From an uncultured Erysipelotrichaceae bacterium (GTDB lineage: Bacteria; Bacillota_I; Bacilli_A; RF39; UBA660), in the NCBI GenBank assembly GCA_902775285.1, contig CACYLI010000008.1:1-64000 (forward strand): a stretch of DNA of 64,000 nt, given 5' to 3'. The number at the start of each line of letters is the position of its first letter. Position 1 is the first letter of the stretch. Below, piece by piece: positions 1-64,000 of the stretch. The position numbers and the translations under genes are program-made. The notes beneath the pieces are model-generated. The model was given only the letters and a program-made list of their open reading frames with translations, searched no databases and had not been told where the DNA came from.

Positions 1-12
1 TTTTGAAGCCAT
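1..12 (-). CDS. Start of an unidentified minus-strand gene (partial, cut by window edge)
   Basis: Reading the minus strand, an AAAGGAGGTG ribosome binding site (about 24-33) is followed by ATG at 12-10 and codons for M-A-S-K before the window ends. A TATAAT at 41-46 (minus strand), with a weak TTAAAA at 64-69 and a 17-nt spacer, would serve as its promoter. Only four residues are visible, so the product cannot be named. It lies downstream of the penicillin-binding protein gene on the same strand. Confidence 0.5.
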
Positions 13-102
13 AATAAAATACACCTCCTTTCGGAAGTGTATTATATCATTTTTAAAAATACTTTTTAATTAATGTCTACCCTAATGGGTGCATTTCAAA
101 AG

Positions 103-2043
103 TTATGGCTTTTTATTTTGCAAAAATTCATAAAACTCAAAATCTTTGTAGCTTGGTTCACTTCCCTTTTCATAATAACATATATATCCATCTTGTTTAT
201 ATTCTCCACTTAAAGGATCTATAGTATCAATTGTTATTCCAGAGGGAATATCATACCATTTTTTAGTATTATTAGGTAGGTTTGTTATAGTTTTTGCCCA
301 AATTTTCTTTGTAATTTTTGATTCCGAACTTTTTACTTTTTCATTATTATCATTACCAGCCCATGTAAGCATTAGATAATCTTTATTATAACCAATTGTC
401 CAAAAGTCAGTTTCTGTACTTCCACTTTTTACAGCATATTTGCTATCTAATAAGTTAGAAATACTTACTAATGTAGGAGTAGTATAATTTATTAAAGAAT
501 AGTCATATGTTGATGTTAATAAATTGTTTAGAATATATACATATTTTTTATTTAGTATATATTCATTTTTATATTTATATTCATAAATAATATTGTCATT
601 CAAATCAGTAATTTTTTCAATAATATGTGCATCTTCATGAATTCCTTCGTTTGCAAGTGTTATAAATCCATTACTATAATCAATCATATTAATTTCTGTT
701 GTTCCAAGAGCAGATGATGCATTTTGTTTTATTTCAGTTTTAACTTTTACTCTATTTAATACTTCACTTAGTTTATCAGTTCCTAAAAATAAATGTGTTT
801 TAAGTGCATAAATATTATCTGAATAAGCTATTGCTGATAACATAGATATTTTTTTATTAGCATATAAGTTATTAGCATTTTTGGGTGAATATGTAGTTTC
901 TCCAAGATTGAAAGTCGTTTTTTCACTTAAAAAAGTTGAAGAAGGATTAAATCCATTTTCTAATGCTGCATAGTATAAGAAAGGTTTAATTGTAGATCCA
1001 ACTTGCCTTTTTGATGATACTGCTCTATTAAATTCAGACTTTGAATAATCTTTACCACCAATTAAAGAAACTATTTTTCCATTACTAGGTTCAATTACTA
1101 TTGAAGCAATTTGCATTTTTGTATTCTTTGTTTCATTATTAATATTATTTTCTAATATTTTTTGTACATCAATATCTAAATTTGTATATACTTTTAATCC
1201 ATTAGTATCAAGTAATGATTTAGGAATTTCCTTAATATTTGACATTTCATTTAACACAGCATCTTTATAATAATATACACTTGAAAGCTCAACTTTATCA
1301 TATTTCCCATAAAAAACTAAATCTTTATTATATATAATATCAATATCATTTTTTTTGATATATCCATTTTTATACATTGATTTTAATACTGATAATTGTC
1401 TTTTTTTTGCATTATCATAGTTTTTAATTGGATTATAGTAATTGGGGCTTTTTGGAATTCCAACTAATAATGTTGCTTCTTCTATTGTTAAATCTTTAGG
1501 TTCTTTATTAAAATAGAATTTACTGGCCTTTTTAATACCATAATTACCAGCTCCAAAATCTATTGTATTTAAGTATCCTTCTAAGATTTCATCTTTAGAA
1601 TAATGAGTTTCTAATTCAATTGTTAAATATGCTTCTTCTAATTTTCTTTTCCATGTTTTCTCAAATGATAAATATAAATTTTTAACATATTGTTGTGAAA
1701 TAGTAGATGCGCCTTGCTTAATTTCACCATTTACTAAATTTACCATTAAAGCTTTAATAATTCTTAAAATATCAAATCCTTTATGAGTATAAAAATTTTT
1801 ATCTTCGACAGATATAATAGCATTTTTAACATTTTCATTTATATCATCTAGACTGACATGATTATTTTCATTTTTTTCTTCAAATATATCATTGTTATTT
1901 TTATCTAAAAAAATAATACTATTTTGTGTATTAATATTAAATTTTGGCGTTATAAATGCATATACATAAAAAGATAGTATTACTATAATACTAATAAAAA
2001 ACATCAATATAATAAGTTTTGATATAAATAATATTTTTTTCAT
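103..2043 (-). CDS. Class A penicillin-binding protein (PBP1A-type, bifunctional)
   Basis: This 646-residue cell-wall enzyme polymerises lipid II (GT51 transglycosylase) and crosslinks peptidoglycan (transpeptidase) on the outer membrane face. An N-terminal membrane anchor at about residues 8-30 is followed by GT51 motifs: EDKNFYTHKG with its catalytic Glu, GASTISQQ, RKLEEAYLTIELE and EGYLN. The transpeptidase half carries GSTIKPF (catalytic Ser and Lys of SxxK), SDN (SxN) and KSGST (the KTG equivalent). Length is typical of the shorter class A enzymes. The minus-strand ribosome binding site is weak (AGGTA) and the start is the only good one. The gene is divergent from rpoE, sharing a 110-nt intergenic region. 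There is no sign of decay. Confidence 0.95.
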   Translation of the reverse strand: MKKILFISKLIILMFFISIIVILSFYVYAFITPKFNINTQNSIIFLDKNNNDIFEEKNENNHVSLDDINENVKNAIISVEDKNFYTHKGFDILRIIKALMVNLVNGEIKQGASTISQQYVKNLYLSFEKTWKRKLEEAYLTIELETHYSKDEILEGYLNTIDFGAGNYGIKKASKFYFNKEPKDLTIEEATLLVGIPKSPNYYNPIKNYDNAKKRQLSVLKSMYKNGYIKKNDIDIIYNKDLVFYGKYDKVELSSVYYYKDAVLNEMSNIKEIPKSLLDTNGLKVYTNLDIDVQKILENNINNETKNTKMQIASIVIEPSNGKIVSLIGGKDYSKSEFNRAVSSKRQVGSTIKPFLYYAALENGFNPSSTFLSEKTTFNLGETTYSPKNANNLYANKKISMLSAIAYSDNIYALKTHLFLGTDKLSEVLNRVKVKTEIKQNASSALGTTEINMIDYSNGFITLANEGIHEDAHIIEKITDLNDNIIYEYKYKNEYILNKKYVYILNNLLTSTYDYSLINYTTPTLVSISNLLDSKYAVKSGSTETDFWTIGYNKDYLMLTWAGNDNNEKVKSSESKITKKIWAKTITNLPNNTKKWYDIPSGITIDTIDPLSGEYKQDGYICYYEKGSEPSYKDFEFYEFLQNKKP

Positions 2044-2090
2044 AAATAATTACCTATATTTATTATGGAATTAATTATAAAAAAAAATAC

Positions 2091-2118
2091 TTGATTTATT
2101 ATAAAAAATAAGTATAAT
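2091..2118 (+). promoter_or_regulatory. Sigma-A-type promoter for rpoE-prfA-prmC
   Basis: TTGATT at 2091-2096 and TATAAT at 2113-2118 are separated by 16 nt. A small AGAC/GTCT hairpin (2131-2142) lies just before the AAGGAGG ribosome binding site of rpoE. Confidence 0.65.
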
Positions 2119-2157
2119 TTTAATGGAAGAAGACAGAAGTCTTAAGGAGGCTTAGTG

Positions 2158-2601
2158 ATGAAATTTAAAACTATTACAAATGATGAATTAGAAACTTTAC
2201 CTTTTGATGATATAGCATATATTATCTTAAAAGAAAAAGGTAAAAAAATGAAAATTAATGATATATTTAAAATTATTTGTGATACATTAAATCTTGGTGA
2301 AAGTGCATTTGAAAATCAAATTGGAGATTTTTTTGCTCTATTAGCAACTGAAAAAAGATTTATTCAATTAGAAAAAGGTTATTGGGATTTAAGAGAAAAT
2401 CATACTGCAGAAATTAGTATAAAAGAATTAGAAGATGAAATAGAAGATGAAATATTACCTGATGAAGATAAAGAAGACGATTCTGAAGAAGAAACAGATT
2501 ACTATGATGAAATAGATGATATGGATGATGACAAAGAAGAAGATGATTTAAAAGATTTAGTAATTGTTGATGAAGGATATGAAGACGATATAGATATGTA
2601 G
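2158..2601 (+). CDS. rpoE: DNA-directed RNA polymerase delta subunit
   Basis: A 147-residue protein with the two-part layout of RpoE: a folded N-terminal winged-helix (HARE-HTH) domain of about 90 residues (PFDDIAYIILKEKGKKM onward), then a tail made almost entirely of Asp and Glu. In Bacilli, delta binds core RNA polymerase and speeds promoter selectivity and enzyme recycling. I chose ATG 2158 rather than GTG 2155 because AAGGAGG (2144-2150) is 7 nt from the ATG but only 4 nt from the GTG. It is the first gene of an apparent operon with prfA and prmC. The delta subunit is a Bacilli marker and supports the taxonomic assignment. Confidence 0.93.
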   Translation: MKFKTITNDELETLPFDDIAYIILKEKGKKMKINDIFKIICDTLNLGESAFENQIGDFFALLATEKRFIQLEKGYWDLRENHTAEISIKELEDEIEDEILPDEDKEDDSEEETDYYDEIDDMDDDKEEDDLKDLVIVDEGYEDDIDM

Positions 2602-2640
2602 ATGCTTTTCTTAAATAATAAAAAAAGAAAGGATATATAT

Positions 2641-3711
2641 ATGAAAGAAAGATTAGAAATTATTTTAAATAGATATAATTATTTATGTGATGAATTATTA
2701 AAACCGGAAATATATGAAGATTATAAAAAAATGCAAGAAGTATCAAAAGAAAAGAATTCTATAGAAAAAATAGTAGATACTTACAAAAAATATAATGGTA
2801 TTTTAGATGATATAGAAGCTGCTAAAGAAATGTCAAAAGAAGCAGATATGAAAGAATTTGCTCTAGAAGAGTTAGATAATTTACATACTGAAAAGGAAAA
2901 ATTAGAAGATACTTTAAAAAGAATGCTATTACCTAAGGATCCAAATGATGAAAAGAATGTTATTATGGAAATAAGAGGTGCTGCCGGAGGAGACGAAGCA
3001 AATATTTTTGCTGGAGATCTTTTTAGAATGTATTCTAAATATGCAGAAAAACAGGGATGGAAATTAGAAGTTACTCATGAAGTGGCTGGAGAAAGTGGAG
3101 GATATTCACAAATAGAATTTATGCTTAGCGGTGAAGCAGTTTATTCGAAATTAAAATATGAAAGTGGAGCGCATAGAGTTCAAAGAGTTCCTGAGACAGA
3201 ATCAGCTGGAAGAGTACATACATCTACTGCAACAGTTCTAGTAATGCCTGAAGTTGAAGAAATAGATATAGAAATAAAAGATAGTGATATTAGAGTTGAT
3301 ATAACAAGAAGTAGTGGAGCTGGAGGGCAATGTGTTAATACAACAGATTCTGCTGTAAGAATTACACACTTACCAACAAATATAGTTGTATATTGTCAAG
3401 TTGAAAGAAGCCAAATTAAAAATAAAGAAAGAGCTATGCAAATTCTTAAAACTAGATTATATGATTTAAGACAAAGAGAACAAGAAGAAAAACTTGGAAA
3501 TGAAAGAAGAAGTAAGATAGGTACAGGAGATAGATCTGAAAAAATTAGAACATATAATTATCCTCAAAACAGATTAACAGATCACAGAATAAACTATACA
3601 GTTATGCATTTAGATAAAATAATGGAAGGTGATTTGGAAGATTTGATTGAATCTTTAATTGCTGAAGATGAAAGAATGCGTTTGGGAGAGCATGAAAGAG
3701 AAAATAGTTAA
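2641..3711 (+). CDS. prfA: Peptide chain release factor 1
   Basis: This 356-residue protein (the usual RF1 length) recognises UAA and UAG in the ribosomal A site and triggers peptide release. The codon-reading P-x-T motif appears as PET within RVPETESAGRVHTS. The GGQ loop is GSSGAGGQ-type and is followed by VNTTDSAVRITH. One oddity is that the residue right after GGQ is Cys, where the family almost always has His. The start at 2641 follows an AAGAAAGGA ribosome binding site; an in-frame ATG at 2602 would add a non-homologous tail without a site. The 3-prime end overlaps prmC by 20 nt, the classic prfA-prmC pairing in which PrmC methylates the GGQ glutamine of PrfA. Confidence 0.96.
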   Translation: MKERLEIILNRYNYLCDELLKPEIYEDYKKMQEVSKEKNSIEKIVDTYKKYNGILDDIEAAKEMSKEADMKEFALEELDNLHTEKEKLEDTLKRMLLPKDPNDEKNVIMEIRGAAGGDEANIFAGDLFRMYSKYAEKQGWKLEVTHEVAGESGGYSQIEFMLSGEAVYSKLKYESGAHRVQRVPETESAGRVHTSTATVLVMPEVEEIDIEIKDSDIRVDITRSSGAGGQCVNTTDSAVRITHLPTNIVVYCQVERSQIKNKERAMQILKTRLYDLRQREQEEKLGNERRSKIGTGDRSEKIRTYNYPQNRLTDHRINYTVMHLDKIMEGDLEDLIESLIAEDERMRLGEHERENS

Positions 3712-4435
3712 TTTAGGTTTTTCAGATAGAGAGGCACAGGAATTAATAAATGTAAGTAAAAATATAGAAGAAGACTATAAAAGACTTCTTAATAAATATC
3801 CAATTCAATATTTAATTGGATATGTTGATTTTTATGGTTATAAAATATTTGTTAATGATAGTGTTTTAATTCCTAGATATGAAACAGAATTTTTAGTTGA
3901 AAAGTTAATTAAATATATAAAAAAGTATTATAAAAGTGAAAAAGTTAATATTCTTGATATTGGTACTGGAAGTGGTTGTATTTCAATTGCTTTACAAAAA
4001 ATGTTAGACTGTAATATAACAGCAGTAGATATATCTCAGGATGCTTTAAAAATAGCAAAAAAGAATAGTAAATATAATAACTGTAATATTAAGTTTATTA
4101 AAAGTGATTTAAATGATAAAATAAGTGAAAAATTTGATATTATTGTAAGCAATCCACCATATATTTCTTATGATGAAGAAGTAATGGAAAGTGTAAAACT
4201 ATATGAACCATCATTAGCACTTTATGCTGATAGTAATGGCTTATATTACTATGAAAAAATACTTCAAAATATAAGCAAAAATTTAAAAAATAAATTTATA
4301 ATTGCTTTTGAAATAGGATATAAACAAGCCGAGAGTATAAAAAATCTAATATATAAATATTTAGGAAGTATAAAAGTTATTGTGAAAAATGACTTATCAA
4401 ATAAAAATAGATATATATTTATAATTAATGAATAA
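3692..4435 (+). CDS. prmC: Release factor glutamine methyltransferase
   Basis: A 247-residue SAM-dependent methyltransferase that N5-methylates the Gln of the GGQ motif in release factors. The N-terminal helical domain ends at PIQYLIGYVDFYG. The Rossmann core shows LDIGTGSGCISIAL (SAM-binding motif I) and SNPPYIS (NPPY catalytic motif). ATG 3692 lies inside prfA and is preceded by GGGAGAG at about 3684-3690, so translation is probably coupled to prfA. Upstream in-frame ATGs would only add residues read out of prfA. Length is slightly short for the family (about 280) but all motifs are present. Confidence 0.93.
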   Translation: MKEKIVNLGFSDREAQELINVSKNIEEDYKRLLNKYPIQYLIGYVDFYGYKIFVNDSVLIPRYETEFLVEKLIKYIKKYYKSEKVNILDIGTGSGCISIALQKMLDCNITAVDISQDALKIAKKNSKYNNCNIKFIKSDLNDKISEKFDIIVSNPPYISYDEEVMESVKLYEPSLALYADSNGLYYYEKILQNISKNLKNKFIIAFEIGYKQAESIKNLIYKYLGSIKVIVKNDLSNKNRYIFIINE

Positions 4436-4445
4436 AAAAAATAAG

Positions 4446-4481
4446 AACCAACCAATATTTAAGTGAAAGGTTGGTTTTTTT
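4446..4481 (+). terminator. Terminator hairpin abutting the spoIIR start codon
   Basis: AACCAACC (4446-4453) pairs with GGTTGGTT (4469-4476), followed by a T-run directly against the ATG at 4482. The GAAAGG ribosome binding site of spoIIR lies partly in the downstream arm, so the same hairpin could both end prfA-prmC transcription and limit spoIIR translation. Confidence 0.75.
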
Positions 4482-4988
4482 ATGAAAAAGATTATGATTG
4501 CAATTATTTTGTTAGTTATTTTGTACATTTATCATTATGATGAATATAATAATATAGAAGACTCTATTAGATTTAGAGTTGTTGCAAATAGTAATTCTAG
4601 TAATGATATTTTGATGAAAGAAAAAGTTGTTAAAGAACTATCATATATATTATTTGATAAGACTAAATCATTAGAAGAAACTGAAAAAAATATATATGAT
4701 AATTTAAAAAATATAGAAAATAAAATTGATATATTATTTAAAAATAATAATTATAATAAAAATTTTAATATATCTTATGGAATGAATAGAATACCTAAAA
4801 AGACGTATAAAGGAAAAGTATATGAAGAAGGTAATTATAAATCATTAGTAATTGAGATAGGAGAAGCAAAGGGAAATAATTATTTTTGTATTTTATATCC
4901 ATCTCTATGTTTATTAGATTCAGAAGAATTAAATAAAGGTAATAATTATAAATCAAAAATAATAGAATACTTTGAAGAACTATTTTAA
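4482..4988 (+). CDS. spoIIR: Stage II sporulation protein R
   Basis: A 168-residue protein with an N-terminal hydrophobic signal/anchor (residues 3-18) followed by the SpoIIR signature RFRVVANSNSSNDILMKEKV and the late YPSLCLLD segment. In spore formers SpoIIR is made in the forespore under sigma-F and secreted into the intermembrane space, where it activates SpoIIGA to process pro-sigma-E in the mother cell. Its length is shorter than the B. subtilis protein but the core is intact. The ribosome binding site is embedded in a terminator-like hairpin. With spoIID and spoIIQ elsewhere in the window it implies a functional or recently functional sporulation programme. Confidence 0.88.
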   Translation: MKKIMIAIILLVILYIYHYDEYNNIEDSIRFRVVANSNSSNDILMKEKVVKELSYILFDKTKSLEETEKNIYDNLKNIENKIDILFKNNNYNKNFNISYGMNRIPKKTYKGKVYEEGNYKSLVIEIGEAKGNNYFCILYPSLCLLDSEELNKGNNYKSKIIEYFEELF

Positions 4989-5010
4989 TTGTAAAAAAAA
5001 GCATAATTCA

Positions 5011-5039
5011 TTGATTATTATTGTTTTTAATAGTATATT
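5011..5039 (+). promoter_or_regulatory. Promoter upstream of murA
   Basis: TTGATT at 5011-5016 and TATATT at 5034-5039, 17-nt spacer, 29 nt before the murA start. Confidence 0.55.
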
Positions 5040-5067
5040 ATAGTTAGAAAGGCTTTTTAGGTGAATT

Positions 5068-6321
5068 ATGTCAAAAATAACAATAGAAGGTCAACATTTA
5101 TTATCTGGTGAAGTAAATATTAGTGGTGCTAAGAATAGTGCAGTTGCTTTATTACCTGCAGCTGTATTATCAAATAAAAAAAGTGTAATATATAATGTTC
5201 CAGAAATAAAAGATATAGACTATTTAATAAAAATAATGGAATTGTTGAATTGTAAAATTGAACAAAAAGATAATAATTTATATATTGATAATAGTGAAAT
5301 GATCAATATACCAATTCCTGAGGAATTAAGTGTTCAAATGAGAGCATCTTATTATTTTATGGGAGCACTTTTAGCTAAGTATGGAAAAGTTGAAATATCT
5401 TTTCCAGGAGGATGTAATATTGGAGCTAGACCTATAGATATACATATTAAGAGTTTTGAGGAACTAGGTGCAAAGGTTGAGATATTAAAGAATAGATATA
5501 TTATTACAGCTGATAATCTAGTTGGTAAAACAATTTATTTTGATTTTCCAAGCGTAGGAGCTACTATAAATGTTATGCTTGCCGCAACTGGAGCAAAAGG
5601 TACAACAATTATTGAAAATGCTGCTATGGAACCAGAAATTGTAAATGTTGCTTCTTTCTTAATTAATATGGGAATAAAAGTTAGAGGAGCAGGTACAAAA
5701 AGAATAGAAATTGATGGAACTAAGAAAACAAAAAATGGAGTAGTAGAAGTTTTCCCTGATAGAATTGAAAGTGGAACATATATAATTATTGGAGCACTTT
5801 TAGGAGAAAATTTAAAAATTAAAGGTATAATTAAAGAACATTTAGAAGCATTACTTTTTAAACTTGAAGAAATAGGAATAGAATACGAAATTGAAGGAGA
5901 TACAATGACTATTTCAAAGTGTAATAATCTTAAAGCAACGAATATTAAAACACTAGTATTTCCTGGATTTCCAACTGATTTACAACAACCAATGACAACT
6001 TTATTGACACAAGCAAAAGGAATATCTGTAATTGAAGAGACAATATATGAAAATAGGTTTAAAAATACATACGATTTGAATAGAATGGGTGCAATTACAA
6101 ATATTGTTACTTTAAATAAACTAGAGATTAAAGGACCAAGAAAATTGAAGGGTACAAAAGTAATTGCAACAGATTTAAGAGGAGGAGCATCATTATTAAT
6201 AGCAGGATTAATTGCTGATGGAATAACAGAAATAGATAATTGTGAATATATTTTGAGAGGATATAGTCATATTACAACAAAATTAAGATCAATAGGTGCT
6301 AAAATAGAAATAACTGAGTAA
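5068..6321 (+). CDS. murA: UDP-N-acetylglucosamine 1-carboxyvinyltransferase
   Basis: A 417-residue enzyme of the first committed step of peptidoglycan synthesis, transferring enolpyruvate from PEP to UDP-GlcNAc in the cytosol. The N-terminal GAKNSAVALLPA and the catalytic loop FPGGCNIGARPIDIH, with the PEP-binding, fosfomycin-sensitive Cys, are present, as is FPTDLQQPM in the second domain. Length matches the family. An AGGTG ribosome binding site precedes ATG 5068. In Bacillus, murA-family genes sit beside spoIID and spoIIQ; here murA is next to spoIIR, while spoIID and spoIIQ are 33 kb away. Confidence 0.96.
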   Translation: MSKITIEGQHLLSGEVNISGAKNSAVALLPAAVLSNKKSVIYNVPEIKDIDYLIKIMELLNCKIEQKDNNLYIDNSEMINIPIPEELSVQMRASYYFMGALLAKYGKVEISFPGGCNIGARPIDIHIKSFEELGAKVEILKNRYIITADNLVGKTIYFDFPSVGATINVMLAATGAKGTTIIENAAMEPEIVNVASFLINMGIKVRGAGTKRIEIDGTKKTKNGVVEVFPDRIESGTYIIIGALLGENLKIKGIIKEHLEALLFKLEEIGIEYEIEGDTMTISKCNNLKATNIKTLVFPGFPTDLQQPMTTLLTQAKGISVIEETIYENRFKNTYDLNRMGAITNIVTLNKLEIKGPRKLKGTKVIATDLRGGASLLIAGLIADGITEIDNCEYILRGYSHITTKLRSIGAKIEITE

Positions 6322-6339
6322 TATTTAATAGGTGAAAAA

Positions 6340-6903
6340 ATGAAAAAAATAATACTCGTTATTTTTTCTTTTGCAATTTTAATAGTAATATTAATATATA
6401 AGATAAATGATAAAGAAAAAGAGAAAGTTTTAATTATAAGTGAAAACAACATATTGATTAATTCAAAAGACATAGAATTTTTTTTGTATGATAATATAAC
6501 TTATAAGGAATTAATAAAAAGTATAAAATCTAATGACAGTATAATTATAAAAAATAAAAGAAAGTATCTAAATCAATTAATTGCAAAATCAAATGTTATT
6601 ATTTTAAATATTAATAATAATGAATATGATAAAAGATGTAAAACAAATAAAATTAATAATTACAATGAATATATTAAAGAAGATATTAATATGTTATTAA
6701 TATTAATAAAAAGAATATCAAATTCTAAAATATATATTATAAGTAATGATTGTAGTTATAAAAGTATATGTAATAATATAAATAAAGATATTAAAAACAT
6801 ATATATTATAAATACTAATAAAATTAGTAAAAATAGTAAAAACACCTATAATTCTAAAAATATACTTGATTTTATTAATAAAAATATGTATAATACACAA
6901 TGA
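6340..6903 (+). CDS. Unrecognised membrane-anchored protein
   Basis: A 187-residue protein I do not recognise. It has one N-terminal hydrophobic segment (residues 3-20) and a Lys/Asn/Ile-rich body that would lie outside the membrane. The repeated stretches KVLIISENN, IYIISNDC and IYIINTN resemble beta strands of an alpha/beta fold such as a degraded SGNH hydrolase, but no catalytic motif is visible. AGGTG at about 6330 supports ATG 6340. It starts 18 nt after murA and probably shares its transcript. The very high Asn/Ile/Lys content partly reflects AT pressure. Confidence 0.6.
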   Translation: MKKIILVIFSFAILIVILIYKINDKEKEKVLIISENNILINSKDIEFFLYDNITYKELIKSIKSNDSIIIKNKRKYLNQLIAKSNVIILNINNNEYDKRCKTNKINNYNEYIKEDINMLLILIKRISNSKIYIISNDCSYKSICNNINKDIKNIYIINTNKISKNSKNTYNSKNILDFINKNMYNTQ

Positions 6904-6913
6904 AGTTATTTCT

Positions 6914-6932
6914 ATAACTATCAATTAGTTAT
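6914..6932 (+). promoter_or_regulatory. Hairpin in the rpmE leader
   Basis: ATAACTA (6914-6920) pairs with TAGTTAT (6926-6932) just upstream of the AGGAGG site (6937-6942) of rpmE. Autoregulatory leaders are known for L31 in Firmicutes; whether this short hairpin is one is uncertain. Confidence 0.35.
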
Positions 6933-6949
6933 GGCGAGGAGGATAAAAT

Positions 6950-7150
6950 ATGAAAAAGGGAATACATCCAGTACAAAAAGTTTGTAAAGTAAAATGTGCT
7001 TGTGGAAATGAATTTGAAGTTAGATCTTCTAAAGATGAAATACAATTAGAGTCATGTAATAAATGCCATTCATTTTATACAGGAAAATTTAAAACAGTTA
7101 AAACTGGAAATGTACAAAAATTTAAAGATAAATATGGAATCACTGATTAA
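6950..7150 (+). CDS. rpmE: 50S ribosomal protein L31 (zinc-binding type)
   Basis: A 66-residue L31 starting MKKGIHPVQKVCKVKCACGNEFEV. The CxC and CNKCH cysteines form the zinc-binding C+ version of L31, which joins the 30S and 50S subunits at the central protuberance. Length and the C-terminal YTGKFKTVKTGNVQKF are typical. A perfect AGGAGG site lies 7 nt before the ATG. The stop codon sits in the loop of a terminator hairpin. Confidence 0.95.
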   Translation: MKKGIHPVQKVCKVKCACGNEFEVRSSKDEIQLESCNKCHSFYTGKFKTVKTGNVQKFKDKYGITD

Positions 7151-7163
7151 TAGTGATTTTTTA
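7139..7163 (+). terminator. rpmE terminator
   Basis: ATCACT (7139-7144) pairs with AGTGAT (7152-7157), followed by TTTTTT. The rpmE stop codon lies in the loop. Confidence 0.7.
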
Positions 7164-7176
7164 TTAGGAGAAAAAA

Positions 7177-7440
7177 ATGAATATTAATAATCAAAATGTA
7201 AATATAGATGATTTATTTGATAAAAAATATATGCATAAGAAATTAAATAATGGTATATTTTTATCGGATTATCAAATTGAAGTTCTTAATAGATATGATA
7301 TAGATGTTAATACTATTGGTAGCATATCTGAATTAATATATTTAATAGATGAAGTATTAGAATCTGAAGATGATTCAGAATTAGATTCAATATCAAAAGA
7401 AATAATTGAATTTAATTATTATACTAATACTAATAAATAA
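7177..7440 (+). CDS. Small acidic protein of unknown function
   Basis: An 87-residue soluble protein I do not recognise, starting after an AGGAG site (about 7166-7170). It is acidic, with a Asp/Glu-rich C-terminal third (DEVLESEDDSELDSISKE), and is predicted mostly helical (SDYQIEVLNRYDID, SISELIYLIDEVLE). No signal peptide or membrane segment is visible. It follows the rpmE terminator by only 14 nt, so it depends on readthrough or on an undetected promoter. Confidence 0.6.
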   Translation: MNINNQNVNIDDLFDKKYMHKKLNNGIFLSDYQIEVLNRYDIDVNTIGSISELIYLIDEVLESEDDSELDSISKEIIEFNYYTNTNK

Positions 7441-7476
7441 TTGAAAAAAAAATATATTTTTGTTATCATATAATAT

Positions 7477-8280
7477 ATGAATAATAAGGATTTTGTAAAT
7501 ATAGTTGGTTTTTCTGTGATGATATTAGTAATTATAGCTATGTATTTTTTTAGATACGCTTTTTTATCAGTTCCAGAGAATATTATGAACGAGAATTGGT
7601 ATCACTATAATATATTAACTGGAAATTATGAAAAAATTGTATTTAGCAATAATAAAGTTGAGTATTATAGACCATCTAATATAAAAGACTTAAATGAGTA
7701 TGACATTTGCAAAAAATATAATTATGATAAGAAAAATAGTATTATTAATTTAGATTGTAATAAAAGTATTAAGATTTCAAAATTTGATGACAATATTTTA
7801 AAACTATTGATTGATAAAAAAGAACAAGTGTTTTTTAAAAATATTGATGAAACTCTTAATTATGAATTTAATTCATATTTTGGAAAGAGTTTAACAGAAT
7901 ATAAAAATGAAAAAGAACAAGCAAAAGAGTATATTAGTATAAATGAAAAAAAACTTTTTGAAGTTTTAAAGCAAGATGAGTTTTCTAAAATAATATTTAT
8001 TGGAAATAAGTGTAGTAGTATAGATTGTGTGTTGACGTTGGATATTATGGAAAAACTAATATCTAAAACAGAAAATGTATATTTTTATAATTCAGATTTA
8101 ATTACAGATGATACAATTAAAAAATTATTAGTGATAGATAAATCCTTAGAAAGTAATATTTCATTTTATAATGGATTATATCCAAGAGTTATTATTTCAA
8201 AAAATAATAAAATTATAGATCAGTATGAAATAAAATGCAAAGGATTTAATTGTTCATCATATTTTAATAATGAATTTTAA
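7477..8280 (+). CDS. Membrane-anchored protein with a possible thioredoxin-like C-terminal domain
   Basis: A 267-residue protein with one transmembrane helix at about residues 10-30 and an exported body. The last 100 residues (KIIFIGNKCSSIDC, then VYFYNSD, then YPRVIISKNNKII) have the strand order of a thioredoxin-like fold. The cysteines are spaced CxxxxC rather than CxxC, so redox activity is doubtful. The start is uncertain: a TATAAT at 7469-7474 ends 2 nt before the listed ATG, no ribosome binding site precedes it, and an internal start near residue 17 is possible. Function unknown. Confidence 0.5.
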   Translation: MNNKDFVNIVGFSVMILVIIAMYFFRYAFLSVPENIMNENWYHYNILTGNYEKIVFSNNKVEYYRPSNIKDLNEYDICKKYNYDKKNSIINLDCNKSIKISKFDDNILKLLIDKKEQVFFKNIDETLNYEFNSYFGKSLTEYKNEKEQAKEYISINEKKLFEVLKQDEFSKIIFIGNKCSSIDCVLTLDIMEKLISKTENVYFYNSDLITDDTIKKLLVIDKSLESNISFYNGLYPRVIISKNNKIIDQYEIKCKGFNCSSYFNNEF

Positions 8281-8345
8281 TATAATATTTAAAAATTTCA
8301 TCATTTTTTCATAATTCAATATTATATTAATATTGGAGGAAGAGT

Positions 8346-8724
8346 ATGAAAGTATTAATTGCAGATGATGAAAAATTAATTAGAGATGTAATAAAAGAGT
8401 ATTGTATAGGTAACAACTATGAAGTTATAGAAGCAGAAAATGGAATAGAGACAATAGAAAAAGCTCCACAGGCAGATATAATTATAATGGATATTATGAT
8501 GCCAAAAATGGATGGTTTAACAGCATATAAAAAATAAAGGAAGAAGAAATAAAATACATATGGAATAAATACTATCATAATGAAAAAAATATAAAAGAAA
8601 TATGATTGGTATTGGATTAGGACTGTCTATTGTTAAAACAATTCTTGATTCTCACAATAGCAATTATGGAGTAATTAGTAAAATAGGAAAAGGGACTACA
8701 TTTTATTTTGAAATAAAAAAATAG
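8346..8724 (+). pseudogene. Fused remnant of a two-component system (response regulator head, histidine kinase tail)
   Basis: After a GGAGGA site, 63 codons encode the front of a CheY-like receiver (LIADDEKLIRD, phosphoacceptor region IIIMDIMMPKMDG) and stop at TAA 8535-8537. The next bases continue, with one further frame break, as the end of a histidine kinase: EEEIKYIWNKYYHNEKN and IGIGLGLSIVKTILDSH (the G2/ATP-lid box), then GKGTTFYFEIKK and a stop at 8722-8724. The rest of the receiver, the DNA-binding domain and the sensor part of the kinase are missing. This is best explained by an internal deletion joining two adjacent genes, followed by frameshifts. It ends 32 nt before the hydrogenase-like gene. 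Confidence 0.8.
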
Positions 8725-8756
8725 AATATGATATAATTAATATTACAGGTGATTTA

Positions 8757-10244
8757 ATGAAAACATATATTTGTGAGAAATGCGGAAAAATTATAGAAAG
8801 TATAGATGTTAATGAAAATATAATTTGTCCAAATTGTGGTGCATTAAAAGAAAATATAAAAATATATAATAATGAGATAACTGATAATGAAATAGATGCT
8901 GTAATAAATTCTATAATAGAAGATGCAAATAGTATAAAAGAATCATTAATAGTAAATCGTGACGATAATGAAAAATTTTTGCATATATCAGAAGATAATA
9001 ATTGCTTTATTAGAAATAAAGATAAATGTATAAATTGCGGTCAATGTAAAAAAACATGTGAAGATTTAACAAATATAAAGTATGATTTAAATAAATGCAG
9101 TTATCCAATATGTATTGGTTGCGGTCAATGTGTTATTAATTGTCCTAATGAAGCATTGGAGTTTAAAGAAAATTATAAAGAGGTTAAAAGATTAATAGAT
9201 ACTAATGAAAAAGTAATAATAGCTTTACTTTCACCTGCAGCAAAAGCCTCTATATTGAATTATTATGATTTATCAAATGAAAATTTAATAGAAAATAAAC
9301 TTATTGGTTGTCTTAAAAAGATAGGATTTGATTACGTATTTGATGGTGGATTTGGAAATGATTTGTTTATATTAGAGGAAACTGCCGAATTAATAGATAG
9401 ATTAACATATAAAAAGTCATTGCCTTTATTAACAAGTTTTTGTCCTGCATTTGTTAACTATTTACAAATATATAATAGTGATTTACTTGATAATGTTTCT
9501 AAATGTAAAATTCCATCAGTAATGCATTCAAATATAATAAAAAAATATTTTTGTGATAGAAAAGGATTTGAAATCAACAAAATAGTTATAGTAAATATTA
9601 CAACATGTAAAGCAGAAAAAACATTAAAAAATTGTGATTATGATTATTCTATTAGTGTGAGCGAATTAATTAAGTTGATAGAAGAAGATAATATTAAAAT
9701 AAATTTATGTGAAAATAAAGAATACGATCAGCTAGTAGGGTTATCCAGTTCATCAGGTCAATTAAGTGGAGTATTAGGAGGACTGAGTGAATCAATAGTT
9801 CGAACATTATACAGTGTTTTATTAAATAAAACAATAAAGAATAATGAAATAGTATTTGATGATTTAAGAAATATAAATGGTATAAAAGAAGTTTCAATAA
9901 TTATTAATAAAATCAAAATTAAAATAGCCGTTGTAGAAGGAATGAAAAATTTTGAAAATATAATTAGAAATGATTATTATAAAAATTTTCATTTAATTGA
10001 AGTTATGAATTGTAAAAATGGTTGTATAGGTGGAACTGGACAAGATAAAAAAACAATTATCAATTCTTTAATAAATAAAAGTTTTTTATATACAAATGAT
10101 AAAAAAATTAAAAATAAAAATTCCTCAGATAATAAGGAAATAAAGGATGTCTACAAGAATTTATTAATTAAACCATACAATATAAATAATAGCTTTTTAT
10201 ATAATGAAAATTACGAAAATAAAAATTATTTATTAAAAAAATAA
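8757..10244 (+). CDS. [FeFe]-hydrogenase-like iron-sulfur protein with altered active-site loop
   Basis: A 495-residue protein with a rubredoxin-like CEKCG/CPNCG pair (residues 5-30), two [4Fe-4S] ferredoxin motifs (CINCGQCKKTC and CIGCGQCVINC, about 90-130), then an H-cluster-type domain. The loops are TSFCPAF, TTCKAEK and EVMNCKNGCIGG, so the four cysteines that hold the H-cluster [4Fe-4S] are present. The preceding proton-transfer Cys of the usual TSCCP is Phe, and GGGQP is GTGQD. Known families lacking that Cys are putative sensory (group C/D) enzymes. A role in redox or H2 sensing is inference; loss of hydrogen turnover is also possible. An AGGTG site precedes ATG 8757. The C-terminal 60 residues are low-complexity Asn/Lys. 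Confidence 0.8.
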   Translation: MKTYICEKCGKIIESIDVNENIICPNCGALKENIKIYNNEITDNEIDAVINSIIEDANSIKESLIVNRDDNEKFLHISEDNNCFIRNKDKCINCGQCKKTCEDLTNIKYDLNKCSYPICIGCGQCVINCPNEALEFKENYKEVKRLIDTNEKVIIALLSPAAKASILNYYDLSNENLIENKLIGCLKKIGFDYVFDGGFGNDLFILEETAELIDRLTYKKSLPLLTSFCPAFVNYLQIYNSDLLDNVSKCKIPSVMHSNIIKKYFCDRKGFEINKIVIVNITTCKAEKTLKNCDYDYSISVSELIKLIEEDNIKINLCENKEYDQLVGLSSSSGQLSGVLGGLSESIVRTLYSVLLNKTIKNNEIVFDDLRNINGIKEVSIIINKIKIKIAVVEGMKNFENIIRNDYYKNFHLIEVMNCKNGCIGGTGQDKKTIINSLINKSFLYTNDKKIKNKNSSDNKEIKDVYKNLLIKPYNINNSFLYNENYENKNYLLKK

Positions 10245-10262
10245 TTTTTTTTTTAAAAAGTA

Positions 10263-10291
10263 TTGACAAACAAAATGTGTATTGATAAAAT
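10263..10291 (+). promoter_or_regulatory. Promoter of structured RNA 1
   Basis: TTGACA at 10263-10268 and TAAAAT at 10286-10291, 17-nt spacer. The predicted start site (about 10298) coincides with the 5-prime strand of the closing helix of the RNA. Confidence 0.8.
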
Positions 10292-10483
10292 AAAAATGTA
10301 CATAAGATAGCTAAGCTATTATTTAGTTATAAAACTTAATTGTTTCTATATTCTAAATAGTATTACTTAACTATTGTGGTGAAAAAATCTATGTATATTT
10401 ATTTAATTTAAATATATATTATATTTATATCATTAGATAGTATTAATTTATTATTTATTGAATATATAATATATATCATTAAA

Positions 10484-10735
10484 TAATTCCCTATATTATT
10501 TATGTTTTAATTAATATTAATTTATTAGTTTTTTACATAATAATAAATAATTATTTATTCAGTTAAGTAATTCCCTTTATTATTTATATAACAATTAATA
10601 TTAATTTATTGATTATTATATTAAATAATATATAGTTACTTATATTTTAAATAATTCCCTATAATATTTATATTATAACTAATATTAATTTATTATTATA
10701 TTTATAAGTATTACATAATTATTTATTAATCAAAT
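10484..10735 (+). repeat. Three 84-nt tandem repeats inside RNA 1
   Basis: Units start with TAATTCCCT at 10484, 10568 and 10652, an exact 84-nt period, and each contains TTAATATTAATTTATT-type sequence about 25 nt later, which can form a small hairpin. A diverged fourth unit may precede them (around 10430-10455). RNA 2 has a single counterpart with the related hairpin CTAGC/GTTAG near 11489-11505. Confidence 0.8.
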
Positions 10736-10930
10736 TAAATGAATATTGATCTTATTTGTTTAAGATAATAGATATCTTATCTACCAAGTACAAATGATAT
10801 ATCGTTGAGAAAGTAAACTCAAAATGATAAGGGATTATGCTAAATACTGATAATATTTAGGATGTGTTTATATTAAGGTTATATGTAACTTTAATATAAA
10901 TGATTATAATCTATTTTTCAGAAACTCGAA

Positions 10931-10963
10931 GCAATCAAGCTTTATCAGGGCTGGTTGCTTTTT
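10931..10963 (+). terminator. Terminator of RNA 1 with kissing-loop sequence
   Basis: GCAATCA..GC (10931-10940) pairs with GCTGGTTGC (10950-10958), followed by TTTTTGTTT. The loop contains TTATCAG (10942-10948), complementary to the CTGATAA loop at 10847-10853. Confidence 0.8.
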
Positions 10964-10984
10964 GTTTATTATGAGGAGTTAAAA

Positions 10985-11338
10985 ATGAGATATTTTATTA
11001 TATTTGGTATTACTTTTATATTAGCACTATTTATTATTTTTTATAATCCATATTTAGCTGTTTATAAAGATTCGATTACTATATATTATGATAATTATGA
11101 AGAAGGATATTTATGGAATTATTCTATTAGTAATGATAACTTAAAACTTATTGAATCTAGTAATAATAAATGGGTTTTTAAGCCAAATAAAAACGGAAAG
11201 GTTAAATTAACATATTATTATAAAAGTGATAATGAAAATAAATATACAATTTATTATGAATTTAAAGTAAAAGGAAATAAAATTTTTTGGACTAAAGGAG
11301 AAGCAAAAGGATTGTTAAGTTATCCAAATCCTATTTGA
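10985..11338 (+). CDS. Small exported protein, possibly beta-sandwich (chagasin/Ig-like)
   Basis: A 117-residue protein with an N-terminal membrane anchor or signal (residues 3-21). The body has alternating strand-like segments: EEGYLWNYSISNDNLKL, WVFKPNKNGKVKLTYYY and YTIYYEFKVKGNKIFW. This pattern resembles small immunoglobulin-like or I42 (chagasin-type) protease-inhibitor folds, but the similarity is too weak to assign. A GAGGAG site at about 10972 supports ATG 10985; an upstream ATG at 10955 lies inside the RNA 1 terminator. It sits between the two structured RNAs, so readthrough of the RNA 1 terminator may control it. The UGA stop immediately precedes the RNA 2 promoter. Confidence 0.65.
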   Translation: MRYFIIFGITFILALFIIFYNPYLAVYKDSITIYYDNYEEGYLWNYSISNDNLKLIESSNNKWVFKPNKNGKVKLTYYYKSDNENKYTIYYEFKVKGNKIFWTKGEAKGLLSYPNPI

Positions 11339-11363
11339 CAATTCTCTTTTTTTTTGTTACAAT
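11335..11363 (+). promoter_or_regulatory. Promoter of structured RNA 2
   Basis: TTGACA at 11335-11340 (overlapping the stop codon of the preceding gene) and TACAAT at 11358-11363, 17-nt spacer. The predicted start (about 11370) falls on GTCC, the 5-prime strand of the RNA 2 closing helix. Confidence 0.8.
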
Positions 11364-11369
11364 AATATT

Positions 11370-11727
11370 GTCCTATGATATAAATATATAGAATAATTAT
11401 TTTTATTAATTTAATTATTAGTTTAAATTGATATTTATATATTTATTAAATTGTAAATAATTTTATTTATGTAACACATATTTATTGCTAGCATTAACTT
11501 GTTAGTAGTTTATATATTATTTAAATAGAATTCTTATCTACTATGGACGTATGATATATCACTAGAGAAAGAAAACTCTTAAAAGATGAGAAGATTATGC
11601 TAGATACTGATAATATTTAGAATTTTAAATTAATCAATTTAAAAAGTTTATTAATTTAACGATTATAATCTATTTTTCGAAAAAACTAGAATAAGTAAGT
11701 TTTATCAGAATTTACTTATTTTTTTTA
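11370..11727 (+). ncRNA. Structured RNA 2 (about 360 nt), homologue of RNA 1
   Basis: The RNA has its own promoter, no open frame and a U-tailed hairpin end. The 5-prime GTCC (11370-11373) can pair with GGAC (11545-11548); RNA 1 has GTAC/GTAC at the same two places, a compensatory change. Shared blocks follow: ATGATATATC, GAGAAAG-AAACTC, GATTATGCTA-ATACTGATAATATTTAG (hairpin 11600-11620 with loop CTGATAA), a 10-bp helix of unrelated sequence (11625-11634 with 11650-11659), GATTATAATCTATTTTTC (11661-11678) and a terminator hairpin with loop TTATCAG (11702-11708). It lies upstream of the Fic gene. RNA 1 and RNA 2 differ mainly by the repeat expansion in RNA 1. Confidence 0.8.
11691..11726 (+). 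terminator. Terminator of RNA 2 with kissing-loop sequence
   Basis: ATAAGTAA (11691-11698) pairs with TTACTTAT (11712-11719), followed by a T-run. The loop contains TTATCAG. The stem sequence is entirely different from that of RNA 1 while the loop is conserved. Confidence 0.8.
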
Positions 11728-11737
11728 ATTAAAAAAT

Positions 11738-11776
11738 AAAATATACATATTTTAAAACTCTTATGTATATTTTTTT
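11738..11776 (+). terminator. Second terminator hairpin between RNA 2 and the Fic gene
   Basis: AAAATATACATA (11738-11749) pairs with TATGTATATTTT (11762-11773), ending in a T-run. It separates RNA 2 from the Fic gene by a second barrier. Confidence 0.6.
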
Positions 11777-11816
11777 AGGAAAATATGTTATTATATTATT
11801 ATAATGGAGGCGAAAT

Positions 11817-12893
11817 ATGGAACCATATAAAGCAAAAAAATTACCTTTTGTTTTTGAAAAAAATTCAGAATTATATAAATTACTAGGTGAAGCAAATGAA
11901 ATCTATGGAGAATATAAAGGATATTTAAGAAATATGTCTTACGATTATAAGTCTTTTTTAGAAAGTGCATTTATTTCGGAATTATATTACTCATTTAAAA
12001 TAGATGGTTCAAAAATATCAAAAGATAATATGTTTTTTATTGAATATATGATTAAAGATAATGATGTGATTGAATTCAATAATTTAAAAAAATCTTTAAT
12101 TATTGGTGTTTCTGATATTGCAAAAGAATCTTTTAATGTTGAAACACTAAATAAGATTAATAAATTGCTTTTTCTTAACTGCAAGAAAAATAATACTACA
12201 AAGGGAAGTGGTAAATTTAGAAAAATACAAAATTTTATTTTAAAACCAGGATTAGCAGGATCTAGTGTTTCTTTTATTCCACCAGTATATACTGATATTA
12301 ATGATTTAATGAAAAATTTATTTGAATATATTCATGAAAATGATGATCAATATTTAATTTCTAGTATTCTAACTCATTATCAATTTGAGAAAATTCATCC
12401 TTACGTTTCTGGCAATGGAAAAATGGGAAGATTATTATTTGCATTACAGTATGCATTTTATAAACATGAACCTCCTGTTTTGTTTATTTCTGAAAGTTTA
12501 GATAATTTAAAAAATACATATTTTACTTTGTTAAGTGGTGAAGTAGATGAAGATATATATAAATTTGTTAAATATATGCTTCAATGTATAATAGAACAAT
12601 GCAATATAAATATTAAAAAAATAAAAAAATTAAATAAAATATATGATAATGATTTTGAATCTTTAAAAACAACTATTGGAGGTAGTACAATTTATAAAGT
12701 CTTTCCAGTAATTATAAAGAAAATTGTATTTACAACACAAGATCTTGTTAAAGAATGCAATTTACACATTAATTCAGTAAATAAAGTTTTAAATAAATTA
12801 GTTGAACAAGGATATTTAATTAAAGAAAAAAAGAAAGATACCAATAGAGTAACTTTCTGTTATAAAAAAATGTATGATGTTTTTGTAAATTAA
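11817..12893 (+). CDS. Fic domain protein with C-terminal winged helix
   Basis: A 358-residue protein. The N-terminal helical region contains SFKIDGSKIS, similar to the inhibitory (S/T)xxxE(G/N) helix of self-restrained Fic proteins. The core has HPYVSGNGKMGR at about residue 195. Canonical Fic is HPFx(D/E)GNGRxxR; here the catalytic His is kept, but the acidic metal-binding residue is Ser and the first Arg is Lys, so nucleotide transfer may be altered or lost. A winged-helix DNA-binding segment (QDLVKECNLHINSVNKVLNKL) closes the protein. A GGAGG site precedes the ATG. The stop codon overlaps the convergent gene on the other strand. Confidence 0.85.
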   Translation: MEPYKAKKLPFVFEKNSELYKLLGEANEIYGEYKGYLRNMSYDYKSFLESAFISELYYSFKIDGSKISKDNMFFIEYMIKDNDVIEFNNLKKSLIIGVSDIAKESFNVETLNKINKLLFLNCKKNNTTKGSGKFRKIQNFILKPGLAGSSVSFIPPVYTDINDLMKNLFEYIHENDDQYLISSILTHYQFEKIHPYVSGNGKMGRLLFALQYAFYKHEPPVLFISESLDNLKNTYFTLLSGEVDEDIYKFVKYMLQCIIEQCNINIKKIKKLNKIYDNDFESLKTTIGGSTIYKVFPVIIKKIVFTTQDLVKECNLHINSVNKVLNKLVEQGYLIKEKKKDTNRVTFCYKKMYDVFVN

Positions 12894-13420
12894 TTATTTT
12901 CTAAGACCTCTATAATAGGTAAATAAAAGCTCATATTGCTTATATTAATATTTTCAAAATAAGCATGTGATCTTTTTTTATTATTTATAATAGATATTAA
13001 TTCATTAAAATTATGCTCTTTTAAATCTATATATTTTTTTAGAAATAAATAATTCTTTTTATAATTATAAAGAAATAAATCCTCATATTTTTTATTAAAA
13101 TATTCAATATTATCATAGTAATACTTTTTAGAATACAAAATTTTATTATTCTTATTATTTAAAGTTAAAAAAATAATGTATCTAACTTGTAATTGGTTTA
13201 TTTTAAGATGATTTTTAATAAAAGATATATAATTATCTAAATTAAAGAAAAATAATTCTTCGTGAGTAGGAATTTTTTTATTTTGAATAAGGTTGTTCTT
13301 AATTTTTATTTTAGTATTGTCTATTTTATTTAAAAGATTTATAAAGCTTTTATCTTTACAAAAAGAAATTATATCAGAAATATTATTTAAATAAGTATAA
13401 TTAATAATACTATTTATCAT
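12890..13420 (-). CDS. Unrecognised protein paired with an XRE regulator
   Basis: A 176-residue protein rich in Asn, Ile, Lys, Tyr and Phe, predicted helical, with no signal peptide or recognisable motif. Its start overlaps the end of the XRE regulator gene by 11 nt on the same strand, which implies translational coupling and a two-gene unit, as seen in regulator-effector or toxin-antitoxin-like pairs. Its stop overlaps the convergent Fic gene stop. Function unknown. Confidence 0.55.
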   Translation of the reverse strand: MINSIINYTYLNNISDIISFCKDKSFINLLNKIDNTKIKIKNNLIQNKKIPTHEELFFFNLDNYISFIKNHLKINQLQVRYIIFLTLNNKNNKILYSKKYYYDNIEYFNKKYEDLFLYNYKKNYLFLKKYIDLKEHNFNELISIINNKKRSHAYFENINISNMSFYLPIIEVLENN

Positions 13421-13661
13421 TGTTCACCTCAAAGAATTTATTAATTGGAGTATTTAATACTATAGATATTTTATACAGATTTGTAATACTTATACCTTGA
13501 CTAGATTTATTTGATTCGATATTACTTATAAGAGAAACAGATACATTAATTAGTTCTGCTAATTTTTCTTGTGTCAATTTAACATTATTATTCTTACTAT
13601 ATTGATTTCTATATTTTTTTATATTAGTACCTATTATTTTATTTAGTTCTTTTTGATTCAT
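13410..13661 (-). CDS. XRE-family helix-turn-helix regulator (paralogue A)
   Basis: An 83-residue protein starting at ATG 13661 after a GGTG site; a GTG start two codons upstream is also possible. The lambda-repressor-type HTH reads LTQEKLAELINVSVSLISNIE, followed by a C-terminal helix region GISITNLYKISIVLN shared with the two neighbouring regulators. It heads a two-gene minus-strand unit with the unknown protein downstream and probably represses its own promoter in the 13662-13761 divergent region. Confidence 0.88.
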   Translation of the reverse strand: MNQKELNKIIGTNIKKYRNQYSKNNNVKLTQEKLAELINVSVSLISNIESNKSSQGISITNLYKISIVLNTPINKFFEVNNDK

Positions 13662-13761
13662 AATCACACCAAAATTATTATAAAATAAAAACTTTTAAAT
13701 GTATAGTGTAACTTTACATTATTTGTTTGCGAAAACAGGTAAAATTATATTAGGTGAATTT

Positions 13762-14016
13762 ATGACAAAATTTAAAAGAGAATTTAATTTTAATGATAAT
13801 ATAATAGAAGTTATAGCATATAATGTAATTAAATATAGGAAAATTAATGGTATTACTCAAGAACAGCTTGCTATCGACATCGGTGTATCACCAGAATTTA
13901 TAAGAAAATTTGAAAGTACAAAGGGAAGTGAAGGGTTATCATTATTATCTTTATACAAGATATCTATTGTATTAAACACTTCCATTGAAAAGTTTTTTGA
14001 ATCTATCGATCAATAA
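13762..14016 (+). CDS. XRE-family helix-turn-helix regulator (paralogue B)
   Basis: An 84-residue protein starting at ATG 13762 with an AGGTG site at 13752-13756; an open frame extends upstream to 13699 but lacks a site. The HTH is ITQEQLAIDIGVSPEFIRKFE, then LSLLSLYKISIVLN, closely matching paralogue A in the last third. It is divergent from paralogue A and convergent with paralogue C, overlapping the end of C by 14 nt. It probably arose by local duplication. Confidence 0.85.
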   Translation: MTKFKREFNFNDNIIEVIAYNVIKYRKINGITQEQLAIDIGVSPEFIRKFESTKGSEGLSLLSLYKISIVLNTSIEKFFESIDQ

Positions 14017-14263
14017 AGAATTTTTCTATTGGAACATCAAGAATTTTGCTAATTTTATATAGATTATAGATACTTATACCTTGTTGAGTTTTTTTACTTT
14101 CTAGATTTCCAATTAAAGAAGTCGAAACATTTGCTATTTCAGCTAAGGACTCTTGTGTGAGTTCTTTTTTGTTGAGACTATATAATTTTCTATAATATCT
14201 AATATTTTTACCAATTATTGAATACAATTCTTTTTCTTTTATAAAATCTATGTTTTCTCTCAT
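14003..14263 (-). CDS. XRE-family helix-turn-helix regulator (paralogue C)
   Basis: An 86-residue minus-strand HTH protein: LTQESLAEIANVSTSLIGNLE followed by GISIYNLYKISKILDVPIEKFF. An AGGAG site precedes the ATG. It shares the same C-terminal signature as the two neighbouring regulators and overlaps the 3-prime end of paralogue B tail to tail. No obvious partner gene adjoins it on the minus strand. Confidence 0.87.
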   Translation of the reverse strand: MRENIDFIKEKELYSIIGKNIRYYRKLYSLNKKELTQESLAEIANVSTSLIGNLESKKTQQGISIYNLYKISKILDVPIEKFFIDR

Positions 14264-14371
14264 GATAACTCCTACTGATATTATTTTGCCATTAATTAAA
14301 TTTTTTAACCATTTACTTTCAATGATAAAATATTACTATGAGTGATAAAATCATAAAATTTGATTTTTTTC

Positions 14372-14400
14372 TTGAAAATATAATAAAAATAGTGTATTAT
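14372..14400 (+). promoter_or_regulatory. Promoter of typA
   Basis: TTGAAA at 14372-14377 and TATTAT at 14395-14400, 17-nt spacer, 29 nt before the typA ATG. Confidence 0.65.
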
Positions 14401-14429
14401 TAATAGGCGTATCAAGAGGGGATGATTTT

Positions 14430-16232
14430 ATGGATAAAATTATTAATTTTGCAGTTGTTGCACATGTAGATGCTGGAAAGAGTACATTAGTAGATGCTTT
14501 ACTTAAACAAAGTGGAGTTTTTAGAGATAATGAACAAGTAGTTGACTGTGTTATGGATAGTGGAGATCTAGAAAGAGAAAGAGGAATAACAATTACAGCT
14601 AAGAATTGCGCTATTAGATATAAAGATATAAAAATGAATATTGTTGATACTCCAGGACATGCTGATTTTTCTAGTGAAATAGAAAGAATTATTAAAACAG
14701 TAGATACAGTTGTTTTACTTGTTGATTCAGCTGAAGGTCCTATGCCACAAACAAGATTTGTATTAAAAGAAGCATTAAAAAATGGATTAAAGCCAATTTT
14801 ATTTATAAATAAAATTGATAAGAAAGATGCTAGAAGTGAAGAAGTTGTTAACATGACTTTTGATTTGTTTTGTGAACTTGGAGCTGATAATGAACAATTA
14901 GACTTTAAGATAATATATGGTATAGCTAAAGAAGGAATAGCTAGATATGAAGAAAATGATACAAATAATGATATTTATCCATTATTAGATACAATTATTG
15001 AAACTACAAAACCATTTGTAGGAAATGAAAATGATCCTCTTCAATTACAAATTTCATCATTAGATTATGATGATTATATTGGTAGACTTGGAATAGGAAG
15101 AATTAATAAAGGAAAAATCAAAACTGGTCAAATGGTAACAATAGCTAAAAATGATGGAAGTATTACTAAAGAAAAGATTACTAAAATATTTGTTAACGAA
15201 GGTATTAAAAAAAGAGAAGTTAATGAAGCTTTTTATGGTGATATAGTTACTATAGCTGGATGTCCTGAGATTTCTATTGGAGATACAATATGTGATCCTA
15301 ATAATGTAGAAGCATTACCAAGTATTGAAATAGAAAAACCTACTTTATCTATGAATTTTTTAGTTAATAGTAGTCCATTTGCAGGAAAAGTTGGAAAATT
15401 CGTTACTAGTAGACATATTAGAGATAGATTAATGGCTGAACTTGAAAGAAATGTTGGATTAGAAGTAGAAGAATTACCATCTAGTGATGGATTTAAAGTA
15501 TCTGGTAGAGGAGAATTACATTTATCTATTTTAATTGAAAATATGAGAAGAGAAGGATATGAATTAAGTGTTTCTAAACCAGAGGTTATATTTAAAGATA
15601 TAGATGGTGTTAAATGTGAACCATATGAACATGTTATTATAAATGTACCAAATGATTATAGTGGAACAATTATTCAAGATTTAAGTGAAAGAAAAGGTAC
15701 AATGGAATTAATGGAACCTGCTGAAGAGAATTATGTTAGACTTGAATTTAGCTGTCCTACAAGAGGATTAATAGGATATAGAAGTAATTTTATTACAAAT
15801 ACTAAAGGAGAAGGTATAATGGTTAGAAGCTTTGATTCTTATAAACCATATGCTGGTGAAATTAGTGGACGTAAAAATGGTGTTCTTGTATCAATGGAGA
15901 GTGGAAAGACATTTGGATATGCATTATATAATTTATTAGATAGAGGATATATGATTGTTGAACCTTCTACAGATGTATATGAGGGTATGATAGTAGGTAT
16001 TCATAATAAAGAAAATGATTTAAATGTAAATCCATGTAAGAATAAAGAATTTTCAAATACAAGAAGTAAAAGTAGTGATGAAGCTATAACGCTTCCTAAG
16101 GCAAGAGTTTTTACTTTAGAAGAAGCTTTAGAATTTATTGAAAGTGATGAACTTGTTGAAGTAACACCTGATTCAATTAGACTTAGAAAGAAAATTTTAG
16201 ACCAAAAAGAAAGATTTAGAAGTAATAGATAA
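14430..16232 (+). CDS. typA: Ribosome-associated GTPase TypA/BipA
   Basis: A 600-residue translational GTPase that binds the 70S ribosome and supports 50S assembly and growth under stress or cold. G1 is AHVDAGKST, the switch I region is MDSGDLERERGITI, G3 is DTPGHADF and G4 is NKID, followed by EF-G-like domains II, III and V and the BipA-specific C-terminal domain (SCPTRGLIGYRSNF, KSSDEAI). Length is slightly below the usual 610. A GAGGGG site precedes the ATG. The last codons form the left arm of its own terminator. Confidence 0.96.
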   Translation: MDKIINFAVVAHVDAGKSTLVDALLKQSGVFRDNEQVVDCVMDSGDLERERGITITAKNCAIRYKDIKMNIVDTPGHADFSSEIERIIKTVDTVVLLVDSAEGPMPQTRFVLKEALKNGLKPILFINKIDKKDARSEEVVNMTFDLFCELGADNEQLDFKIIYGIAKEGIARYEENDTNNDIYPLLDTIIETTKPFVGNENDPLQLQISSLDYDDYIGRLGIGRINKGKIKTGQMVTIAKNDGSITKEKITKIFVNEGIKKREVNEAFYGDIVTIAGCPEISIGDTICDPNNVEALPSIEIEKPTLSMNFLVNSSPFAGKVGKFVTSRHIRDRLMAELERNVGLEVEELPSSDGFKVSGRGELHLSILIENMRREGYELSVSKPEVIFKDIDGVKCEPYEHVIINVPNDYSGTIIQDLSERKGTMELMEPAEENYVRLEFSCPTRGLIGYRSNFITNTKGEGIMVRSFDSYKPYAGEISGRKNGVLVSMESGKTFGYALYNLLDRGYMIVEPSTDVYEGMIVGIHNKENDLNVNPCKNKEFSNTRSKSSDEAITLPKARVFTLEEALEFIESDELVEVTPDSIRLRKKILDQKERFRSNR

Positions 16233-16248
16233 CTTCTAAATCTTTTTA
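16211..16248 (+). terminator. typA terminator, stem within the coding sequence
   Basis: AAGATTTAGAAGT (16211-16223) pairs with ACTTCTAAATCTT (16232-16244), followed by TTTTATTT. The strong 13-bp stem begins inside typA and may also serve the convergent gene. Confidence 0.85.
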
Positions 16249-16764
16249 TTTACTAAACTTATTAATAAGTTTTGCTACTTTAAATATTATTTCATCACTT
16301 TTTTTAATTGCTATTTTCTTTCCAATAGCTTTTCCACCAACTGTTAGTGAAGAAACTATTGAACTAACGATTAAAATAGCAAGTACAGAAGAAATGTTTA
16401 TTTTATTTGATATAATTAATCCTATCATTGCTGAAATAGAACCACTTACTATTCCACAAATATCACCAATTACATCATTACAAATAGAAGCTATTGTACT
16501 ACTATTTCTTATTAAATATACTCCTTCTTTAGCACCTTTAATCTTTTTAGAACTTTTAGCGTGGAAAGTAGATTCTTCGGCAGTTAAAACAGATGTTCCA
16601 ATTATATCAAATATTATACCTAATAAAATAAAGAGCAGTGATAGGAATATCAAGACAATTAGATTATCAAACTTATTAATAATAATATTTGAAAATGTAT
16701 TAAAAATAATAGCAATTATAAATGTTAATAAAAATGCTTTTACTATCCAATTATTGTTTTTCAT
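16246..16764 (-). CDS. CorB/CNNM-like (DUF21-type) membrane protein
   Basis: A 172-residue integral membrane protein with about three hydrophobic segments: two near the N-terminus and one around residues 125-145. The middle segment GTSVLTAEESTFHAKSSKKIKGAK resembles the conserved membrane part of CorB/CNNM divalent-cation transporters. The cytosolic CBS domains of full-length CorB are absent; short standalone versions of this type are common in Clostridia and related groups. The start is ATG 16764, with AGGAGA directly upstream; reading further upstream enters the structured RNA. Its mRNA may carry that RNA as a leader, since no clear terminator separates them. Transport of Mg2+ or Co2+ is inference. 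Confidence 0.65.
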   Translation of the reverse strand: MKNNNWIVKAFLLTFIIAIIFNTFSNIIINKFDNLIVLIFLSLLFILLGIIFDIIGTSVLTAEESTFHAKSSKKIKGAKEGVYLIRNSSTIASICNDVIGDICGIVSGSISAMIGLIISNKINISSVLAILIVSSIVSSLTVGGKAIGKKIAIKKSDEIIFKVAKLINKFSK

Positions 16765-16844
16765 TTTTTCTCCTAAAAAAAAAGAATTGTATGGATTATT
16801 ATAAATTAATTTTACGGCTTTGGTCGAGTTGAGTTTCTCTTGCA

Positions 16845-17245
16845 TTTACCCTTGATTACTCGTAGGCGATTTCTCTTTAAAAACACAAATCATTCGTTAC
16901 CTTAAATGATCACTCGATCACCACTTAGTCCGCACTTCAATCTTTATAATAAAGACACGCTAGAGGTTTTCCCAGACAAACAACAATCACTTTTATTCGC
17001 TTTTGCAACTTATTTTTCAATATTTATCCCAATAAATCACTCACGACATGTACGTTCATAACTAACGATGCGATAAAAGGAATTCTAAATACATGCCATT
17101 GTATTATATCCTTAAACCTAAAATTATATAATCACCCCAGTCTGGGCGAAAGAAGCAAAATATATAAAGTATCTTTTTGTACAATTAATGGATTTTTAGC
17201 CCCATCTTCTAGTGGTGTGTTTGACTAGCATAATGCTCCACACGT
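16845..17245 (-). ncRNA. Long structured RNA of unknown class on the minus strand
   Basis: A 400-nt block without an open frame and with visibly higher G+C than its surroundings. On the minus strand a consensus promoter (17251-17279) precedes it. Pairings that can be seen: GTGTG...CACAC around a GAGCATTATGCT hairpin at the 5-prime end; CCCAGAC with GTCTGGG, 7 bp over about 160 nt; a CATGTA/TACATG helix in the middle; GATC-gagt-GATC; and CGAGT/ACTCG near the 3-prime end. It lacks the GAGGAAAGTCC core of RNase P and the tRNA-like ends and tag frame of tmRNA. It may be a free RNA or a long leader for the CorB-like gene. The 3-prime limit is uncertain. Confidence 0.6.
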
Positions 17246-17250
17246 TAATA

Positions 17251-17279
17251 ATACTATCATAAAATAGAAAAAATGTCAA
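17251..17279 (-). promoter_or_regulatory. Minus-strand promoter of the structured RNA
   Basis: On the minus strand, TTGACA (17279-17274) and TAGTAT (17256-17251) are 17 nt apart. The predicted start at about 17245 is immediately before the GTGTGG helix strand. Confidence 0.75.
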
Positions 17280-17297
17280 AATTATGAGTTTTAATAA

Positions 17298-17325
17298 TTG
17301 AAAAAATTCTAGTCTATGATATAAT
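17298..17325 (+). promoter_or_regulatory. Promoter of argS
   Basis: TTGAAA at 17298-17303 and TATAAT at 17320-17325, 16-nt spacer; divergent from the minus-strand RNA promoter. Confidence 0.65.
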
Positions 17326-17351
17326 CTAGATTATGAAAGGAAGAGGATAAT

Positions 17352-19076
17352 ATGAGTTTTATAAAAGAAACAGAAGAATATTTAAAAATTGTTCTTAAAA
17401 AATGCAATTATGAAATCGATGAAGTTGTATTGGAGTCTTCTTCCAGACGTGATTTAGGTGAATTTCAAATAAATTGTTCAATGAATTTAGCAAAAAAATA
17501 TGGTAAAAATCCTAGAGAGATAGCACAAGAAATAGTTAAGAATTTAGATGATAGATTTAAAAATGTGAATATTGCAGGGCCTGGATTTATTAATGTTAGT
17601 ATAAGTGATAAATATTTACTAAAAACTATGAATAAATCTATAAATGATTTTGATACCTTAATTGATAAAAAAAATAGTAAGAAAATAATAATAGATTATG
17701 GAGGAGCTAATGCGGCAAAAGCTCTACATGTAGGACATATGAGAAGTGCTAATATTGGAGAAGCTTTAAAAAGATTATCTATTGTTTTAGGAAATAATAC
17801 AATAGGAGATGTTCATTTAGGAGATTTAGGAAGACAATCTGGAATGGTTATTAGTGAGATTAAAAAAAGAAAACCAGATTTATGTTATTTTGATTCAAAC
17901 TATAATGGTGATTATCCTAAATTAGAAATAACTCCTGAAGAATTAGCTGAATACTATCCATGTGCAAATGCTGATGCTAAAGAAAATCCTGAAAGAATGG
18001 AAGAAGTAAGAAAGATTACAGCTTTAGTTGATGAGCAAAAAGAACCATTTTTTTCTATGTGGAAGGATATAGTTGAAGTATCTAGTAAAGAAATTAAAAA
18101 GGTATACAATTATTTAAATTGTAATTTTGAATTATGGGAAGGTGAACTTAGTTCTCTTAAATATATAGATGATACTTTGAAAGTATTGAGTCCATATATG
18201 TATGAAAGTGATGGAGCAAAAGTTATTGATGTAGCTAATGAAAATGATAAAATTGAAATACCTCCATTAATAGTAATTAAAAATGATGGAGCAAGTATTT
18301 ATGCTACACGTGATTTATCAACTTTATATCATAGAATGAAAGAATATAATCCTGATGAAATATGGTATGTTGTAGATGCAAGACAGGGTCTTTATTTTGA
18401 ACAAGTATTTAGAGCTTCATATAAGTCAAAATTAGTTAAAAAAGAGACTGAATTATATCATTATTATTTTGGTACTATGAATGGTAAAGATGGAAAACCA
18501 TTTAAGACTAGAGATGGTGGTGTTTTACAACTTGATGATCTACTTGCAATGATTAAAGACGAATTATCTAAGAAAATGAATAAATATCAAGATAATAAAG
18601 AAAAAGAAGAAATATTAGATATTTTGACAGTAGCAACAGTTAAATATGCAGATTTATTACCATTTAGAACTACAGATTATATATTTGATATTGAAAAATT
18701 TTGTTCATTTGAAGGTAAAACTGGACCATATATTCTATATACAATGGTTAGAATTAAATCTATTTTAGAAAAAACAAATTGTAAGAATATAGTTTTAAAT
18801 GAAATATATGGAGAAACAGAAAGAAATATCTATATTAAGATACTAGAACTTTCAAGAATATTGAATAAAGCATACAATGAAAAAACTTTAAGTTATATTT
18901 GTGAATATTTATTTGAAATATGTAGTTTATTTAACAAATTCTATTCTGAATGTAGTATAATAAATGAGGAAGATGTAAAAAAGAAAGATAATTATATTTC
19001 TATGCTTACATTAATATATAATGTTTGTAGTAAATTGTTAGATATCTTAGCAATTAAGATACCAAATAGAATGTAA
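17352..19076 (+). CDS. argS: Arginyl-tRNA synthetase
   Basis: A 574-residue class I aminoacyl-tRNA synthetase. It has the N-terminal Arg-tRNA binding domain (about 1-100), the HIGH-type signature HVGHMRSANIGEAL, the KMSKS-region equivalent FKTRDGGVLQLDDL and the C-terminal DALR anticodon domain (GPYILYTMVRIKSIL onward). Length is normal. A GGAAGAGG site precedes ATG 17352. There is no T-box leader; the short leader suggests constitutive expression. The DUF975-type gene follows 16 nt downstream. Confidence 0.95.
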   Translation: MSFIKETEEYLKIVLKKCNYEIDEVVLESSSRRDLGEFQINCSMNLAKKYGKNPREIAQEIVKNLDDRFKNVNIAGPGFINVSISDKYLLKTMNKSINDFDTLIDKKNSKKIIIDYGGANAAKALHVGHMRSANIGEALKRLSIVLGNNTIGDVHLGDLGRQSGMVISEIKKRKPDLCYFDSNYNGDYPKLEITPEELAEYYPCANADAKENPERMEEVRKITALVDEQKEPFFSMWKDIVEVSSKEIKKVYNYLNCNFELWEGELSSLKYIDDTLKVLSPYMYESDGAKVIDVANENDKIEIPPLIVIKNDGASIYATRDLSTLYHRMKEYNPDEIWYVVDARQGLYFEQVFRASYKSKLVKKETELYHYYFGTMNGKDGKPFKTRDGGVLQLDDLLAMIKDELSKKMNKYQDNKEKEEILDILTVATVKYADLLPFRTTDYIFDIEKFCSFEGKTGPYILYTMVRIKSILEKTNCKNIVLNEIYGETERNIYIKILELSRILNKAYNEKTLSYICEYLFEICSLFNKFYSECSIINEEDVKKKDNYISMLTLIYNVCSKLLDILAIKIPNRM

Positions 19077-19092
19077 GAAAGGAGGTAAAAAA

Positions 19093-19725
19093 ATGGATAG
19101 AGTTAAGATTAAAGAAAAAGCTAAAGAATTTGGTTTTAATAATAAATGAAATATATGGAAACCATTACTACTAATTGGTGCTATATCATTTGCAATATCA
19201 TTTGTTATAGGATTAGTAAGTGGTGGAAATGATGAAAGTTTATTATCACTTATATTAAGTTTAGTGCTTGAATTAGCAGTTCTTCCATTAAATGTTGGTC
19301 TTGCTTCTTATTTACTTAAGTTAGTAAGAGGAAAAGATGTAGTTTTAACAGAAGAATTACTTGCTTTTTATAAAGGAGAATATCTTTGGAAAATAATAGG
19401 AGTTCAAATTGTAGCAGGATTAATTATCTTTGCATTCTCACTTTTATTAATTATTCCAGGTATTATTTATGGAATTAAATTTGCAATGTTATCATTTGTT
19501 TTAGCAGAACAATCATCAAAAGAAATGCAAGAAGAAAAAGCATATAAAGTTAGTGAAAAACTAATGGATGGACATAAAATGGAATACTTTGTTTTCCAAT
19601 TAAGTTTCATTGGATGGGAAATATTATGTAGTTTAACATTTGGAATTTTAGCAATATGGTTTGTTCCTTATTATATGACTGCTAATGCAATGTGGTATGA
19701 TGAATTAAAGAAAATATCAAAATAA
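19093..19725 (+). CDS. DUF975-type membrane protein interrupted by one in-frame UGA
   Basis: A good GGAGG site (19081-19085) precedes ATG 19093. The frame MDRVKIKEKAKEFGFNNK meets TGA at 19147-19149 and continues uninterrupted as NIWKPLLLIGAISF to the stop at 19725, about 210 codons. The body is a polytopic DUF975 protein (LLIIPGIIYGIKFAM, then SFIGWEILCSLTFG). In this family an aromatic residue usually follows the N-terminal NK, so TGA has probably replaced TGG. UGA is a stop elsewhere in this window, so the gene is either a one-codon pseudogene, partly read through, restarted internally (for example GTG 19264), or affected by a sequencing error. Function unknown. Confidence 0.7.
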
Positions 19726-19750
19726 TTGATATTTTTTTTATAATTTAATA

Positions 19751-19779
19751 TTGTTTAATGTGGTTTTGTATGCTATAAT
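19751..19779 (+). promoter_or_regulatory. Promoter of rpsF-ssb-rpsR
   Basis: TTGTTT at 19751-19756 and TATAAT at 19774-19779 with a 17-nt spacer. Confidence 0.7.
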
Positions 19780-19784
19780 ACTCT

Positions 19785-19835
19785 CGAACGAAAAGTTCCT
19801 TGCTTCATTTATGAAGCCGTATAGACCAAAAGGAG
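19785..19835 (+). promoter_or_regulatory. Probable S6:S18 autoregulatory leader
   Basis: Between the promoter and the rpsF ribosome binding site are GAAC/GTTC and GCTTCAT-TT-ATGAAGC hairpins (the latter 19802-19817), directly followed by CCG (17-19 of that block). The known rpsF leader has a CCG presented next to a stem and bound by the S6:S18 complex, so the operon represses itself. The match is by motif and position only. Confidence 0.55.
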
Positions 19836-19843
19836 GTGTAGTT

Positions 19844-20131
19844 ATGAATAAATATGAAATAATGTTTATTGTAAGAGCTGATATTGATGAAAAAACTGGA
19901 AAAGATACAGTAGCTACTTTTGAAAAAGTACTTACTGATATGAAATCAAAAATCATTAATACTAAGGATATGGGACAAAAAAAATTAGCATATCCAATAA
20001 ACAAACAACTTAGGGGAAACTATTATGTTCTTAATGTAGAAGCTACTGCTGAAGCTGTTAAAGAATTTGATCGTAAAGCTAAGATTGATGAAAATATCTT
20101 AAGACATATTGTCATAAGAGAAGAGGAGTAG
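19844..20131 (+). CDS. rpsF: 30S ribosomal protein S6
   Basis: A 95-residue S6 (MNKYEIMFIVRADIDEKT, with LAYPINKQLRGNYYVLN later), the partner of S18 on the platform of the small subunit. AAGGAGGTG lies 6 nt before ATG 19844. Upstream in-frame ATGs fall inside the leader. It is the first gene of the conserved rpsF-ssb-rpsR operon. Confidence 0.96.
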   Translation: MNKYEIMFIVRADIDEKTGKDTVATFEKVLTDMKSKIINTKDMGQKKLAYPINKQLRGNYYVLNVEATAEAVKEFDRKAKIDENILRHIVIREEE

Positions 20132-20134
20132 TTA

Positions 20135-20608
20135 ATGAATAAGATTATATTAGTTGGAAGATTAACAAAAGATCCAGAGGTTAGAAGTACTAGTGCTGGT
20201 TTTTCTACAGTAAATTTCACAGTAGCAGTAAATAGAAATTTTAAAAATAAAGATGGAAATTATGATGCTGACTTTTTACCATGTGTAGCATTTAGACAAA
20301 CTGCTGATTTTATATCAAAATATTTTAAAAAAGGTTCAATGATTTGTTTAGATGGAAGAGTTCAAACTAGAAATTATGATGCTCAAGATGGTACGAAGAG
20401 ATATGTAACTGAAATAGTTGTAGAAAATGTTGAATTTGTTGGTGGAAAAAATGATGGAAATAGTTCAAATATGAGTAATAATTCTTATATTGATAGTCCA
20501 AGTGAAGCACCAATTGATGAAATGCCAGAATATGATATTCCTGCTTCTGATCCATATGAAAATTATGATAAAGAAGTATCATTAAGTGATAATGATTTAC
20601 CATTTTAA
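20135..20608 (+). CDS. ssb: Single-stranded DNA-binding protein
   Basis: A 157-residue protein with an N-terminal OB fold ([42 protein letters not shown]), an Asn/Ser/acidic linker and the acidic tip DNDLPF that binds partner replication and repair proteins. It starts 3 nt after rpsF with a GAGGAG site. Position and length match Firmicute SsbA. Confidence 0.96.
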
Positions 20609-20619
20609 GGAGGAAAATA

Positions 20620-20832
20620 ATGGCTGAATTTTATAGAAGAAAAAAGATTTGCCAAATGTGTGCTGGTAAAAGTGTTGATTATAAAGATGTAGCAATTGTA
20701 TCAAAATATATAAATGAAAAAGGTAAAATATTACCTAGAAGAATGACTGGTGCTTGTGCTAAACATCAAAGACATATTGCAAATCAAATTAAAATTGCTA
20801 GATATATGGCTTTATTACCATATACAAAATAA
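20620..20832 (+). CDS. rpsR: 30S ribosomal protein S18
   Basis: A 70-residue S18: two zinc-type cysteines early ([10 protein letters not shown]) and the conserved [23 protein letters not shown]. An AAGGAGG site lies 7 nt upstream. It is the last gene of the rpsF-ssb-rpsR operon, followed by a terminator. Confidence 0.96.
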
Positions 20833-20834
20833 TT

Positions 20835-20862
20835 AATAGTCTATAAAGACTATTTTTTTATG
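20835..20862 (+). terminator. Terminator of the rpsF operon
   Basis: AATAGTCT (20835-20842) pairs with AGACTATT (20847-20854), then a T-run. Confidence 0.8.
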
Positions 20863-20863
20863 T

Positions 20864-20891
20864 AAAAAAAAGAAACATTAATTTCTGTTTC
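20864..20891 (-). terminator. Terminator of the zinc peptidase gene
   Basis: On the minus strand, GAAACA (20891-20886) pairs with TGTTTC (20877-20872), followed by eight T. The stem overlaps the end of the coding sequence. Confidence 0.65.
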
Positions 20892-21555
20892 TATTAATTA
20901 ATATTAGTCTAAATATTTGAAGAGCTGTTGATAAGAATCCTGCAACATATGTAAGAGCTGCGGCATTTAATACTTCTTTTGTTCCATTCATATCTTTTTT
21001 GGTTACTAGACCTAATTCTTGCAGTTGAATTTTAGCTCTTCTTGAAGCATCAAATTCAACTGGCAATGTAACTAATTGAAATAATAAACCTCCACATAAA
21101 AGTAATATACCTAGTGTAAAAAGACCACTTATTTGTGAAAATAATCCAATAGCTAAAAATATTGTAGCTATTCTTGATGTGAAATTTACAACTGGTACTA
21201 AAGAAGATCTAAATTTTAAGAAAGAATAGCTTTCTTTATCTTGAATTGCGTGTCCACATTCATGTGCAGCAACTGATATTGATGAAATTGAAGTATCTTC
21301 GAAAATACTAGATGATAAATTAATATGTTTTTTTGTTGGATCATAGTGGTCTGTTAGATTTCCTGAAATTTCAGAAATAGTTACATTTTGAAGACCATTT
21401 TTATCTAATATTTTTCTTGCAACTTCTTTTCCTGTAAGATTACAACTTGCTTGCACTTTTGCATTTTTATTATAAGCACTTGTTACTTTTGAGCTAGCTA
21501 TCATAGGTAAAATAGCAGCTATTAATATTAAACCATATTGTACCATTAAATCCAT
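20878..21555 (-). CDS. yugP: Neutral zinc metallopeptidase (YugP-type)
   Basis: A 225-residue membrane protein of the peptidase family with HECGH (in AAHECGHAIQD, about residue 97) as the HExxH zinc motif. A hydrophobic segment at residues 4-20 precedes the catalytic domain, with further membrane helices at about 120-160 and near the C-terminus; PVEFDASRRAKIQLQELG is typical. The substrate is not established for the family. The gene ends in its own terminator. Confidence 0.88.
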   Translation of the reverse strand: MDLMVQYGLILIAAILPMIASSKVTSAYNKNAKVQASCNLTGKEVARKILDKNGLQNVTISEISGNLTDHYDPTKKHINLSSSIFEDTSISSISVAAHECGHAIQDKESYSFLKFRSSLVPVVNFTSRIATIFLAIGLFSQISGLFTLGILLLCGGLLFQLVTLPVEFDASRRAKIQLQELGLVTKKDMNGTKEVLNAAALTYVAGFLSTALQIFRLILINRNRN

Positions 21556-21605
21556 ATTATCACCTAGCTATGATTTTAACATATTATTTTGAATAATAAA
21601 AGTAT

Positions 21606-22931
21606 CTAATTGAATCCAATAGAAATGTTTTTTTCTAAATTAAAACAATTTTTAATAAAACTATTATTAATTTTTATATATTTGTGTTTATTTATATTAC
21701 TTATTTTTTTTGTAATTTCTTCTGCTTTTTTATAATTCTTTTCAATTAAATAATTTTTCTTCTGTAAATATAAATTTTCTGTAATAATATTATTTTCTTT
21801 TTCAATATTGTTATAGTTTTGTAATTTTGCTTTTGAACAAATTTTATCTAAAATATCTAAGCTTTTATCTGGATTATATTTATCTTTAATTACTTTATCA
21901 GCTAGATTAACAATTAGTTTTATTTGATTATTGTTTATACTTACATTATGATATTCCTCATAATATTTTTTTGTATGTTTTAAGATGTTAATTGTTTCAT
22001 TTAAATCTGGTTCATCTATTTTAATCTTATAAAATCTTCTGTTTAAAGCTTTATCTTTTAAAATTGTTTTATTGTATTCTTCTATTGTAGTTGCTCCAAT
22101 ACATTTTATCTTATTACTTGATAAATAAGGTTTTAATATGTTTGAAGCATCTATTGCACCTTCTGCACCACCAGCGCCTACCAAAGTATGTATTTCATCT
22201 ATAAATAAAATTATATTATCATTTAGTTCCACTTCTTTTATTAAATTATTAATTTTTTCTTCAAATTCTCCTCTATATCTTGTTCCACTTATTAGTTCTG
22301 AAATATTTATAGATATTATATGTTTGTCTTTTAATTTATTTGGAACATCATTATTAGTGATTCTATAAGCTAATTCTTCAATAAGAGCCGTTTTACCAAC
22401 ACCAGGTTCACCAAGTAATAAAGGATTATTTTTATTTTTTCTTAATAATACTTCTATTATTTCATTTAATTCATTTTCTCTACCTATTAGTTTTTCATGA
22501 TACTTTTTAACATGTTCATTTAAGTCTATTCCATAAGATATATTATTTTTATTTTTTATATCTTGATATAAGGCTTTAAAATTAATATTGTATTTATTTA
22601 ATATATTTATTGCTATACCTTCACCATTTTCTATTAATTTTAATATTAGATTATCTATTTTAATAATACCATTTTCTTCAGAGGAAAGTATTAATCTTTT
22701 TAAAAGTGGGGTATATTGTATAGAATTAGTTTTATTATATTTATTTTTAATTTCTTTATATATTTTGTCATAATATATTCCATGTTTATTTAATATTGGT
22801 TTTATATTGTTATTTGTGTATAATATTGCTAGTATTAAATGCTCGGTACCTATGTAATTATTATTTAAAATACTAGCTTCTAGTTCACTTCTTTTTAATA
22901 TTTTTACAAGTTTTTTTTCATATTCTATCAT
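21606..22931 (-). CDS. Half-length Clp/Hsp100 ATPase (N domain plus first AAA+ module only)
   Basis: A 441-residue ClpC/ClpB-like protein: an N domain of two repeats (about 1-135), then one AAA+ module with Walker A GEPGVGKTAL, Walker B ILFIDEIHT, sensor/arginine-finger region ALNRRFYKI, and a middle-domain-like coiled-coil segment near residues 370-420. It stops there: the second AAA+ module and any ClpP-binding loop are absent, and only 50 nt separate it from yugP, so nothing is hidden downstream. The start MIEYEKK at 22931 has no ribosome binding site; a TTGAAT-18-CATAAT promoter just upstream would give a near-leaderless mRNA. It may be a disaggregase-like or regulatory half-ClpC. Confidence 0.8.
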   Translation of the reverse strand: MIEYEKKLVKILKRSELEASILNNNYIGTEHLILAILYTNNNIKPILNKHGIYYDKIYKEIKNKYNKTNSIQYTPLLKRLILSSEENGIIKIDNLILKLIENGEGIAINILNKYNINFKALYQDIKNKNNISYGIDLNEHVKKYHEKLIGRENELNEIIEVLLRKNKNNPLLLGEPGVGKTALIEELAYRITNNDVPNKLKDKHIISINISELISGTRYRGEFEEKINNLIKEVELNDNIILFIDEIHTLVGAGGAEGAIDASNILKPYLSSNKIKCIGATTIEEYNKTILKDKALNRRFYKIKIDEPDLNETINILKHTKKYYEEYHNVSINNNQIKLIVNLADKVIKDKYNPDKSLDILDKICSKAKLQNYNNIEKENNIITENLYLQKKNYLIEKNYKKAEEITKKISNINKHKYIKINNSFIKNCFNLEKNISIGFN

Positions 22932-22965
22932 ATTAATATTATGAAATAAAAAGAAAAAATAATTC

Positions 22966-22993
22966 AAAAAAAAAGAATGTATTAAACATTCTT
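22966..22993 (-). terminator. Terminator of the YfcC-type permease gene
   Basis: On the minus strand, AAGAATG (22993-22987) pairs with CATTCTT (22979-22973), then a run of nine T. Confidence 0.8.
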
Positions 22994-24584
22994 ATAAAAA
23001 TTTAGCTAATAGTAATATTACTATTGATATTGCAAATAAAGTAACAACTAATTTCCATGTCTTTTTAACCCATTCTTTGTATGGAATTTCTAAGTAACTT
23101 AATACTAGAACTAATAAAGAACTTGTAGGAGCAATTAACATTGTAGCTCCATAAATACTTTGAGTTAAAAGATAAATTATAGTTGCATTAGCTGATTCAT
23201 TAGCAGCTAGTTGTGGTACAACATAATTTGCAACATATAGAATATCAACATGTAGTGCTGAACCAATTATCATACATATAGAACTTAATATAACACTAAA
23301 TTTACTTGTAATTGATAATATTAATCCAGCTATTGTTGGATAGAACATTTGATTACCAGCAAAGTATATTACTGTATATGTAAGTAATACCATTAATGCA
23401 GGTCCCATCATTTTTTTAGCTCCATCTAACATAGCATTAAATTTATTTTCTACTCTATAGAATAAACTTAATAATAATGCAGCTACTAAACATACAATAG
23501 ACATTTCTGCATAATTCCATTCACCAAATGCTTGGAAAGAACCAAATAATTTAGCAAATATAGCAACTTTATCTACACCAGTATCAAAACCACTTTGAGT
23601 TATATGTAAGTAAGGTAATTTAACTGTAAATTCAGTAATAGCAGTATGAACTTTACTAAAACTAAATGCATTTATTTGTTTACTCCAATGGAAACACATA
23701 AATGTTATTCCAGCACATATAACAGTTGTAATAATAATTGTTATTATATTTTTCTTACTTCTTTTAGTAGTACAAGCAAATACTGTAAATAATAAAATTA
23801 ATCCTAATATTGTGATAATATTAACAATATTAATTCCTTCTCCCCATTTTGTGCATCCTACTACCATTAAAGCAAATACAAGAGCAAATATTATTATTAA
23901 AGGTAAGATTGGATATTTATTTGGAGTTTTTTCTCCAATAAACATATCTTCTTCTTCATTTTTAACATTTTTTGTTCTTCTTGCTTTTGATAAATATAAG
24001 ATTAATATTGCAAATGAGAATACAAATAATGCTAATTTGTATAGAATACCATTTGTTAATCCTATACCTAACAAATCACTAACAACAGCTGATGTATTAT
24101 ATCCTAATGTATTACCAATTGTACCTATTAGCATTGCTCCAATAGTTGTTACAGCTGCAGTAGTTTTATCATATCCCATAGCAAGAATAATGCTAATTAA
24201 AAATGGAATAAATATAAATAAACTGAAACCAAAATCAAATACTGAAGAAAGTGTAGCTAAAGTAAAAGCAGTAATGATTAAGAATATTAATTCATTTCCC
24301 TTAAAATTGTTAGCTATTTTTTCAACCCAGGCTCTATATTTTCCAGTTTTACCAAGTACCCCGTAAAGAGCTCCAATAGAAACTAATAAAATAAGTATTT
24401 GTAAGAAGTAAGTAAATTCAAAAGATCCAAATATTAATGAAAAATAGTCAAAGAATCCAATGTTATACATACCTAGATCTGAAAGACTTCCTTCGTTAAA
24501 AAAACCTGCTGAAAAAATCCAGGTTGCTACTACCATACCTAATAGCACCCACATGATTATTTTAAATAATCCAGTTTTTTTCAT
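22992..24584 (-). CDS. YfcC/DcuC-superfamily membrane permease
   Basis: A 530-residue polytopic protein with roughly 11-13 hydrophobic helices and an N-terminal MKKTGLFKIIMWVLLGMVV. Conserved-looking stretches include LLVSIGALYGVLGKTGKYR and IGTIGNTLGYNTSAVVSDLL in the first half and IGSALHVDILYVANYVVPQ in the second, as in the YfcC/C4-dicarboxylate anaerobic carrier superfamily. Members move amino acids, peptides or dicarboxylates; the substrate cannot be told here. An AAGGAGGAA site precedes the ATG and a strong terminator follows the stop. Confidence 0.75.
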   Translation of the reverse strand: MKKTGLFKIIMWVLLGMVVATWIFSAGFFNEGSLSDLGMYNIGFFDYFSLIFGSFEFTYFLQILILLVSIGALYGVLGKTGKYRAWVEKIANNFKGNELIFLIITAFTLATLSSVFDFGFSLFIFIPFLISIILAMGYDKTTAAVTTIGAMLIGTIGNTLGYNTSAVVSDLLGIGLTNGILYKLALFVFSFAILILYLSKARRTKNVKNEEEDMFIGEKTPNKYPILPLIIIFALVFALMVVGCTKWGEGINIVNIITILGLILLFTVFACTTKRSKKNIITIIITTVICAGITFMCFHWSKQINAFSFSKVHTAITEFTVKLPYLHITQSGFDTGVDKVAIFAKLFGSFQAFGEWNYAEMSIVCLVAALLLSLFYRVENKFNAMLDGAKKMMGPALMVLLTYTVIYFAGNQMFYPTIAGLILSITSKFSVILSSICMIIGSALHVDILYVANYVVPQLAANESANATIIYLLTQSIYGATMLIAPTSSLLVLVLSYLEIPYKEWVKKTWKLVVTLFAISIVILLLAKFL

Positions 24585-24615
24585 TTCCTATTCCTCCTTA
24601 ACATTTATTATATAA

Positions 24616-24651
24616 CAAAAAATATTAGTATTACAAGAAAATACTAATATT
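24616..24651 (-). terminator. Terminator after dus
   Basis: AATATTAGTATT (24621-24632) pairs with AATACTAATATT (24640-24651). On the minus strand it ends in a T-run, between the dihydrouridine synthase gene and the permease gene. Confidence 0.8.
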
Positions 24652-24663
24652 TTCATACATTTT

Positions 24664-25647
24664 TTATATTAATTTTTCAATGTGTTTATATATGTTTTTT
24701 ACACATTCTTTAAATTCATTTTCATCTTTACAAATTGCAATTTTATTTTTTAATTCTTTTGATTCTGGAATATATTTTAGATATGCTAGAGCGTGTGTTT
24801 TTATATCAAGTATTGCTTTTCTTTCACTTGTATTTTCTTTGATTAATTCATAATGTTTGACCATCATATCTACTCTTTCTTTATAAGATGGTTTATCAAT
24901 AATTTTATCATTTTCAAGATATTCAATACATTCTTTTATGATCCAAGGATTTCCAATTGAAGCTCTACCAATCATTATAGCATCACATTTGGTTTCTTCT
25001 ATCATTCTTTTAGCATCGTAAATGTTTTTTATATCTCCATTTCCTATTACTGGAATTTTAACATTTTCTTTAACTTTTTTAATTAATTCCCAGTTGGCAT
25101 TTCCACTATACCCTTGACTTCTAGTTCTAGGATGAATTGCTATTGCAGAAGCACCAGCTTTTTCGATTGTTTTTGCAACTTCTACACAATTTATTGAATT
25201 ATCATCCCATCCTGCTCTTATTTTTACAGTAACAGGAATACTAGCAATATTAACTACATTTGAAACTATTTCAAATATTTTTTGTGGATTTTTTAATAAA
25301 CTAGAACCTGCTTGTGATTTAAGTGCAACTTTTGGAACGGGGCACCCCATATTGATATCTAGAATATCTGGTTTTATTTTTTCACAAACGAATTTAGCAG
25401 CTTTTATAAAACTATCAGTATCACTTCCAAATATTTGTATGCTAATTGGTCTTTCAAAATCATTTATTTTAAGCATATCTATAGTGTTTTTACTATTATA
25501 TATTATTCCCATATTGCTTATCATTTCTGAATATATAAGACCAGCACCCATTTCTTTTATAATATGTCTAAAACTTTCGTTTGAGATTCCGGCCATTGGA
25601 GCAAAAACTACTTTATTTTTTATTTCAACATTTCCTATTTTCCACAT
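24664..25647 (-). CDS. dusB: tRNA-dihydrouridine synthase (DusB-type)
   Basis: A 327-residue FMN-dependent TIM-barrel enzyme that reduces uridine to dihydrouridine in tRNA. Signature segments in order: APMAGISNESFR, DINMGCPVPK with the catalytic Cys, VKIRAGWDD, HPRTRSQGYSG, VIGNGDI and IGRASIGNPWI. Length is typical. There is no ribosome binding site of high quality just upstream, and the gene is monocistronic, bounded by terminators. Confidence 0.92.
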   Translation of the reverse strand: MWKIGNVEIKNKVVFAPMAGISNESFRHIIKEMGAGLIYSEMISNMGIIYNSKNTIDMLKINDFERPISIQIFGSDTDSFIKAAKFVCEKIKPDILDINMGCPVPKVALKSQAGSSLLKNPQKIFEIVSNVVNIASIPVTVKIRAGWDDNSINCVEVAKTIEKAGASAIAIHPRTRSQGYSGNANWELIKKVKENVKIPVIGNGDIKNIYDAKRMIEETKCDAIMIGRASIGNPWIIKECIEYLENDKIIDKPSYKERVDMMVKHYELIKENTSERKAILDIKTHALAYLKYIPESKELKNKIAICKDENEFKECVKNIYKHIEKLI

Positions 25648-25690
25648 ATTTTTTTCCTCGAATATAATTTATCACTTTATTCTTTTTATA

Positions 25691-25724
25691 GCAATAAAAA
25701 AGTTTTCAATTGTTGAAAACTTTT
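25691..25724 (-). terminator. Terminator of the repeat-rich surface protein gene
   Basis: AAAAGTTTTCAA (25698-25709) pairs with TTGAAAACTTTT (25713-25724), a perfect 12-bp stem. On the minus strand it continues into TTATT, and the stem overlaps the stop region. Confidence 0.75.
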
Positions 25725-26820
25725 ATTCAGTACTTTCTTGTTCAGGAAGTTTAGTTGATGATATTTTACAACTAGTATCAGATGTTATAGATGTAAATTT
25801 ATAAATTATACCATCACTTGTAATAGTTACTTCAGGTTTTAATCCTCCACAATTAACACTCTTATCTTTATTTTCTTCTGTTATTTCGTAACCTTCATTT
25901 GCTTTAATTATTACTTCAACACTTTGTTTATCAAGAACTTTTCTTTCAGTTGTATCTTTGAGAAGGGTAACATTTTCTAATTCTAATGTAAATTGGTGAG
26001 TAATTATTTGTTTTTCAAATGTAATATTACAAGATGTATCATTTGTTAATTTTTCAATTGTTAAAGTATTATTTTTTTCATCAAATATAGCTTTTTGATC
26101 ATTTGTACAAGTTAGATTTTTTTCAGATTTAAATTTGTATTCAGCATTTGGAGTTACTATAAATGCTATACTGTCTCCATAATTTTTTCTTTCAGTTGGA
26201 TATATTTCACTAGTTTTTTCATTACAATTTTTACAAGTTAAATCTATTTTTAATTCTTTTAATTCAAAGTCTATTTTACAAGCAACATCTTCTGTGATAG
26301 CATTTATTTTAATTTCATTATTATCTTTATCATATTCAATTTGTTTATTATTAGCACATGTTATTTCAGAAAATTCATATCCTTCGTTTGGAATAAGTTT
26401 AAAAGTAGCATCAGTTTCTCTTTCAACTTTTTCTGGATTTGATTTGTCTAATGTACCATTAGATGCAGTTAAATCTACATCATAATATTTTTTTACAAAA
26501 TAAAGTTTGCAAGTCGAAGTTTTAACTTCATCTGGAATAAAACTCCATTTTTCTTCATCAAATGTTCCTGTAACATTATTATCACATTGATATTTAGAAA
26601 ACTCATAGATTTTATTTCCTTCTTCATCTTCTTCATCTTTAGGTGCTTCGTTCAATAAATTGTCATCTAAATAATATTCATAAATAATATTAGTTTCTTT
26701 TTTAGGTGTGTTATCAGGTTCTTCGTTCTTTTTATTGTGCTCTATTAAACCAACAGTTGAAGCGGAAGTTGATAATACAAATAAAACAGATAAAATTAAA
26801 ATAACTATTTTGTTATTCAC
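25723..26820 (-). CDS. Exported repeat protein with cysteine-paired beta domains
   Basis: A 365-residue protein with a signal/anchor (residues 4-25) and an acidic linker. At least four diverged repeats of about 70-80 residues follow, each with a glycine-tyrosine turn (NEGYEF or similar), a Cys, and a closing DxxCKI-type strand (TEDVACKIDF, NDTSCNITF, SDTSCKIS). This pattern resembles Listeria-Bacteroides (InlB B-type) repeats with an added disulfide. It begins with GTG 26820, 8 nt after an AAGGAGG site. There is no LPxTG or C-terminal anchor, so it is secreted or held by the N-terminal helix. The role is likely surface interaction (inference). Confidence 0.7.
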   Translation of the reverse strand: MNNKIVILILSVLFVLSTSASTVGLIEHNKKNEEPDNTPKKETNIIYEYYLDDNLLNEAPKDEEDEEGNKIYEFSKYQCDNNVTGTFDEEKWSFIPDEVKTSTCKLYFVKKYYDVDLTASNGTLDKSNPEKVERETDATFKLIPNEGYEFSEITCANNKQIEYDKDNNEIKINAITEDVACKIDFELKELKIDLTCKNCNEKTSEIYPTERKNYGDSIAFIVTPNAEYKFKSEKNLTCTNDQKAIFDEKNNTLTIEKLTNDTSCNITFEKQIITHQFTLELENVTLLKDTTERKVLDKQSVEVIIKANEGYEITEENKDKSVNCGGLKPEVTITSDGIIYKFTSITSDTSCKISSTKLPEQESTE

Positions 26821-26924
26821 CCCACACCTCCTTATTATATTGTAATTTTATAATTTTAATTGTTTAAAGTCAAGAACATATAATGTAGAATAAAGAAAAA
26901 ATATGTTAAATTTAATAAAAATAT

Positions 26925-26953
26925 TTGACAATTACATATACTTTTTATATAAT
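26925..26953 (+). promoter_or_regulatory. Promoter of rplM-rpsI
   Basis: TTGACA at 26925-26930 and TATAAT at 26948-26953, 17-nt spacer: a full consensus match. Confidence 0.85.
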
Positions 26954-26959
26954 ATTCCC

Positions 26960-27040
26960 GGTACATTTTAATGGAAGTGCAGTTTCTGTGGGATAGAAAT
27001 GTTCGTAGTTGCAAATGCGATAGCATGGAAGTTAGGAAGG
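26960..27040 (+). promoter_or_regulatory. Probable L13 ribosomal leader
   Basis: About 90 nt of untranslated leader separate the promoter from rplM. It contains a TTTCT/AGAAA hairpin (near 26981-27000) and short G+C-richer segments unusual for this genome. Firmicute rplM leaders are known to bind L13 for autoregulation. Assignment is by position and gene context. Confidence 0.5.
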
Positions 27041-27048
27041 GAAAAAAT

Positions 27049-27480
27049 ATGAAAACATTTATGTTAAGAAAAGAAGACGTTGAACATAAGTGGTATGTAA
27101 TTGACGCTGAAGGTAAGAATTTAGGTAAAGTTGCCGAAAGAGCAGCATATGTTTTAAGAGGAAAACATAAACCAACTTATACTCCTCATGTAGATTGTGG
27201 AGACAACGTTATTATTATTAATGCTGAAAAAGTAAATCTAACAGGAGATAAGTTGGATAAGAAAATCTATTATAATCATAGTGGGTACCCTGGTGGTTTA
27301 AGAGAAAGAACTGCTAGAACTATGAGAGAAAAATATCCAGTAGAAATGGTTGAAAGAGCTGTTAAAGGAATGCTTCCTAAAAATAGACTTGGAAGACAAA
27401 TCTATAGACATTTATTTGTTTATGAAGGAAGTAATCATAATCATGAAGCTCAAAAACCAGAAAGATTAGAGGTAAAGTAA
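27049..27480 (+). CDS. rplM: 50S ribosomal protein L13
   Basis: A 143-residue L13: [19 protein letters not shown] at the start, then the conserved [17 protein letters not shown] and [18 protein letters not shown] 27049 has a GGAAGGG site upstream; an in-frame ATG at 26971 would translate the structured leader and is rejected. It forms the universal rplM-rpsI operon with 1-nt spacing. Confidence 0.96.
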
Positions 27481-27481
27481 T

Positions 27482-27877
27482 ATGGCAGAAAAAAATAAAT
27501 ATACTGCAATTGGTAGAAGAAAAAGAAGTGTAGCAAAAGTTACTCTTACTCCTGGAAAAGGAAACATTACTGTTAATGGTAAAGATGTTAAAGACTATAT
27601 GCCTTATGAAACATTAGTTATGGATTTAGTTCAACCATTAGAATTAGTTGATCAAAAAGATAAATTTGATATTAATGTTGTTGTTAAAGGTGGAGGTTTC
27701 TCAGGTCAAACAGGAGCTATCAGATTAGGAATTACAAGAGCATTAATGCTTTCTAATGCTGAAAATAGACAACCACTAAAAAGTGCTGGATTGGTTACTC
27801 GTGATGCTAGAATTAAGGAAAGAAAGAAATATGGTCTTAAGAAAGCACGTAGAGCACCACAATTCTCAAAGAGATAG
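27482..27877 (+). CDS. rpsI: 30S ribosomal protein S9
   Basis: A 131-residue S9 with YTAIGRRKRSVAKVTLTPG at the start and the C-terminal tail KYGLKKARRAPQFSKR, whose last residues reach the P-site tRNA. It begins 1 nt after rplM and is probably translationally coupled, followed by a strong terminator. Confidence 0.96.
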   Translation: MAEKNKYTAIGRRKRSVAKVTLTPGKGNITVNGKDVKDYMPYETLVMDLVQPLELVDQKDKFDINVVVKGGGFSGQTGAIRLGITRALMLSNAENRQPLKSAGLVTRDARIKERKKYGLKKARRAPQFSKR

Positions 27878-27898
27878 AATTACTTATTTCAATGTTTC

Positions 27899-27926
27899 AA
27901 AGTCCGTTTTTACGGACTTTTTTGTA
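27899..27926 (+). terminator. Terminator of rplM-rpsI
   Basis: AAAGTCCGT (27899-27907) pairs with ACGGACTTT (27912-27920), then TTTTTT. Confidence 0.85.
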
Positions 27927-27980
27927 TATAAGAAATACATTATATGATATAATTGAATTGATTTATTAGGAGGTAAAATT

Positions 27981-28748
27981 ATGATATTAGAAGAGTATGA
28001 TGAGTGTAAAAAATCGACTTTTGATCCATATGATTATGAAGAAAGGATTCCTAATTTTCCAAAAATAGGAATTACTTGTTTTTCTCATAGTTTAATTGAA
28101 AAATATGTAGAAATATTTAATGGAGAAGTAATATCAGAATTATCTACTGCGAATGGTAGAATTCCTGTTTATAAAATAAAATATAAAGGAGTAGATTTAG
28201 CTATTTTTATGTCTAGAGTGGGAGCTGCCGCTTGTTGTGTTTCGTATGAAGAAGTTCTTGCAAAAGGACTTGATAAACTAATTATGTTTGGAAATTGTGG
28301 AGTTTTAGATAATAAAATAGAAGATTTAGCTATAATTGTTCCAAATTCAGCTGTAAGAGACGAAGGAACAAGTTATCATTATCTAAAATCATCTAGGGAA
28401 ATAGAAGTTAACAAAAAATATAAAAAAGATTTTATAGAAATATTAAAACAAAATAATATAAGCTATGTAGAAGGAAAAGCTTGGACTACAGATGCACCAT
28501 ATAGAGAGACACGTGAAAAAGTTAAAAAAAGAAAAGAAGAAGGATGTATTTGTGTAGATATGGAGTGTTCTGCCATGAGTGCAGTATCGAAGTTTAGAAA
28601 TAAAGATTTTTTTCAATTCTTTTATGCGGCAGATAATTTAGATACATCTAATTGGGATAAAAGAAGTATAGAAAATGATTCGAAATTAGATGAAAAAGAA
28701 AAAATAATATATTTAGCGTTAGAATTAGCAATTAAAATAAATAGGTGA
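27981..28748 (+). CDS. Nucleoside phosphorylase (PNP/UDP family)
   Basis: A 255-residue purine nucleoside/uridine phosphorylase-family protein for nucleoside salvage. Seen: MFGNCGVL (phosphate/ribose site strand), VPNSAVRDEGTSYHYL and CVDMECSAMSAVSKF, the conserved ribose-binding MExxA region. The specificity loop does not let me choose between purine and uridine substrates. An AGGAGG site precedes the ATG. The ADP-ribosylglycohydrolase gene starts 4 nt after its UGA stop, so the two are cotranscribed. Confidence 0.85.
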   Translation: MILEEYDECKKSTFDPYDYEERIPNFPKIGITCFSHSLIEKYVEIFNGEVISELSTANGRIPVYKIKYKGVDLAIFMSRVGAAACCVSYEEVLAKGLDKLIMFGNCGVLDNKIEDLAIIVPNSAVRDEGTSYHYLKSSREIEVNKKYKKDFIEILKQNNISYVEGKAWTTDAPYRETREKVKKRKEEGCICVDMECSAMSAVSKFRNKDFFQFFYAADNLDTSNWDKRSIENDSKLDEKEKIIYLALELAIKINR

Positions 28749-28752
28749 TATT

Positions 28753-29517
28753 ATGTATGGAGCAATAATAGGAGATTTAGCAGGAAGTATTTATGAATTT
28801 GAACAAACAAAAAATATTAAAAGTATTAATGTTAATGAAATAATTAATGATAATTCTTTTTATAGTGATGATACTATTTTGACAATCGCAATAGCTGATG
28901 CGATAGTTCATAATAGAGATTATGAAAAATATTTAAAATATTATATTAAAAAGTATTCAAATTACAAACCTAATATTTCACCATATTTTAAAAATGCTTT
29001 TTCACCAAATATAATAAAATGGGCAAAAGGTGATTATGTAGGAAATAGTCGTGGAAATGGTGCAATGATGAGAATTTCTCCAGTTGGATATTTATTTAAT
29101 AGTGAAAAAGATGTTATTAATAATTCATATTTAGCGACAATTCCATCTCATAATTCAAAAGAAGCAATTAATTGTAGTAGAATAGTAGCATTAATTATTT
29201 ATTATTTAAGAAATGGAATGGACTTAAAAGAAGTTTTTAAAAAACTAAATATTTGTGTTAAATATGAACCTTTTGTAAAGTTTAACACTACATGTTATGA
29301 GACTCTTAATAATTGTTTATATGTTTTAGAAAATTCTACTAGTTTTGAAGATGCTATTAGATTAATTATTAGTATGGGAGGAGATACTGATACTAATGCA
29401 TGTATTGTTGGTTCTATGGCAGAAGCAATATATGGAATAAATGACGAATTAATAGATAAAATGAATAAAAAAATACCATGTGAATTTAAAAAAGTATTAT
29501 CAAATTGTAATTATTAA
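28753..29517 (+). CDS. ADP-ribosylglycohydrolase family protein
   Basis: A 254-residue all-helical protein with the paired acidic metal-binding motifs of the family: YSDDTILTIAIADA near the front and GGDTDTNACIVGSM near the end, plus GDLAGSIYEFEQ and GNGAMMRISPVGY. Such enzymes remove ADP-ribose from proteins or small molecules using two Mg2+ ions. Pairing with a nucleoside phosphorylase suggests nucleotide salvage or repair rather than nitrogenase control (inference). Confidence 0.9.
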   Translation: MYGAIIGDLAGSIYEFEQTKNIKSINVNEIINDNSFYSDDTILTIAIADAIVHNRDYEKYLKYYIKKYSNYKPNISPYFKNAFSPNIIKWAKGDYVGNSRGNGAMMRISPVGYLFNSEKDVINNSYLATIPSHNSKEAINCSRIVALIIYYLRNGMDLKEVFKKLNICVKYEPFVKFNTTCYETLNNCLYVLENSTSFEDAIRLIISMGGDTDTNACIVGSMAEAIYGINDELIDKMNKKIPCEFKKVLSNCNY

Positions 29518-29575
29518 TATTTAATTATTTTTATAAAAATGATATTATTATATTAATAATAAAGGAGAACAAAAA

Positions 29576-30748
29576 ATGAAAAAAAGCAAAGGATTTACAT
29601 TAGTAGAATTACTAGCAGTTATTGCAATCTTAGCAATACTCGTAATTATAGCTTTACCAAATGTAATGGGAATGTTTAATACTGCTAAAGAAAATAGTTT
29701 TACAACAGAAGTAAAAGAAATATATAAAGTAGCAGAACAAACATGGATAAATGATTCTATGTTTGAAAGTGGAGAAAAAGTTTATTCAAGATGTAAAAAG
29801 GGATGTACTAATAGTCTTGATTTAACTGGAAGAAGTGAACTAGAGTACTATATCAAGTTAAATCAATCAGGAAAAGTAACAGATTATTATGCAACAGATG
29901 GAACTTATCAATATAGTTATAGTAATCCAGATGGCCTTAAAATAGAAAATATTAAAAAAGTAGATAGTATTTCTAAAATCGATTCTAAAGAAGTGTTAAC
30001 AATTACTTCTAAAGGTGGAATAAAAAATTTATGGAAACCTCAAGAAGGAAAATTTAGAGTAATTCACTCTTCTGATGGTTCAATAGAAACATTTGATGTT
30101 CAAGATCATTTTGATATATATTCTCTAACAAAAAGTTCTTATTTTTATGGTGGATATTTTAGTGATTATGAATTAGCAGGTGAAATGGATGAAAATGGTA
30201 ATTATCCGAATTTTGTTAATTATGACGCTTCAACTAGAGATGCATGGAAGTATGAAAATGCTTATGAAGAAAATGGAAAGAGTATGACTCCTGTATCACA
30301 AGAAACTTATTTCTTAAAAGAGGTTCCTAAAAAATACTTAAGAAATTATATACAGTATACATATTCTGGTTCTGGAGATAATATGAGAATAGGTGACATA
30401 TGGATTGTAAGTGTTATAGATGATTTAGCATATGAAGATGCAGGATTTATTGTAAATGGAGTTAATGAAAAAGGAAAAGCGTGTAAAACATTAACCATTA
30501 GATTAAATAATGGCATAAGCGTTACATTAAAACCAGAAGTAATTTTTAGAGGTTATGGAGTTACTTCTGGATATCTTACATATCTTAAAATATCACAATA
30601 TATAAAAGATAAAGAAACTATTGTATTAACACCTTATTATATAACAAAAGATGGTATTTTAATTAAGTCTCCTATAAGTCGTTCTATATATTTTGGTAAT
30701 GGAAATTATTTTAAAGATATGGTATTTGAATTTGTCGATACAGAATAG
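29576..30748 (+). CDS. Type IV pilin-like protein with prepilin signal
   Basis: A 390-residue protein beginning KSKGFTLVELLAVIAILAI, a textbook class III (prepilin peptidase) signal with Glu at +5 and a hydrophobic helix. The exported domain of about 350 residues has no motif I recognise and is far larger than an ordinary major pilin, so it may be a tip or adhesive minor pilin or a pseudopilin-anchored surface protein. AAAGGAG precedes the ATG. No pilus assembly genes are in the window. Confidence 0.8.
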   Translation: MKKSKGFTLVELLAVIAILAILVIIALPNVMGMFNTAKENSFTTEVKEIYKVAEQTWINDSMFESGEKVYSRCKKGCTNSLDLTGRSELEYYIKLNQSGKVTDYYATDGTYQYSYSNPDGLKIENIKKVDSISKIDSKEVLTITSKGGIKNLWKPQEGKFRVIHSSDGSIETFDVQDHFDIYSLTKSSYFYGGYFSDYELAGEMDENGNYPNFVNYDASTRDAWKYENAYEENGKSMTPVSQETYFLKEVPKKYLRNYIQYTYSGSGDNMRIGDIWIVSVIDDLAYEDAGFIVNGVNEKGKACKTLTIRLNNGISVTLKPEVIFRGYGVTSGYLTYLKISQYIKDKETIVLTPYYITKDGILIKSPISRSIYFGNGNYFKDMVFEFVDTE

Positions 30749-30766
30749 TTTAGTGGGTATAATAAT

Positions 30767-31168
30767 ATGAAGGAATTTTTAAGAGTACTAAAATTTATAT
30801 TTTTTTCAATTAGTGCTGGAATAATAGAGTTTTTAAGTTTTTCTATATTAACAGAAATTACATCATTATCTTATTGGCCTAGATATTTAATAGCATTAGT
30901 TTTGTCTGTTTTATGGAATTTTACATTTAATAGAAAATTTACTTTTCAATCAAGTGCTAATGTTAAAGTGGCAATGTTAAAAGTATTGATTTATTATTTA
31001 ATATTTACTCCATTTAGTTTATATTTTGGAGAGTATTTAGTAAGTATTGGAATAAATGATTATGTTGTAACACTTATAAATATGTTAATAAACTTTATTA
31101 CTGAGTTCATTTATCAAAGATACTATGTTTTTAAAAATAGTATAGATACAAAACCTGTAAAAATATAA
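30767..31168 (+). CDS. GtrA-like membrane protein
   Basis: A 133-residue protein with four transmembrane helices (about 8-30, 38-56, 70-90, 98-120) and the family features ALVLSVLWNFTFNRKFTF and ITEFIYQRYYVF. GtrA-type proteins are thought to flip lipid-linked sugars for cell-surface glycosylation. No glycosyltransferase is adjacent, so the substrate is unknown. A terminator follows. Confidence 0.85.
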   Translation: MKEFLRVLKFIFFSISAGIIEFLSFSILTEITSLSYWPRYLIALVLSVLWNFTFNRKFTFQSSANVKVAMLKVLIYYLIFTPFSLYFGEYLVSIGINDYVVTLINMLINFITEFIYQRYYVFKNSIDTKPVKI

Positions 31169-31170
31169 TA

Positions 31171-31200
31171 AAAAGAAGTAAAATTTTGCTTCTTTTCTAA
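31171..31200 (+). terminator. Terminator after the GtrA-like gene
   Basis: AAAAGAAG (31171-31178) pairs with CTTCTTTT (31189-31196). Confidence 0.6.
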
Positions 31201-31275
31201 TGTGTTAAATTTTGAAAAACATATTTAAAATTAATAATAATAATGTTATAATTCTATCATAGGAGAGTGGGTCTA

Positions 31276-32208
31276 ATGGCAGCCAAAGTATTTAAAACAA
31301 TCGATGAACAACTTGATATTCTCAAAAGTAAAGGTTTAATTATAGAAGATTATGATAAAGCAAAAGAAATTGTTTTAAGAGAAAATTATTTTTTTCTAAA
31401 TGGATATCGTTCTCCTTTACTTGAAAGTGGTTCTAAAAGATTTATTAATGGAGCTACTTTTGAAGAATTACATGCATTATTCACATTTGATAGATTTTTT
31501 AGAAATATAATATTTAAAAATTTATTAATAGTTGAAAATAATTATAAATCTATTTTTAGTTATGTTTTAAGTAAAAAGTATGGTTATAAAGAAAAAGATT
31601 ATTTAAATCCAGATAATTTTGATAGAAGTAAAGAAAAATCAAAACAAATAAATGATTTAATTAGAAAAGTTAAAAGACAAATTCGTATTAATGGTTATCA
31701 ACATACTGCTACAAGTCACTATATTAATAATTATGGTTATATTCCATTATGGGTAGGTGTTAAAGTATTAAGTTTTGGACTTATGGGAGAATTATACTCA
31801 ATATTAAAACTTGAAGATAAAGAAGAAATAGCGGATTATTATAAAAATGTTGATTCTGATAATTTAGGAGAATATTTATCAATATTATCGAATTATAGAA
31901 ATTTATGTGCTCATGAGGATATTTTATATAATCATGAAACCCAAAAAGCAATTAATGATACAAAATTTCATGCAGAATTAGAAATACCTATGGTAGATGG
32001 GGAATATATATATGGTAAACATGATATTTTTGCATTAATTATTATTTTAAAGCATATGTTAACATATAGTGATTTTAAAATGATGATGAATGAAATCGAT
32101 TATGAAATAGAATGGTTAAGTGCTAAATTAAGAAGTATAAATGTTCAAAAAGTATTATATAGAATGGGATTCCCTGATAATTATAATCAAATTGCATATT
32201 TAGAATAG
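31276..32208 (+). CDS. Abi_2-family (abortive infection) HEPN protein
   Basis: A 310-residue member of the AbiD/AbiF-like family. Early motifs are QLDILKSKGLIIED and LRENYFFLNGYRSPLL, with FDRFFRNIIF in the middle. The HEPN RNase signature RNLCAH (RxxxxH) is at about residue 215. Related proteins stop phage multiplication by killing or stalling the host cell. AGGAGAG (31260-31266) supports ATG 31276 over GTG 31267. It stands alone among housekeeping genes with no visible antitoxin, and the HtrA gene follows after 8 nt. Confidence 0.85.
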   Translation: MAAKVFKTIDEQLDILKSKGLIIEDYDKAKEIVLRENYFFLNGYRSPLLESGSKRFINGATFEELHALFTFDRFFRNIIFKNLLIVENNYKSIFSYVLSKKYGYKEKDYLNPDNFDRSKEKSKQINDLIRKVKRQIRINGYQHTATSHYINNYGYIPLWVGVKVLSFGLMGELYSILKLEDKEEIADYYKNVDSDNLGEYLSILSNYRNLCAHEDILYNHETQKAINDTKFHAELEIPMVDGEYIYGKHDIFALIIILKHMLTYSDFKMMMNEIDYEIEWLSAKLRSINVQKVLYRMGFPDNYNQIAYLE

Positions 32209-32216
32209 GAGAAAAA

Positions 32217-33314
32217 ATGAAAAAAATATTAGGTATTATTTTTGTAGCAATTATTTCATCTTTTTTAGGTGCAATTACTATGTTTTATCTAATTGAATAT
32301 AAACCATCTTATGAAGAGAATAATTCAAACACTACTAATACTACTAGTAAAATACAGAGAAATGTAACTGTAACTGATACAGGTATTTCTGAAGGAATAG
32401 AGAATATTTATAATGCTGTAGTTGTTGTAGAAAACTATCAAAATTCTAAATTAGCTGGTATAGGTTCAGGTTTTATTTATGATAATGATGGTCATATAAT
32501 GACAAATCATCATGTTATAGAAAAAAATACTGAAGTAAAAGTTATACTAATGAGTGGTGAGACTTTACAAGCAACAGTTGTTGGTAGTGATGAATATGCT
32601 GATATTGCTGTTATTAAAATAGATAATAAATATATTAAACAAGTTGCTAATATTGGAAATAGCGAAAATACTAAAGTTGGAGATACTGTTTTTACAATAG
32701 GATCACCTATGAGTAGTGATTACTCTGGAACTGTTACAAGAGGAATATTAAGTGGTAAAGATAGAATGGTAGAAGTATCAGTTAACTCAAATACTAATGA
32801 TTGGGTTATGAATGTTATGCAGACTGATGCTGCAATTAATCCAGGTAATAGTGGAGGACCATTATGTAATGTTAGTGGTGAAGTTATAGGAATAAACTCT
32901 ATGAAAATTGTTCAATCTGAAATAGAAGGTATAGGATTTGCAATTCCTATAGAAGAAGCACTAGATTATGCTAAAAAAATAGTTTCAGGAGAAAAGATAA
33001 TAAAACCATTATTAGGTGTTACTATGATGGATATTTCAAAATCATCATATTATTTAAGAAGACAAGGTATTTCTCTTGATTCATCTATTACTAGTGGTGT
33101 AATTGTATATGATGTTTTATCAAATGGACCTGCTCAAAAAGCTGGACTTCAAAAAGGAGATGTAATAGTAAAACTAGCATCAACTAATATTGTAAATTCA
33201 GCTAGACTCAAATATTATTTATCAAAATATAAACCTGGGGATACCGTAGAAATTAGTGTTATAAGAGGAAAAGATACTAAAGTATTTAAAGTAACATTAG
33301 AAGAAAGTGAATAA
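32217..33314 (+). CDS. HtrA/DegP-type serine protease with PDZ domain
   Basis: A 365-residue membrane-anchored protease: one N-terminal helix (3-25), a Ser/Thr-rich linker, a trypsin-like domain with the triad in TNHHVIEK (His), YADIAVIK (Asp) and NPGNSGGPL (Ser), and one C-terminal PDZ domain (GPAQKAGLQKGDVIVKL). It degrades misfolded exported proteins at the cell surface. An AGGAG site precedes the ATG. Confidence 0.94.
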   Translation: MKKILGIIFVAIISSFLGAITMFYLIEYKPSYEENNSNTTNTTSKIQRNVTVTDTGISEGIENIYNAVVVVENYQNSKLAGIGSGFIYDNDGHIMTNHHVIEKNTEVKVILMSGETLQATVVGSDEYADIAVIKIDNKYIKQVANIGNSENTKVGDTVFTIGSPMSSDYSGTVTRGILSGKDRMVEVSVNSNTNDWVMNVMQTDAAINPGNSGGPLCNVSGEVIGINSMKIVQSEIEGIGFAIPIEEALDYAKKIVSGEKIIKPLLGVTMMDISKSSYYLRRQGISLDSSITSGVIVYDVLSNGPAQKAGLQKGDVIVKLASTNIVNSARLKYYLSKYKPGDTVEISVIRGKDTKVFKVTLEESE

Positions 33315-33328
33315 CTTTCTTTTTTGTT
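33303..33328 (+). terminator. HtrA gene terminator
   Basis: GAAAGT (33303-33308) pairs with ACTTTC (33314-33319), then TTTTTT. The stop codon lies in the loop. Confidence 0.65.
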
Positions 33329-33386
33329 TTATTGAAAATCATAAGGGAATAATATATAATATTATAATGATAATAGGAGTAAAAAG

Positions 33387-36032
33387 ATGGAAAAAGATTA
33401 TAGTAGAGAAGATAAAAACAAAGTATTAAATGAGCTTAAAAGTTCTCTTAGTGGATTAAGTGAAAAAGAAGCAAAAAAAAGAATTCAAAAGTATGGATTA
33501 AATGAGCTTCCAAAAGAAAAAAAGAAGACAAGAATTGAAATATTTTTTGATTCATTTAAAGATCCAATTATTTATGTATTAATAGCAGCTGCCATATTAT
33601 CATTTATTGTAGGTGAAACAATTGATGCAATTGCAATATTATTTATTATTATAGTTGATGCTATTGTATCTACTATTCAAGAATATAGAGCTGAACAAAA
33701 TAGTGAAGCACTTAAAAATCTTATTAAGGTTAAAGTTAAAGTAATTAGAGAAAATAAACATTATGAAATAGATTCAGAGAATATTGTACCTGGAGATATT
33801 ATTGTTATAGAACCTGGTACTGTTATTAGTGCTGACGCAAGAATATTATCCTCTACAAATTTAACTGTTAATGAATCAATTTTGACTGGAGAAAGTATAG
33901 GAGTAAGTAAATCATTTGAAAAAGTAAATAATAATGATACTTCTAAAAAATGTATGTTATATGCAGGAACATCTGTTTTAACAGGAAGAAGTCTTGCAGT
34001 TGTGGTTTCAACTGGTATTAATACAGAGGTAGGAAAAATTGCACAAAAAGTAACAACTACAGAAGAAAGCGCATCACCTTTAACAATTAGAATGGAAAAA
34101 TTTTCTAAACAGATTACTTATATTATAATAGTTGCATCTATAATAATTGGTATAGTTTTATATTTTAAGGGATATTCAGTAATGGATATATTCTTATCAG
34201 TTGTCGCATTAAGTGTTTCTGCTATGCCAGAAGGATTACCATTAGCATTAACAATGGCATTAACTATTGGCGCAAATAAAATGAGTAAAAGAAATGTTAT
34301 AGTAAAAAAACTTAATTCTGTTGAAAGTCTTGGTAGTTGTACAGTTATAGCAAGTGATAAAACTGGAACTCTTACAGTAAATGAACAAACTGCTAAAAAA
34401 ATAGTACTTCCTAATGATGAAGAGTTTGATGTTGAAGGCACAGGATATAATGATGAAGGAAATGTAATACCATTTAATAATTCTAATTTAGAAAATGCTA
34501 AATATATTGCAGAACTTGGATATATTAATAATGAAGCTGTTTTAGAAAAAAATAAGAACAATTGGGATTATTTTGGAGATTCAATCGATGTTGCTTTTAT
34601 AGCATTATATAAAAAATTGGAATCAAAAGAAAAGAAAATTAAAAAAATATATGAAATTCCATATGAATCAGAAAAAAAATATAGTGCTTTCTTTTATGAA
34701 AAAAATAATAAAAGATATTGTACTGTTAAAGGTTCATTAGAAGTTGTTTTAGATTTTTGTAGTTATTCATATGATAATGGAAAAAAAGTTAAACTTGATA
34801 AAGAAAAAATATTTGGTCAAAATGAAGAAATGGCAGCAAGTGGACTTAGAGTAATAGCGTTATGTGATGGTGAAATAGAAGAAAAAGAAAAATATAGTGA
34901 GAAAGATATAGATAATTTAAATTTTATTGGATTAGTAGGATTTATTGATCCTGTTAGAAAAGAAGTTATAGGTGCTATTAAGGAATGTAAAAAAGCAGGA
35001 ATTAATGTTTTAATGATAACAGGAGATCATGCTCTTACAGCGTATGCTATTGCTAAAGATTTAGAAATGGTAGAAGATAAGAATGAAGTGACTACTGGTT
35101 TTGATCTTGAAAAATATATAGATAATGAAAAAAAATTTGATGAGTTTATAAAAGATAAAAAAGTATTTGCAAGAGTAACACCACTTCAAAAACTTAAAAT
35201 AGTTGAATCTTTACAAAGACAAGGAGAATTTGTTGCTGTTACTGGAGATGGAGTAAATGATGCTCCTGCTATAAAAGCAGCTAACATAGGAGTTGCTATG
35301 GGTAGTGGAACAGATGTTGCAAAACAAACTGCTAAAATGATAGTTATTGATGATAATTTTGCATCAATTGTAGCTGGAATAGAAGAAGGAAGAAATGCAT
35401 ATTCAAATATTAGAAAAATATCTATTATGTTATTATCTTGTGGTTTTGCAGAAGTTTTATTCTTTGTGTTAGCAATTATATTTGATTTAGATCTTCCTTT
35501 AGTAGCTATACAATTATTATGGTTAAATTTAGTTACTGATGGTTTACAAGATATGGCTCTGTCTTTTGAAAGAGAAACAGATACGATTATGAAACAAAAA
35601 CCAAGAGATCCTAATGAAAGTTTATTTGAAAAGGAATTAATAACACAAATATTAATATCAGGATTATTTATAGGAATTGTTGTATTTAGTGTATGGTTTA
35701 TTCTAAATAAAATAGGAATGGATGTAGTAGTTGCTAGAGGATATGTACTTGCATTGATGGTATTTATTCAGAATATTCATGTTATAAATTGTAGAAGTGA
35801 AAGTAAGAGTATATTTGAAAATAGTTTCAAAAAAAATCCTTTTGTATTATTAACAATATTGGGATCAATTTTATTACAAATTATAGTTATGGAAGTTCCA
35901 ATTCTTTCAACATTCTTACAAACAAAACAAGTTCCATATCTTCATATGTTTATTTTATTACTTGTTGCTTTACCAATATTGACAGTTATGGAAATATATA
36001 AACATTTAAAAAGAAATAAAAGAATGGTATAA
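33387..36032 (+). CDS. P-type calcium-transporting ATPase (P2A)
   Basis: An 881-residue cation pump with the expected order: N-terminal cytosolic segment, actuator TGES, membrane PEGLP (in SAMPEGLPLALT), phosphorylation site SDKTGTLT, nucleotide domain, and hinge TGDGVNDAPAI, with ten predicted helices. PEGLP and overall length place it with SERCA/PMR1-like Ca2+ exporters. An AGGAG site precedes the ATG. It begins a run of closely spaced genes up to about 38.6 kb. Confidence 0.93.
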   Translation: MEKDYSREDKNKVLNELKSSLSGLSEKEAKKRIQKYGLNELPKEKKKTRIEIFFDSFKDPIIYVLIAAAILSFIVGETIDAIAILFIIIVDAIVSTIQEYRAEQNSEALKNLIKVKVKVIRENKHYEIDSENIVPGDIIVIEPGTVISADARILSSTNLTVNESILTGESIGVSKSFEKVNNNDTSKKCMLYAGTSVLTGRSLAVVVSTGINTEVGKIAQKVTTTEESASPLTIRMEKFSKQITYIIIVASIIIGIVLYFKGYSVMDIFLSVVALSVSAMPEGLPLALTMALTIGANKMSKRNVIVKKLNSVESLGSCTVIASDKTGTLTVNEQTAKKIVLPNDEEFDVEGTGYNDEGNVIPFNNSNLENAKYIAELGYINNEAVLEKNKNNWDYFGDSIDVAFIALYKKLESKEKKIKKIYEIPYESEKKYSAFFYEKNNKRYCTVKGSLEVVLDFCSYSYDNGKKVKLDKEKIFGQNEEMAASGLRVIALCDGEIEEKEKYSEKDIDNLNFIGLVGFIDPVRKEVIGAIKECKKAGINVLMITGDHALTAYAIAKDLEMVEDKNEVTTGFDLEKYIDNEKKFDEFIKDKKVFARVTPLQKLKIVESLQRQGEFVAVTGDGVNDAPAIKAANIGVAMGSGTDVAKQTAKMIVIDDNFASIVAGIEEGRNAYSNIRKISIMLLSCGFAEVLFFVLAIIFDLDLPLVAIQLLWLNLVTDGLQDMALSFERETDTIMKQKPRDPNESLFEKELITQILISGLFIGIVVFSVWFILNKIGMDVVVARGYVLALMVFIQNIHVINCRSESKSIFENSFKKNPFVLLTILGSILLQIIVMEVPILSTFLQTKQVPYLHMFILLLVALPILTVMEIYKHLKRNKRMV

Positions 36033-36050
36033 TAATATTGAGGAGATACT

Positions 36051-37514
36051 ATGAAAAAGAATATATTATTACTTATTAATGGTTTTGGTATAGAAAAAGC
36101 AGACTCTTATAATGTATATTCTTCTGCTTTAATGCCAAATTTAGATAGTATTAGAGTGTCTAAAGATAAAGTGTTTATTTCAATTCCTAACAAATATTTA
36201 GATTATAAAGAAGCTTATAGAAATTTTAGTATTGGAATTGAAGATTCTCTTACATATAATTTAGTTGAAAGTAATATATACAATAATGAATTTAAGGAAA
36301 ATCAATTATTTAGATATGTTGTAAATGAAGTAAATAAGAATAAAACAAAATTACATTTTATTGTATATTGGGATAGTAATAAAACAGTTGATAACTTAAT
36401 ATATTATTTAAGAGAAATGGATAAACAAGTAAAAACAAATATATATGTTCATATTATATTGTGTCAAAAATCCTTAAATGATTATAAAGAAATTGAAAGA
36501 GGACTAAATGCTTTAAGTTATGAAGCTGGAACAAAGGTAAAAATTGGAATAGTGACAGGAGAAAGTAATTTTACTGATCCAATTCAAGTAAAAGAAATTG
36601 TAAAAACTTTTATAACAGAATTTGGAGAAAAGTGGAAAGATTTACCTAAAAAGATTAATGTATCTAAGGAAACAAATATTGTTCCTAGAAATGTTAGAAC
36701 TTTTGCTGTAAATATTGGTTTTAAATTAGAAGAAAATGATCAATTGTTCTTTTATAATTTTTCTAATGTTGATATAAGTACTTTTAAAAAAGAAATGGAA
36801 GCAGAAAAATTTAGACCTATTAAATTTGATACAATTAGATATTATTCATTATTTCCTATAAAATGTGATCAATTACAAGTTCCTTTTATGTATAATTATG
36901 CAATAGCATCTAATTGCTTTATGAATTCTATTAAAAGTATTAATGCTAAAGCGCTTGTTTTAGATAAGAAAGAAAATTGTTCTTATATTAATTATTTTTT
37001 AACAGGACTTAGAAACACAATAGATGATAGCATTAAATATTCACCTATTGAAAATAGTTTCTTTGATAATCCAGAAAGTATAATAGAAACAATTAAAAAA
37101 TATGATTACGATTTATATATATTGAATTATGATATATCTTATTGTAATAAACTGGAGGAATTAAAAAATAGTTTAAGTAAGATTGATGGTGTGATAGGAA
37201 AATTAAATAAATATTGTACCGATAATAAATATGGATTATTTATTTCATCATTATATGGTATAGAAAAATATGTTTATAATGAAAAATTAGAAAAATGTAA
37301 AATTAATTTTTCTGGAAGAGCTCCTGTATTTATATCAGATAGTGATATTAATTTATCTAAATATAGTCAAGTTGAACCAGGAAGTTTATATGATTTATCA
37401 AATACAATATTATGGAATATAAATAAAGAATATAATACACCAGGACTTTTAAAGAAAAAGTCAGCATTGTTATCATTTTTATATAAAAAACCAAAGGAGG
37501 AAAGTAAAAAATGA
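36051..37514 (+). CDS. Degenerate phosphoglycerate-mutase-like (alkaline-phosphatase-superfamily) protein
   Basis: A 487-residue protein with the length and opening pattern of cofactor-independent phosphoglycerate mutase: ILLLINGFGIEKADSYN and MPNLDSI correspond to the LLILDGWG and TPNLD segments. The catalytic serine block (normally MGNSEVGH) is absent; that region reads KYLDYKEAYRNFSIG, and the late metal-binding His and Asp residues are also not evident. It is probably a non-catalytic paralogue. An AGGAG site precedes ATG 36051, and its UGA overlaps the ATG of the next gene, implying coupling to the RDD protein. Confidence 0.65.
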   Translation: MKKNILLLINGFGIEKADSYNVYSSALMPNLDSIRVSKDKVFISIPNKYLDYKEAYRNFSIGIEDSLTYNLVESNIYNNEFKENQLFRYVVNEVNKNKTKLHFIVYWDSNKTVDNLIYYLREMDKQVKTNIYVHIILCQKSLNDYKEIERGLNALSYEAGTKVKIGIVTGESNFTDPIQVKEIVKTFITEFGEKWKDLPKKINVSKETNIVPRNVRTFAVNIGFKLEENDQLFFYNFSNVDISTFKKEMEAEKFRPIKFDTIRYYSLFPIKCDQLQVPFMYNYAIASNCFMNSIKSINAKALVLDKKENCSYINYFLTGLRNTIDDSIKYSPIENSFFDNPESIIETIKKYDYDLYILNYDISYCNKLEELKNSLSKIDGVIGKLNKYCTDNKYGLFISSLYGIEKYVYNEKLEKCKINFSGRAPVFISDSDINLSKYSQVEPGSLYDLSNTILWNINKEYNTPGLLKKKSALLSFLYKKPKEESKK

Positions 37515-38185
37515 GAAAACCAATGGGAAGAAGATTAGTAGCATATATATTAGATATATTATTAGTAAGTGTAATAGTAACTGCATTTTCATATATTAAG
37601 TTCTTAAATCCTAAATTTGAGGAATATAATAAATATAGTGAAGAGTATGAATCTTATATACAAGAATTATCTATGAATAATCCAACAGCAGTATTAAGTG
37701 ATGAGAAAGCTACAGAATTAGCTTATAATGTATCATATTTTGGTGTTTATACTAGCATTATTTCATTAGTTATAACATTCTTATATTTTTGTATTTTTCA
37801 ATACTATACTAATGGAAAAACACTTGGAAAACTTGTTATGGGAATAGAAGTAACATCAACTGATAATGATAGATTAAAGTTATCACAAGTTATAATTAGA
37901 AGTGCAATTGTAGATAGTATATTAACTTCATCTTTAAGTATTATTTGTTTATTATTTTTATCTAAAACACAATTTTTAACTTATAGTAGAATTATAGAAT
38001 TTATAGATTTAGGATTGGTTTTACTTTGTATAGGAATAGCAGTTTATAGAGATGATGGTGTAGGTCTTCATGATAAACTTGCTCATACAAGAGTTATATA
38101 TACTTCTGAAAAAGAAAATATTATTAAAGAAGCTACAGTTACTGAAAAAAATAAAACTAAAAAAATTAAGAAAGAGGCTGAATAA
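37511..38185 (+). CDS. RDD-family membrane protein
   Basis: A 224-residue protein opening MGRRLVAYILDILLVSVIV (Arg and Asp positions of the RDD family), with about four hydrophobic helices and a Lys-rich cytosolic tail. GKTLGKLVMGIEV is the usual second RDD motif. Function is not established; proposed roles include transport. It overlaps the previous gene by 4 nt, and its TAA shares a base with the rpiB start. Confidence 0.85.
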   Translation: MRKPMGRRLVAYILDILLVSVIVTAFSYIKFLNPKFEEYNKYSEEYESYIQELSMNNPTAVLSDEKATELAYNVSYFGVYTSIISLVITFLYFCIFQYYTNGKTLGKLVMGIEVTSTDNDRLKLSQVIIRSAIVDSILTSSLSIICLLFLSKTQFLTYSRIIEFIDLGLVLLCIGIAVYRDDGVGLHDKLAHTRVIYTSEKENIIKEATVTEKNKTKKIKKEAE

Positions 38186-38610
38186 TGAGAATAGGAATAG
38201 CTAATGATCATCATGGAATAGAATTAAAGAAAGAAATTATTGACTATTTAGAAAAAAATAATATAAAATATATTAACTATGGATGTGATGAAAAAAATAA
38301 TGTAGATTATGTTGACTATGCAATAACATTATGTAATGGTATTAATAATAAAGAAGTAGATTTAGGTATACTTGTATGTGGTACTGGAATTGGAATGAGT
38401 ATAGTGGCTAATAAAATGAAAAATATTATTGCAGCTAAGGTAAATAGTCCGGGAGAGGCAAAGTTAGCAAGAGAACATAATATGGCAAATGTTATGACTT
38501 TGGCTGAGTATACAACTAATCTTAATGAAATATTAGATAATTTTATTAATACTACTCCTTCTACTGAAGAAAGACATAGAAGAAGAGTTGAAAAAATATT
38601 AAATATATAG
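38185..38610 (+). CDS. rpiB: Ribose-5-phosphate isomerase B (RpiB/LacAB family)
   Basis: A 141-residue sugar-phosphate isomerase linking ribulose-5-P and ribose-5-P. N-terminal IGIANDHHGIELK (usually SDHAG), the catalytic-Cys and anion-binding loop CGTGIGMSI, and HNMANVMTLAE are all in place. Family members also isomerise allose-6-P or galactose-6-P; pentose activity is the likeliest default. Start and stop overlap neighbours in a tight operon. Confidence 0.92.
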   Translation: MRIGIANDHHGIELKKEIIDYLEKNNIKYINYGCDEKNNVDYVDYAITLCNGINNKEVDLGILVCGTGIGMSIVANKMKNIIAAKVNSPGEAKLAREHNMANVMTLAEYTTNLNEILDNFINTTPSTEERHRRRVEKILNI

Positions 38611-38619
38611 GAGGTAAAC

Positions 38620-39009
38620 ATGGATAAGTCATTATTAAATGTAGCAGGTATTGTATCATTTGTATTAGGAATAATTTGTTGTCTTACAATAATTGGAGCT
38701 ATAGTAGGGGTTCCAATGATAATTGGAGGTAATAAGTTAAGAGAATATTCTAATAAGAGTGATGAAGAAATAATAAAAAATAAAGATACTATACTTATAT
38801 GGGGTATTGTATTAACATTTATTTGTACTATTTCTGGAATACTTGCATTAATATTCTATTTTCAAATTGAAAATCCAAATGGAATTAGTTTTGGCAGTAA
38901 AAGTGATAAGTATAGTGAATTAGAAAGAATTGATAAACTATATAAAGATAAAGTTTTGTCAAAAGAAGAATTTGAAAAAGAAAAAGAAAGAATATTAAAT
39001 CAAAAATAA
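38620..39009 (+). CDS. Small membrane protein with C-terminal SHOCT domain
   Basis: A 129-residue protein with two transmembrane helices (about 8-32 and 60-82) and a C-terminal SHOCT-type short helix pair (LERIDKLYKDKVLSKEEFEK), a motif found at the ends of many membrane proteins. AGGAGG lies 6 nt before ATG 38620. Function unknown. Confidence 0.75.
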   Translation: MDKSLLNVAGIVSFVLGIICCLTIIGAIVGVPMIIGGNKLREYSNKSDEEIIKNKDTILIWGIVLTFICTISGILALIFYFQIENPNGISFGSKSDKYSELERIDKLYKDKVLSKEEFEKEKERILNQK

Positions 39010-39016
39010 TCATAAA

Positions 39017-39043
39017 ATATACTATGAAAAAATTCATAGTATT
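39017..39043 (+). terminator. Hairpin containing the spoIID start codon
   Basis: ATACTATGAA pairs with TTCATAGTAT around a short A-loop, then TTTTTATTTTT. The ATG of spoIID (39024) lies within the stem, so the hairpin is both a terminator-like structure and a potential translational block. Confidence 0.65.
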
Positions 39044-39950
39044 TTTATTTTTAGTTACATTATTAATATATAGTTATGATTATAAAAATAGTTTAAACAA
39101 TAAAAAAGAATCTGGTGTAATAGAAAATAAAGAGGAAATTAAACCTAAAAAAGAAGAAATAAAGAGTGTAAGTGTTCAATTTAAGGATAAAGTTGTGGAT
39201 TTAAATTTAGAAGATTATGTTATTGGAGTAGTATCATGTGAAATGCCTGCTTCATTTAATATTGAAGCTTTAAAGGCAATGGCTGTTGCTGCAAGAACAT
39301 TTGCCTTATATAAAATAGAAACTAATAGTAACTATAAACTTTCAACTACAACTAAAGATCAGTGTTATATTACAAAGTCTCAAATGAAAGAAAAATGGGG
39401 GAATAATTTTGATAGAAACTATGAAAAAATAGTTAATGCTGTAAGTGATACAACAAATGAATATATGACTTATAAAGATAAAATTATTATATCATTTTAT
39501 TTTTCTATATCTAATGGATATACTGAAAATTGTGAAAATGTATTTAGTCAAAAACTTGATTATTTAGTTAGTGTTGATTCATCATGGGATAAAGATTATT
39601 CATATAAAAAGAAAACAATTACTTTTAAAGAAAAAGATTTTTTAAATAAATTAGGAATAAATGAAGATAAAATTAAAGATATTAGTGTTAATAGAAGTAA
39701 TACTGGTAGAATAAATAATATTAAAATAAATAATAAAACTTTTAAAGGAACTAAATTTAGAAGTCTATTATCTCTAAGAAGTACTGATGTTGATATTAAA
39801 ATAAACAATGAAATAGTAAGTATAACTACAAAGGGATATGGGCATGGTGTTGGAATGAGTCAATATGGAGCAAATGCTATGGCTAAAGAGGGATACAAAT
39901 ATGACGAAATATTAAAATATTATTATAAAGGAATAGAAATTAATGAATAA
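39024..39950 (+). CDS. spoIID: Stage II sporulation protein D (lytic transglycosylase)
   Basis: A 308-residue membrane-anchored enzyme (helix 3-18) of the DMP complex that remodels septal peptidoglycan to drive engulfment in the mother cell. Family blocks present: EDYVIGVVSCEMPASF with the catalytic Glu, EALKAMAVAARTFAL, YFSISNGYTENC and GYGHGVGMSQYGANAMA. No clear ribosome binding site precedes the ATG, and the start codon is inside a hairpin. It lies next to spoIIQ, as in Bacillus, but away from murA. Confidence 0.9.
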   Translation: MKKFIVFLFLVTLLIYSYDYKNSLNNKKESGVIENKEEIKPKKEEIKSVSVQFKDKVVDLNLEDYVIGVVSCEMPASFNIEALKAMAVAARTFALYKIETNSNYKLSTTTKDQCYITKSQMKEKWGNNFDRNYEKIVNAVSDTTNEYMTYKDKIIISFYFSISNGYTENCENVFSQKLDYLVSVDSSWDKDYSYKKKTITFKEKDFLNKLGINEDKIKDISVNRSNTGRINNIKINNKTFKGTKFRSLLSLRSTDVDIKINNEIVSITTKGYGHGVGMSQYGANAMAKEGYKYDEILKYYYKGIEINE

Positions 39951-39965
39951 ATAGTTAAAAAAATG

Positions 39966-39990
39966 TTCACTCTATTATTAGGAGAGTGAA
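39966..39990 (+). promoter_or_regulatory. Hairpin sequestering the spoIIQ ribosome binding site
   Basis: TTCACTCT (39966-39973) pairs with AGAGTGAA (39983-39990); the GGAGAG site (39981-39986) lies at the loop edge and in the stem. ATG is at 39994. There is no T-run, so it is not an obvious terminator. Confidence 0.55.
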
Positions 39991-39993
39991 TTA

Positions 39994-40623
39994 ATGAAAA
40001 AGTATTCAGGATTATTTATAGGAATTTTATATTTTGGTATTTTTGGAATAATGCTTTTAAGTGTATTATTAGTTATTAATGGAGTAAAGAACTATGTAAA
40101 AGATATTGAACCAGTAAATTATACAATAGATGATATATTTAGTGATATTACTCCTGTTGTGAAAACACAAACAGATAATATAATAAAACCATATTTAAGT
40201 GATTCTGTTAGTGTTGGAAAATATTTTTATGATTATCAATCAGATAAAACAAAACAAGAAGATTCAATAATATTTTTTAAAAATACATATATTCAAAATA
40301 CTGGTGTAGATTATGTAAGTAATGATGATTTTGATGTTGTTTCAATATTAGATGGCGAGGTCATTTCAATAGATAATAATGAAATATATGGAAATATAAT
40401 TACCATAAAACATAATGATAATTTAAAATCAGTTTACTGTAATGTATCTGATGTAATAGTAAATGTTGGATATAAAGTGTCTCAGGGTGAGATAATAGCA
40501 ACTTCTACACAATCAAAAATAGATGAATCAAATAAGTCAACTTTACATTTTGAAGTATATTATAAAGGAAATGCAATTGATCCAGAAAAACTATATACAT
40601 TAACAGTAAGTGAATTAGAATAA
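39994..40623 (+). CDS. spoIIQ: SpoIIQ-like M23 (LytM) domain protein
   Basis: A 209-residue protein with one transmembrane helix (8-30) and a C-terminal LytM fold: TGVDYVSNDDFDVVSILDGEVISI, HNDNLKSVYCNVSD and TLHFEVYYKGNAIDPEKL. The usual HLS zinc-ligand position reads NVS, so at least one zinc ligand is missing, as in SpoIIQ, which acts as a structural forespore partner of SpoIIIAH across the septum. The position right after spoIID supports the assignment. Forespore function is inferred. Confidence 0.82.
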   Translation: MKKYSGLFIGILYFGIFGIMLLSVLLVINGVKNYVKDIEPVNYTIDDIFSDITPVVKTQTDNIIKPYLSDSVSVGKYFYDYQSDKTKQEDSIIFFKNTYIQNTGVDYVSNDDFDVVSILDGEVISIDNNEIYGNIITIKHNDNLKSVYCNVSDVIVNVGYKVSQGEIIATSTQSKIDESNKSTLHFEVYYKGNAIDPEKLYTLTVSELE

Positions 40624-40716
40624 TATAGTAATATTAACTATATTATTTTTAATTGAAAATAAATATTGTTTTATGATATTATTAGGTAGCAAGCTGATTG
40701 TGAGGGAGTTTTTAAA

Positions 40717-41427
40717 ATGATAAATTTTGTTGTTGTAGAAGATAATAATTTTCATAGAAAAAGAATTTGTAAATCTATATTTACTAAAATGATGGATAAC
40801 AAAATTGATTTTAAAATTCATGAATTTAATGATTATAATAAGAGTCTACTTAATTATATTAATAATGATGAAAAAGACACAATTTATTTTTTAGATTTAG
40901 AATTACCAAATGGTGATGGAATTGATATAGCAAAGAAAATAAGAAATCATACTAATAATTGGATTAGTCCAATCATAATAATAACAGCTCATTCATCACT
41001 ATATTATGAAGTTTATAAACAAAGACTACAGGTGTTAGATTTTATTAGTAAACTTGATAATATAGAAGATAATATTTGGGAAAATATAGAAATATGTTTA
41101 AAAATGTTAAATAAAGAAAAAGTTTATAGATATACTTATAAGGGTGTAGAATATACAATTAATATAAATCAAATAAAATATATTCAAAGAGATGGAAGAC
41201 AAACTAGAATTGTAACTTCTAATAAAGATTATTATCAAAATATATCTATTTGTGATATTAAAAAAGAATTACCAAAATATTTTGTTATATCTTCAAAAGG
41301 AATAATTTTAAATATGAAGAATGTTGATAGAATAGATTGGAATGATTTAAAAGTATATTTTAAAGATGAATCAAGTGATTATTTAGTATCTAAAACACAT
41401 AAAAAGGAGCTATATAATTATGAGTAA
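40717..41427 (+). CDS. agrA: LytTR response regulator (AgrA-type)
   Basis: A 236-residue regulator: a receiver domain with FVVVEDN (acidic pocket), phosphoacceptor Asp in YFLDLELPNGDGIDIA and a late Lys in DFISK, then a LytTR DNA-binding domain (about 135-232). It has the size and layout of AgrA. It overlaps the sensor kinase gene by 8 nt. The agrBD genes lie just beyond, in the opposite orientation, so this is the response half of a quorum-sensing system. Confidence 0.88.
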   Translation: MINFVVVEDNNFHRKRICKSIFTKMMDNKIDFKIHEFNDYNKSLLNYINNDEKDTIYFLDLELPNGDGIDIAKKIRNHTNNWISPIIIITAHSSLYYEVYKQRLQVLDFISKLDNIEDNIWENIEICLKMLNKEKVYRYTYKGVEYTININQIKYIQRDGRQTRIVTSNKDYYQNISICDIKKELPKYFVISSKGIILNMKNVDRIDWNDLKVYFKDESSDYLVSKTHKKELYNYE

Positions 41428-42706
41428 TTTAGATTATTTAATTATTGTTATTGCTTCTTCTATAACTATATTATTTGAATTAGAATCATATAGTATAATC
41501 AGTGGTAATAGATTTAATATTAATACAAAAAGGATACTGTTAGTTATATTATTTGGTATATTGGTTACTATAAATACATATACATATTATAATTTTACTA
41601 GAATATTTACAAATTTTTTATTACTTTTTATTTTAAATTATATTATTTTTAAAGAATCTTTTAATAAAACATTATTACTAACTCTATTTTACTATTTAAT
41701 AGCAACTTTTTTGGATATCTTATTGTCAGCTCTTCTTTTATTATTTAAATTAAATTCTTATAATTTTGATAATAGTGCAGTTATAAAAATGTTGTTTTCA
41801 TTTTTATCTTCTTCTTTAACATTTTTAACTTGTTCATTAAAAATAAATAGAAAAATATTATCATCATTAAATAAAAAGATTGTTGGTAATAAAATTTTAT
41901 TTATTTTTTTAGTAATAGCATTCTTGTCAATGATATTTATTGATTTTAAATATGCTAAAACAACATCAAAGGAAGTGTATTTTGGAAATGTAATTATTTT
42001 GATATGTGTAGGCATTTTATTATCTACTACTATTTATAATTATGTTAAATATAATAATGAAATGGATAAAACAGGTGTTTTGCTTAATTTTATGTCTAGA
42101 TATGAAAAAATAATTGATGAAAATAGAATTAATAAACATGAAATGTTAAATAATTTATTAGCTTTAAAAAGTTTTGAAGATAAAAACTCTAAAGAGTTTA
42201 ATGATACTTTAAATGATATAATATTATCTTATAATAATAAAAGTATTGGATTTAACAATTTTTATAAACTTCCATCTGGAATAAAAGGGATTTTTTATTA
42301 TAAATTAAATGGTTTAGATGAAAAAGGTTTTAATATAAACATTAAAGTTTCTAAAAATATATCTAGTTTCTTTAAGAATTACTCATATAAGAATTATTTA
42401 TCTGTTTATAAAATAGTTGGCATTTTATTAGATAATGCTATTGAAGCAGCGCAAAGAAGTAAGAAAAAGCTTATAAACATAGATATTTGTAAAGAAAATA
42501 ATATGATAATTATAATTATTTCTAATTCTTTTAATGGCTCAATAGATATTACAAAAATAAAAGAAAAGAATTATTCTTCTAAAGGAAAGAATAGAGGGCT
42601 TGGATTGTATATTGTAAATAATTTAATAAAGAATAATACAAATATATATTTAAATCAATATATAGAAAATGATATATTTAATTCTAAATTAGAAATAAAG
42701 AAGTAA
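41420..42706 (+). CDS. agrC: AgrC-type sensor histidine kinase (GHKL)
   Basis: A 428-residue kinase with six hydrophobic helices in the first 210 residues, a dimerisation helix with the phosphoacceptor His in INKHEMLNNLL, and a GHKL ATPase domain with the N-box YKIVGILLDNAIEAA and G-box RGLGLYIVNNLI. The layout is that of peptide-sensing AgrC kinases. An AGGAG site precedes the ATG. It ends at a terminator shared with the convergent agrD. Confidence 0.88.
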   Translation: MSNLDYLIIVIASSITILFELESYSIISGNRFNINTKRILLVILFGILVTINTYTYYNFTRIFTNFLLLFILNYIIFKESFNKTLLLTLFYYLIATFLDILLSALLLLFKLNSYNFDNSAVIKMLFSFLSSSLTFLTCSLKINRKILSSLNKKIVGNKILFIFLVIAFLSMIFIDFKYAKTTSKEVYFGNVIILICVGILLSTTIYNYVKYNNEMDKTGVLLNFMSRYEKIIDENRINKHEMLNNLLALKSFEDKNSKEFNDTLNDIILSYNNKSIGFNNFYKLPSGIKGIFYYKLNGLDEKGFNINIKVSKNISSFFKNYSYKNYLSVYKIVGILLDNAIEAAQRSKKKLINIDICKENNMIIIIISNSFNGSIDITKIKEKNYSSKGKNRGLGLYIVNNLIKNNTNIYLNQYIENDIFNSKLEIKK

Positions 42707-42726
42707 TATATTTTAATTTAATTCAT

Positions 42727-42760
42727 AAAAAAAGTCAGGATTTTTCCTGGCTTTTTGAAT
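42727..42760. terminator. Bidirectional terminator between agrC and agrD
   Basis: AAAAAGTCAGGA (42729-42740) pairs with TCCTGGCTTTTT (42745-42756), with A-run on one side and T-run on the other, so it can end transcription from both strands. Confidence 0.85.
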
Positions 42761-42765
42761 TCTTT

Positions 42766-42885
42766 TTATTTTAAAAGAGATTCAGGCATATTTGGTTCAT
42801 CAAAGTAAACGATTAAACAACCCATTGTAGAAGTTGCTGCAACAAATGCACCTATTACAGCAGCAGCTTTAGCTAATAATTTCAT
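42766..42885 (-). CDS. agrD: AgrD autoinducing peptide precursor (39 residues)
   Basis: Its ATG (42885-42883) overlaps the UGA stop of agrB, and an AAGGAGGG site lies at the end of agrB. The peptide has the three-part AgrD plan: an amphipathic N-terminal helix (MKLLAKAAAVIGAFVAA), a middle with a single Cys (STMGCLIVYF) and an acidic C-terminal tail (DEPNMPESLLK) with the conserved proline pattern. AgrB would cleave after the aromatic residues and join the Cys side chain to the new end, giving a thiolactone ring; CLIVY and CLIVYF are both possible. It was found by reading the gap downstream of agrB. Confidence 0.9.
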   Translation of the reverse strand: MKLLAKAAAVIGAFVAATSTMGCLIVYFDEPNMPESLLK

Positions 42886-43496
42886 TCTTTTTTCCCTCCT
42901 TTCAATTTATATCTCTTATAATTGTTGTAACTAAGACCAAATAATTTATATGTAATTGGTAAAATTAATAAACACTGTAATAATAATGAGAAAAAGAATA
43001 TATTCTTTATATAGTAGTTTTTTGAATAGTAAATTATAAATATGTAAATAATAGATACTATAGTTGATAATACTTTGTAAATTATTCTTTTTTTCTTGTT
43101 TATTAAAGGTCTTTTTTCTGTATCAGCTGGAGCATATATGATAATAAGAATTAGTATTAATAAAGAACAAGGAATTAATAAATTATTATTTAATTTTAAA
43201 TTTTTAATTAATAAAGGTATTATTCCAAATGTTATTATTGATGAAATCCAACAGTGTAAAGATTTTTTTGTGTGTAAACCAAAAGCAATTAATCTTAAAA
43301 TTCCATAAGTAATAAAAAAAATACATAATTCTTTAGTGGTATGTATAAAAAAAGACATAATTATTATTATGATAGTTTTAAATAGTGACAAGTATATTGA
43401 TTCTAAACCATATCTTATTTCTAGTATTTTTTCATCACTATAGTTGTAGTATTTTTTAATAATATTAATAATACTATCTAATATTTTATTTTTCAT
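42882..43496 (-). CDS. agrB: AgrB accessory-gene-regulator peptidase
   Basis: A 204-residue membrane endopeptidase that cuts and cyclises AgrD. The catalytic His and Cys are seen in RLIAFGLHTKKSLHCWISS; YAPADTEKRPL is the conserved central loop; four to six hydrophobic helices follow. I prefer ATG 43496; a GTG three codons upstream is possible and neither has a strong site. Its stop overlaps agrD in ATGA, so the two are coupled. Confidence 0.9.
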   Translation of the reverse strand: MKNKILDSIINIIKKYYNYSDEKILEIRYGLESIYLSLFKTIIIIIMSFFIHTTKELCIFFITYGILRLIAFGLHTKKSLHCWISSIITFGIIPLLIKNLKLNNNLLIPCSLLILILIIIYAPADTEKRPLINKKKRIIYKVLSTIVSIIYIFIIYYSKNYYIKNIFFFSLLLQCLLILPITYKLFGLSYNNYKRYKLKGGKKE

Positions 43497-43731
43497 ATTT
43501 ACCACGATTTCAATAATAATATAAAAAATAATATAATATATTTTTTTGACATATTTTGTAATAAAAATGTATTAATCTATATAAAATCACATATTTTTAA
43601 CATATATTATAAGATTATGACAAATAAAAAGTATTTAATGACAAAATATAATATAGTATATAATTATGTAGTAATATTTTTATTGTACTCGAGTAAAAAA
43701 ATATTGTTAGGACAGGAAGGGAAGGTGTTAT
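43497..43731 (+). promoter_or_regulatory. Divergent agrB/cspA control region
   Basis: A 235-nt gap. A likely cspA promoter is TTGACA (43546-43551) with TATTAA (43570-43575), 18-nt spacer. That would give an untranslated leader of about 150 nt, as is usual for cold-shock genes. AgrA-type direct-repeat sites were not recognised. Confidence 0.45.
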
Positions 43732-43953
43732 ATGAGTAGAGGTCGTGTGAAGTGGTTTAATAATGACAAAGGATATGGATTTATTGAATATGAAGGCTTG
43801 GTAAATGAAGATGTATTTGTTCATTATTCTGCGATAGACCAAAATGGCTATAAGTCTTTAAAAGAAGGCGAATTAGTTGATTTTACATTAATTGAGACAG
43901 CTAAAGGTTCACAAGCAATTAATGTTAGAGAAGTAGAAATGACAGTAGTATAA
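43732..43953 (+). CDS. cspA: Cold-shock-domain protein
   Basis: A 73-residue nucleic-acid-binding beta barrel with RNP1 KGYGFIEY and RNP2 DVFVHYSAI. Length is slightly above the common 66-67. GGAAGGTG precedes the ATG. The long leader suggests post-transcriptional cold regulation. Such proteins bind single-stranded RNA and unwind secondary structure. Confidence 0.93.
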
Positions 43954-43978
43954 ATACACGAAGTTTGTGTATTTTTTT
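43952..43978 (+). terminator. cspA terminator
   Basis: AAATACAC (43952-43959) pairs with GTGTATTT (43967-43974), then a T-run. Confidence 0.75.
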
Positions 43979-44060
43979 ATGTAAAAATAATGTTTAATTT
44001 ACATAATTTTATAGAATAATTATTGAATATATGTTATCCTTGTGTTAGGAGGATGATGAT

Positions 44061-44585
44061 ATGAAATACAATTTTCGTGGAAATAAGATAGAAGTTACTG
44101 ATGCTATAAAGGAATACTTGGAAACTAAATTATCTAAAGTTGAAAAATATTTAGATGATAATGATGAAGTAGAGGCTAAAGCATTAATTTCTACAAAAGG
44201 GAAAGATCAAAAGGTTGAAGTTACTATTTGGAGTGGAAAATATAATATAAGAGCAGAGGAAACTAATAATGATTTGTATTCTGCAATTGATTTAGTTGTT
44301 GATAAATTAGAAAGACAATTTAAAAAATATAAATCTAAAATTAGTAATAAGAGAGTAGCTAAAGAAGAAATAATGCCTGAAATTGAAGATTTTTTTGAAG
44401 ATGAAGAACAAACAATAGTTAGAAGAAAAGAAGTTTTCTTAAAACCAATTGATGAAGAAGAAGCTATTACACAAATGGAATTATTAGGTCATTCATTCTT
44501 TGTTTTTAAAAATGTTGATACTCAAAAAATAAATGTTGTATATAAAAGAAAAGATGGAGACTATGGAATAATAGAAGCTAATTAA
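44061..44585 (+). CDS. hpf: Long-form ribosome hibernation promoting factor
   Basis: A 174-residue protein. The N-terminal S30AE/YfiA domain (residues 1-100) binds between the A and P sites and the C-terminal domain (about 115-172, with IVRRKEVFLKPIDEEEAI) dimerises to pair two 70S ribosomes into 100S. This long form is typical of Firmicutes. AGGAGG precedes the ATG and secA follows two genes on, matching the common hpf-secA neighbourhood. Confidence 0.93.
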   Translation: MKYNFRGNKIEVTDAIKEYLETKLSKVEKYLDDNDEVEAKALISTKGKDQKVEVTIWSGKYNIRAEETNNDLYSAIDLVVDKLERQFKKYKSKISNKRVAKEEIMPEIEDFFEDEEQTIVRRKEVFLKPIDEEEAITQMELLGHSFFVFKNVDTQKINVVYKRKDGDYGIIEAN

Positions 44586-44590
44586 AGATT

Positions 44591-44625
44591 AAGGTATAAA
44601 TAATCAATTATTTATACCTTTTTTT
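44591..44625 (+). terminator. hpf terminator
   Basis: AAGGTATAAATAA (44591-44603) pairs with TTATTTATACCTT (44608-44620), then a T-run. Confidence 0.8.
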
Positions 44626-44669
44626 ATATATTTATGTTATTATTTTATTATAGTTAGTAGGTGTTAGTA

Positions 44670-45203
44670 ATGAAAAAAATAACAAATATATTATCTTATA
44701 TTCTATTGTTTATATATGTTTTAATAGTTTTATTTGTTATAGTGTTTGTATTAAATGAAAATGAATATGGAATATCTCAATTTAAAAACTATTCTTATGT
44801 ATATATAAATAATATAAATAAAAGTGATAATTATGAAATGGGAGATTTAGTAATTGTTAAAAAAGTAAAATTTGAAAGCATTAAAGAAAACCAAGAGTTG
44901 TTTATATATAAATCTAGTGATAAAAATGTTGTTTACGTAAAACCTTTTAATGTTAAAGAGATAGATAATGAAAATAAAACTATTACACTTAAGAATGTAG
45001 ATGGTGTTTATAAAGATAGTTTAATATTAGGTAAAAGAGTTGATAAATATAAAAAAATAGGACAAATAATTGAATTTTTAACTAATAAAAATATATTTTT
45101 ACTATTAATAATAATGCCTTGTTTATTCTTAGTAGTATATTTATTTTATAGTATAATTAATAATTTAAAAAATGAAGATGAAGAAGAGATTAAGGAAGAT
45201 TAA
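44670..45203 (+). CDS. Inactive signal-peptidase (S26/SipW-like) homologue
   Basis: A 177-residue protein with an N-terminal helix (5-28), a SipW-type beta core (MGDLVIVKKVKFESIKENQ, ILGKRVDKYKKIGQIIEFL) and a second C-terminal membrane helix (about 140-162), the ER-type signal-peptidase plan. The catalytic Ser of the usual GSM motif is replaced (INNINKSDNYEMG region), and the partner His/Lys site reads YVKPFN. Protease activity is therefore unlikely. ATG 44670 is chosen with the AGGTG site upstream. Role unknown. Confidence 0.6.
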   Translation: MKKITNILSYILLFIYVLIVLFVIVFVLNENEYGISQFKNYSYVYINNINKSDNYEMGDLVIVKKVKFESIKENQELFIYKSSDKNVVYVKPFNVKEIDNENKTITLKNVDGVYKDSLILGKRVDKYKKIGQIIEFLTNKNIFLLLIIMPCLFLVVYLFYSIINNLKNEDEEEIKED

Positions 45204-45213
45204 TCTCTTTTTA
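45184..45213 (+). terminator. Terminator upstream of secA
   Basis: AAGAGATTA (45184-45192) pairs with TAATCTCTT (45201-45209), then T-rich sequence; the stem overlaps the previous coding end. Confidence 0.7.
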
Positions 45214-45266
45214 ATATTCTTTTAATTTACTTTATGATATAATATTTATTACGGAGGTTATTAGAC

Positions 45267-47759
45267 ATGGGATTATTTAAAAATTTATTTGATTATGAAA
45301 CAAAAGAATTAAAAAAGATTAATAAATTAGTTGATCAGATTGAAGCTTTAGATGAAGAGATGAAAAAATTAAAAGATGTTGAGATTAAAGCTAAAACTGA
45401 AGAATTTAAGAAAAGAATTAGTGATGGAGAAACATTAGATGATATATTAGTTGAGGCTTTTGCTTTAGCTCGTGAGGCTTGTTATAGAGCAATAGGAGAA
45501 AAACCATTTAGAGTACAGTTAATTGGTGGAGTTGCTATTCATCGTGGAAATATAGCAGAAATGAAAACTGGTGAAGGAAAAACATTAACTACAGTTTTAC
45601 CAGCTTATTTAAATGCATTAAGTGGTCTTGGTGTACATGTTATAACAACTAATGAATACTTATCAACTCGTAATGCTGAATGGATGGGTCCAATATATGA
45701 TTTATTAGGTGTAAGTGTTGGAATTAATACAAGAGATAAGACTCCTTCTGAAAAACAAGAAGCATATAATGCAGATATTACATATACAACTAATAATGAA
45801 GTAGGATTTGATTATTTAAGAGATAATATGGTAGTAAGACGTGAAAACAGGACTCAAAGAGGATTGAATTTTGCTATTATAGATGAAGTTGATTCAATTC
45901 TAATTGATGAAGCAAGAACACCATTAATTATTTCTGGAGGGGTAGCAAAAAGTGCAAATGTTTATAAAGAAGCAGATAGAGTAGCTAAAAGTCTTAAAAT
46001 AGATGATTATGTAGTTGATGAAAAAACTAAAAGAGTAACTTTAACTGAAGCAGGTGTTAAACATGCTGAAGAATTATTAAAACTAGATAATCTTTATGAT
46101 ATTCAAAATAGTGTAATGGTTCATAATTTAGATAAAGCTATGGTTGCTAATTACGGATTTAAAAAAGATGTAGATTATGTAGTTGAAAATGATAAAGTTA
46201 TAATTGTAGATACATTTACTGGAAGACTTATGCATGGACGTCAATTTAGTGAAGGATTACATCAAGCAATTGAAGCTAAAGAAGGAGTTACAATTAATGA
46301 AGAAACTAAAACTTTAGCAACAATTACATTTCAAAATTTATTTAGAATGTATAATAAACTTTCTGGTATGACTGGTACTGCTAAAACAGAAGAAGAAGAA
46401 TTTCAAAATATTTATAACACTTATGTAGTATGTATTCCTACAAACAAACCAGTTATTAGAGATGATAAGGTTGATTTAATATATTCATCATTAAAGGGTA
46501 AATATAAAGCACTTGTCAAAACAGTAAAAGAAATACATTCAACTGGTAGACCAGTTTTAATTGGTGTAGCAAGTGTAGAAACTAGTGAAGTGGTTAGTCA
46601 ATTATTAAATAAGGCTGGTATTAAACATGAACTATTAAATGCTAAAAATCATGAAAGAGAAGCTCATATTATAGAAGGTGCTGGTAAAAAAGGTGCTGTT
46701 ACAATAGCAACAAATATGGCTGGTCGTGGAACTGATATTAAACTTGGTGAAGGTGTTAGAGAATTAGGTGGACTATATGTATTAGGTACAGAAAGACATG
46801 ATTCAAGAAGAATTGATAATCAGTTAAGAGGTCGTGCTGGTAGACAAGGAGATCCAGGAACAACTAGATTCTTTGTATCTATGGAAGATGATTTGATGCT
46901 TAAGTTTGGTTCTGAAAAAATGAAAAGTGTTATGGAAGGATTAGGTATAGCAGATGATCAAGCTATATCAAACAAGATTATTTCTAAAAATATAGAATCT
47001 TCTCAAAAGAAAGTTGAAGGATTTAACTTTGATAGAAGAAAAGGATTATTAGATTATGATAATGTAATTAGTAAACAAAGAGAAATAATTTATGAAAGAA
47101 GAAATGAAATACTAGATAAAGATAGTATAAGAGATAGAGTTTTAGAAACATTTAAAACATTTGTTAAGAATCAAATTGATTCACATTTAGCGCCAGAGGG
47201 ATATTTAACTGATAATGATATAGATAATATAATTGAACAGTTTAATGCTCATTTATTAAAAAGAAGAAAACTTAAAAAAGAAGATTTTAAAAATAAATCA
47301 AATGACGAATTAGTTGAATTTATATATGGAATAGTAGTAGATGATTATAATAAAAAACTTGAAGATGTTCCTCTAGAAATTCAAAATGATTTTGAAAAGT
47401 CTATTTCTCTTAGAATTATAGATAAGAATTGGATGAATCAATTAGATGAAATGGAAGCTTTAAAAGAAGGTGTTGGACTTAGAGGATATGCACAAAGTAA
47501 TCCACTTCAGGTTTATGCTTTAGAAGGATTTCAAATGTTTGATAATATGATGGCAACAATTGAAGCTGAAATATCTAATTATTTATTAAATGCTGAAATA
47601 AGACAAAATATAGAAAGAGAAGAAATTAAAAATATAAGAACTAATGATGGAAAAGAAGGAGTTAAATCTAAACCTAAAAAAGCTGAAAAGAAAATAGGTA
47701 GAAATGATCCTTGTCCATGTGGAAGTGGGAAGAAATATAAGAATTGTTGTGGTAGATAG
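45267..47759 (+). CDS. secA: Preprotein translocase motor subunit SecA
   Basis: An 830-residue ATPase that pushes unfolded preproteins through SecYEG. Walker A is MKTGEGKT, the DEVDSIL box holds Walker B, the helicase-like second domain has MAGRGTDIKLG and RGRAGRQGD, and the C-terminal zinc tail is CPCGSGKKYKNCCG, which binds phospholipid or SecB-like factors. GGAGG precedes ATG 45267. The mobile element begins immediately after its stop codon, and the coding sequence is intact. Confidence 0.97.
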   Translation: MGLFKNLFDYETKELKKINKLVDQIEALDEEMKKLKDVEIKAKTEEFKKRISDGETLDDILVEAFALAREACYRAIGEKPFRVQLIGGVAIHRGNIAEMKTGEGKTLTTVLPAYLNALSGLGVHVITTNEYLSTRNAEWMGPIYDLLGVSVGINTRDKTPSEKQEAYNADITYTTNNEVGFDYLRDNMVVRRENRTQRGLNFAIIDEVDSILIDEARTPLIISGGVAKSANVYKEADRVAKSLKIDDYVVDEKTKRVTLTEAGVKHAEELLKLDNLYDIQNSVMVHNLDKAMVANYGFKKDVDYVVENDKVIIVDTFTGRLMHGRQFSEGLHQAIEAKEGVTINEETKTLATITFQNLFRMYNKLSGMTGTAKTEEEEFQNIYNTYVVCIPTNKPVIRDDKVDLIYSSLKGKYKALVKTVKEIHSTGRPVLIGVASVETSEVVSQLLNKAGIKHELLNAKNHEREAHIIEGAGKKGAVTIATNMAGRGTDIKLGEGVRELGGLYVLGTERHDSRRIDNQLRGRAGRQGDPGTTRFFVSMEDDLMLKFGSEKMKSVMEGLGIADDQAISNKIISKNIESSQKKVEGFNFDRRKGLLDYDNVISKQREIIYERRNEILDKDSIRDRVLETFKTFVKNQIDSHLAPEGYLTDNDIDNIIEQFNAHLLKRRKLKKEDFKNKSNDELVEFIYGIVVDDYNKKLEDVPLEIQNDFEKSISLRIIDKNWMNQLDEMEALKEGVGLRGYAQSNPLQVYALEGFQMFDNMMATIEAEISNYLLNAEIRQNIEREEIKNIRTNDGKEGVKSKPKKAEKKIGRNDPCPCGSGKKYKNCCGR

Positions 47760-47934
47760 CCCATAAAATAAGGGTTTGCGAGGATTTGAGATTTTAAAAA
47801 TTGTCCTCCAAATAGTGGTTTGTCATCCGTTTGTCATCCTAAAATAAAAGTGGATGACAAGACAAATAAAAGACAACATTTTATGTTAGCTCCTTTTTAT
47901 TTACCAAATACAAAAGGAAAGAGGTAGATAAAAA
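47760..47934. promoter_or_regulatory. Left end of the mobile element: repeats and probable attachment or integrase-binding region
   Basis: The 11-bp sequence GTTTGTCATCC occurs twice in tandem (47818-47828, 47829-47839). An inverted copy GGATGACAA lies at 47852-47860, making a 9-bp inverted repeat around a 12-nt gap, with further GACAA-like matches at 47861-47876. Such arrays near an integrase start are typical of arm-type or regulatory sites. The exact attachment core cannot be set without the other end. Confidence 0.5.
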
Positions 47935-49218
47935 ATGATTAATGTAAGAAAGAGAGGAAATTACTATCAATACTCATTTGAAGCAGCAAGAGTTGGTGGT
48001 AAAAGAAAGCAGATTACTAAATCTGGATTTAATACGAAAGCAGAGGCAGAGAAAGCAGGGGTAATTGCTTATAATGAATATATGCAGACAGGTCGTTCAT
48101 TCAAGCCAGAAGATATATCATATAGCGATTATTTAGATTATTGGATGAAAGAATATTGTGAGGTTAATTTAAAATATCACACAATAGAAGTTTATAAGAG
48201 AATAATAAGAATTCATATTAAACCATTTATAGGACATTATTTGTTGCCACAAATTACAACTGCGACATTACAAGAATTTATTAATGAAAAGTATTTACAA
48301 GGGTCTTATACAAGAAATTATCTTCATAATATGTTAAAAGTAGTTAAAGGTTCGTTTACTTATGCTTGTGATGGTGTTGGATTTATAAAAGAAAACCCAT
48401 CACTTAAAGTAAAATTACCAAAATATGATGTTCCTGCTGATGATCCTGCACATATTTTTACACAGGAAGAAGTAGATATGATACTAAATAGATTTACAAG
48501 AAATCATTGTATGTATTATGCTGCATTAACTGCTTATCATACAGGACTTCGTGTATCAGAAGTATTTGGATTAACTTGGGAAGATATTGATTTTGAGAAA
48601 AAGACATTGAGAGTTGATAGAAATATATTGAAAAAAAATCAAGCAGGTGGAACTAAAAAAAGACATATTAGTGGTAATTCAACTACTGTATGGTACTTTG
48701 GAACTTGTAAAACACCAAGTAGTTATAGAACTATTGAAATTGGCGATACATTAGTAAATGCACTAAAAGAATATAAAAAAGAGCAAGAGGAAAATCAAAA
48801 GCAATATGGAGATTGCTATATGAAACATTATGCAAAGGAAGTAGTTAATCCATATAATGGACAGAAAGAAATAAAAATTATAAATGCTATTGCAGAATTA
48901 GATGTAGCATTACCAGAAGTTCATTTAGTCTTTGTAAAAAAGAACGGTATTTTTGAGGGAACTGATACTTGTAAATATCCATTTAAAGTTATTCATTATG
49001 AATTAGGTATTCCTTGTAGATTTCACGATTTTAGAGATACCCATGCTACAAGATTAATTGAGTCTGGTGCTGATATTAAAGCAGTAGCAAAGAGATTAGG
49101 ACATAAGAATATAAATGTTACCTATGATATATATGTTAAGGTTACAGCAAAGATGAAAAGTGATGTTGTGGATAGATGGGAAAATTATGCTAATAAAGAA
49201 TTACCTGCATTATCATAA
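47935..49218 (+). CDS. int: Tyrosine recombinase/integrase (Tn916-type)
   Basis: A 427-residue integrase with an N-terminal arm-binding domain (VRKRGNYYQYSFEAA), a core-binding SAM-like domain (about 60-165) and a catalytic domain with Arg in TGLRVSEVFGLTW, the HxxR block HDFRDTHATRL, His in LGHKNINVTY and the nucleophile Tyr in TYDIYVKV. It inserts and excises the element. An AGAGGT site precedes the ATG. It transcribes away from secA into the element and is followed by a terminator. Confidence 0.93.
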   Translation: MINVRKRGNYYQYSFEAARVGGKRKQITKSGFNTKAEAEKAGVIAYNEYMQTGRSFKPEDISYSDYLDYWMKEYCEVNLKYHTIEVYKRIIRIHIKPFIGHYLLPQITTATLQEFINEKYLQGSYTRNYLHNMLKVVKGSFTYACDGVGFIKENPSLKVKLPKYDVPADDPAHIFTQEEVDMILNRFTRNHCMYYAALTAYHTGLRVSEVFGLTWEDIDFEKKTLRVDRNILKKNQAGGTKKRHISGNSTTVWYFGTCKTPSSYRTIEIGDTLVNALKEYKKEQEENQKQYGDCYMKHYAKEVVNPYNGQKEIKIINAIAELDVALPEVHLVFVKKNGIFEGTDTCKYPFKVIHYELGIPCRFHDFRDTHATRLIESGADIKAVAKRLGHKNINVTYDIYVKVTAKMKSDVVDRWENYANKELPALS

Positions 49219-49236
49219 TTTATATATATACATATT

Positions 49237-49267
49237 GAGCTGAATTAATGTTTCAGTTCTTTTTTTA
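49237..49267 (+). terminator. Integrase gene terminator
   Basis: GAGCTGAA (49237-49244) pairs with TTTCAGTTC (49251-49259, one G-U), then TTTTTTT. Confidence 0.75.
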
Positions 49268-49329
49268 TGCTAATACATAGCCATTTCATTAAATTGAATT
49301 GGCTAGAAATTAAAGAAAGGAGGGAAGAT

Positions 49330-50151
49330 ATGTCTAATTGTAAGGTTATTGCAGTAGCAAACCAAAAAGGTGGAGTTGGCAAAACCACTACAACATTTAA
49401 TCTTGGTGTAGGATTATCAAAGTTAGGTTATAAAGTATTATTAGTTGATGCAGACCCACAGGGTGATCTAACAACTTGTATGGGATATTATGATACAGAG
49501 AATATACCAACGATTGCTAATCTAATGGAAGCATCAATGAATGATAAAGATATAAATACTAATAATGTTATATTACATCATGATGAAGGTGTTGATTTAA
49601 TACCATCTAATTTAGATTTATCGGCATTAGCAGTTTCATTAGTAAATGCTATGAGCAGAGAATATACTATGAGAAATTGCTTGAAAGATATTAAAAATAA
49701 CTATGATTACATTTTAATTGATTGTATGCCGAGTTTAGAAATGATTACCTTAAATGCATTGGCGAGTGCTGATAGAGTTATTATACCTGTGCAAACACAA
49801 TATTTAGCTGCCAAAGGTATGGGACAATTATTAAGGACTGTTCAAAAAGTAAAAAGGCAAATCAATCCTAATCTAAATGTAGAAGGTATTTTATTAACAT
49901 TAGTAGATGGTAGAACTAATCTATCAAAAGAAACAAAAATTGCTTTGCAAGAAAATTATGGGAGTGTCATAAAGATATTTGATACTAAAATACCAATAGC
50001 AGTTAAAGTAGCAGAATCAACAAAGGTAGGACAGAGTATTTTTTCTTATGATAAAAATAATCGTGTTGCAGAGGCATATTCTTCTTTTGCAAAGGAGGTT
50101 ATAGAGAGTGGAAAAGAAAGAAAACAAAATGCACCTTCCCACGATAGATGA
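49330..50151 (+). CDS. parA: ParA/Soj-type partition ATPase
   Basis: A 273-residue deviant-Walker ATPase: AVANQKGGVGKTTTTFNLG (Walker A), VDADPQGD and IDCMPSLE. It likely works with the adjacent ParB to maintain or position the element while excised. ATG 49330 has an AAAGGAGGG site; the frame upstream of it is open but has no site. The end overlaps parB. Confidence 0.93.
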   Translation: MSNCKVIAVANQKGGVGKTTTTFNLGVGLSKLGYKVLLVDADPQGDLTTCMGYYDTENIPTIANLMEASMNDKDINTNNVILHHDEGVDLIPSNLDLSALAVSLVNAMSREYTMRNCLKDIKNNYDYILIDCMPSLEMITLNALASADRVIIPVQTQYLAAKGMGQLLRTVQKVKRQINPNLNVEGILLTLVDGRTNLSKETKIALQENYGSVIKIFDTKIPIAVKVAESTKVGQSIFSYDKNNRVAEAYSSFAKEVIESGKERKQNAPSHDR

Positions 50152-51070
50152 CCTTTTTACAACACAAGAAGAAAGAGATAGTGCTAATTTAGAAAAAGTT
50201 ATTGATATATCAATTAATGATATTGATGATTTCCCAAAACACCCATTTAAGGTATTAGTTAATGATGAAATGCAATCTCTAATTGAAAGTATTAAATCAA
50301 AAGGTGTTATAGACCCTGTAATAGTTAGAAAGAAACAAGATGGTAGATATGAAATGATTTCAGGACACAGGCGAAAAAAAGCAAGTGAGATTTTGAAATT
50401 AGATACTATACCATGTCTTGTTCGTGATTTAACTGATGATGAAGCAACTATTATAATGGTAGATAGTAATTTACAAAGAGAGAAAATATTACCTAGTGAA
50501 AAAGCATTTGCTTATAAATTAAAATTAGAAGCAATTAAACATCAAGGTGAAAGAACAGATTTAACTTCGGCACCAATGGAGCAGAAGTTAGATGCAAGAG
50601 ATGTAGTTGCCAATGAAGTTAAAGAAAGTAGAGAGCAAGTTAGGCGATATGTTCGTTTAACAGAATTAATACCAAAGTTTTTAGAAATGGTAGATAATGA
50701 ATGTTTAAAACAATCACCTAGTATGGCATTTAGACCTGCTGTTGAAATATCATATTTAACAAAAGAAGAACAAAACAATTTGTTAGATATTATGGAATGT
50801 TATGATTGCACACCATCATTATCACAAGCTATTAGACTGAAAAAATTAAGCCAAGATGGGAAACTTACTATTGATGATATGGAAGAATTGATGGAAGAAG
50901 AAAAACCAAATCAAACTCCTAAATTAAAAGTAAGTATGAACAGATTAAGTAATGTACTCCCAAGTTCTCTAAAAAATGATAGAGAACGAGAAGAATATGT
51001 TATCAAAGCAGTTGAATGGTATGATAAATACCAAAAAAGGCTCAAAGAACGAAATTCACAGGAAAGGTAG
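50108..51070 (+). CDS. parB: ParB/Spo0J-type partition protein
   Basis: A 320-residue protein starting at GTG 50108, 8 nt after AAGGAGG and inside parA, so coupled. The CTP-binding ParB core has DPVIVRKKQDGRYEMISGHRR and TDDEATIIMVDSNLQRE, followed by a HTH region (DVVANEVKESREQVRRYVRL). The first 30 residues carry a short ParA-activating-like tail. No parS-like palindrome was noticed. Confidence 0.9.
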   Translation: MEKKENKMHLPTIDDLFTTQEERDSANLEKVIDISINDIDDFPKHPFKVLVNDEMQSLIESIKSKGVIDPVIVRKKQDGRYEMISGHRRKKASEILKLDTIPCLVRDLTDDEATIIMVDSNLQREKILPSEKAFAYKLKLEAIKHQGERTDLTSAPMEQKLDARDVVANEVKESREQVRRYVRLTELIPKFLEMVDNECLKQSPSMAFRPAVEISYLTKEEQNNLLDIMECYDCTPSLSQAIRLKKLSQDGKLTIDDMEELMEEEKPNQTPKLKVSMNRLSNVLPSSLKNDREREEYVIKAVEWYDKYQKRLKERNSQER

Positions 51071-51233
51071 TGGGAGTATGTTTGCTAAAAAATCCCTCCT
51101 TACAATCCACCCTAAAAAAAATACTAACTATTATTACTAACTGAAAAAGAATATTTAGAAATATTAAGATTTGTAGTAATGACAAAAATATTTTTAAGTG
51201 ATAGGATGATGGCAAGAAAAAGGAGTGATGAAA
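51071..51233 (+). other. Gap between parB and the exported protein; no confident gene
   Basis: This 160-nt gap holds short frames only. One reads through LTEKEYLEILRFVVMTKIFL-like codons from about 51135 but has no start codon or ribosome binding site, and may be the remains of a small gene. Confidence 0.3.
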
Positions 51234-51920
51234 ATGAAAATAATTCGTTTGTTTGTAGGGTTTGTTGTTGTTAGTTTGATTTTAGGAATTGGAGGTGCTT
51301 TTAATGGACAATCAGTTCCCAAAATTGCCGAGAATGATGATGAAATTAGTGAAAAAGTTGAATTACCAGAATTAACAAATGTTGATGACAGTACAGATAT
51401 TGTAAATAACCAACCTATTGAAGAAAAAGATGTTAAAGAAACTAATAATATTACTGCTGAAAAAAACAAAGAACAAAAGCAAGTAAATAAAAATTCTTCA
51501 TCAAATCAAGATAAACAACAAAAGATTACACAAAATAATCAAGTTAAAGATAATTCAAATTCAAATGAAGCACCTAATAGTGTAGAAAATTCACAAGTTA
51601 TAGAAACACCGAAAGATGAAAAAAATGAAAATACTAATACTGATGAACAATTCAATGCTATGTTTTATTCAATTACACATGGAAATGCGGAGTATTCAAC
51701 ATTAGCAGAGTGTAATGCAGTTGGGTATAGAGTTAAAGATAATGAGTTAAATGAGGTGTTAGATTGGAATGAAAATAATCCAGATAATTTTAAACAACCT
51801 ACCATTAAAGCTCATTGGTGTTATGAAGTAATGAAAAATGGAAAAATAAATTATTTCTTACATTTTATTACTGAAACAGGTGCAAATATGGATAGTGAAT
51901 TAAAAAATAAGTATAAATAA
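51234..51920 (+). CDS. Exported protein with low-complexity spacer
   Basis: A 228-residue protein: signal/anchor helix (residues 3-20), a long Asn/Gln/Lys/Glu-rich spacer (about 40-135), and a C-terminal globular part of about 85 residues with two Cys (LAECNAVGYRV and HWCYEVM) that could form a disulfide. No family recognised. ATG 51234 is 8 nt after AAGGAG. It precedes the adhesin-sortase pair and may be a surface or envelope component of the element. Confidence 0.65.
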   Translation: MKIIRLFVGFVVVSLILGIGGAFNGQSVPKIAENDDEISEKVELPELTNVDDSTDIVNNQPIEEKDVKETNNITAEKNKEQKQVNKNSSSNQDKQQKITQNNQVKDNSNSNEAPNSVENSQVIETPKDEKNENTNTDEQFNAMFYSITHGNAEYSTLAECNAVGYRVKDNELNEVLDWNENNPDNFKQPTIKAHWCYEVMKNGKINYFLHFITETGANMDSELKNKYK

Positions 51921-52000
51921 ATATTTATGACCAATTAATTGTTGGTCTTTTTTTGTGCCTTTTTTCATCTAGGCACATAGTGAAAAGGAGGAAAGATAAG

Positions 52001-54745
52001 ATGAAAAAAATAACAAAATATATGTTGTTTGCGTTTGCATTATTACTAGGTTTAACAGTAAAAGCAACGGCAGTATCTGCGGCAACATTAGATTATGATT
52101 TTACAGGATATTATTATGAAAGATTTGACCAAAATGGAAATAATTATAGTTCATGGAGATTGGAAGATTATCGTATAGATGGGGAAACAGCATATTGTAT
52201 TGAGCCAGGTATTCCAGAAGGAAATCCAATGTATCCTGCTGACTGGTCTGCAACAGGACTATCTGATTCAATTAAAGAAAGAGTTTTGCTTATTGGATAT
52301 TATGGTCAAACATATCCAGGACATAACACAGTTAAGTATAAAGCAGCAGCTCAAGGAATGATTTGGGCAACAATTCTAGGAAATAATACAACAGTTAAGT
52401 TTTCTTCTGCAAGGTATGGTGAAGGAACACCTTTGGATATATCAGCAGAAAAGGCAGAAATAGAAAGATTAATTTCTCATCATTATGATAGACCTAGCTT
52501 TAATGCAGGTGTTTATAAATTACAAGTAGGAGAAACATTAACTTTGACAGATACAAACAATGTTTTAGGACAATTTGATATTAATGTAGATGGAGCAGAG
52601 TATAGTGTCGATGGTAATAATATAACAATTAAACCTACAAAAGATGGTGCCATTGATATTTCATTTACTAAAAAAATGCCATACACTAAATCATATAGAG
52701 TATTTGTAGGTAGTGGAATACAAAATATGTTAGTTCCTGGTATGGTAGATCCTGTAATAGCAAAGATTAGAATAAATAGTTATTACAGTCCTGTTGAATT
52801 AATTAAAAAAGATAAAGAAACTAATACAACAGTAGCACAAGGACAAGCAACTTTAAAAGGTGCTAAATATGGTGTTTATGAGCAAAGTACAGGTAAACTA
52901 ATAACTACTATTGAAACAAATGAAGAAGGTTATGCTAAAAGTAATCCTGTATTAAGTTGGAATGATTATTACCTACAAGAAATTAGCCCAAGTGAGGGTT
53001 ATTTATTAGATAATACAAAATATAATTTTGATATGAGAGGTAAAGAAAGTGAAACAGTAGAAGTATTTGAAACAGTAGTTAAGAACTATATTTCTATATT
53101 AAAACAATATGAATTTGTTGATGGCGACACTACATTTTTAAATGCTGAAAAAGATATAACTTTTGAAATCTTTTATCCAAATGGCGACAAGTTTGATGAA
53201 ATAACAACTGATAAAAATGGTTATGCAACTATTAATTTACCTTATGGAGTTTGGAAATTTCATCAAGTAAACACAACAACAGGATTTGCAAAGATTTACG
53301 ATTTTTATATCACAGTTGATTATAATAGTGAACAAGAACAATATTATAATATTTTAAATAATGCTTTATCTGCTTATTTACAAGTATTTAAAGTAGATAG
53401 CGAAACAGGTAAAACTATCGCTATAAAAGATACTACTTTTAAAATCTATAATATAGATAAAAAACAATATGTGAGTCAATTTGTAGGTGGTAAAGTATAT
53501 AGTGAGTTTAAGACTGATGAAAATGGTAAGTTTACGACTTATTTAAAGTTAGAAAGTGGAAATTACCGACTAATAGAGGTATCTAGTCCAAAAGGTTATT
53601 TGCTTGATGAAAAAGGTGTAGAATTTACTATTGGAAATGATACACATTTTGCATATACAACTTATGGACCTTTTATTACAATGTATGTAAAAAATACTCC
53701 AATAAAAGGTAAAATTGAAATATTTAAAAGTGGTGAAATCTTTACTGCTGAAAACGATAGTTTTAATTATGATAATACCAAAAAATTAGAAGATATTGTT
53801 TATAATATTTATGCAGATGAAGATATTAAATCATCTGATGGAAATTATTTATATTATGAGAAAGATACTTTTGTAGGTACTATGACTACTAATAGTGATG
53901 GTTATGCAGTAAGCGAGGCATTACCACTAGGCAAGTATAGAGTTATTGAATCAAAAACTGATGATAATTATGTTTTAGATACAACTGAATATCATATTGA
54001 ATTAAATGAGAAAGATAATAAAACAGAGGTTGTTTATAATTCTAGTGAAATGACAAACCTTTTAAAGAAAGGAACATTAGAATTTACAAAGACTGATTTA
54101 GTTGATGGACAACCTATTCCATTTACAACTATACAAGTATTCACAGAAAATAATGAAAAAATATTTGAAGGAACAACAGATGAAAATGGTAAGATCATCA
54201 TTAAAAATTTGAGTGTTGGTCAAAAGTATTACATTATAGAAAGTGAAGCTGCAACAGGATATGTAATTACAGATGAAATAGTTTATTTTGAAATAAAAGA
54301 TAATGGCGAAGTAGTTAAAGCAGAAATGAAAAATAAACCTATTATAGGTAAGTTAGAGTTTACAAAGGTAGATTTTAGTACAAATCAACCTATTCCTAAC
54401 ACATTGATAGAGATATATTCTGTTGATAATGAAGAAACACCTATTTTTTCAGGACGAACTGATGATAATGGAATGATTATCATTGATGAATTAAGATATG
54501 GAAAATATTTTATATTAGAAAAAGAAACAGGAACACCTGATTATATTTTAAATCCTGAAAGAATGTATTTTGAAATACTTGAAGATGGTCAAGTAGTTAA
54601 ATGTACTATGGTTAATGAATTAGCACCAATAGAAGTGCCAAATACAGGAGTAAAAGATTATTATATTATTGTTCAAATAATAGGAACATTAATCGTTTTT
54701 GGAGGAATAGGAGTGATGATTTGTGCAAACAAAAAGAGAAAATAA
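52001..54745 (+). CDS. Sortase-anchored adhesin with thioester and SpaA repeats
   Basis: A 914-residue surface protein. A signal peptide (cleavage near ATAVSA-ATLD) precedes a thioester-type (TQXA) domain with Cys in ETAYCIEPG and Gln in AAAQGMIWATI, which can form an internal Cys-Gln bond for covalent binding to host targets. At least five SpaA/Cna-B-like repeats follow, ending in GYLLD, GYVITD or similar, and are likely stabilised by isopeptide bonds. The C-terminus is VPNTG, a hydrophobic helix and NKKRK, a complete sorting signal. An AAGGAGG site supports ATG 52001. The sortase gene overlaps its end by 23 nt. Confidence 0.9.
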   Translation: MKKITKYMLFAFALLLGLTVKATAVSAATLDYDFTGYYYERFDQNGNNYSSWRLEDYRIDGETAYCIEPGIPEGNPMYPADWSATGLSDSIKERVLLIGYYGQTYPGHNTVKYKAAAQGMIWATILGNNTTVKFSSARYGEGTPLDISAEKAEIERLISHHYDRPSFNAGVYKLQVGETLTLTDTNNVLGQFDINVDGAEYSVDGNNITIKPTKDGAIDISFTKKMPYTKSYRVFVGSGIQNMLVPGMVDPVIAKIRINSYYSPVELIKKDKETNTTVAQGQATLKGAKYGVYEQSTGKLITTIETNEEGYAKSNPVLSWNDYYLQEISPSEGYLLDNTKYNFDMRGKESETVEVFETVVKNYISILKQYEFVDGDTTFLNAEKDITFEIFYPNGDKFDEITTDKNGYATINLPYGVWKFHQVNTTTGFAKIYDFYITVDYNSEQEQYYNILNNALSAYLQVFKVDSETGKTIAIKDTTFKIYNIDKKQYVSQFVGGKVYSEFKTDENGKFTTYLKLESGNYRLIEVSSPKGYLLDEKGVEFTIGNDTHFAYTTYGPFITMYVKNTPIKGKIEIFKSGEIFTAENDSFNYDNTKKLEDIVYNIYADEDIKSSDGNYLYYEKDTFVGTMTTNSDGYAVSEALPLGKYRVIESKTDDNYVLDTTEYHIELNEKDNKTEVVYNSSEMTNLLKKGTLEFTKTDLVDGQPIPFTTIQVFTENNEKIFEGTTDENGKIIIKNLSVGQKYYIIESEAATGYVITDEIVYFEIKDNGEVVKAEMKNKPIIGKLEFTKVDFSTNQPIPNTLIEIYSVDNEETPIFSGRTDDNGMIIIDELRYGKYFILEKETGTPDYILNPERMYFEILEDGQVVKCTMVNELAPIEVPNTGVKDYYIIVQIIGTLIVFGGIGVMICANKKRK

Positions 54746-55376
54746 TAAAAAGAGATTTAAAAAGGGTCAACTTATAATAGTTGGCTCTTTACTTATCTTA
54801 ATTGGTGGTTGTATTATATGTGGAAAATATGTATATAACTATTTTTTAGATAGAGCAGAAGATATAAAGATAGAAGAATTCTACCAAGAACAAGAAAATA
54901 TTGATACAGAAGTGATTGAAGAAACACCTGAAAAGGAAGAAGAAAAGAAACAAGAAACAAAAATTGATTATGTTGCAGTAATTAAAATACCTAAAATTGG
55001 TGTAGAAAAAGGTCTATGTAAAAAAGGTAGTTATTGTAATAATGTTAATCAAAATATTCAAATATTAAATGAAGCAAGTTATCCAGATGTAGCAAATGGA
55101 AACTTTATATTAGCAGGACATTCTGGAAATGGCAGAACTGCATATTTTAAGAATGTTTATAAATTAGAAAAAGATGATGATATAAGTGTTATTTATGGTG
55201 GATTTGAGTATAAGTATAAAATAGTTAATATTTATGATATAGAGAAAACAGGAACTGCAAGTATTATTAGAAATAGAGAAAAAACAACATTAACTCTTAT
55301 AACTTGCAGGCATAATACTAATAAACAAATTATAGTAATAAGCGAATTAGTAGAAAGGGTTGGATATAATGGCTAA
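54723..55376 (+). CDS. Sortase for the adjacent adhesin
   Basis: A 217-residue membrane transpeptidase with an N-terminal helix (15-37) and an acidic stalk. The catalytic domain has His in LAGHSGNGRTAYF and Cys in LTLITCRHNTNK. The usual Arg near the end of the fold is not obvious (NKQIIV at that place), which needs checking. GTG 54723 lies 10 nt after AGGAG inside the adhesin gene, so adhesin and sortase are coupled; it probably cleaves VPNTG. The class is nearest to D/E-like housekeeping sortases, not settled. Confidence 0.85.
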   Translation: MQTKRENNKKRFKKGQLIIVGSLLILIGGCIICGKYVYNYFLDRAEDIKIEEFYQEQENIDTEVIEETPEKEEEKKQETKIDYVAVIKIPKIGVEKGLCKKGSYCNNVNQNIQILNEASYPDVANGNFILAGHSGNGRTAYFKNVYKLEKDDDISVIYGGFEYKYKIVNIYDIEKTGTASIIRNREKTTLTLITCRHNTNKQIIVISELVERVGYNG

Positions 55377-55605
55377 ATATAATTTTAATCAAGCAACAAA
55401 ATTGTTAGAAAAACTATTTAAAGCAGGTTTTAATGATGAAAAAAGTATTTTAGGTATCCAATTAGATGACCTTGAAAAAATACAGGATATTTCTTCAAGT
55501 GATATAACAATAATACTAGAATTAAAGAAAGCAATTAAGAGTAGAAAAATAATTGCTTTTTTAAATTGTGAAAATGAAAGAAAAGAGGTAAAAGAAAATG
55601 TATGA
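55369..55605 (+). CDS. Small element-borne protein of unknown function
   Basis: A 78-residue soluble protein, ATG 55369 overlapping the sortase stop by 8 nt, with AAAGGG about 11 nt upstream. It is predicted helical (FNQATKLLEKLFKAGF, LDDLEKIQDI, ITIILELKKAIKS). Not recognised. It is part of a run of four small overlapping genes typical of conjugative-element cargo or early genes. Confidence 0.6.
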   Translation: MAKYNFNQATKLLEKLFKAGFNDEKSILGIQLDDLEKIQDISSSDITIILELKKAIKSRKIIAFLNCENERKEVKENV

Positions 55606-55819
55606 TTTTAAAGTAAATTTATATGGAAATATGGAGGTAACAGTAGTTGCTGATAATAAAGAAGAAGCACAAAGAATATTAAATGATACTATTGAAAGCA
55701 TAACAGTTAAAGACATTAAAGAAAAATTAAGTCCAAATAAAGATGTTGATATAAATAAAAGTTTTGTTGAAATTATGAGTAAAGAACAAAAGAATAAAGA
55801 TAGGAGCGTTGAAAGATAA
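55598..55819 (+). CDS. Small element-borne protein of unknown function
   Basis: A 73-residue protein beginning YDFKVNLYGNMEVTVVADNK with a beta-strand-like front and a helical, Lys/Glu-rich end. It overlaps both neighbours (8 nt upstream, 1 nt downstream), so it is translated as a coupled series. An AAAAGAGGT site precedes the ATG. Not recognised. Confidence 0.6.
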   Translation: MYDFKVNLYGNMEVTVVADNKEEAQRILNDTIESITVKDIKEKLSPNKDVDINKSFVEIMSKEQKNKDRSVER

Positions 55820-56127
55820 TGAATACAATTAAAATATCAGGAAAAGTAGTTAAATTAGATAAAGTTAAAAATAATGATTATTATTTAAAACTTGTAATTG
55901 CTATGCCACTACACATGAAAATGTATAGTGAGGGAACTTTCAAAGAGTGTTATAGTTATTTATCATTTGTTTTATCAATTTTAGAAAAAGAACAAGTGAA
56001 AGATTTGAAAGTTGGTAATAGTGTAGAAATTATAGGTGTTATTGGTGGAAATTGTAAAGAAGATGGAACTGATATAAAGGATCTTCTAGTATTCCCAAAA
56101 TCGGTAACGAGAGGAGTGTTGAAGTAA
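55819..56127 (+). CDS. Small element-borne protein, possibly OB-fold
   Basis: A 102-residue protein: MNTIKISGKVVKLDKVKNN, then VKDLKVGNSVEIIGVIGG, a strand pattern compatible with an OB-fold nucleic-acid-binding protein such as a diverged single-stranded DNA-binding protein. The similarity is by eye and weak. Its ATG overlaps the previous stop by 1 nt, and the next gene overlaps its stop. Confidence 0.55.
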   Translation: MNTIKISGKVVKLDKVKNNDYYLKLVIAMPLHMKMYSEGTFKECYSYLSFVLSILEKEQVKDLKVGNSVEIIGVIGGNCKEDGTDIKDLLVFPKSVTRGVLK

Positions 56128-56459
56128 TGGCTTGGGGAGAAAGAAAACCTATTGTTGGTTTAACATTAGATACAACAGTTTTTAATGTATTAGTTGATAT
56201 ATTAAATTATCACAGTCAATTAGATTTAGAAAATAATAATTTTGTAGAAACTGCTAGAAGATTAAAAGAAAAAATATTAACTTATAGTGTCCCAAGAACT
56301 GATGAAGAAACAGGGGAAAATTATGTTGATGTTAGATTCTTTCCAAATGAAGCTAGTGGAATTATATATCAATTATTGGTTACAAACAGACCAAAAGATG
56401 ATATAGAAGATTACTATTCAATACTATTAGAAAATCGTTCTAAAAAGAGTAATAGTTAA
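56127..56459 (+). CDS. Small element-borne protein of unknown function
   Basis: A 110-residue soluble protein (MAWGERKPIVGLTLDTTVF at the front, VDVRFFPNEASGIIYQLL later). No family recognised. It overlaps the previous gene by 1 nt (GTAATG junction) and lies 31 nt before the giant methylase-helicase gene, with which it is probably cotranscribed. Confidence 0.6.
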   Translation: MAWGERKPIVGLTLDTTVFNVLVDILNYHSQLDLENNNFVETARRLKEKILTYSVPRTDEETGENYVDVRFFPNEASGIIYQLLVTNRPKDDIEDYYSILLENRSKKSNS

Positions 56460-56490
56460 ATACTAACTGAAAAAGAAAGGTAGGTGGAAT

Positions 56491-59400
56491 ATGTCGACAA
56501 CAGTAGGAATAGTAAATGATTTATTTGAAAAAACGATTGCTGATGTATCACAAGATGCTGAACATTGGCAATCTTTTCTAAAAACTGCCTCAATGAACTA
56601 TACTAATGATTTTAGTGAGCAATTATTAATATATGCCCAAAGACCAACTGCTATTGCTTGTACCGATATTAATACTTGGAATGACACCTACAAAAGATTT
56701 GTTAATACAGGAACACCTGGAATTGGATTATTAACAGAAATAGGTGGCAGGCAGAGAATAAGATATGTGTGGGGTATAAATGATACTCATAGCATATATG
56801 GTAGAAAAGGTAAGCAATTAAAAATATGGCGAGTACCAAAAGTATATGAAGAACAAGTAATTGAAGCATTAGAAAATAAGTTTGGAACTTTTGATGATAA
56901 AAGTAGTTTTATAGGTGCAGTTAAATCATTAGCTAGAAATCTATCAGACGAAAATTACTATGAATACTATAATGATTTATTAGAAAATAAGATAGATACA
57001 AGATTAGAAAATATATCAAATGATGTTATTGAAAGAAAGTATAAGGAAATACTAGAAAATAGTATTGCATATATGATTATAAATAGGAGTGGTATTAATC
57101 CTGCTCCTTATTTTGATAATACTGATTTTATTGATATACCAATATTTCAAGATTTAGAAAATATGGCACGATTAGGTGCAGCAGTTAGTAATATTTCTGA
57201 AACAGGTATTAGAGAAATATATGTTTCATTAAAAAATATACAAATTGCTGAAATTAATAAAATTCGTACATTTGATAAAAGAAATAATATAGTTTATGAT
57301 GATAATGAAAAAAGCAATATTGCTGAAAGGAGCGATAATTATGAACATGACTTACAAGAAAATAGGGAACTATATACTACCAAATCTAGTAGCACCAGAG
57401 GAGGGGAAAGCCAAGATAGGCAAATATGGAATAATGAGGTTGCAATACTTGAAAGAGAACAAGATGGGAACTTACGAAGCAATGAAGATGAAAGGAACAT
57501 TAACATCTCATTTGAACGAGATAGAGGAAACATCACAAAAGAGAATAGAAGTTATAATGAAAGACTTATTGAAACAAGAGAATATAACAGAGGAATTGAA
57601 AGCGACCGACCAAATGAAATGGATAGGATTGATGAACAACATCAAGAATCAAGCCGAAGAAATGGTAGTGAGGGAACTAATTTACAGTTAGAAAATGATG
57701 AGAATACTGATAATAGTATTCTTTTTTCAGATAATAATAAATATTTATATAGATTAGGCGACCATGTATATATTAATGATGATGAATATATAATACAAAA
57801 TATTGAGAATTTAGAAGTGTTTTTATATTTACCATCATATCCTTCTGATAGTATGACATTAAGTGTTGTAGAGTTTGAAAATTTATTAAGTAAAGATGAA
57901 AAAAATATTCACTTAAAAGTTGATTATCAAAAAGATAGTATTGATTTTGAGTCAATTACAAGTATAAATGAATTAGATGAGGAACATTCATTTACTGTCG
58001 CAAGAGTTATGGACAATGAACATTGTACCGAACTTCATTATTATAAAGGCAAAGCAACAGTTGAAATTGGCACAAAAGTAAAAGAAGATTATTGGGAAAG
58101 TATTGTAGAAGATGCCGAATGGTTTAATAAAGATTTATCAGATAGTGAAGTATTAGATAGATTAGAAATAATATTTAATGATAACTTTGGCAATATTAAA
58201 GAGCAAGAAAATTATTATGGTGAATATAATGATGAAATAGATTTAATAGATCACATTTTAGAAAGACATAAAATATATGACATTATAATGGACTATGATG
58301 AAGATGGCATTATTGTTGCTAATGATGAAGATAATAATGTTTGGAAAGGTAAAGAGTTCTATGATTTTCTTTTTGATGAATTATTTGTTTATAATGAAAA
58401 TGGGACAGTTGATTTAATTGATAATAAAGATTTTGAAAGACTAAAAGAATATCGTAATAAATATTTGGATAATAAAGTTGTAGATGAAGAAAAAGAAACA
58501 ACAGTTATTACAAGAGAAAGTCCAACACAAATGAGTTTATTTGCTCCAAGAGAGCAAGAATTAGCTGATAGAATAGTAGATATATTTAATTCATTTGATA
58601 CCAAATATAAAGGTACATTTTATGTTGATAAAATAGAATTAGAAAAATGGGAACACATTAAATCAAAGAAAAGAAATCTAACTATTATGTTAAAAAGTAG
58701 AAACTGTACAGGATATAATGAAACGAGTTTTACTCAATTTAATTCTGATAAAACAGATGAAACTTTATTAAGAGAAAGTGTAGATATAGACCCATTTTTA
58801 AAATACTTAAGTGAAGATAAAGACTTTTCAATAACAATAACACCAGATATGTTATTTGTTTTTTATAATAATTTTGATGATAAAGAAATTGATTTAAGTG
58901 TTGGAAGAAATGAGATATTATCTAGTGTTAATGATAATAATAATGTTGAAGTTATAGATAATCCTACCAATGAAGTAAAATTAGAAAAGAAAGTAAAAAA
59001 GAGAATTACAAATTATGTTCTTCATCCAGAAATACCTTATGAAAATAGAATAAATTATAAAATAACTGATGATAATTTAGGTGTTGGATCTAATGAAGAA
59101 AAGTTTAGAAATAATATTGAGGCGATTAGATTATTAAAAAAATTAGATGAAGAAGATAGATATGCTAATGCCGAAGAACAAGAAGTATTATCTAAATATG
59201 TTGGATGGGGTGGATTACAACAAGCATTTGATGAGAAAGCACCAGAAAATATAGAAATGAAAAAATTAATTGATGAGGGTATTATAAGCAAAGACGAATA
59301 TAAACAAGCAATGTTTACAGTAACTGATGCTTTTTATACTCCACCAATAGTTATTAAAGCTATGTATAAAGCATTATCAAATATGGGATTAGAAAAAGGA

Positions 59401-62400
59401 AATATATTAGAGCCAAGTTGTGGTATTGGAAACTTTATAGGACTTTTACCAAATAATAATAAATTAAAAATATATGGTGTAGAAAAGGATACTTTAAGTG
59501 GAAATATCGCTAGACAGTTATATCAAAAATCTTCTATTGCAGTACAGGGATTTGAAAAAACGGATTATTCAAATTCCTTTTTTGATGTAGTAATAGGTAA
59601 TGTACCTTTTGGAACAGAACATTTAAGCGATAAGAATTATGATAAATATAACTTTGTTATACATGATTATTTCTTTGCAAAAGCGATAGATAAAGTAAGA
59701 CCAGGAGGAATAATTGCTCTTATTACAAGTAGAGGAACATTAGATAAAGAAAATAGCGATTTTAGAAAATATCTAGCACAACGAGCAGATTTAGTTGGTG
59801 CTATTAGATTACCAAATAATACCTTTAAGAAAAATGCAGGAACTGAAATAACATCAGATATTATATTCTTGCAAAAGAGAGATGGAATAACTGATATAAT
59901 GCCTGAATGGGTTGAACTAGATACCACAGAAGATGGTATAACAATGAATAAATATTTTGTTAATAACCCTAATATGGTATTAGGAAAAATGGAACTGAAA
60001 TCAAATCAGTACGGTGGATTTAGTCCTGTATGTACTCCAGTTCAAGATAAAAGTTTAGAGGAATTATTAGATAATGCCATAGGTAATATAAGTGCTACAA
60101 TAGAGAATTATAATATTGATGATATAGAGGAAGAAACAGTATCTATTGAAGCAGATTTAAACACTAGAAATTTCTCTTATACTATTGTTGATGACAAAGT
60201 ATATTATAGAGAAAATAGTAGAATGTATGAAATGAACTTGCCAAAAATAACAGAAGAAAGAGTAAGAAGTTTAATTGAGCTTCGTGATACTACAAGAGAA
60301 ATAATAGACCTACAATTAACTGATGCAACAGATGATGAAATTAAATTAGCACAAAGTAAGTTAAATGAGTTATATGATAAGTTTACTAAAAAGTATGGAT
60401 TAATTAATAGTAGAGGAAACTCTATTGCTTTTTCTGATGATAGTAGTTATTTCTTATTATGTTCATTAGAAATATTAGATGAAAATGGCGATTTATTGAA
60501 AAAAGCCGATATGTTTACAAAAAGAACAATTAAACCACTAACTGAAAAAAGAAAAGTGGAAAATGCAAGAGATGGACTGCTTGTATCAATAGCAGATAGA
60601 GCAAAAGTGGATTTACCTTATATTCAAAGTATTACAGGTATGGATATGGATAAAATACTTGAAGAATTAAAAGGCGAAATATATAGAGTACCAGAGTATG
60701 GAAATCCTAATAATTGGCAAACTGCTGATGAATATTTGTCTGGAAATATAAGAGAAAAACTGGCGTTAGCAGAGCAATTTGCAGTAGAAGATAGTTCTTT
60801 TGAAGAAAATATAGAAGCATTAAAGAAAGCATTACCAAAAGAAATACCAACAGAAGATATTGTAGTTAGATTAGGTGCAACATGGATACCAGAGCATTAT
60901 ATTAAAGAGTTTATGTTTGATTTATTAGATTCTTCTTATGATGCACGACAGTATATGAATGTTCATTATTCAAATCTTACAGGCGAGTGGAATATTGAAA
61001 GAAAATATTATGATAGAAACTCTGTCCCTGTTACATCAACTTATGGAACAAACAGAGCCAATGCTTATAGGTTATTAGAAGATGCACTTAATTTAAGAGA
61101 TACTAAAATATTTGATTATGTTTTGGATAATGAAGGCAAAAAGAAAGCAATTCTTAACAAACAAGCAACTGCAATAGCACAAGCTAAACAAGAAAGTATA
61201 AGAAATGCTTTTGAAGATTGGATATGGAAGGACTTAAATCGTAGAGAAGATTTAACAAAACTATATAATGAAAAGTTTAATTCAATTAGATTAAGAGAAT
61301 ATGATGGATCTAATATTTCATTTCTTGGTATGAATCCAGAAATAAAATTAAGAGAACATCAAGTAAATGCAATAGCAAGAATACTTTATGGTGGCAATAC
61401 TTTACTTGCTCATGAAGTTGGTGCTGGTAAAACTTTTGAAATGGTTGCAGCAGCTATGGAAAGTAAAAGATTAGGATTATGTAATAAAAGTTTATTTGTA
61501 GTACCTAATCATATTATTGCTCAATTTGCTAGCGAGTTCTTGCAATTATATCCTAGTGCAAATCTATTAGTATCTGCAAAGAAAGACTTTGAAACAAAAA
61601 ATCGTAAGAAGTTCTGTTCACGAATTGCCACAGGTGATTATGATGCTATTATAATAGGTCATTCACAATTTGAAAAAATACCAATGTCAGTTGAAAGACA
61701 AAAAACATTATTAGAATCACAATTAATGGATATATCACGAGGAATAGAAGATTTAAAAAATCATAATGGCGAAAAATTTAGTATAAAAATGTTAGTTAAA
61801 ACACAAAAATCTATTGAGAAAAAATTAGAAAAATTAAATGATAGAGAAAAGAAAGATGATGTTATAACTTTTGAAGAACTTGGAGTTGATAGATTATTTG
61901 TTGATGAGGCACACTATTATAAAAACTTATATTTATATACTAAAATGAGAAATGTAAGCGGTGTAGCTGCAACAGAGGCACAAAAATCTTCTGATTTATA
62001 TATGAAATGTAGATATTTAGATGAACTAACAAAGGGAAAAGGAGTAGTGTTTGCAACAGGAACTCCAATATCAAACTCTATGACCGAGTTATATACAATG
62101 CAAAGATATTTACAATATAATGATTTATTAAAAAGTGGATTACAACATTTTGATGCTTGGGCATCTACTTTTGGCGAAACAGTAACCGCAATAGAAATAG
62201 CACCAGAGGGAACAGGTTTTAGATTAAAAACTAGATTTGCTAAATTTCATAATATACCAGAGTTAATGCAAATGTTTAAAAACTTTGCAGATATTAAAAC
62301 TGCTGATACTTTGAATTTACCTGTACCTAATGCAGAGTTTACAAATGTTGTAAGTAAACCTAGTGATATACAAGTTGATTTAGTAAAATCTTATGGCGAA

Positions 62401-63816
62401 AGAGCTGAAAAAGTTAGAAATAAACAAGTAAAACCAGAAGAAGATAATATGCTAAAAATTACTAATGAAGGAAGAAAACTTGCATTAGATCAAAGAATTA
62501 TTAATCCATTACTGCCAGATTATGAGGGTAGTAAAGTTAATATGTGTTGTAATAATATCTATGATATTTGGGAAAAGTATAAAGATAAGAAATTAGCACA
62601 ATTAGTCTTTTGTGATTTATCTACACCAAAAGATGATGGGAGCTTTAATGTATATGATGATATTAAAGCAAAATTAGTAGAAAGAGGAATACCAGAAGAT
62701 GAAATTGCATTTATTCATAATGCTAATACAGAGGTACAAAAGAAAGAATTATTTTCAAAAGTAAGACAGGGACAAGTAAGAATATTAATGGGTAGCACTC
62801 AAAAGATGGGTGCAGGTACAAACTGTCAAGACCGATTAATTGCATTACATGATTTAGATTGCCCCTGGCGACCAAGTGATTTAATGCAGAGATTAGGTAG
62901 AATTGTAAGACAAGGTAATCAAAATGATACAGTATATATTTATCGTTATGTAACTGAAAAAACCTTTGACTCTTATCTATATCATTTAGTAGAAAGCAAG
63001 CAAAAGTTTATTTCACAAATTATGACATCTAAAACACCTGTAAGAGATGCAGAAGATATAGATGAAAGTGTTTTATCTTATGCAGAAATAAAAGCACTAG
63101 CAACAGGTAATCCTGAAATAATAGAAAAAACAGAACTTGATACACAAGTATCTAAATTAAAATTATTAAAACAAAACTATTTAAGTGAGCATTATAGTTT
63201 AGAAAGTAAGATAGAAAAAGTATTTCCAAGTGAGATAAAAAGACTAGAAACAAATATAGAAAATTATAAAAAAGATATAGAATTTTTAAACAAAAATTAT
63301 CCACCAAGAGATGATGAATTATTTTCAATGACTATAAATGGTGTTGTTATTAATGAAAAAAGAAAAGCAGGAGAACTAATTTTAGATGAGTGCAAAAAAA
63401 GTATGGCAGGAGTAAGCGAAAACTTTGGCGAATACAAAGGTTTTAAAATGTCTATTGAGTTTGATAGGTTTATGAAAGAATATAATTTATCTTTAAAGAA
63501 TAATGCAACTTATTCTGTTGGATTAGGCGAAAGTGATATAGGTAATATTACAAGAATTGATAATGAAATTAATTTTATTACTAATAGATTATCACTAACC
63601 GAAAAAGATTTAGTTAATGTAAAAAACGATTTAGAAAAAGCAAAAGTTGAAATAACTAAACCTTTTGAACAAGAACAGGAATTAAAAGATAAATTAAAAA
63701 GATTAAATGAATTAAATAAAAAATTGAATTTAGACGAAAAAACAAATGATATTATGGACGAAGATGAAGAAATAGAAAATGATCGTCAAATGTACAAAAA
63801 TGATTACGAAAGATAA
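56491..63816 (+). CDS. Giant DNA methylase-helicase fusion of conjugative elements (DarB/SNF2-like)
   Basis: A 2441-residue protein. An N-terminal module (1-270, with [18 protein letters not shown]) as in many element proteins precedes a highly charged linker (about 270-405) that overlies tnpV. A methyltransferase-like region follows, with SAM motif [14 protein letters not shown] near 973 and IGNVPFG near 1033 (an NPPF-type motif altered to NVPF). The SNF2/DEAD helicase has Walker [12 protein letters not shown] near 1638, DEAH in LFVDEAHYY near 1802 and motif [14 protein letters not shown] near 2132; a coiled coil closes the protein. Phage DarB has this layout and protects injected DNA from restriction; the same role here is inference. 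An AAAGGTAGG site precedes the ATG. Confidence 0.88.
57341..57691 (+). CDS. tnpV: TnpV-family protein encoded inside the giant gene in another frame
   Basis: A 116-residue protein read one frame forward of the surrounding methylase-helicase gene. It has its own AAAGGAG site (57326-57332) 8 nt before ATG 57341. Its sequence matches TnpV proteins of Tn4451-like and related elements as I recall them: [49 protein letters not shown] and [13 protein letters not shown]. In the host frame the same DNA encodes a low-complexity charged linker, so this frame carries the recognisable family. TnpV function is not established. Overlap of two full coding sequences over 351 nt is unusual. Confidence 0.85.
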
Positions 63817-63876
63817 TTTGCACATTGGACTTGCCACTAATAATTAAATATAATGTTTTCAGAAAGAGGGAATATT

Positions 63877-64000
63877 ATGAGAATTAAAGTTGATGGTAAG
63901 GCAAGAAAAATGGTTATTTCTAACATTAAATATTATAGAGAAAAAGCTAATATTGATGATAAAGATTTATCCATAAAATTAGGAAGAAAAGAAAACTTTA
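63877..64000 (+). CDS. Start of a further element gene, possible HTH regulator (partial)
   Basis: After an AGAAAGAGGG site, ATG 63877 opens a frame (VDGKARKMVISNIKYYREK and IDDKDLSIKLGRKENF) that runs off the window end at 41 residues. The pattern of a helix followed by DLSIKLGR resembles the start of an XRE/lambda-type helix-turn-helix. The product is uncertain. Confidence 0.5.
   Translation, partial: MRIKVDGKARKMVISNIKYYREKANIDDKDLSIKLGRKENF

Follow-up and report, generated by a model that had tools for sequence, protein, structure and literature searches.

Within the window (i.e. the whole 64,000-nt stretch of DNA that was analysed), the forward strand harbors two stand-alone transcription units, each of which comprises a SigA-type promoter, a helix that ties the 5' end to a structured core, a hairpin with a CUGAUAA loop and a terminator hairpin that carries UUAUCAG in its loop. 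In both units the 5' end of the RNA lies 6-7 nt past a promoter of the TTGACA-17-TAnAAT type, and the 3' end is formed by a hairpin and a U-tract. The first promoter (10263-10291: TTGACA 10263-10268, 17-nt spacer, TAAAAT 10286-10291) is predicted to give rise to a stand-alone transcript of ~667 nt (RNA 1, copy a; 10297-10963), and the second one (11335-11363: TTGACA 11335-11340, 17-nt spacer, TACAAT 11358-11363) to a transcript of ~359 nt (RNA 2, copy b; 11369-11727). An open reading frame search found no frame of at least 50 aa in 10244-10955 and none inside RNA 2; the promoters, the missing coding frame and the U-tailed hairpin ends described for both units in the initial annotation were all confirmed in the sequence. 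RNA 1 begins with a variable, A+T-rich 5' domain (10302-10775), of a kind whose length differs strongly between lineages; it contains three tandem 84-nt units (10479-10738, the first starting at 10479) with the stem-loop-like sequence UAAUAUUAAUUUAUUA in each, and similar repeats occur in the 5' domains of other members of the genus. The core that follows is made up of P1 (CUUAUC 10776-10781 with GAUAAG 10826-10831 in RNA 1, from the Rfam structure line; CUUAUC 11533-11538 with 11585-11590 in RNA 2), the hairpin P2 (UUGAG-AAAGUAAA-CUCAA, 10805-10822 in RNA 1) and the hairpin P3, in which the CUGAUAA loop sits on a CTAAATA/TATTTAG stem (transcribed as CUAAAUA/UAUUUAG) in RNA 1 (10840-10860, loop 10847-10853) and on CTAGATA/TATTTAG in RNA 2 (11600-11620, loop 11607-11613), P3 being delineated by both the Rfam alignment and relatives. 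Just before the terminator of RNA 1 lies a conserved linker (AAACUCGA, 10922-10929), which recurs as AAACTCG or AAACTAG immediately 5' of the terminator in most relatives.

The initial annotation had been unable to match the two RNAs to any class known to it and had named ROOL, GOLLD and raiA-type RNAs as alternatives. Both cores proved to be full-model matches to RF03040 (PGK RNA), detected by cmscan at 10769-10860 (82.4 bits, E 1.8e-9) and 11526-11620 (73.9 bits, E 7.2e-8), i.e. above the gathering cut-off of 50.8 bits, and their alignment to the Rfam consensus recovered the same P1, P2, P3 and CUGAUAA loop in both copies. The class is thus not new here, and an unknown RNA class is ruled out by this match. 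No other Rfam family was found at E<=1 in 10700-11800, the covariance models of OLE, ROOL, GOLLD and raiA (RF03072) being without a match at either RNA; a raiA search of the genome in which the window lies was also negative, in a run that gave no match in any control genome either. The RF03040 model (92 positions, 1-92) covers P1, P2 and P3 only: it starts after the 5' domain and ends at P3, includes neither the terminator with its loop nor the 5' end with the helix formed by it (P0), leaves a self-complementary segment of the core unpaired and carries the type Cis-reg, whereas the RNAs of the window are stand-alone and away from pgk. A literature search found no paper naming the ‘PGK RNA motif’ or RF03040 and no functional study, and the motif is said to have been described in a 2017 paper.

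The genome contains two PGK RNA copies, both in the window. PGK RNAs were present in 18/18 genomes examined of the genus and in 40 of the 291 sampled genomes of the family; order-wide and class-wide samples, which included many genomes of the same family, gave matches in that family only. A scan with a degenerate pattern returned 61 stretches, from metagenome-assembled genomes (MAGs), for most of which the label was Bacilli, Tenericutes, Erysipelotrichaceae or Clostridia. A phage or mobile origin was rejected, as the exact pattern had no match in viral contigs and the genome scan yielded MAGs only. The search of related gut Bacilli that the initial annotation had suggested provided, after removal of duplicates, 111 distinct oriented loci, and these relatives support its proposal of a selected RNA structure with compensating helices. 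The core behaves unexceptionally in single-sequence folding (z -0.35 and -0.67 for the two copies); it is therefore comparison, not energy, that supports the structural claim. Among the relatives we observed a divergent subgroup of ten loci, in which a UGUAA-type segment replaces the self-complementary one and in which, for most members, the hairpin with UUAUCAG lies at a distance of hundreds of nt downstream and not in a terminator just after P3; this subgroup may constitute a larger RNA type.

The genomic neighbours of the RNAs were inspected as well. Within the fetched flanks, pgk was found at six loci only (L004, L005, L006, L085, L090 and L091), which belong to one genus where assigned, and the promoter of pgk itself (TTGACA/TATAAT) lies between the RNA terminator and the start codon in L004, L005, L006 and L091 and is degenerate in L085; in the genome studied here pgk resides on another contig, not next to a PGK RNA. 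Regulation of pgk in cis was accordingly discarded as a general explanation. The genes downstream of the other loci come from families without relation to each other, among them murG, Fic, sigma factor, sulfatase, metG, obg, PFL and U32 peptidase, RNA 2 itself being followed by an unrelated Fic gene, and 14 out of 104 are convergent. The arrangement typical of riboswitches and attenuators (a steady leader position in front of co-regulated genes without a promoter of their own) was not found among these loci, copy a in the genus of the window being a possible exception. There, a gene for a small protein with weak similarity to I42 (chagasin-like) inhibitors (10985-11338, forward strand; E 3.6e-4, below the curated cut-off) starts ~5-25 nt past the U-tract of RNA 1 and shows no visible promoter of its own, so near that read-through seems needed; for this reason a cis role of copy a is possible, and read-through may couple RNA 1 to the I42-like gene. 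The product of this gene is small and membrane-anchored, and the gene lies beside the PGK RNA in the genus and between both copies in two-copy genomes. A reading in which PGK RNAs are cis-regulatory leaders, whose P3 loop would kiss the terminator and control termination before the downstream gene, could draw on this arrangement, on the Cis-reg type, on the one genus with pgk just downstream and on the fact that flanking genes are mostly co-directional. We nonetheless regard it as unlikely, since no common family unites the downstream genes, some of which are convergent, the upstream genes are co-directional just as often (83:15, against 90:14 downstream), and the adjacent pgk mostly has its own TTGACA-17-TATAAT promoter after the RNA terminator. 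Because pgk is rarely adjacent and then mostly has its own promoter, and because the other neighbours are unrelated and in part convergent, PGK RNA is best regarded as an independent RNA, for which the ‘cis-reg’ label fits poorly. Several copies adjoin a spoIVA, sigma factor or CotD-like gene; a link to sporulation was dropped, SpoIVA being uninformative through its presence in 250 of the 291 genomes of the family.

Comparison of the relatives indicated that both ends of the RNA are tied to the core. At the 5' end, UGUAC (10297-10301) pairs with GUACA (10788-10792) in RNA 1, and UGUCC (11369-11373) with GGACG (11545-11549) in RNA 2. The core strand of this helix (P0) lies between P1 and the self-complementary segment, and a SigA promoter directly precedes the 5' strand in most of the 97 core-type RNAs, most relatives with a detectable promoter showing the arrangement of RNA 1 at this place. 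Across relatives the two strands change together (UUGCUUAG/CUAAGCAA, UUGUCC/GGACAA, UGUAC/GUACA, CCUAGAG/CUCUAGG, GUUUAGAG/CUCUAAAC and others), and the helix score is 9.95 for strands of the same RNA versus 6.26 for foreign ones, a difference reached in 0/5000 permutations; the closing helix noticed in the initial annotation (GTAC/GTAC versus GTCC/GGAC) is therefore real and covaries widely. A tree-aware covariation test on 74 RNAs retrieved 12 pairs at E<=0.05, every one of which lay in P0, in P3 or in the stem of the terminator. Six of the seven P0 pairs were significant, with registers picked by best helix, a bias from which the permutation test is free; the genomes are related and hence non-independent, and the tree simulations handle this kinship approximately. 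The near-invariant pairs between the P3 and terminator loops and the single pairs of the self-complementary segment stayed below significance in this all-against-all setting.

At the 3' end, the terminator hairpins of RNA 1 (10930-10963, fold z -3.05, loop UUAUCAG 10942-10948) and RNA 2 (11690-11727, fold z -3.57, loop UUAUCAG 11702-11708), both followed by a U-tract, expose the exact complement of the P3 loop (TTATCAG in the DNA). The heptamer alone proves nothing, because the window contains 23 occurrences of TTATCAG against 15 expected, and the weight lies with the relatives: TT(A/G)TCAG followed by a T-run is found in 96/97 core-type RNAs, and in 96/97 the P3 loop complements the terminator loop over 7 nt. 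Furthermore, compensatory changes of the two loops occur in several genera, i.e. CUGACAA/UUGUCAG (L029), CUGACAU/UUGUCAG (L032, L141 and L142) and CUAGUAA/UUACUAG (L123 and L124), the near invariance of the heptamers meaning that this covariation rests on few lineages. In RNAs with a longer 3' part, the partner heptamer UUAUCAG is in most cases found 175-540 nt farther downstream, again in the loop of a hairpin. The 7-bp kissing or pseudoknot contact between CTGATAA and TTATCAG put forward in the initial annotation is thus supported by its conservation and by the compensatory changes; against it, a smaller loop is preferred when the isolated terminator hairpin is folded. We infer that the two loops meet within one molecule and not between two; a contact between molecules, which would allow rings or higher-order assemblies, may also occur.

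The elements listed in the initial annotation are all present, yet besides the RF03040 match it had overlooked a palindrome at 10793-10806 and 11552-11561, which the Rfam model leaves unpaired. In RNA 1 this segment (AAUGAUAUAUCGUU) is proposed to form a 14-bp homodimer duplex, and in RNA 2 (UGAUAUAUCA) a homodimer of 10 bp is predicted, the two copies having the centre GAUAUAUC in common. The site corresponds to the strand between P0 and P2 (8-16 nt), and nearly all core-type RNAs keep it self-complementary despite drift of its sequence (variants include ACAAUUGU, GAUAUAUC, GUUAUAAC, ACAUAUGU, GCGCGC, UAAUACGUAUUA, AAUACACGUGUAUU, AAUGAAUUCAUU and AUAUGAUCAUAU); the palindrome is absent in the divergent subgroup (about 10 RNAs). 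Over the inner six layers of 57 distinct 14-mers, 325 out of 342 cells were paired, as compared to 223+-8 (maximum 252) after shuffling; on the tree, 422/444 were paired versus a simulated maximum of 385 (0/1000 simulations). The four central bases were self-complementary in 74/74 RNAs (simulated maximum 67; 0/1000), with at least 8 different sequences among them, and as these adjacent bases are unable to pair within one chain, the palindrome points to dimerisation. Pairs of paralogs add to this picture. Both genomes examined of one genus (g35) contain two PGK RNAs, whose segments (UAUAAUUGUA in copy a and UACAAUUAUA in copy b, the latter placed by anchoring on CAATTA) are not perfect palindromes, neither of them, and are exact complements of each other; the predicted duplex energies are -15.2/-16.4 kcal/mol for the heteroduplex versus -6.8 and -2.4 kcal/mol for the homoduplexes. 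When ranked by the gain of hetero- over homoduplex, the two first copies of g35 paired with the shared second-copy sequence come first and second among all 2628 pairs of distinct 18-mers. Intermolecular pairing, as in a homo-oligomer, is thereby supported at the level of sequence by two kinds of evidence, namely the covariation of the central adjacent bases and the hetero-complementarity of paralogs, and the palindrome duplex probably forms between molecules in the cell.

Could the palindrome merely fold back on itself into a small hairpin whose loop has 4 nt? Segments of 12-16 nt can fold in such a way (predicted 0 to -3 kcal/mol), a reading that we consider improbable given that the would-be loop is precisely the central tetranucleotide that stays self-complementary in all 74 RNAs tested, and that copy b of g35 no longer has the hairpin, its complementarity to copy a being perfect. 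The hetero-complementary paralogs of g35, together with the presence of two copies in several genomes, might be read as regulator/target pairs, in which copy b would titrate copy a as a partner of the antisense type; there is about as little to recommend this, since most genomes are single-copy with a perfect self-palindrome, and since both copies self-pair in the other two-copy genomes, with different centres in G234. A DNA-level dyad for a dimeric protein, for which the shortness and conserved position of the segment and the frequency of dyads at DNA-binding sites could be invoked, is very improbable, given that the segment lies inside the transcribed core, that its sequence drifts freely with the symmetry kept, and that the inner five layers contain 250 Watson-Crick, 30 G.U, 2 A.C and 3 other pairs on the RNA strand, this excess of G.U over A.C (30:2) being unexpected under a DNA constraint and placing the constraint at the level of RNA. 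The two PGK RNAs have palindrome centres AAUU versus GCGC in G234 (L013/L118) and AAUU versus GAUC in G294 (L049/L143), and such differing palindromes would keep two homodimers separate.

On the basis of these comparisons we propose, with a probability of roughly three in four, that PGK RNAs are independent non-coding RNAs with both ends tied to the core, which act as homo- or heterodimers. Each RNA would be made from its own promoter and ended by its own intrinsic terminator, and would not be an mRNA leader; its first nucleotides would form P0 together with the core, and all 7 nt of the terminator loop would pair with the P3 loop, pinning the 3' end. The self-complementary strand, left exposed between P0 and P2, would then find its partner in the corresponding strand of another RNA molecule, yielding a homodimer, or in g35 a heterodimer of the two paralogous RNAs. 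The pinned ends would presumably also protect against exonucleases, and the product would be stable and scaffold-like or trans-acting, a scaffold for a protein partner and an action in trans both being candidate roles of the dimer. That PGK RNA constitutes a natural quaternary assembly, usually a homodimer via the joining strand but, for a single genus, an obligate heterodimer built from co-evolved paralogs, we put forward more tentatively, at somewhat less than even odds.

Three features beyond the Rfam model (P0, the complementarity of the P3 and terminator loops, and the palindrome) are now supported by evolutionary comparison, and the whole-molecule fold would be ~three to nine times longer than that model. 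The raiA motif was originally named after a neighbouring gene, and PGK RNA was likewise named for its neighbour; the present evidence recasts the latter as an independent, probably dimeric RNA. Loop-loop kissing complexes of 7 nt are formed by ColE1 RNA I/RNA II, in which two 7-nt loops are likewise complementary over their whole length, whereas in PGK RNA both loops belong to one RNA and one of them is the loop of the terminator. The raiA motif RNA (ModT) is an independent structured non-coding RNA of Bacillota with pseudoknots (PMC11706538), which resembles PGK RNA in this independence and shows no match to it in sequence or structure. OLE, ROOL and GOLLD are ornate bacterial non-coding RNAs that form RNA-only homo-oligomers, those of OLE and GOLLD involving symmetric kissing loops with palindromes that switch between species, GGCC in OLE giving way to GAUC or AGCU (PMC12286853). 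Such palindrome switching is the same kind of evidence as that for the proposed PGK RNA dimer, and the argument from adjacent bases that are unable to pair in a single chain had been applied to those loops as well. PGK RNA differs from these three in that its palindrome is longer (8-16 nt) and located in a joining strand, not a hairpin loop, and in that one genus points to a heterodimer of paralogs. The drift of the palindromes and the hetero-complementarity between paralogs represent direct evolutionary evidence of RNA-RNA assembly, by which PGK RNA would join OLE, ROOL and GOLLD among the few natural RNAs with quaternary structure; a natural RNA heterodimer may be part of it.

The same window also harbors a full-length OLE RNA (16775-17257, reverse strand, 215 bits). 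It is partly overlapped by a 199-aa membrane-protein-like open reading frame (16246-16845, reverse strand), which sits where the OLE partner gene oapA is usually found. By hand count, OLE occurs in ~34/40 PGK-positive and ~152/251 PGK-negative genomes, a link that we set aside as weak and confounded by ancestry. Altogether, OLE was found in 186 of the 291 genomes of this gut family, the class having been described mainly from extremophiles (PMC12286853).
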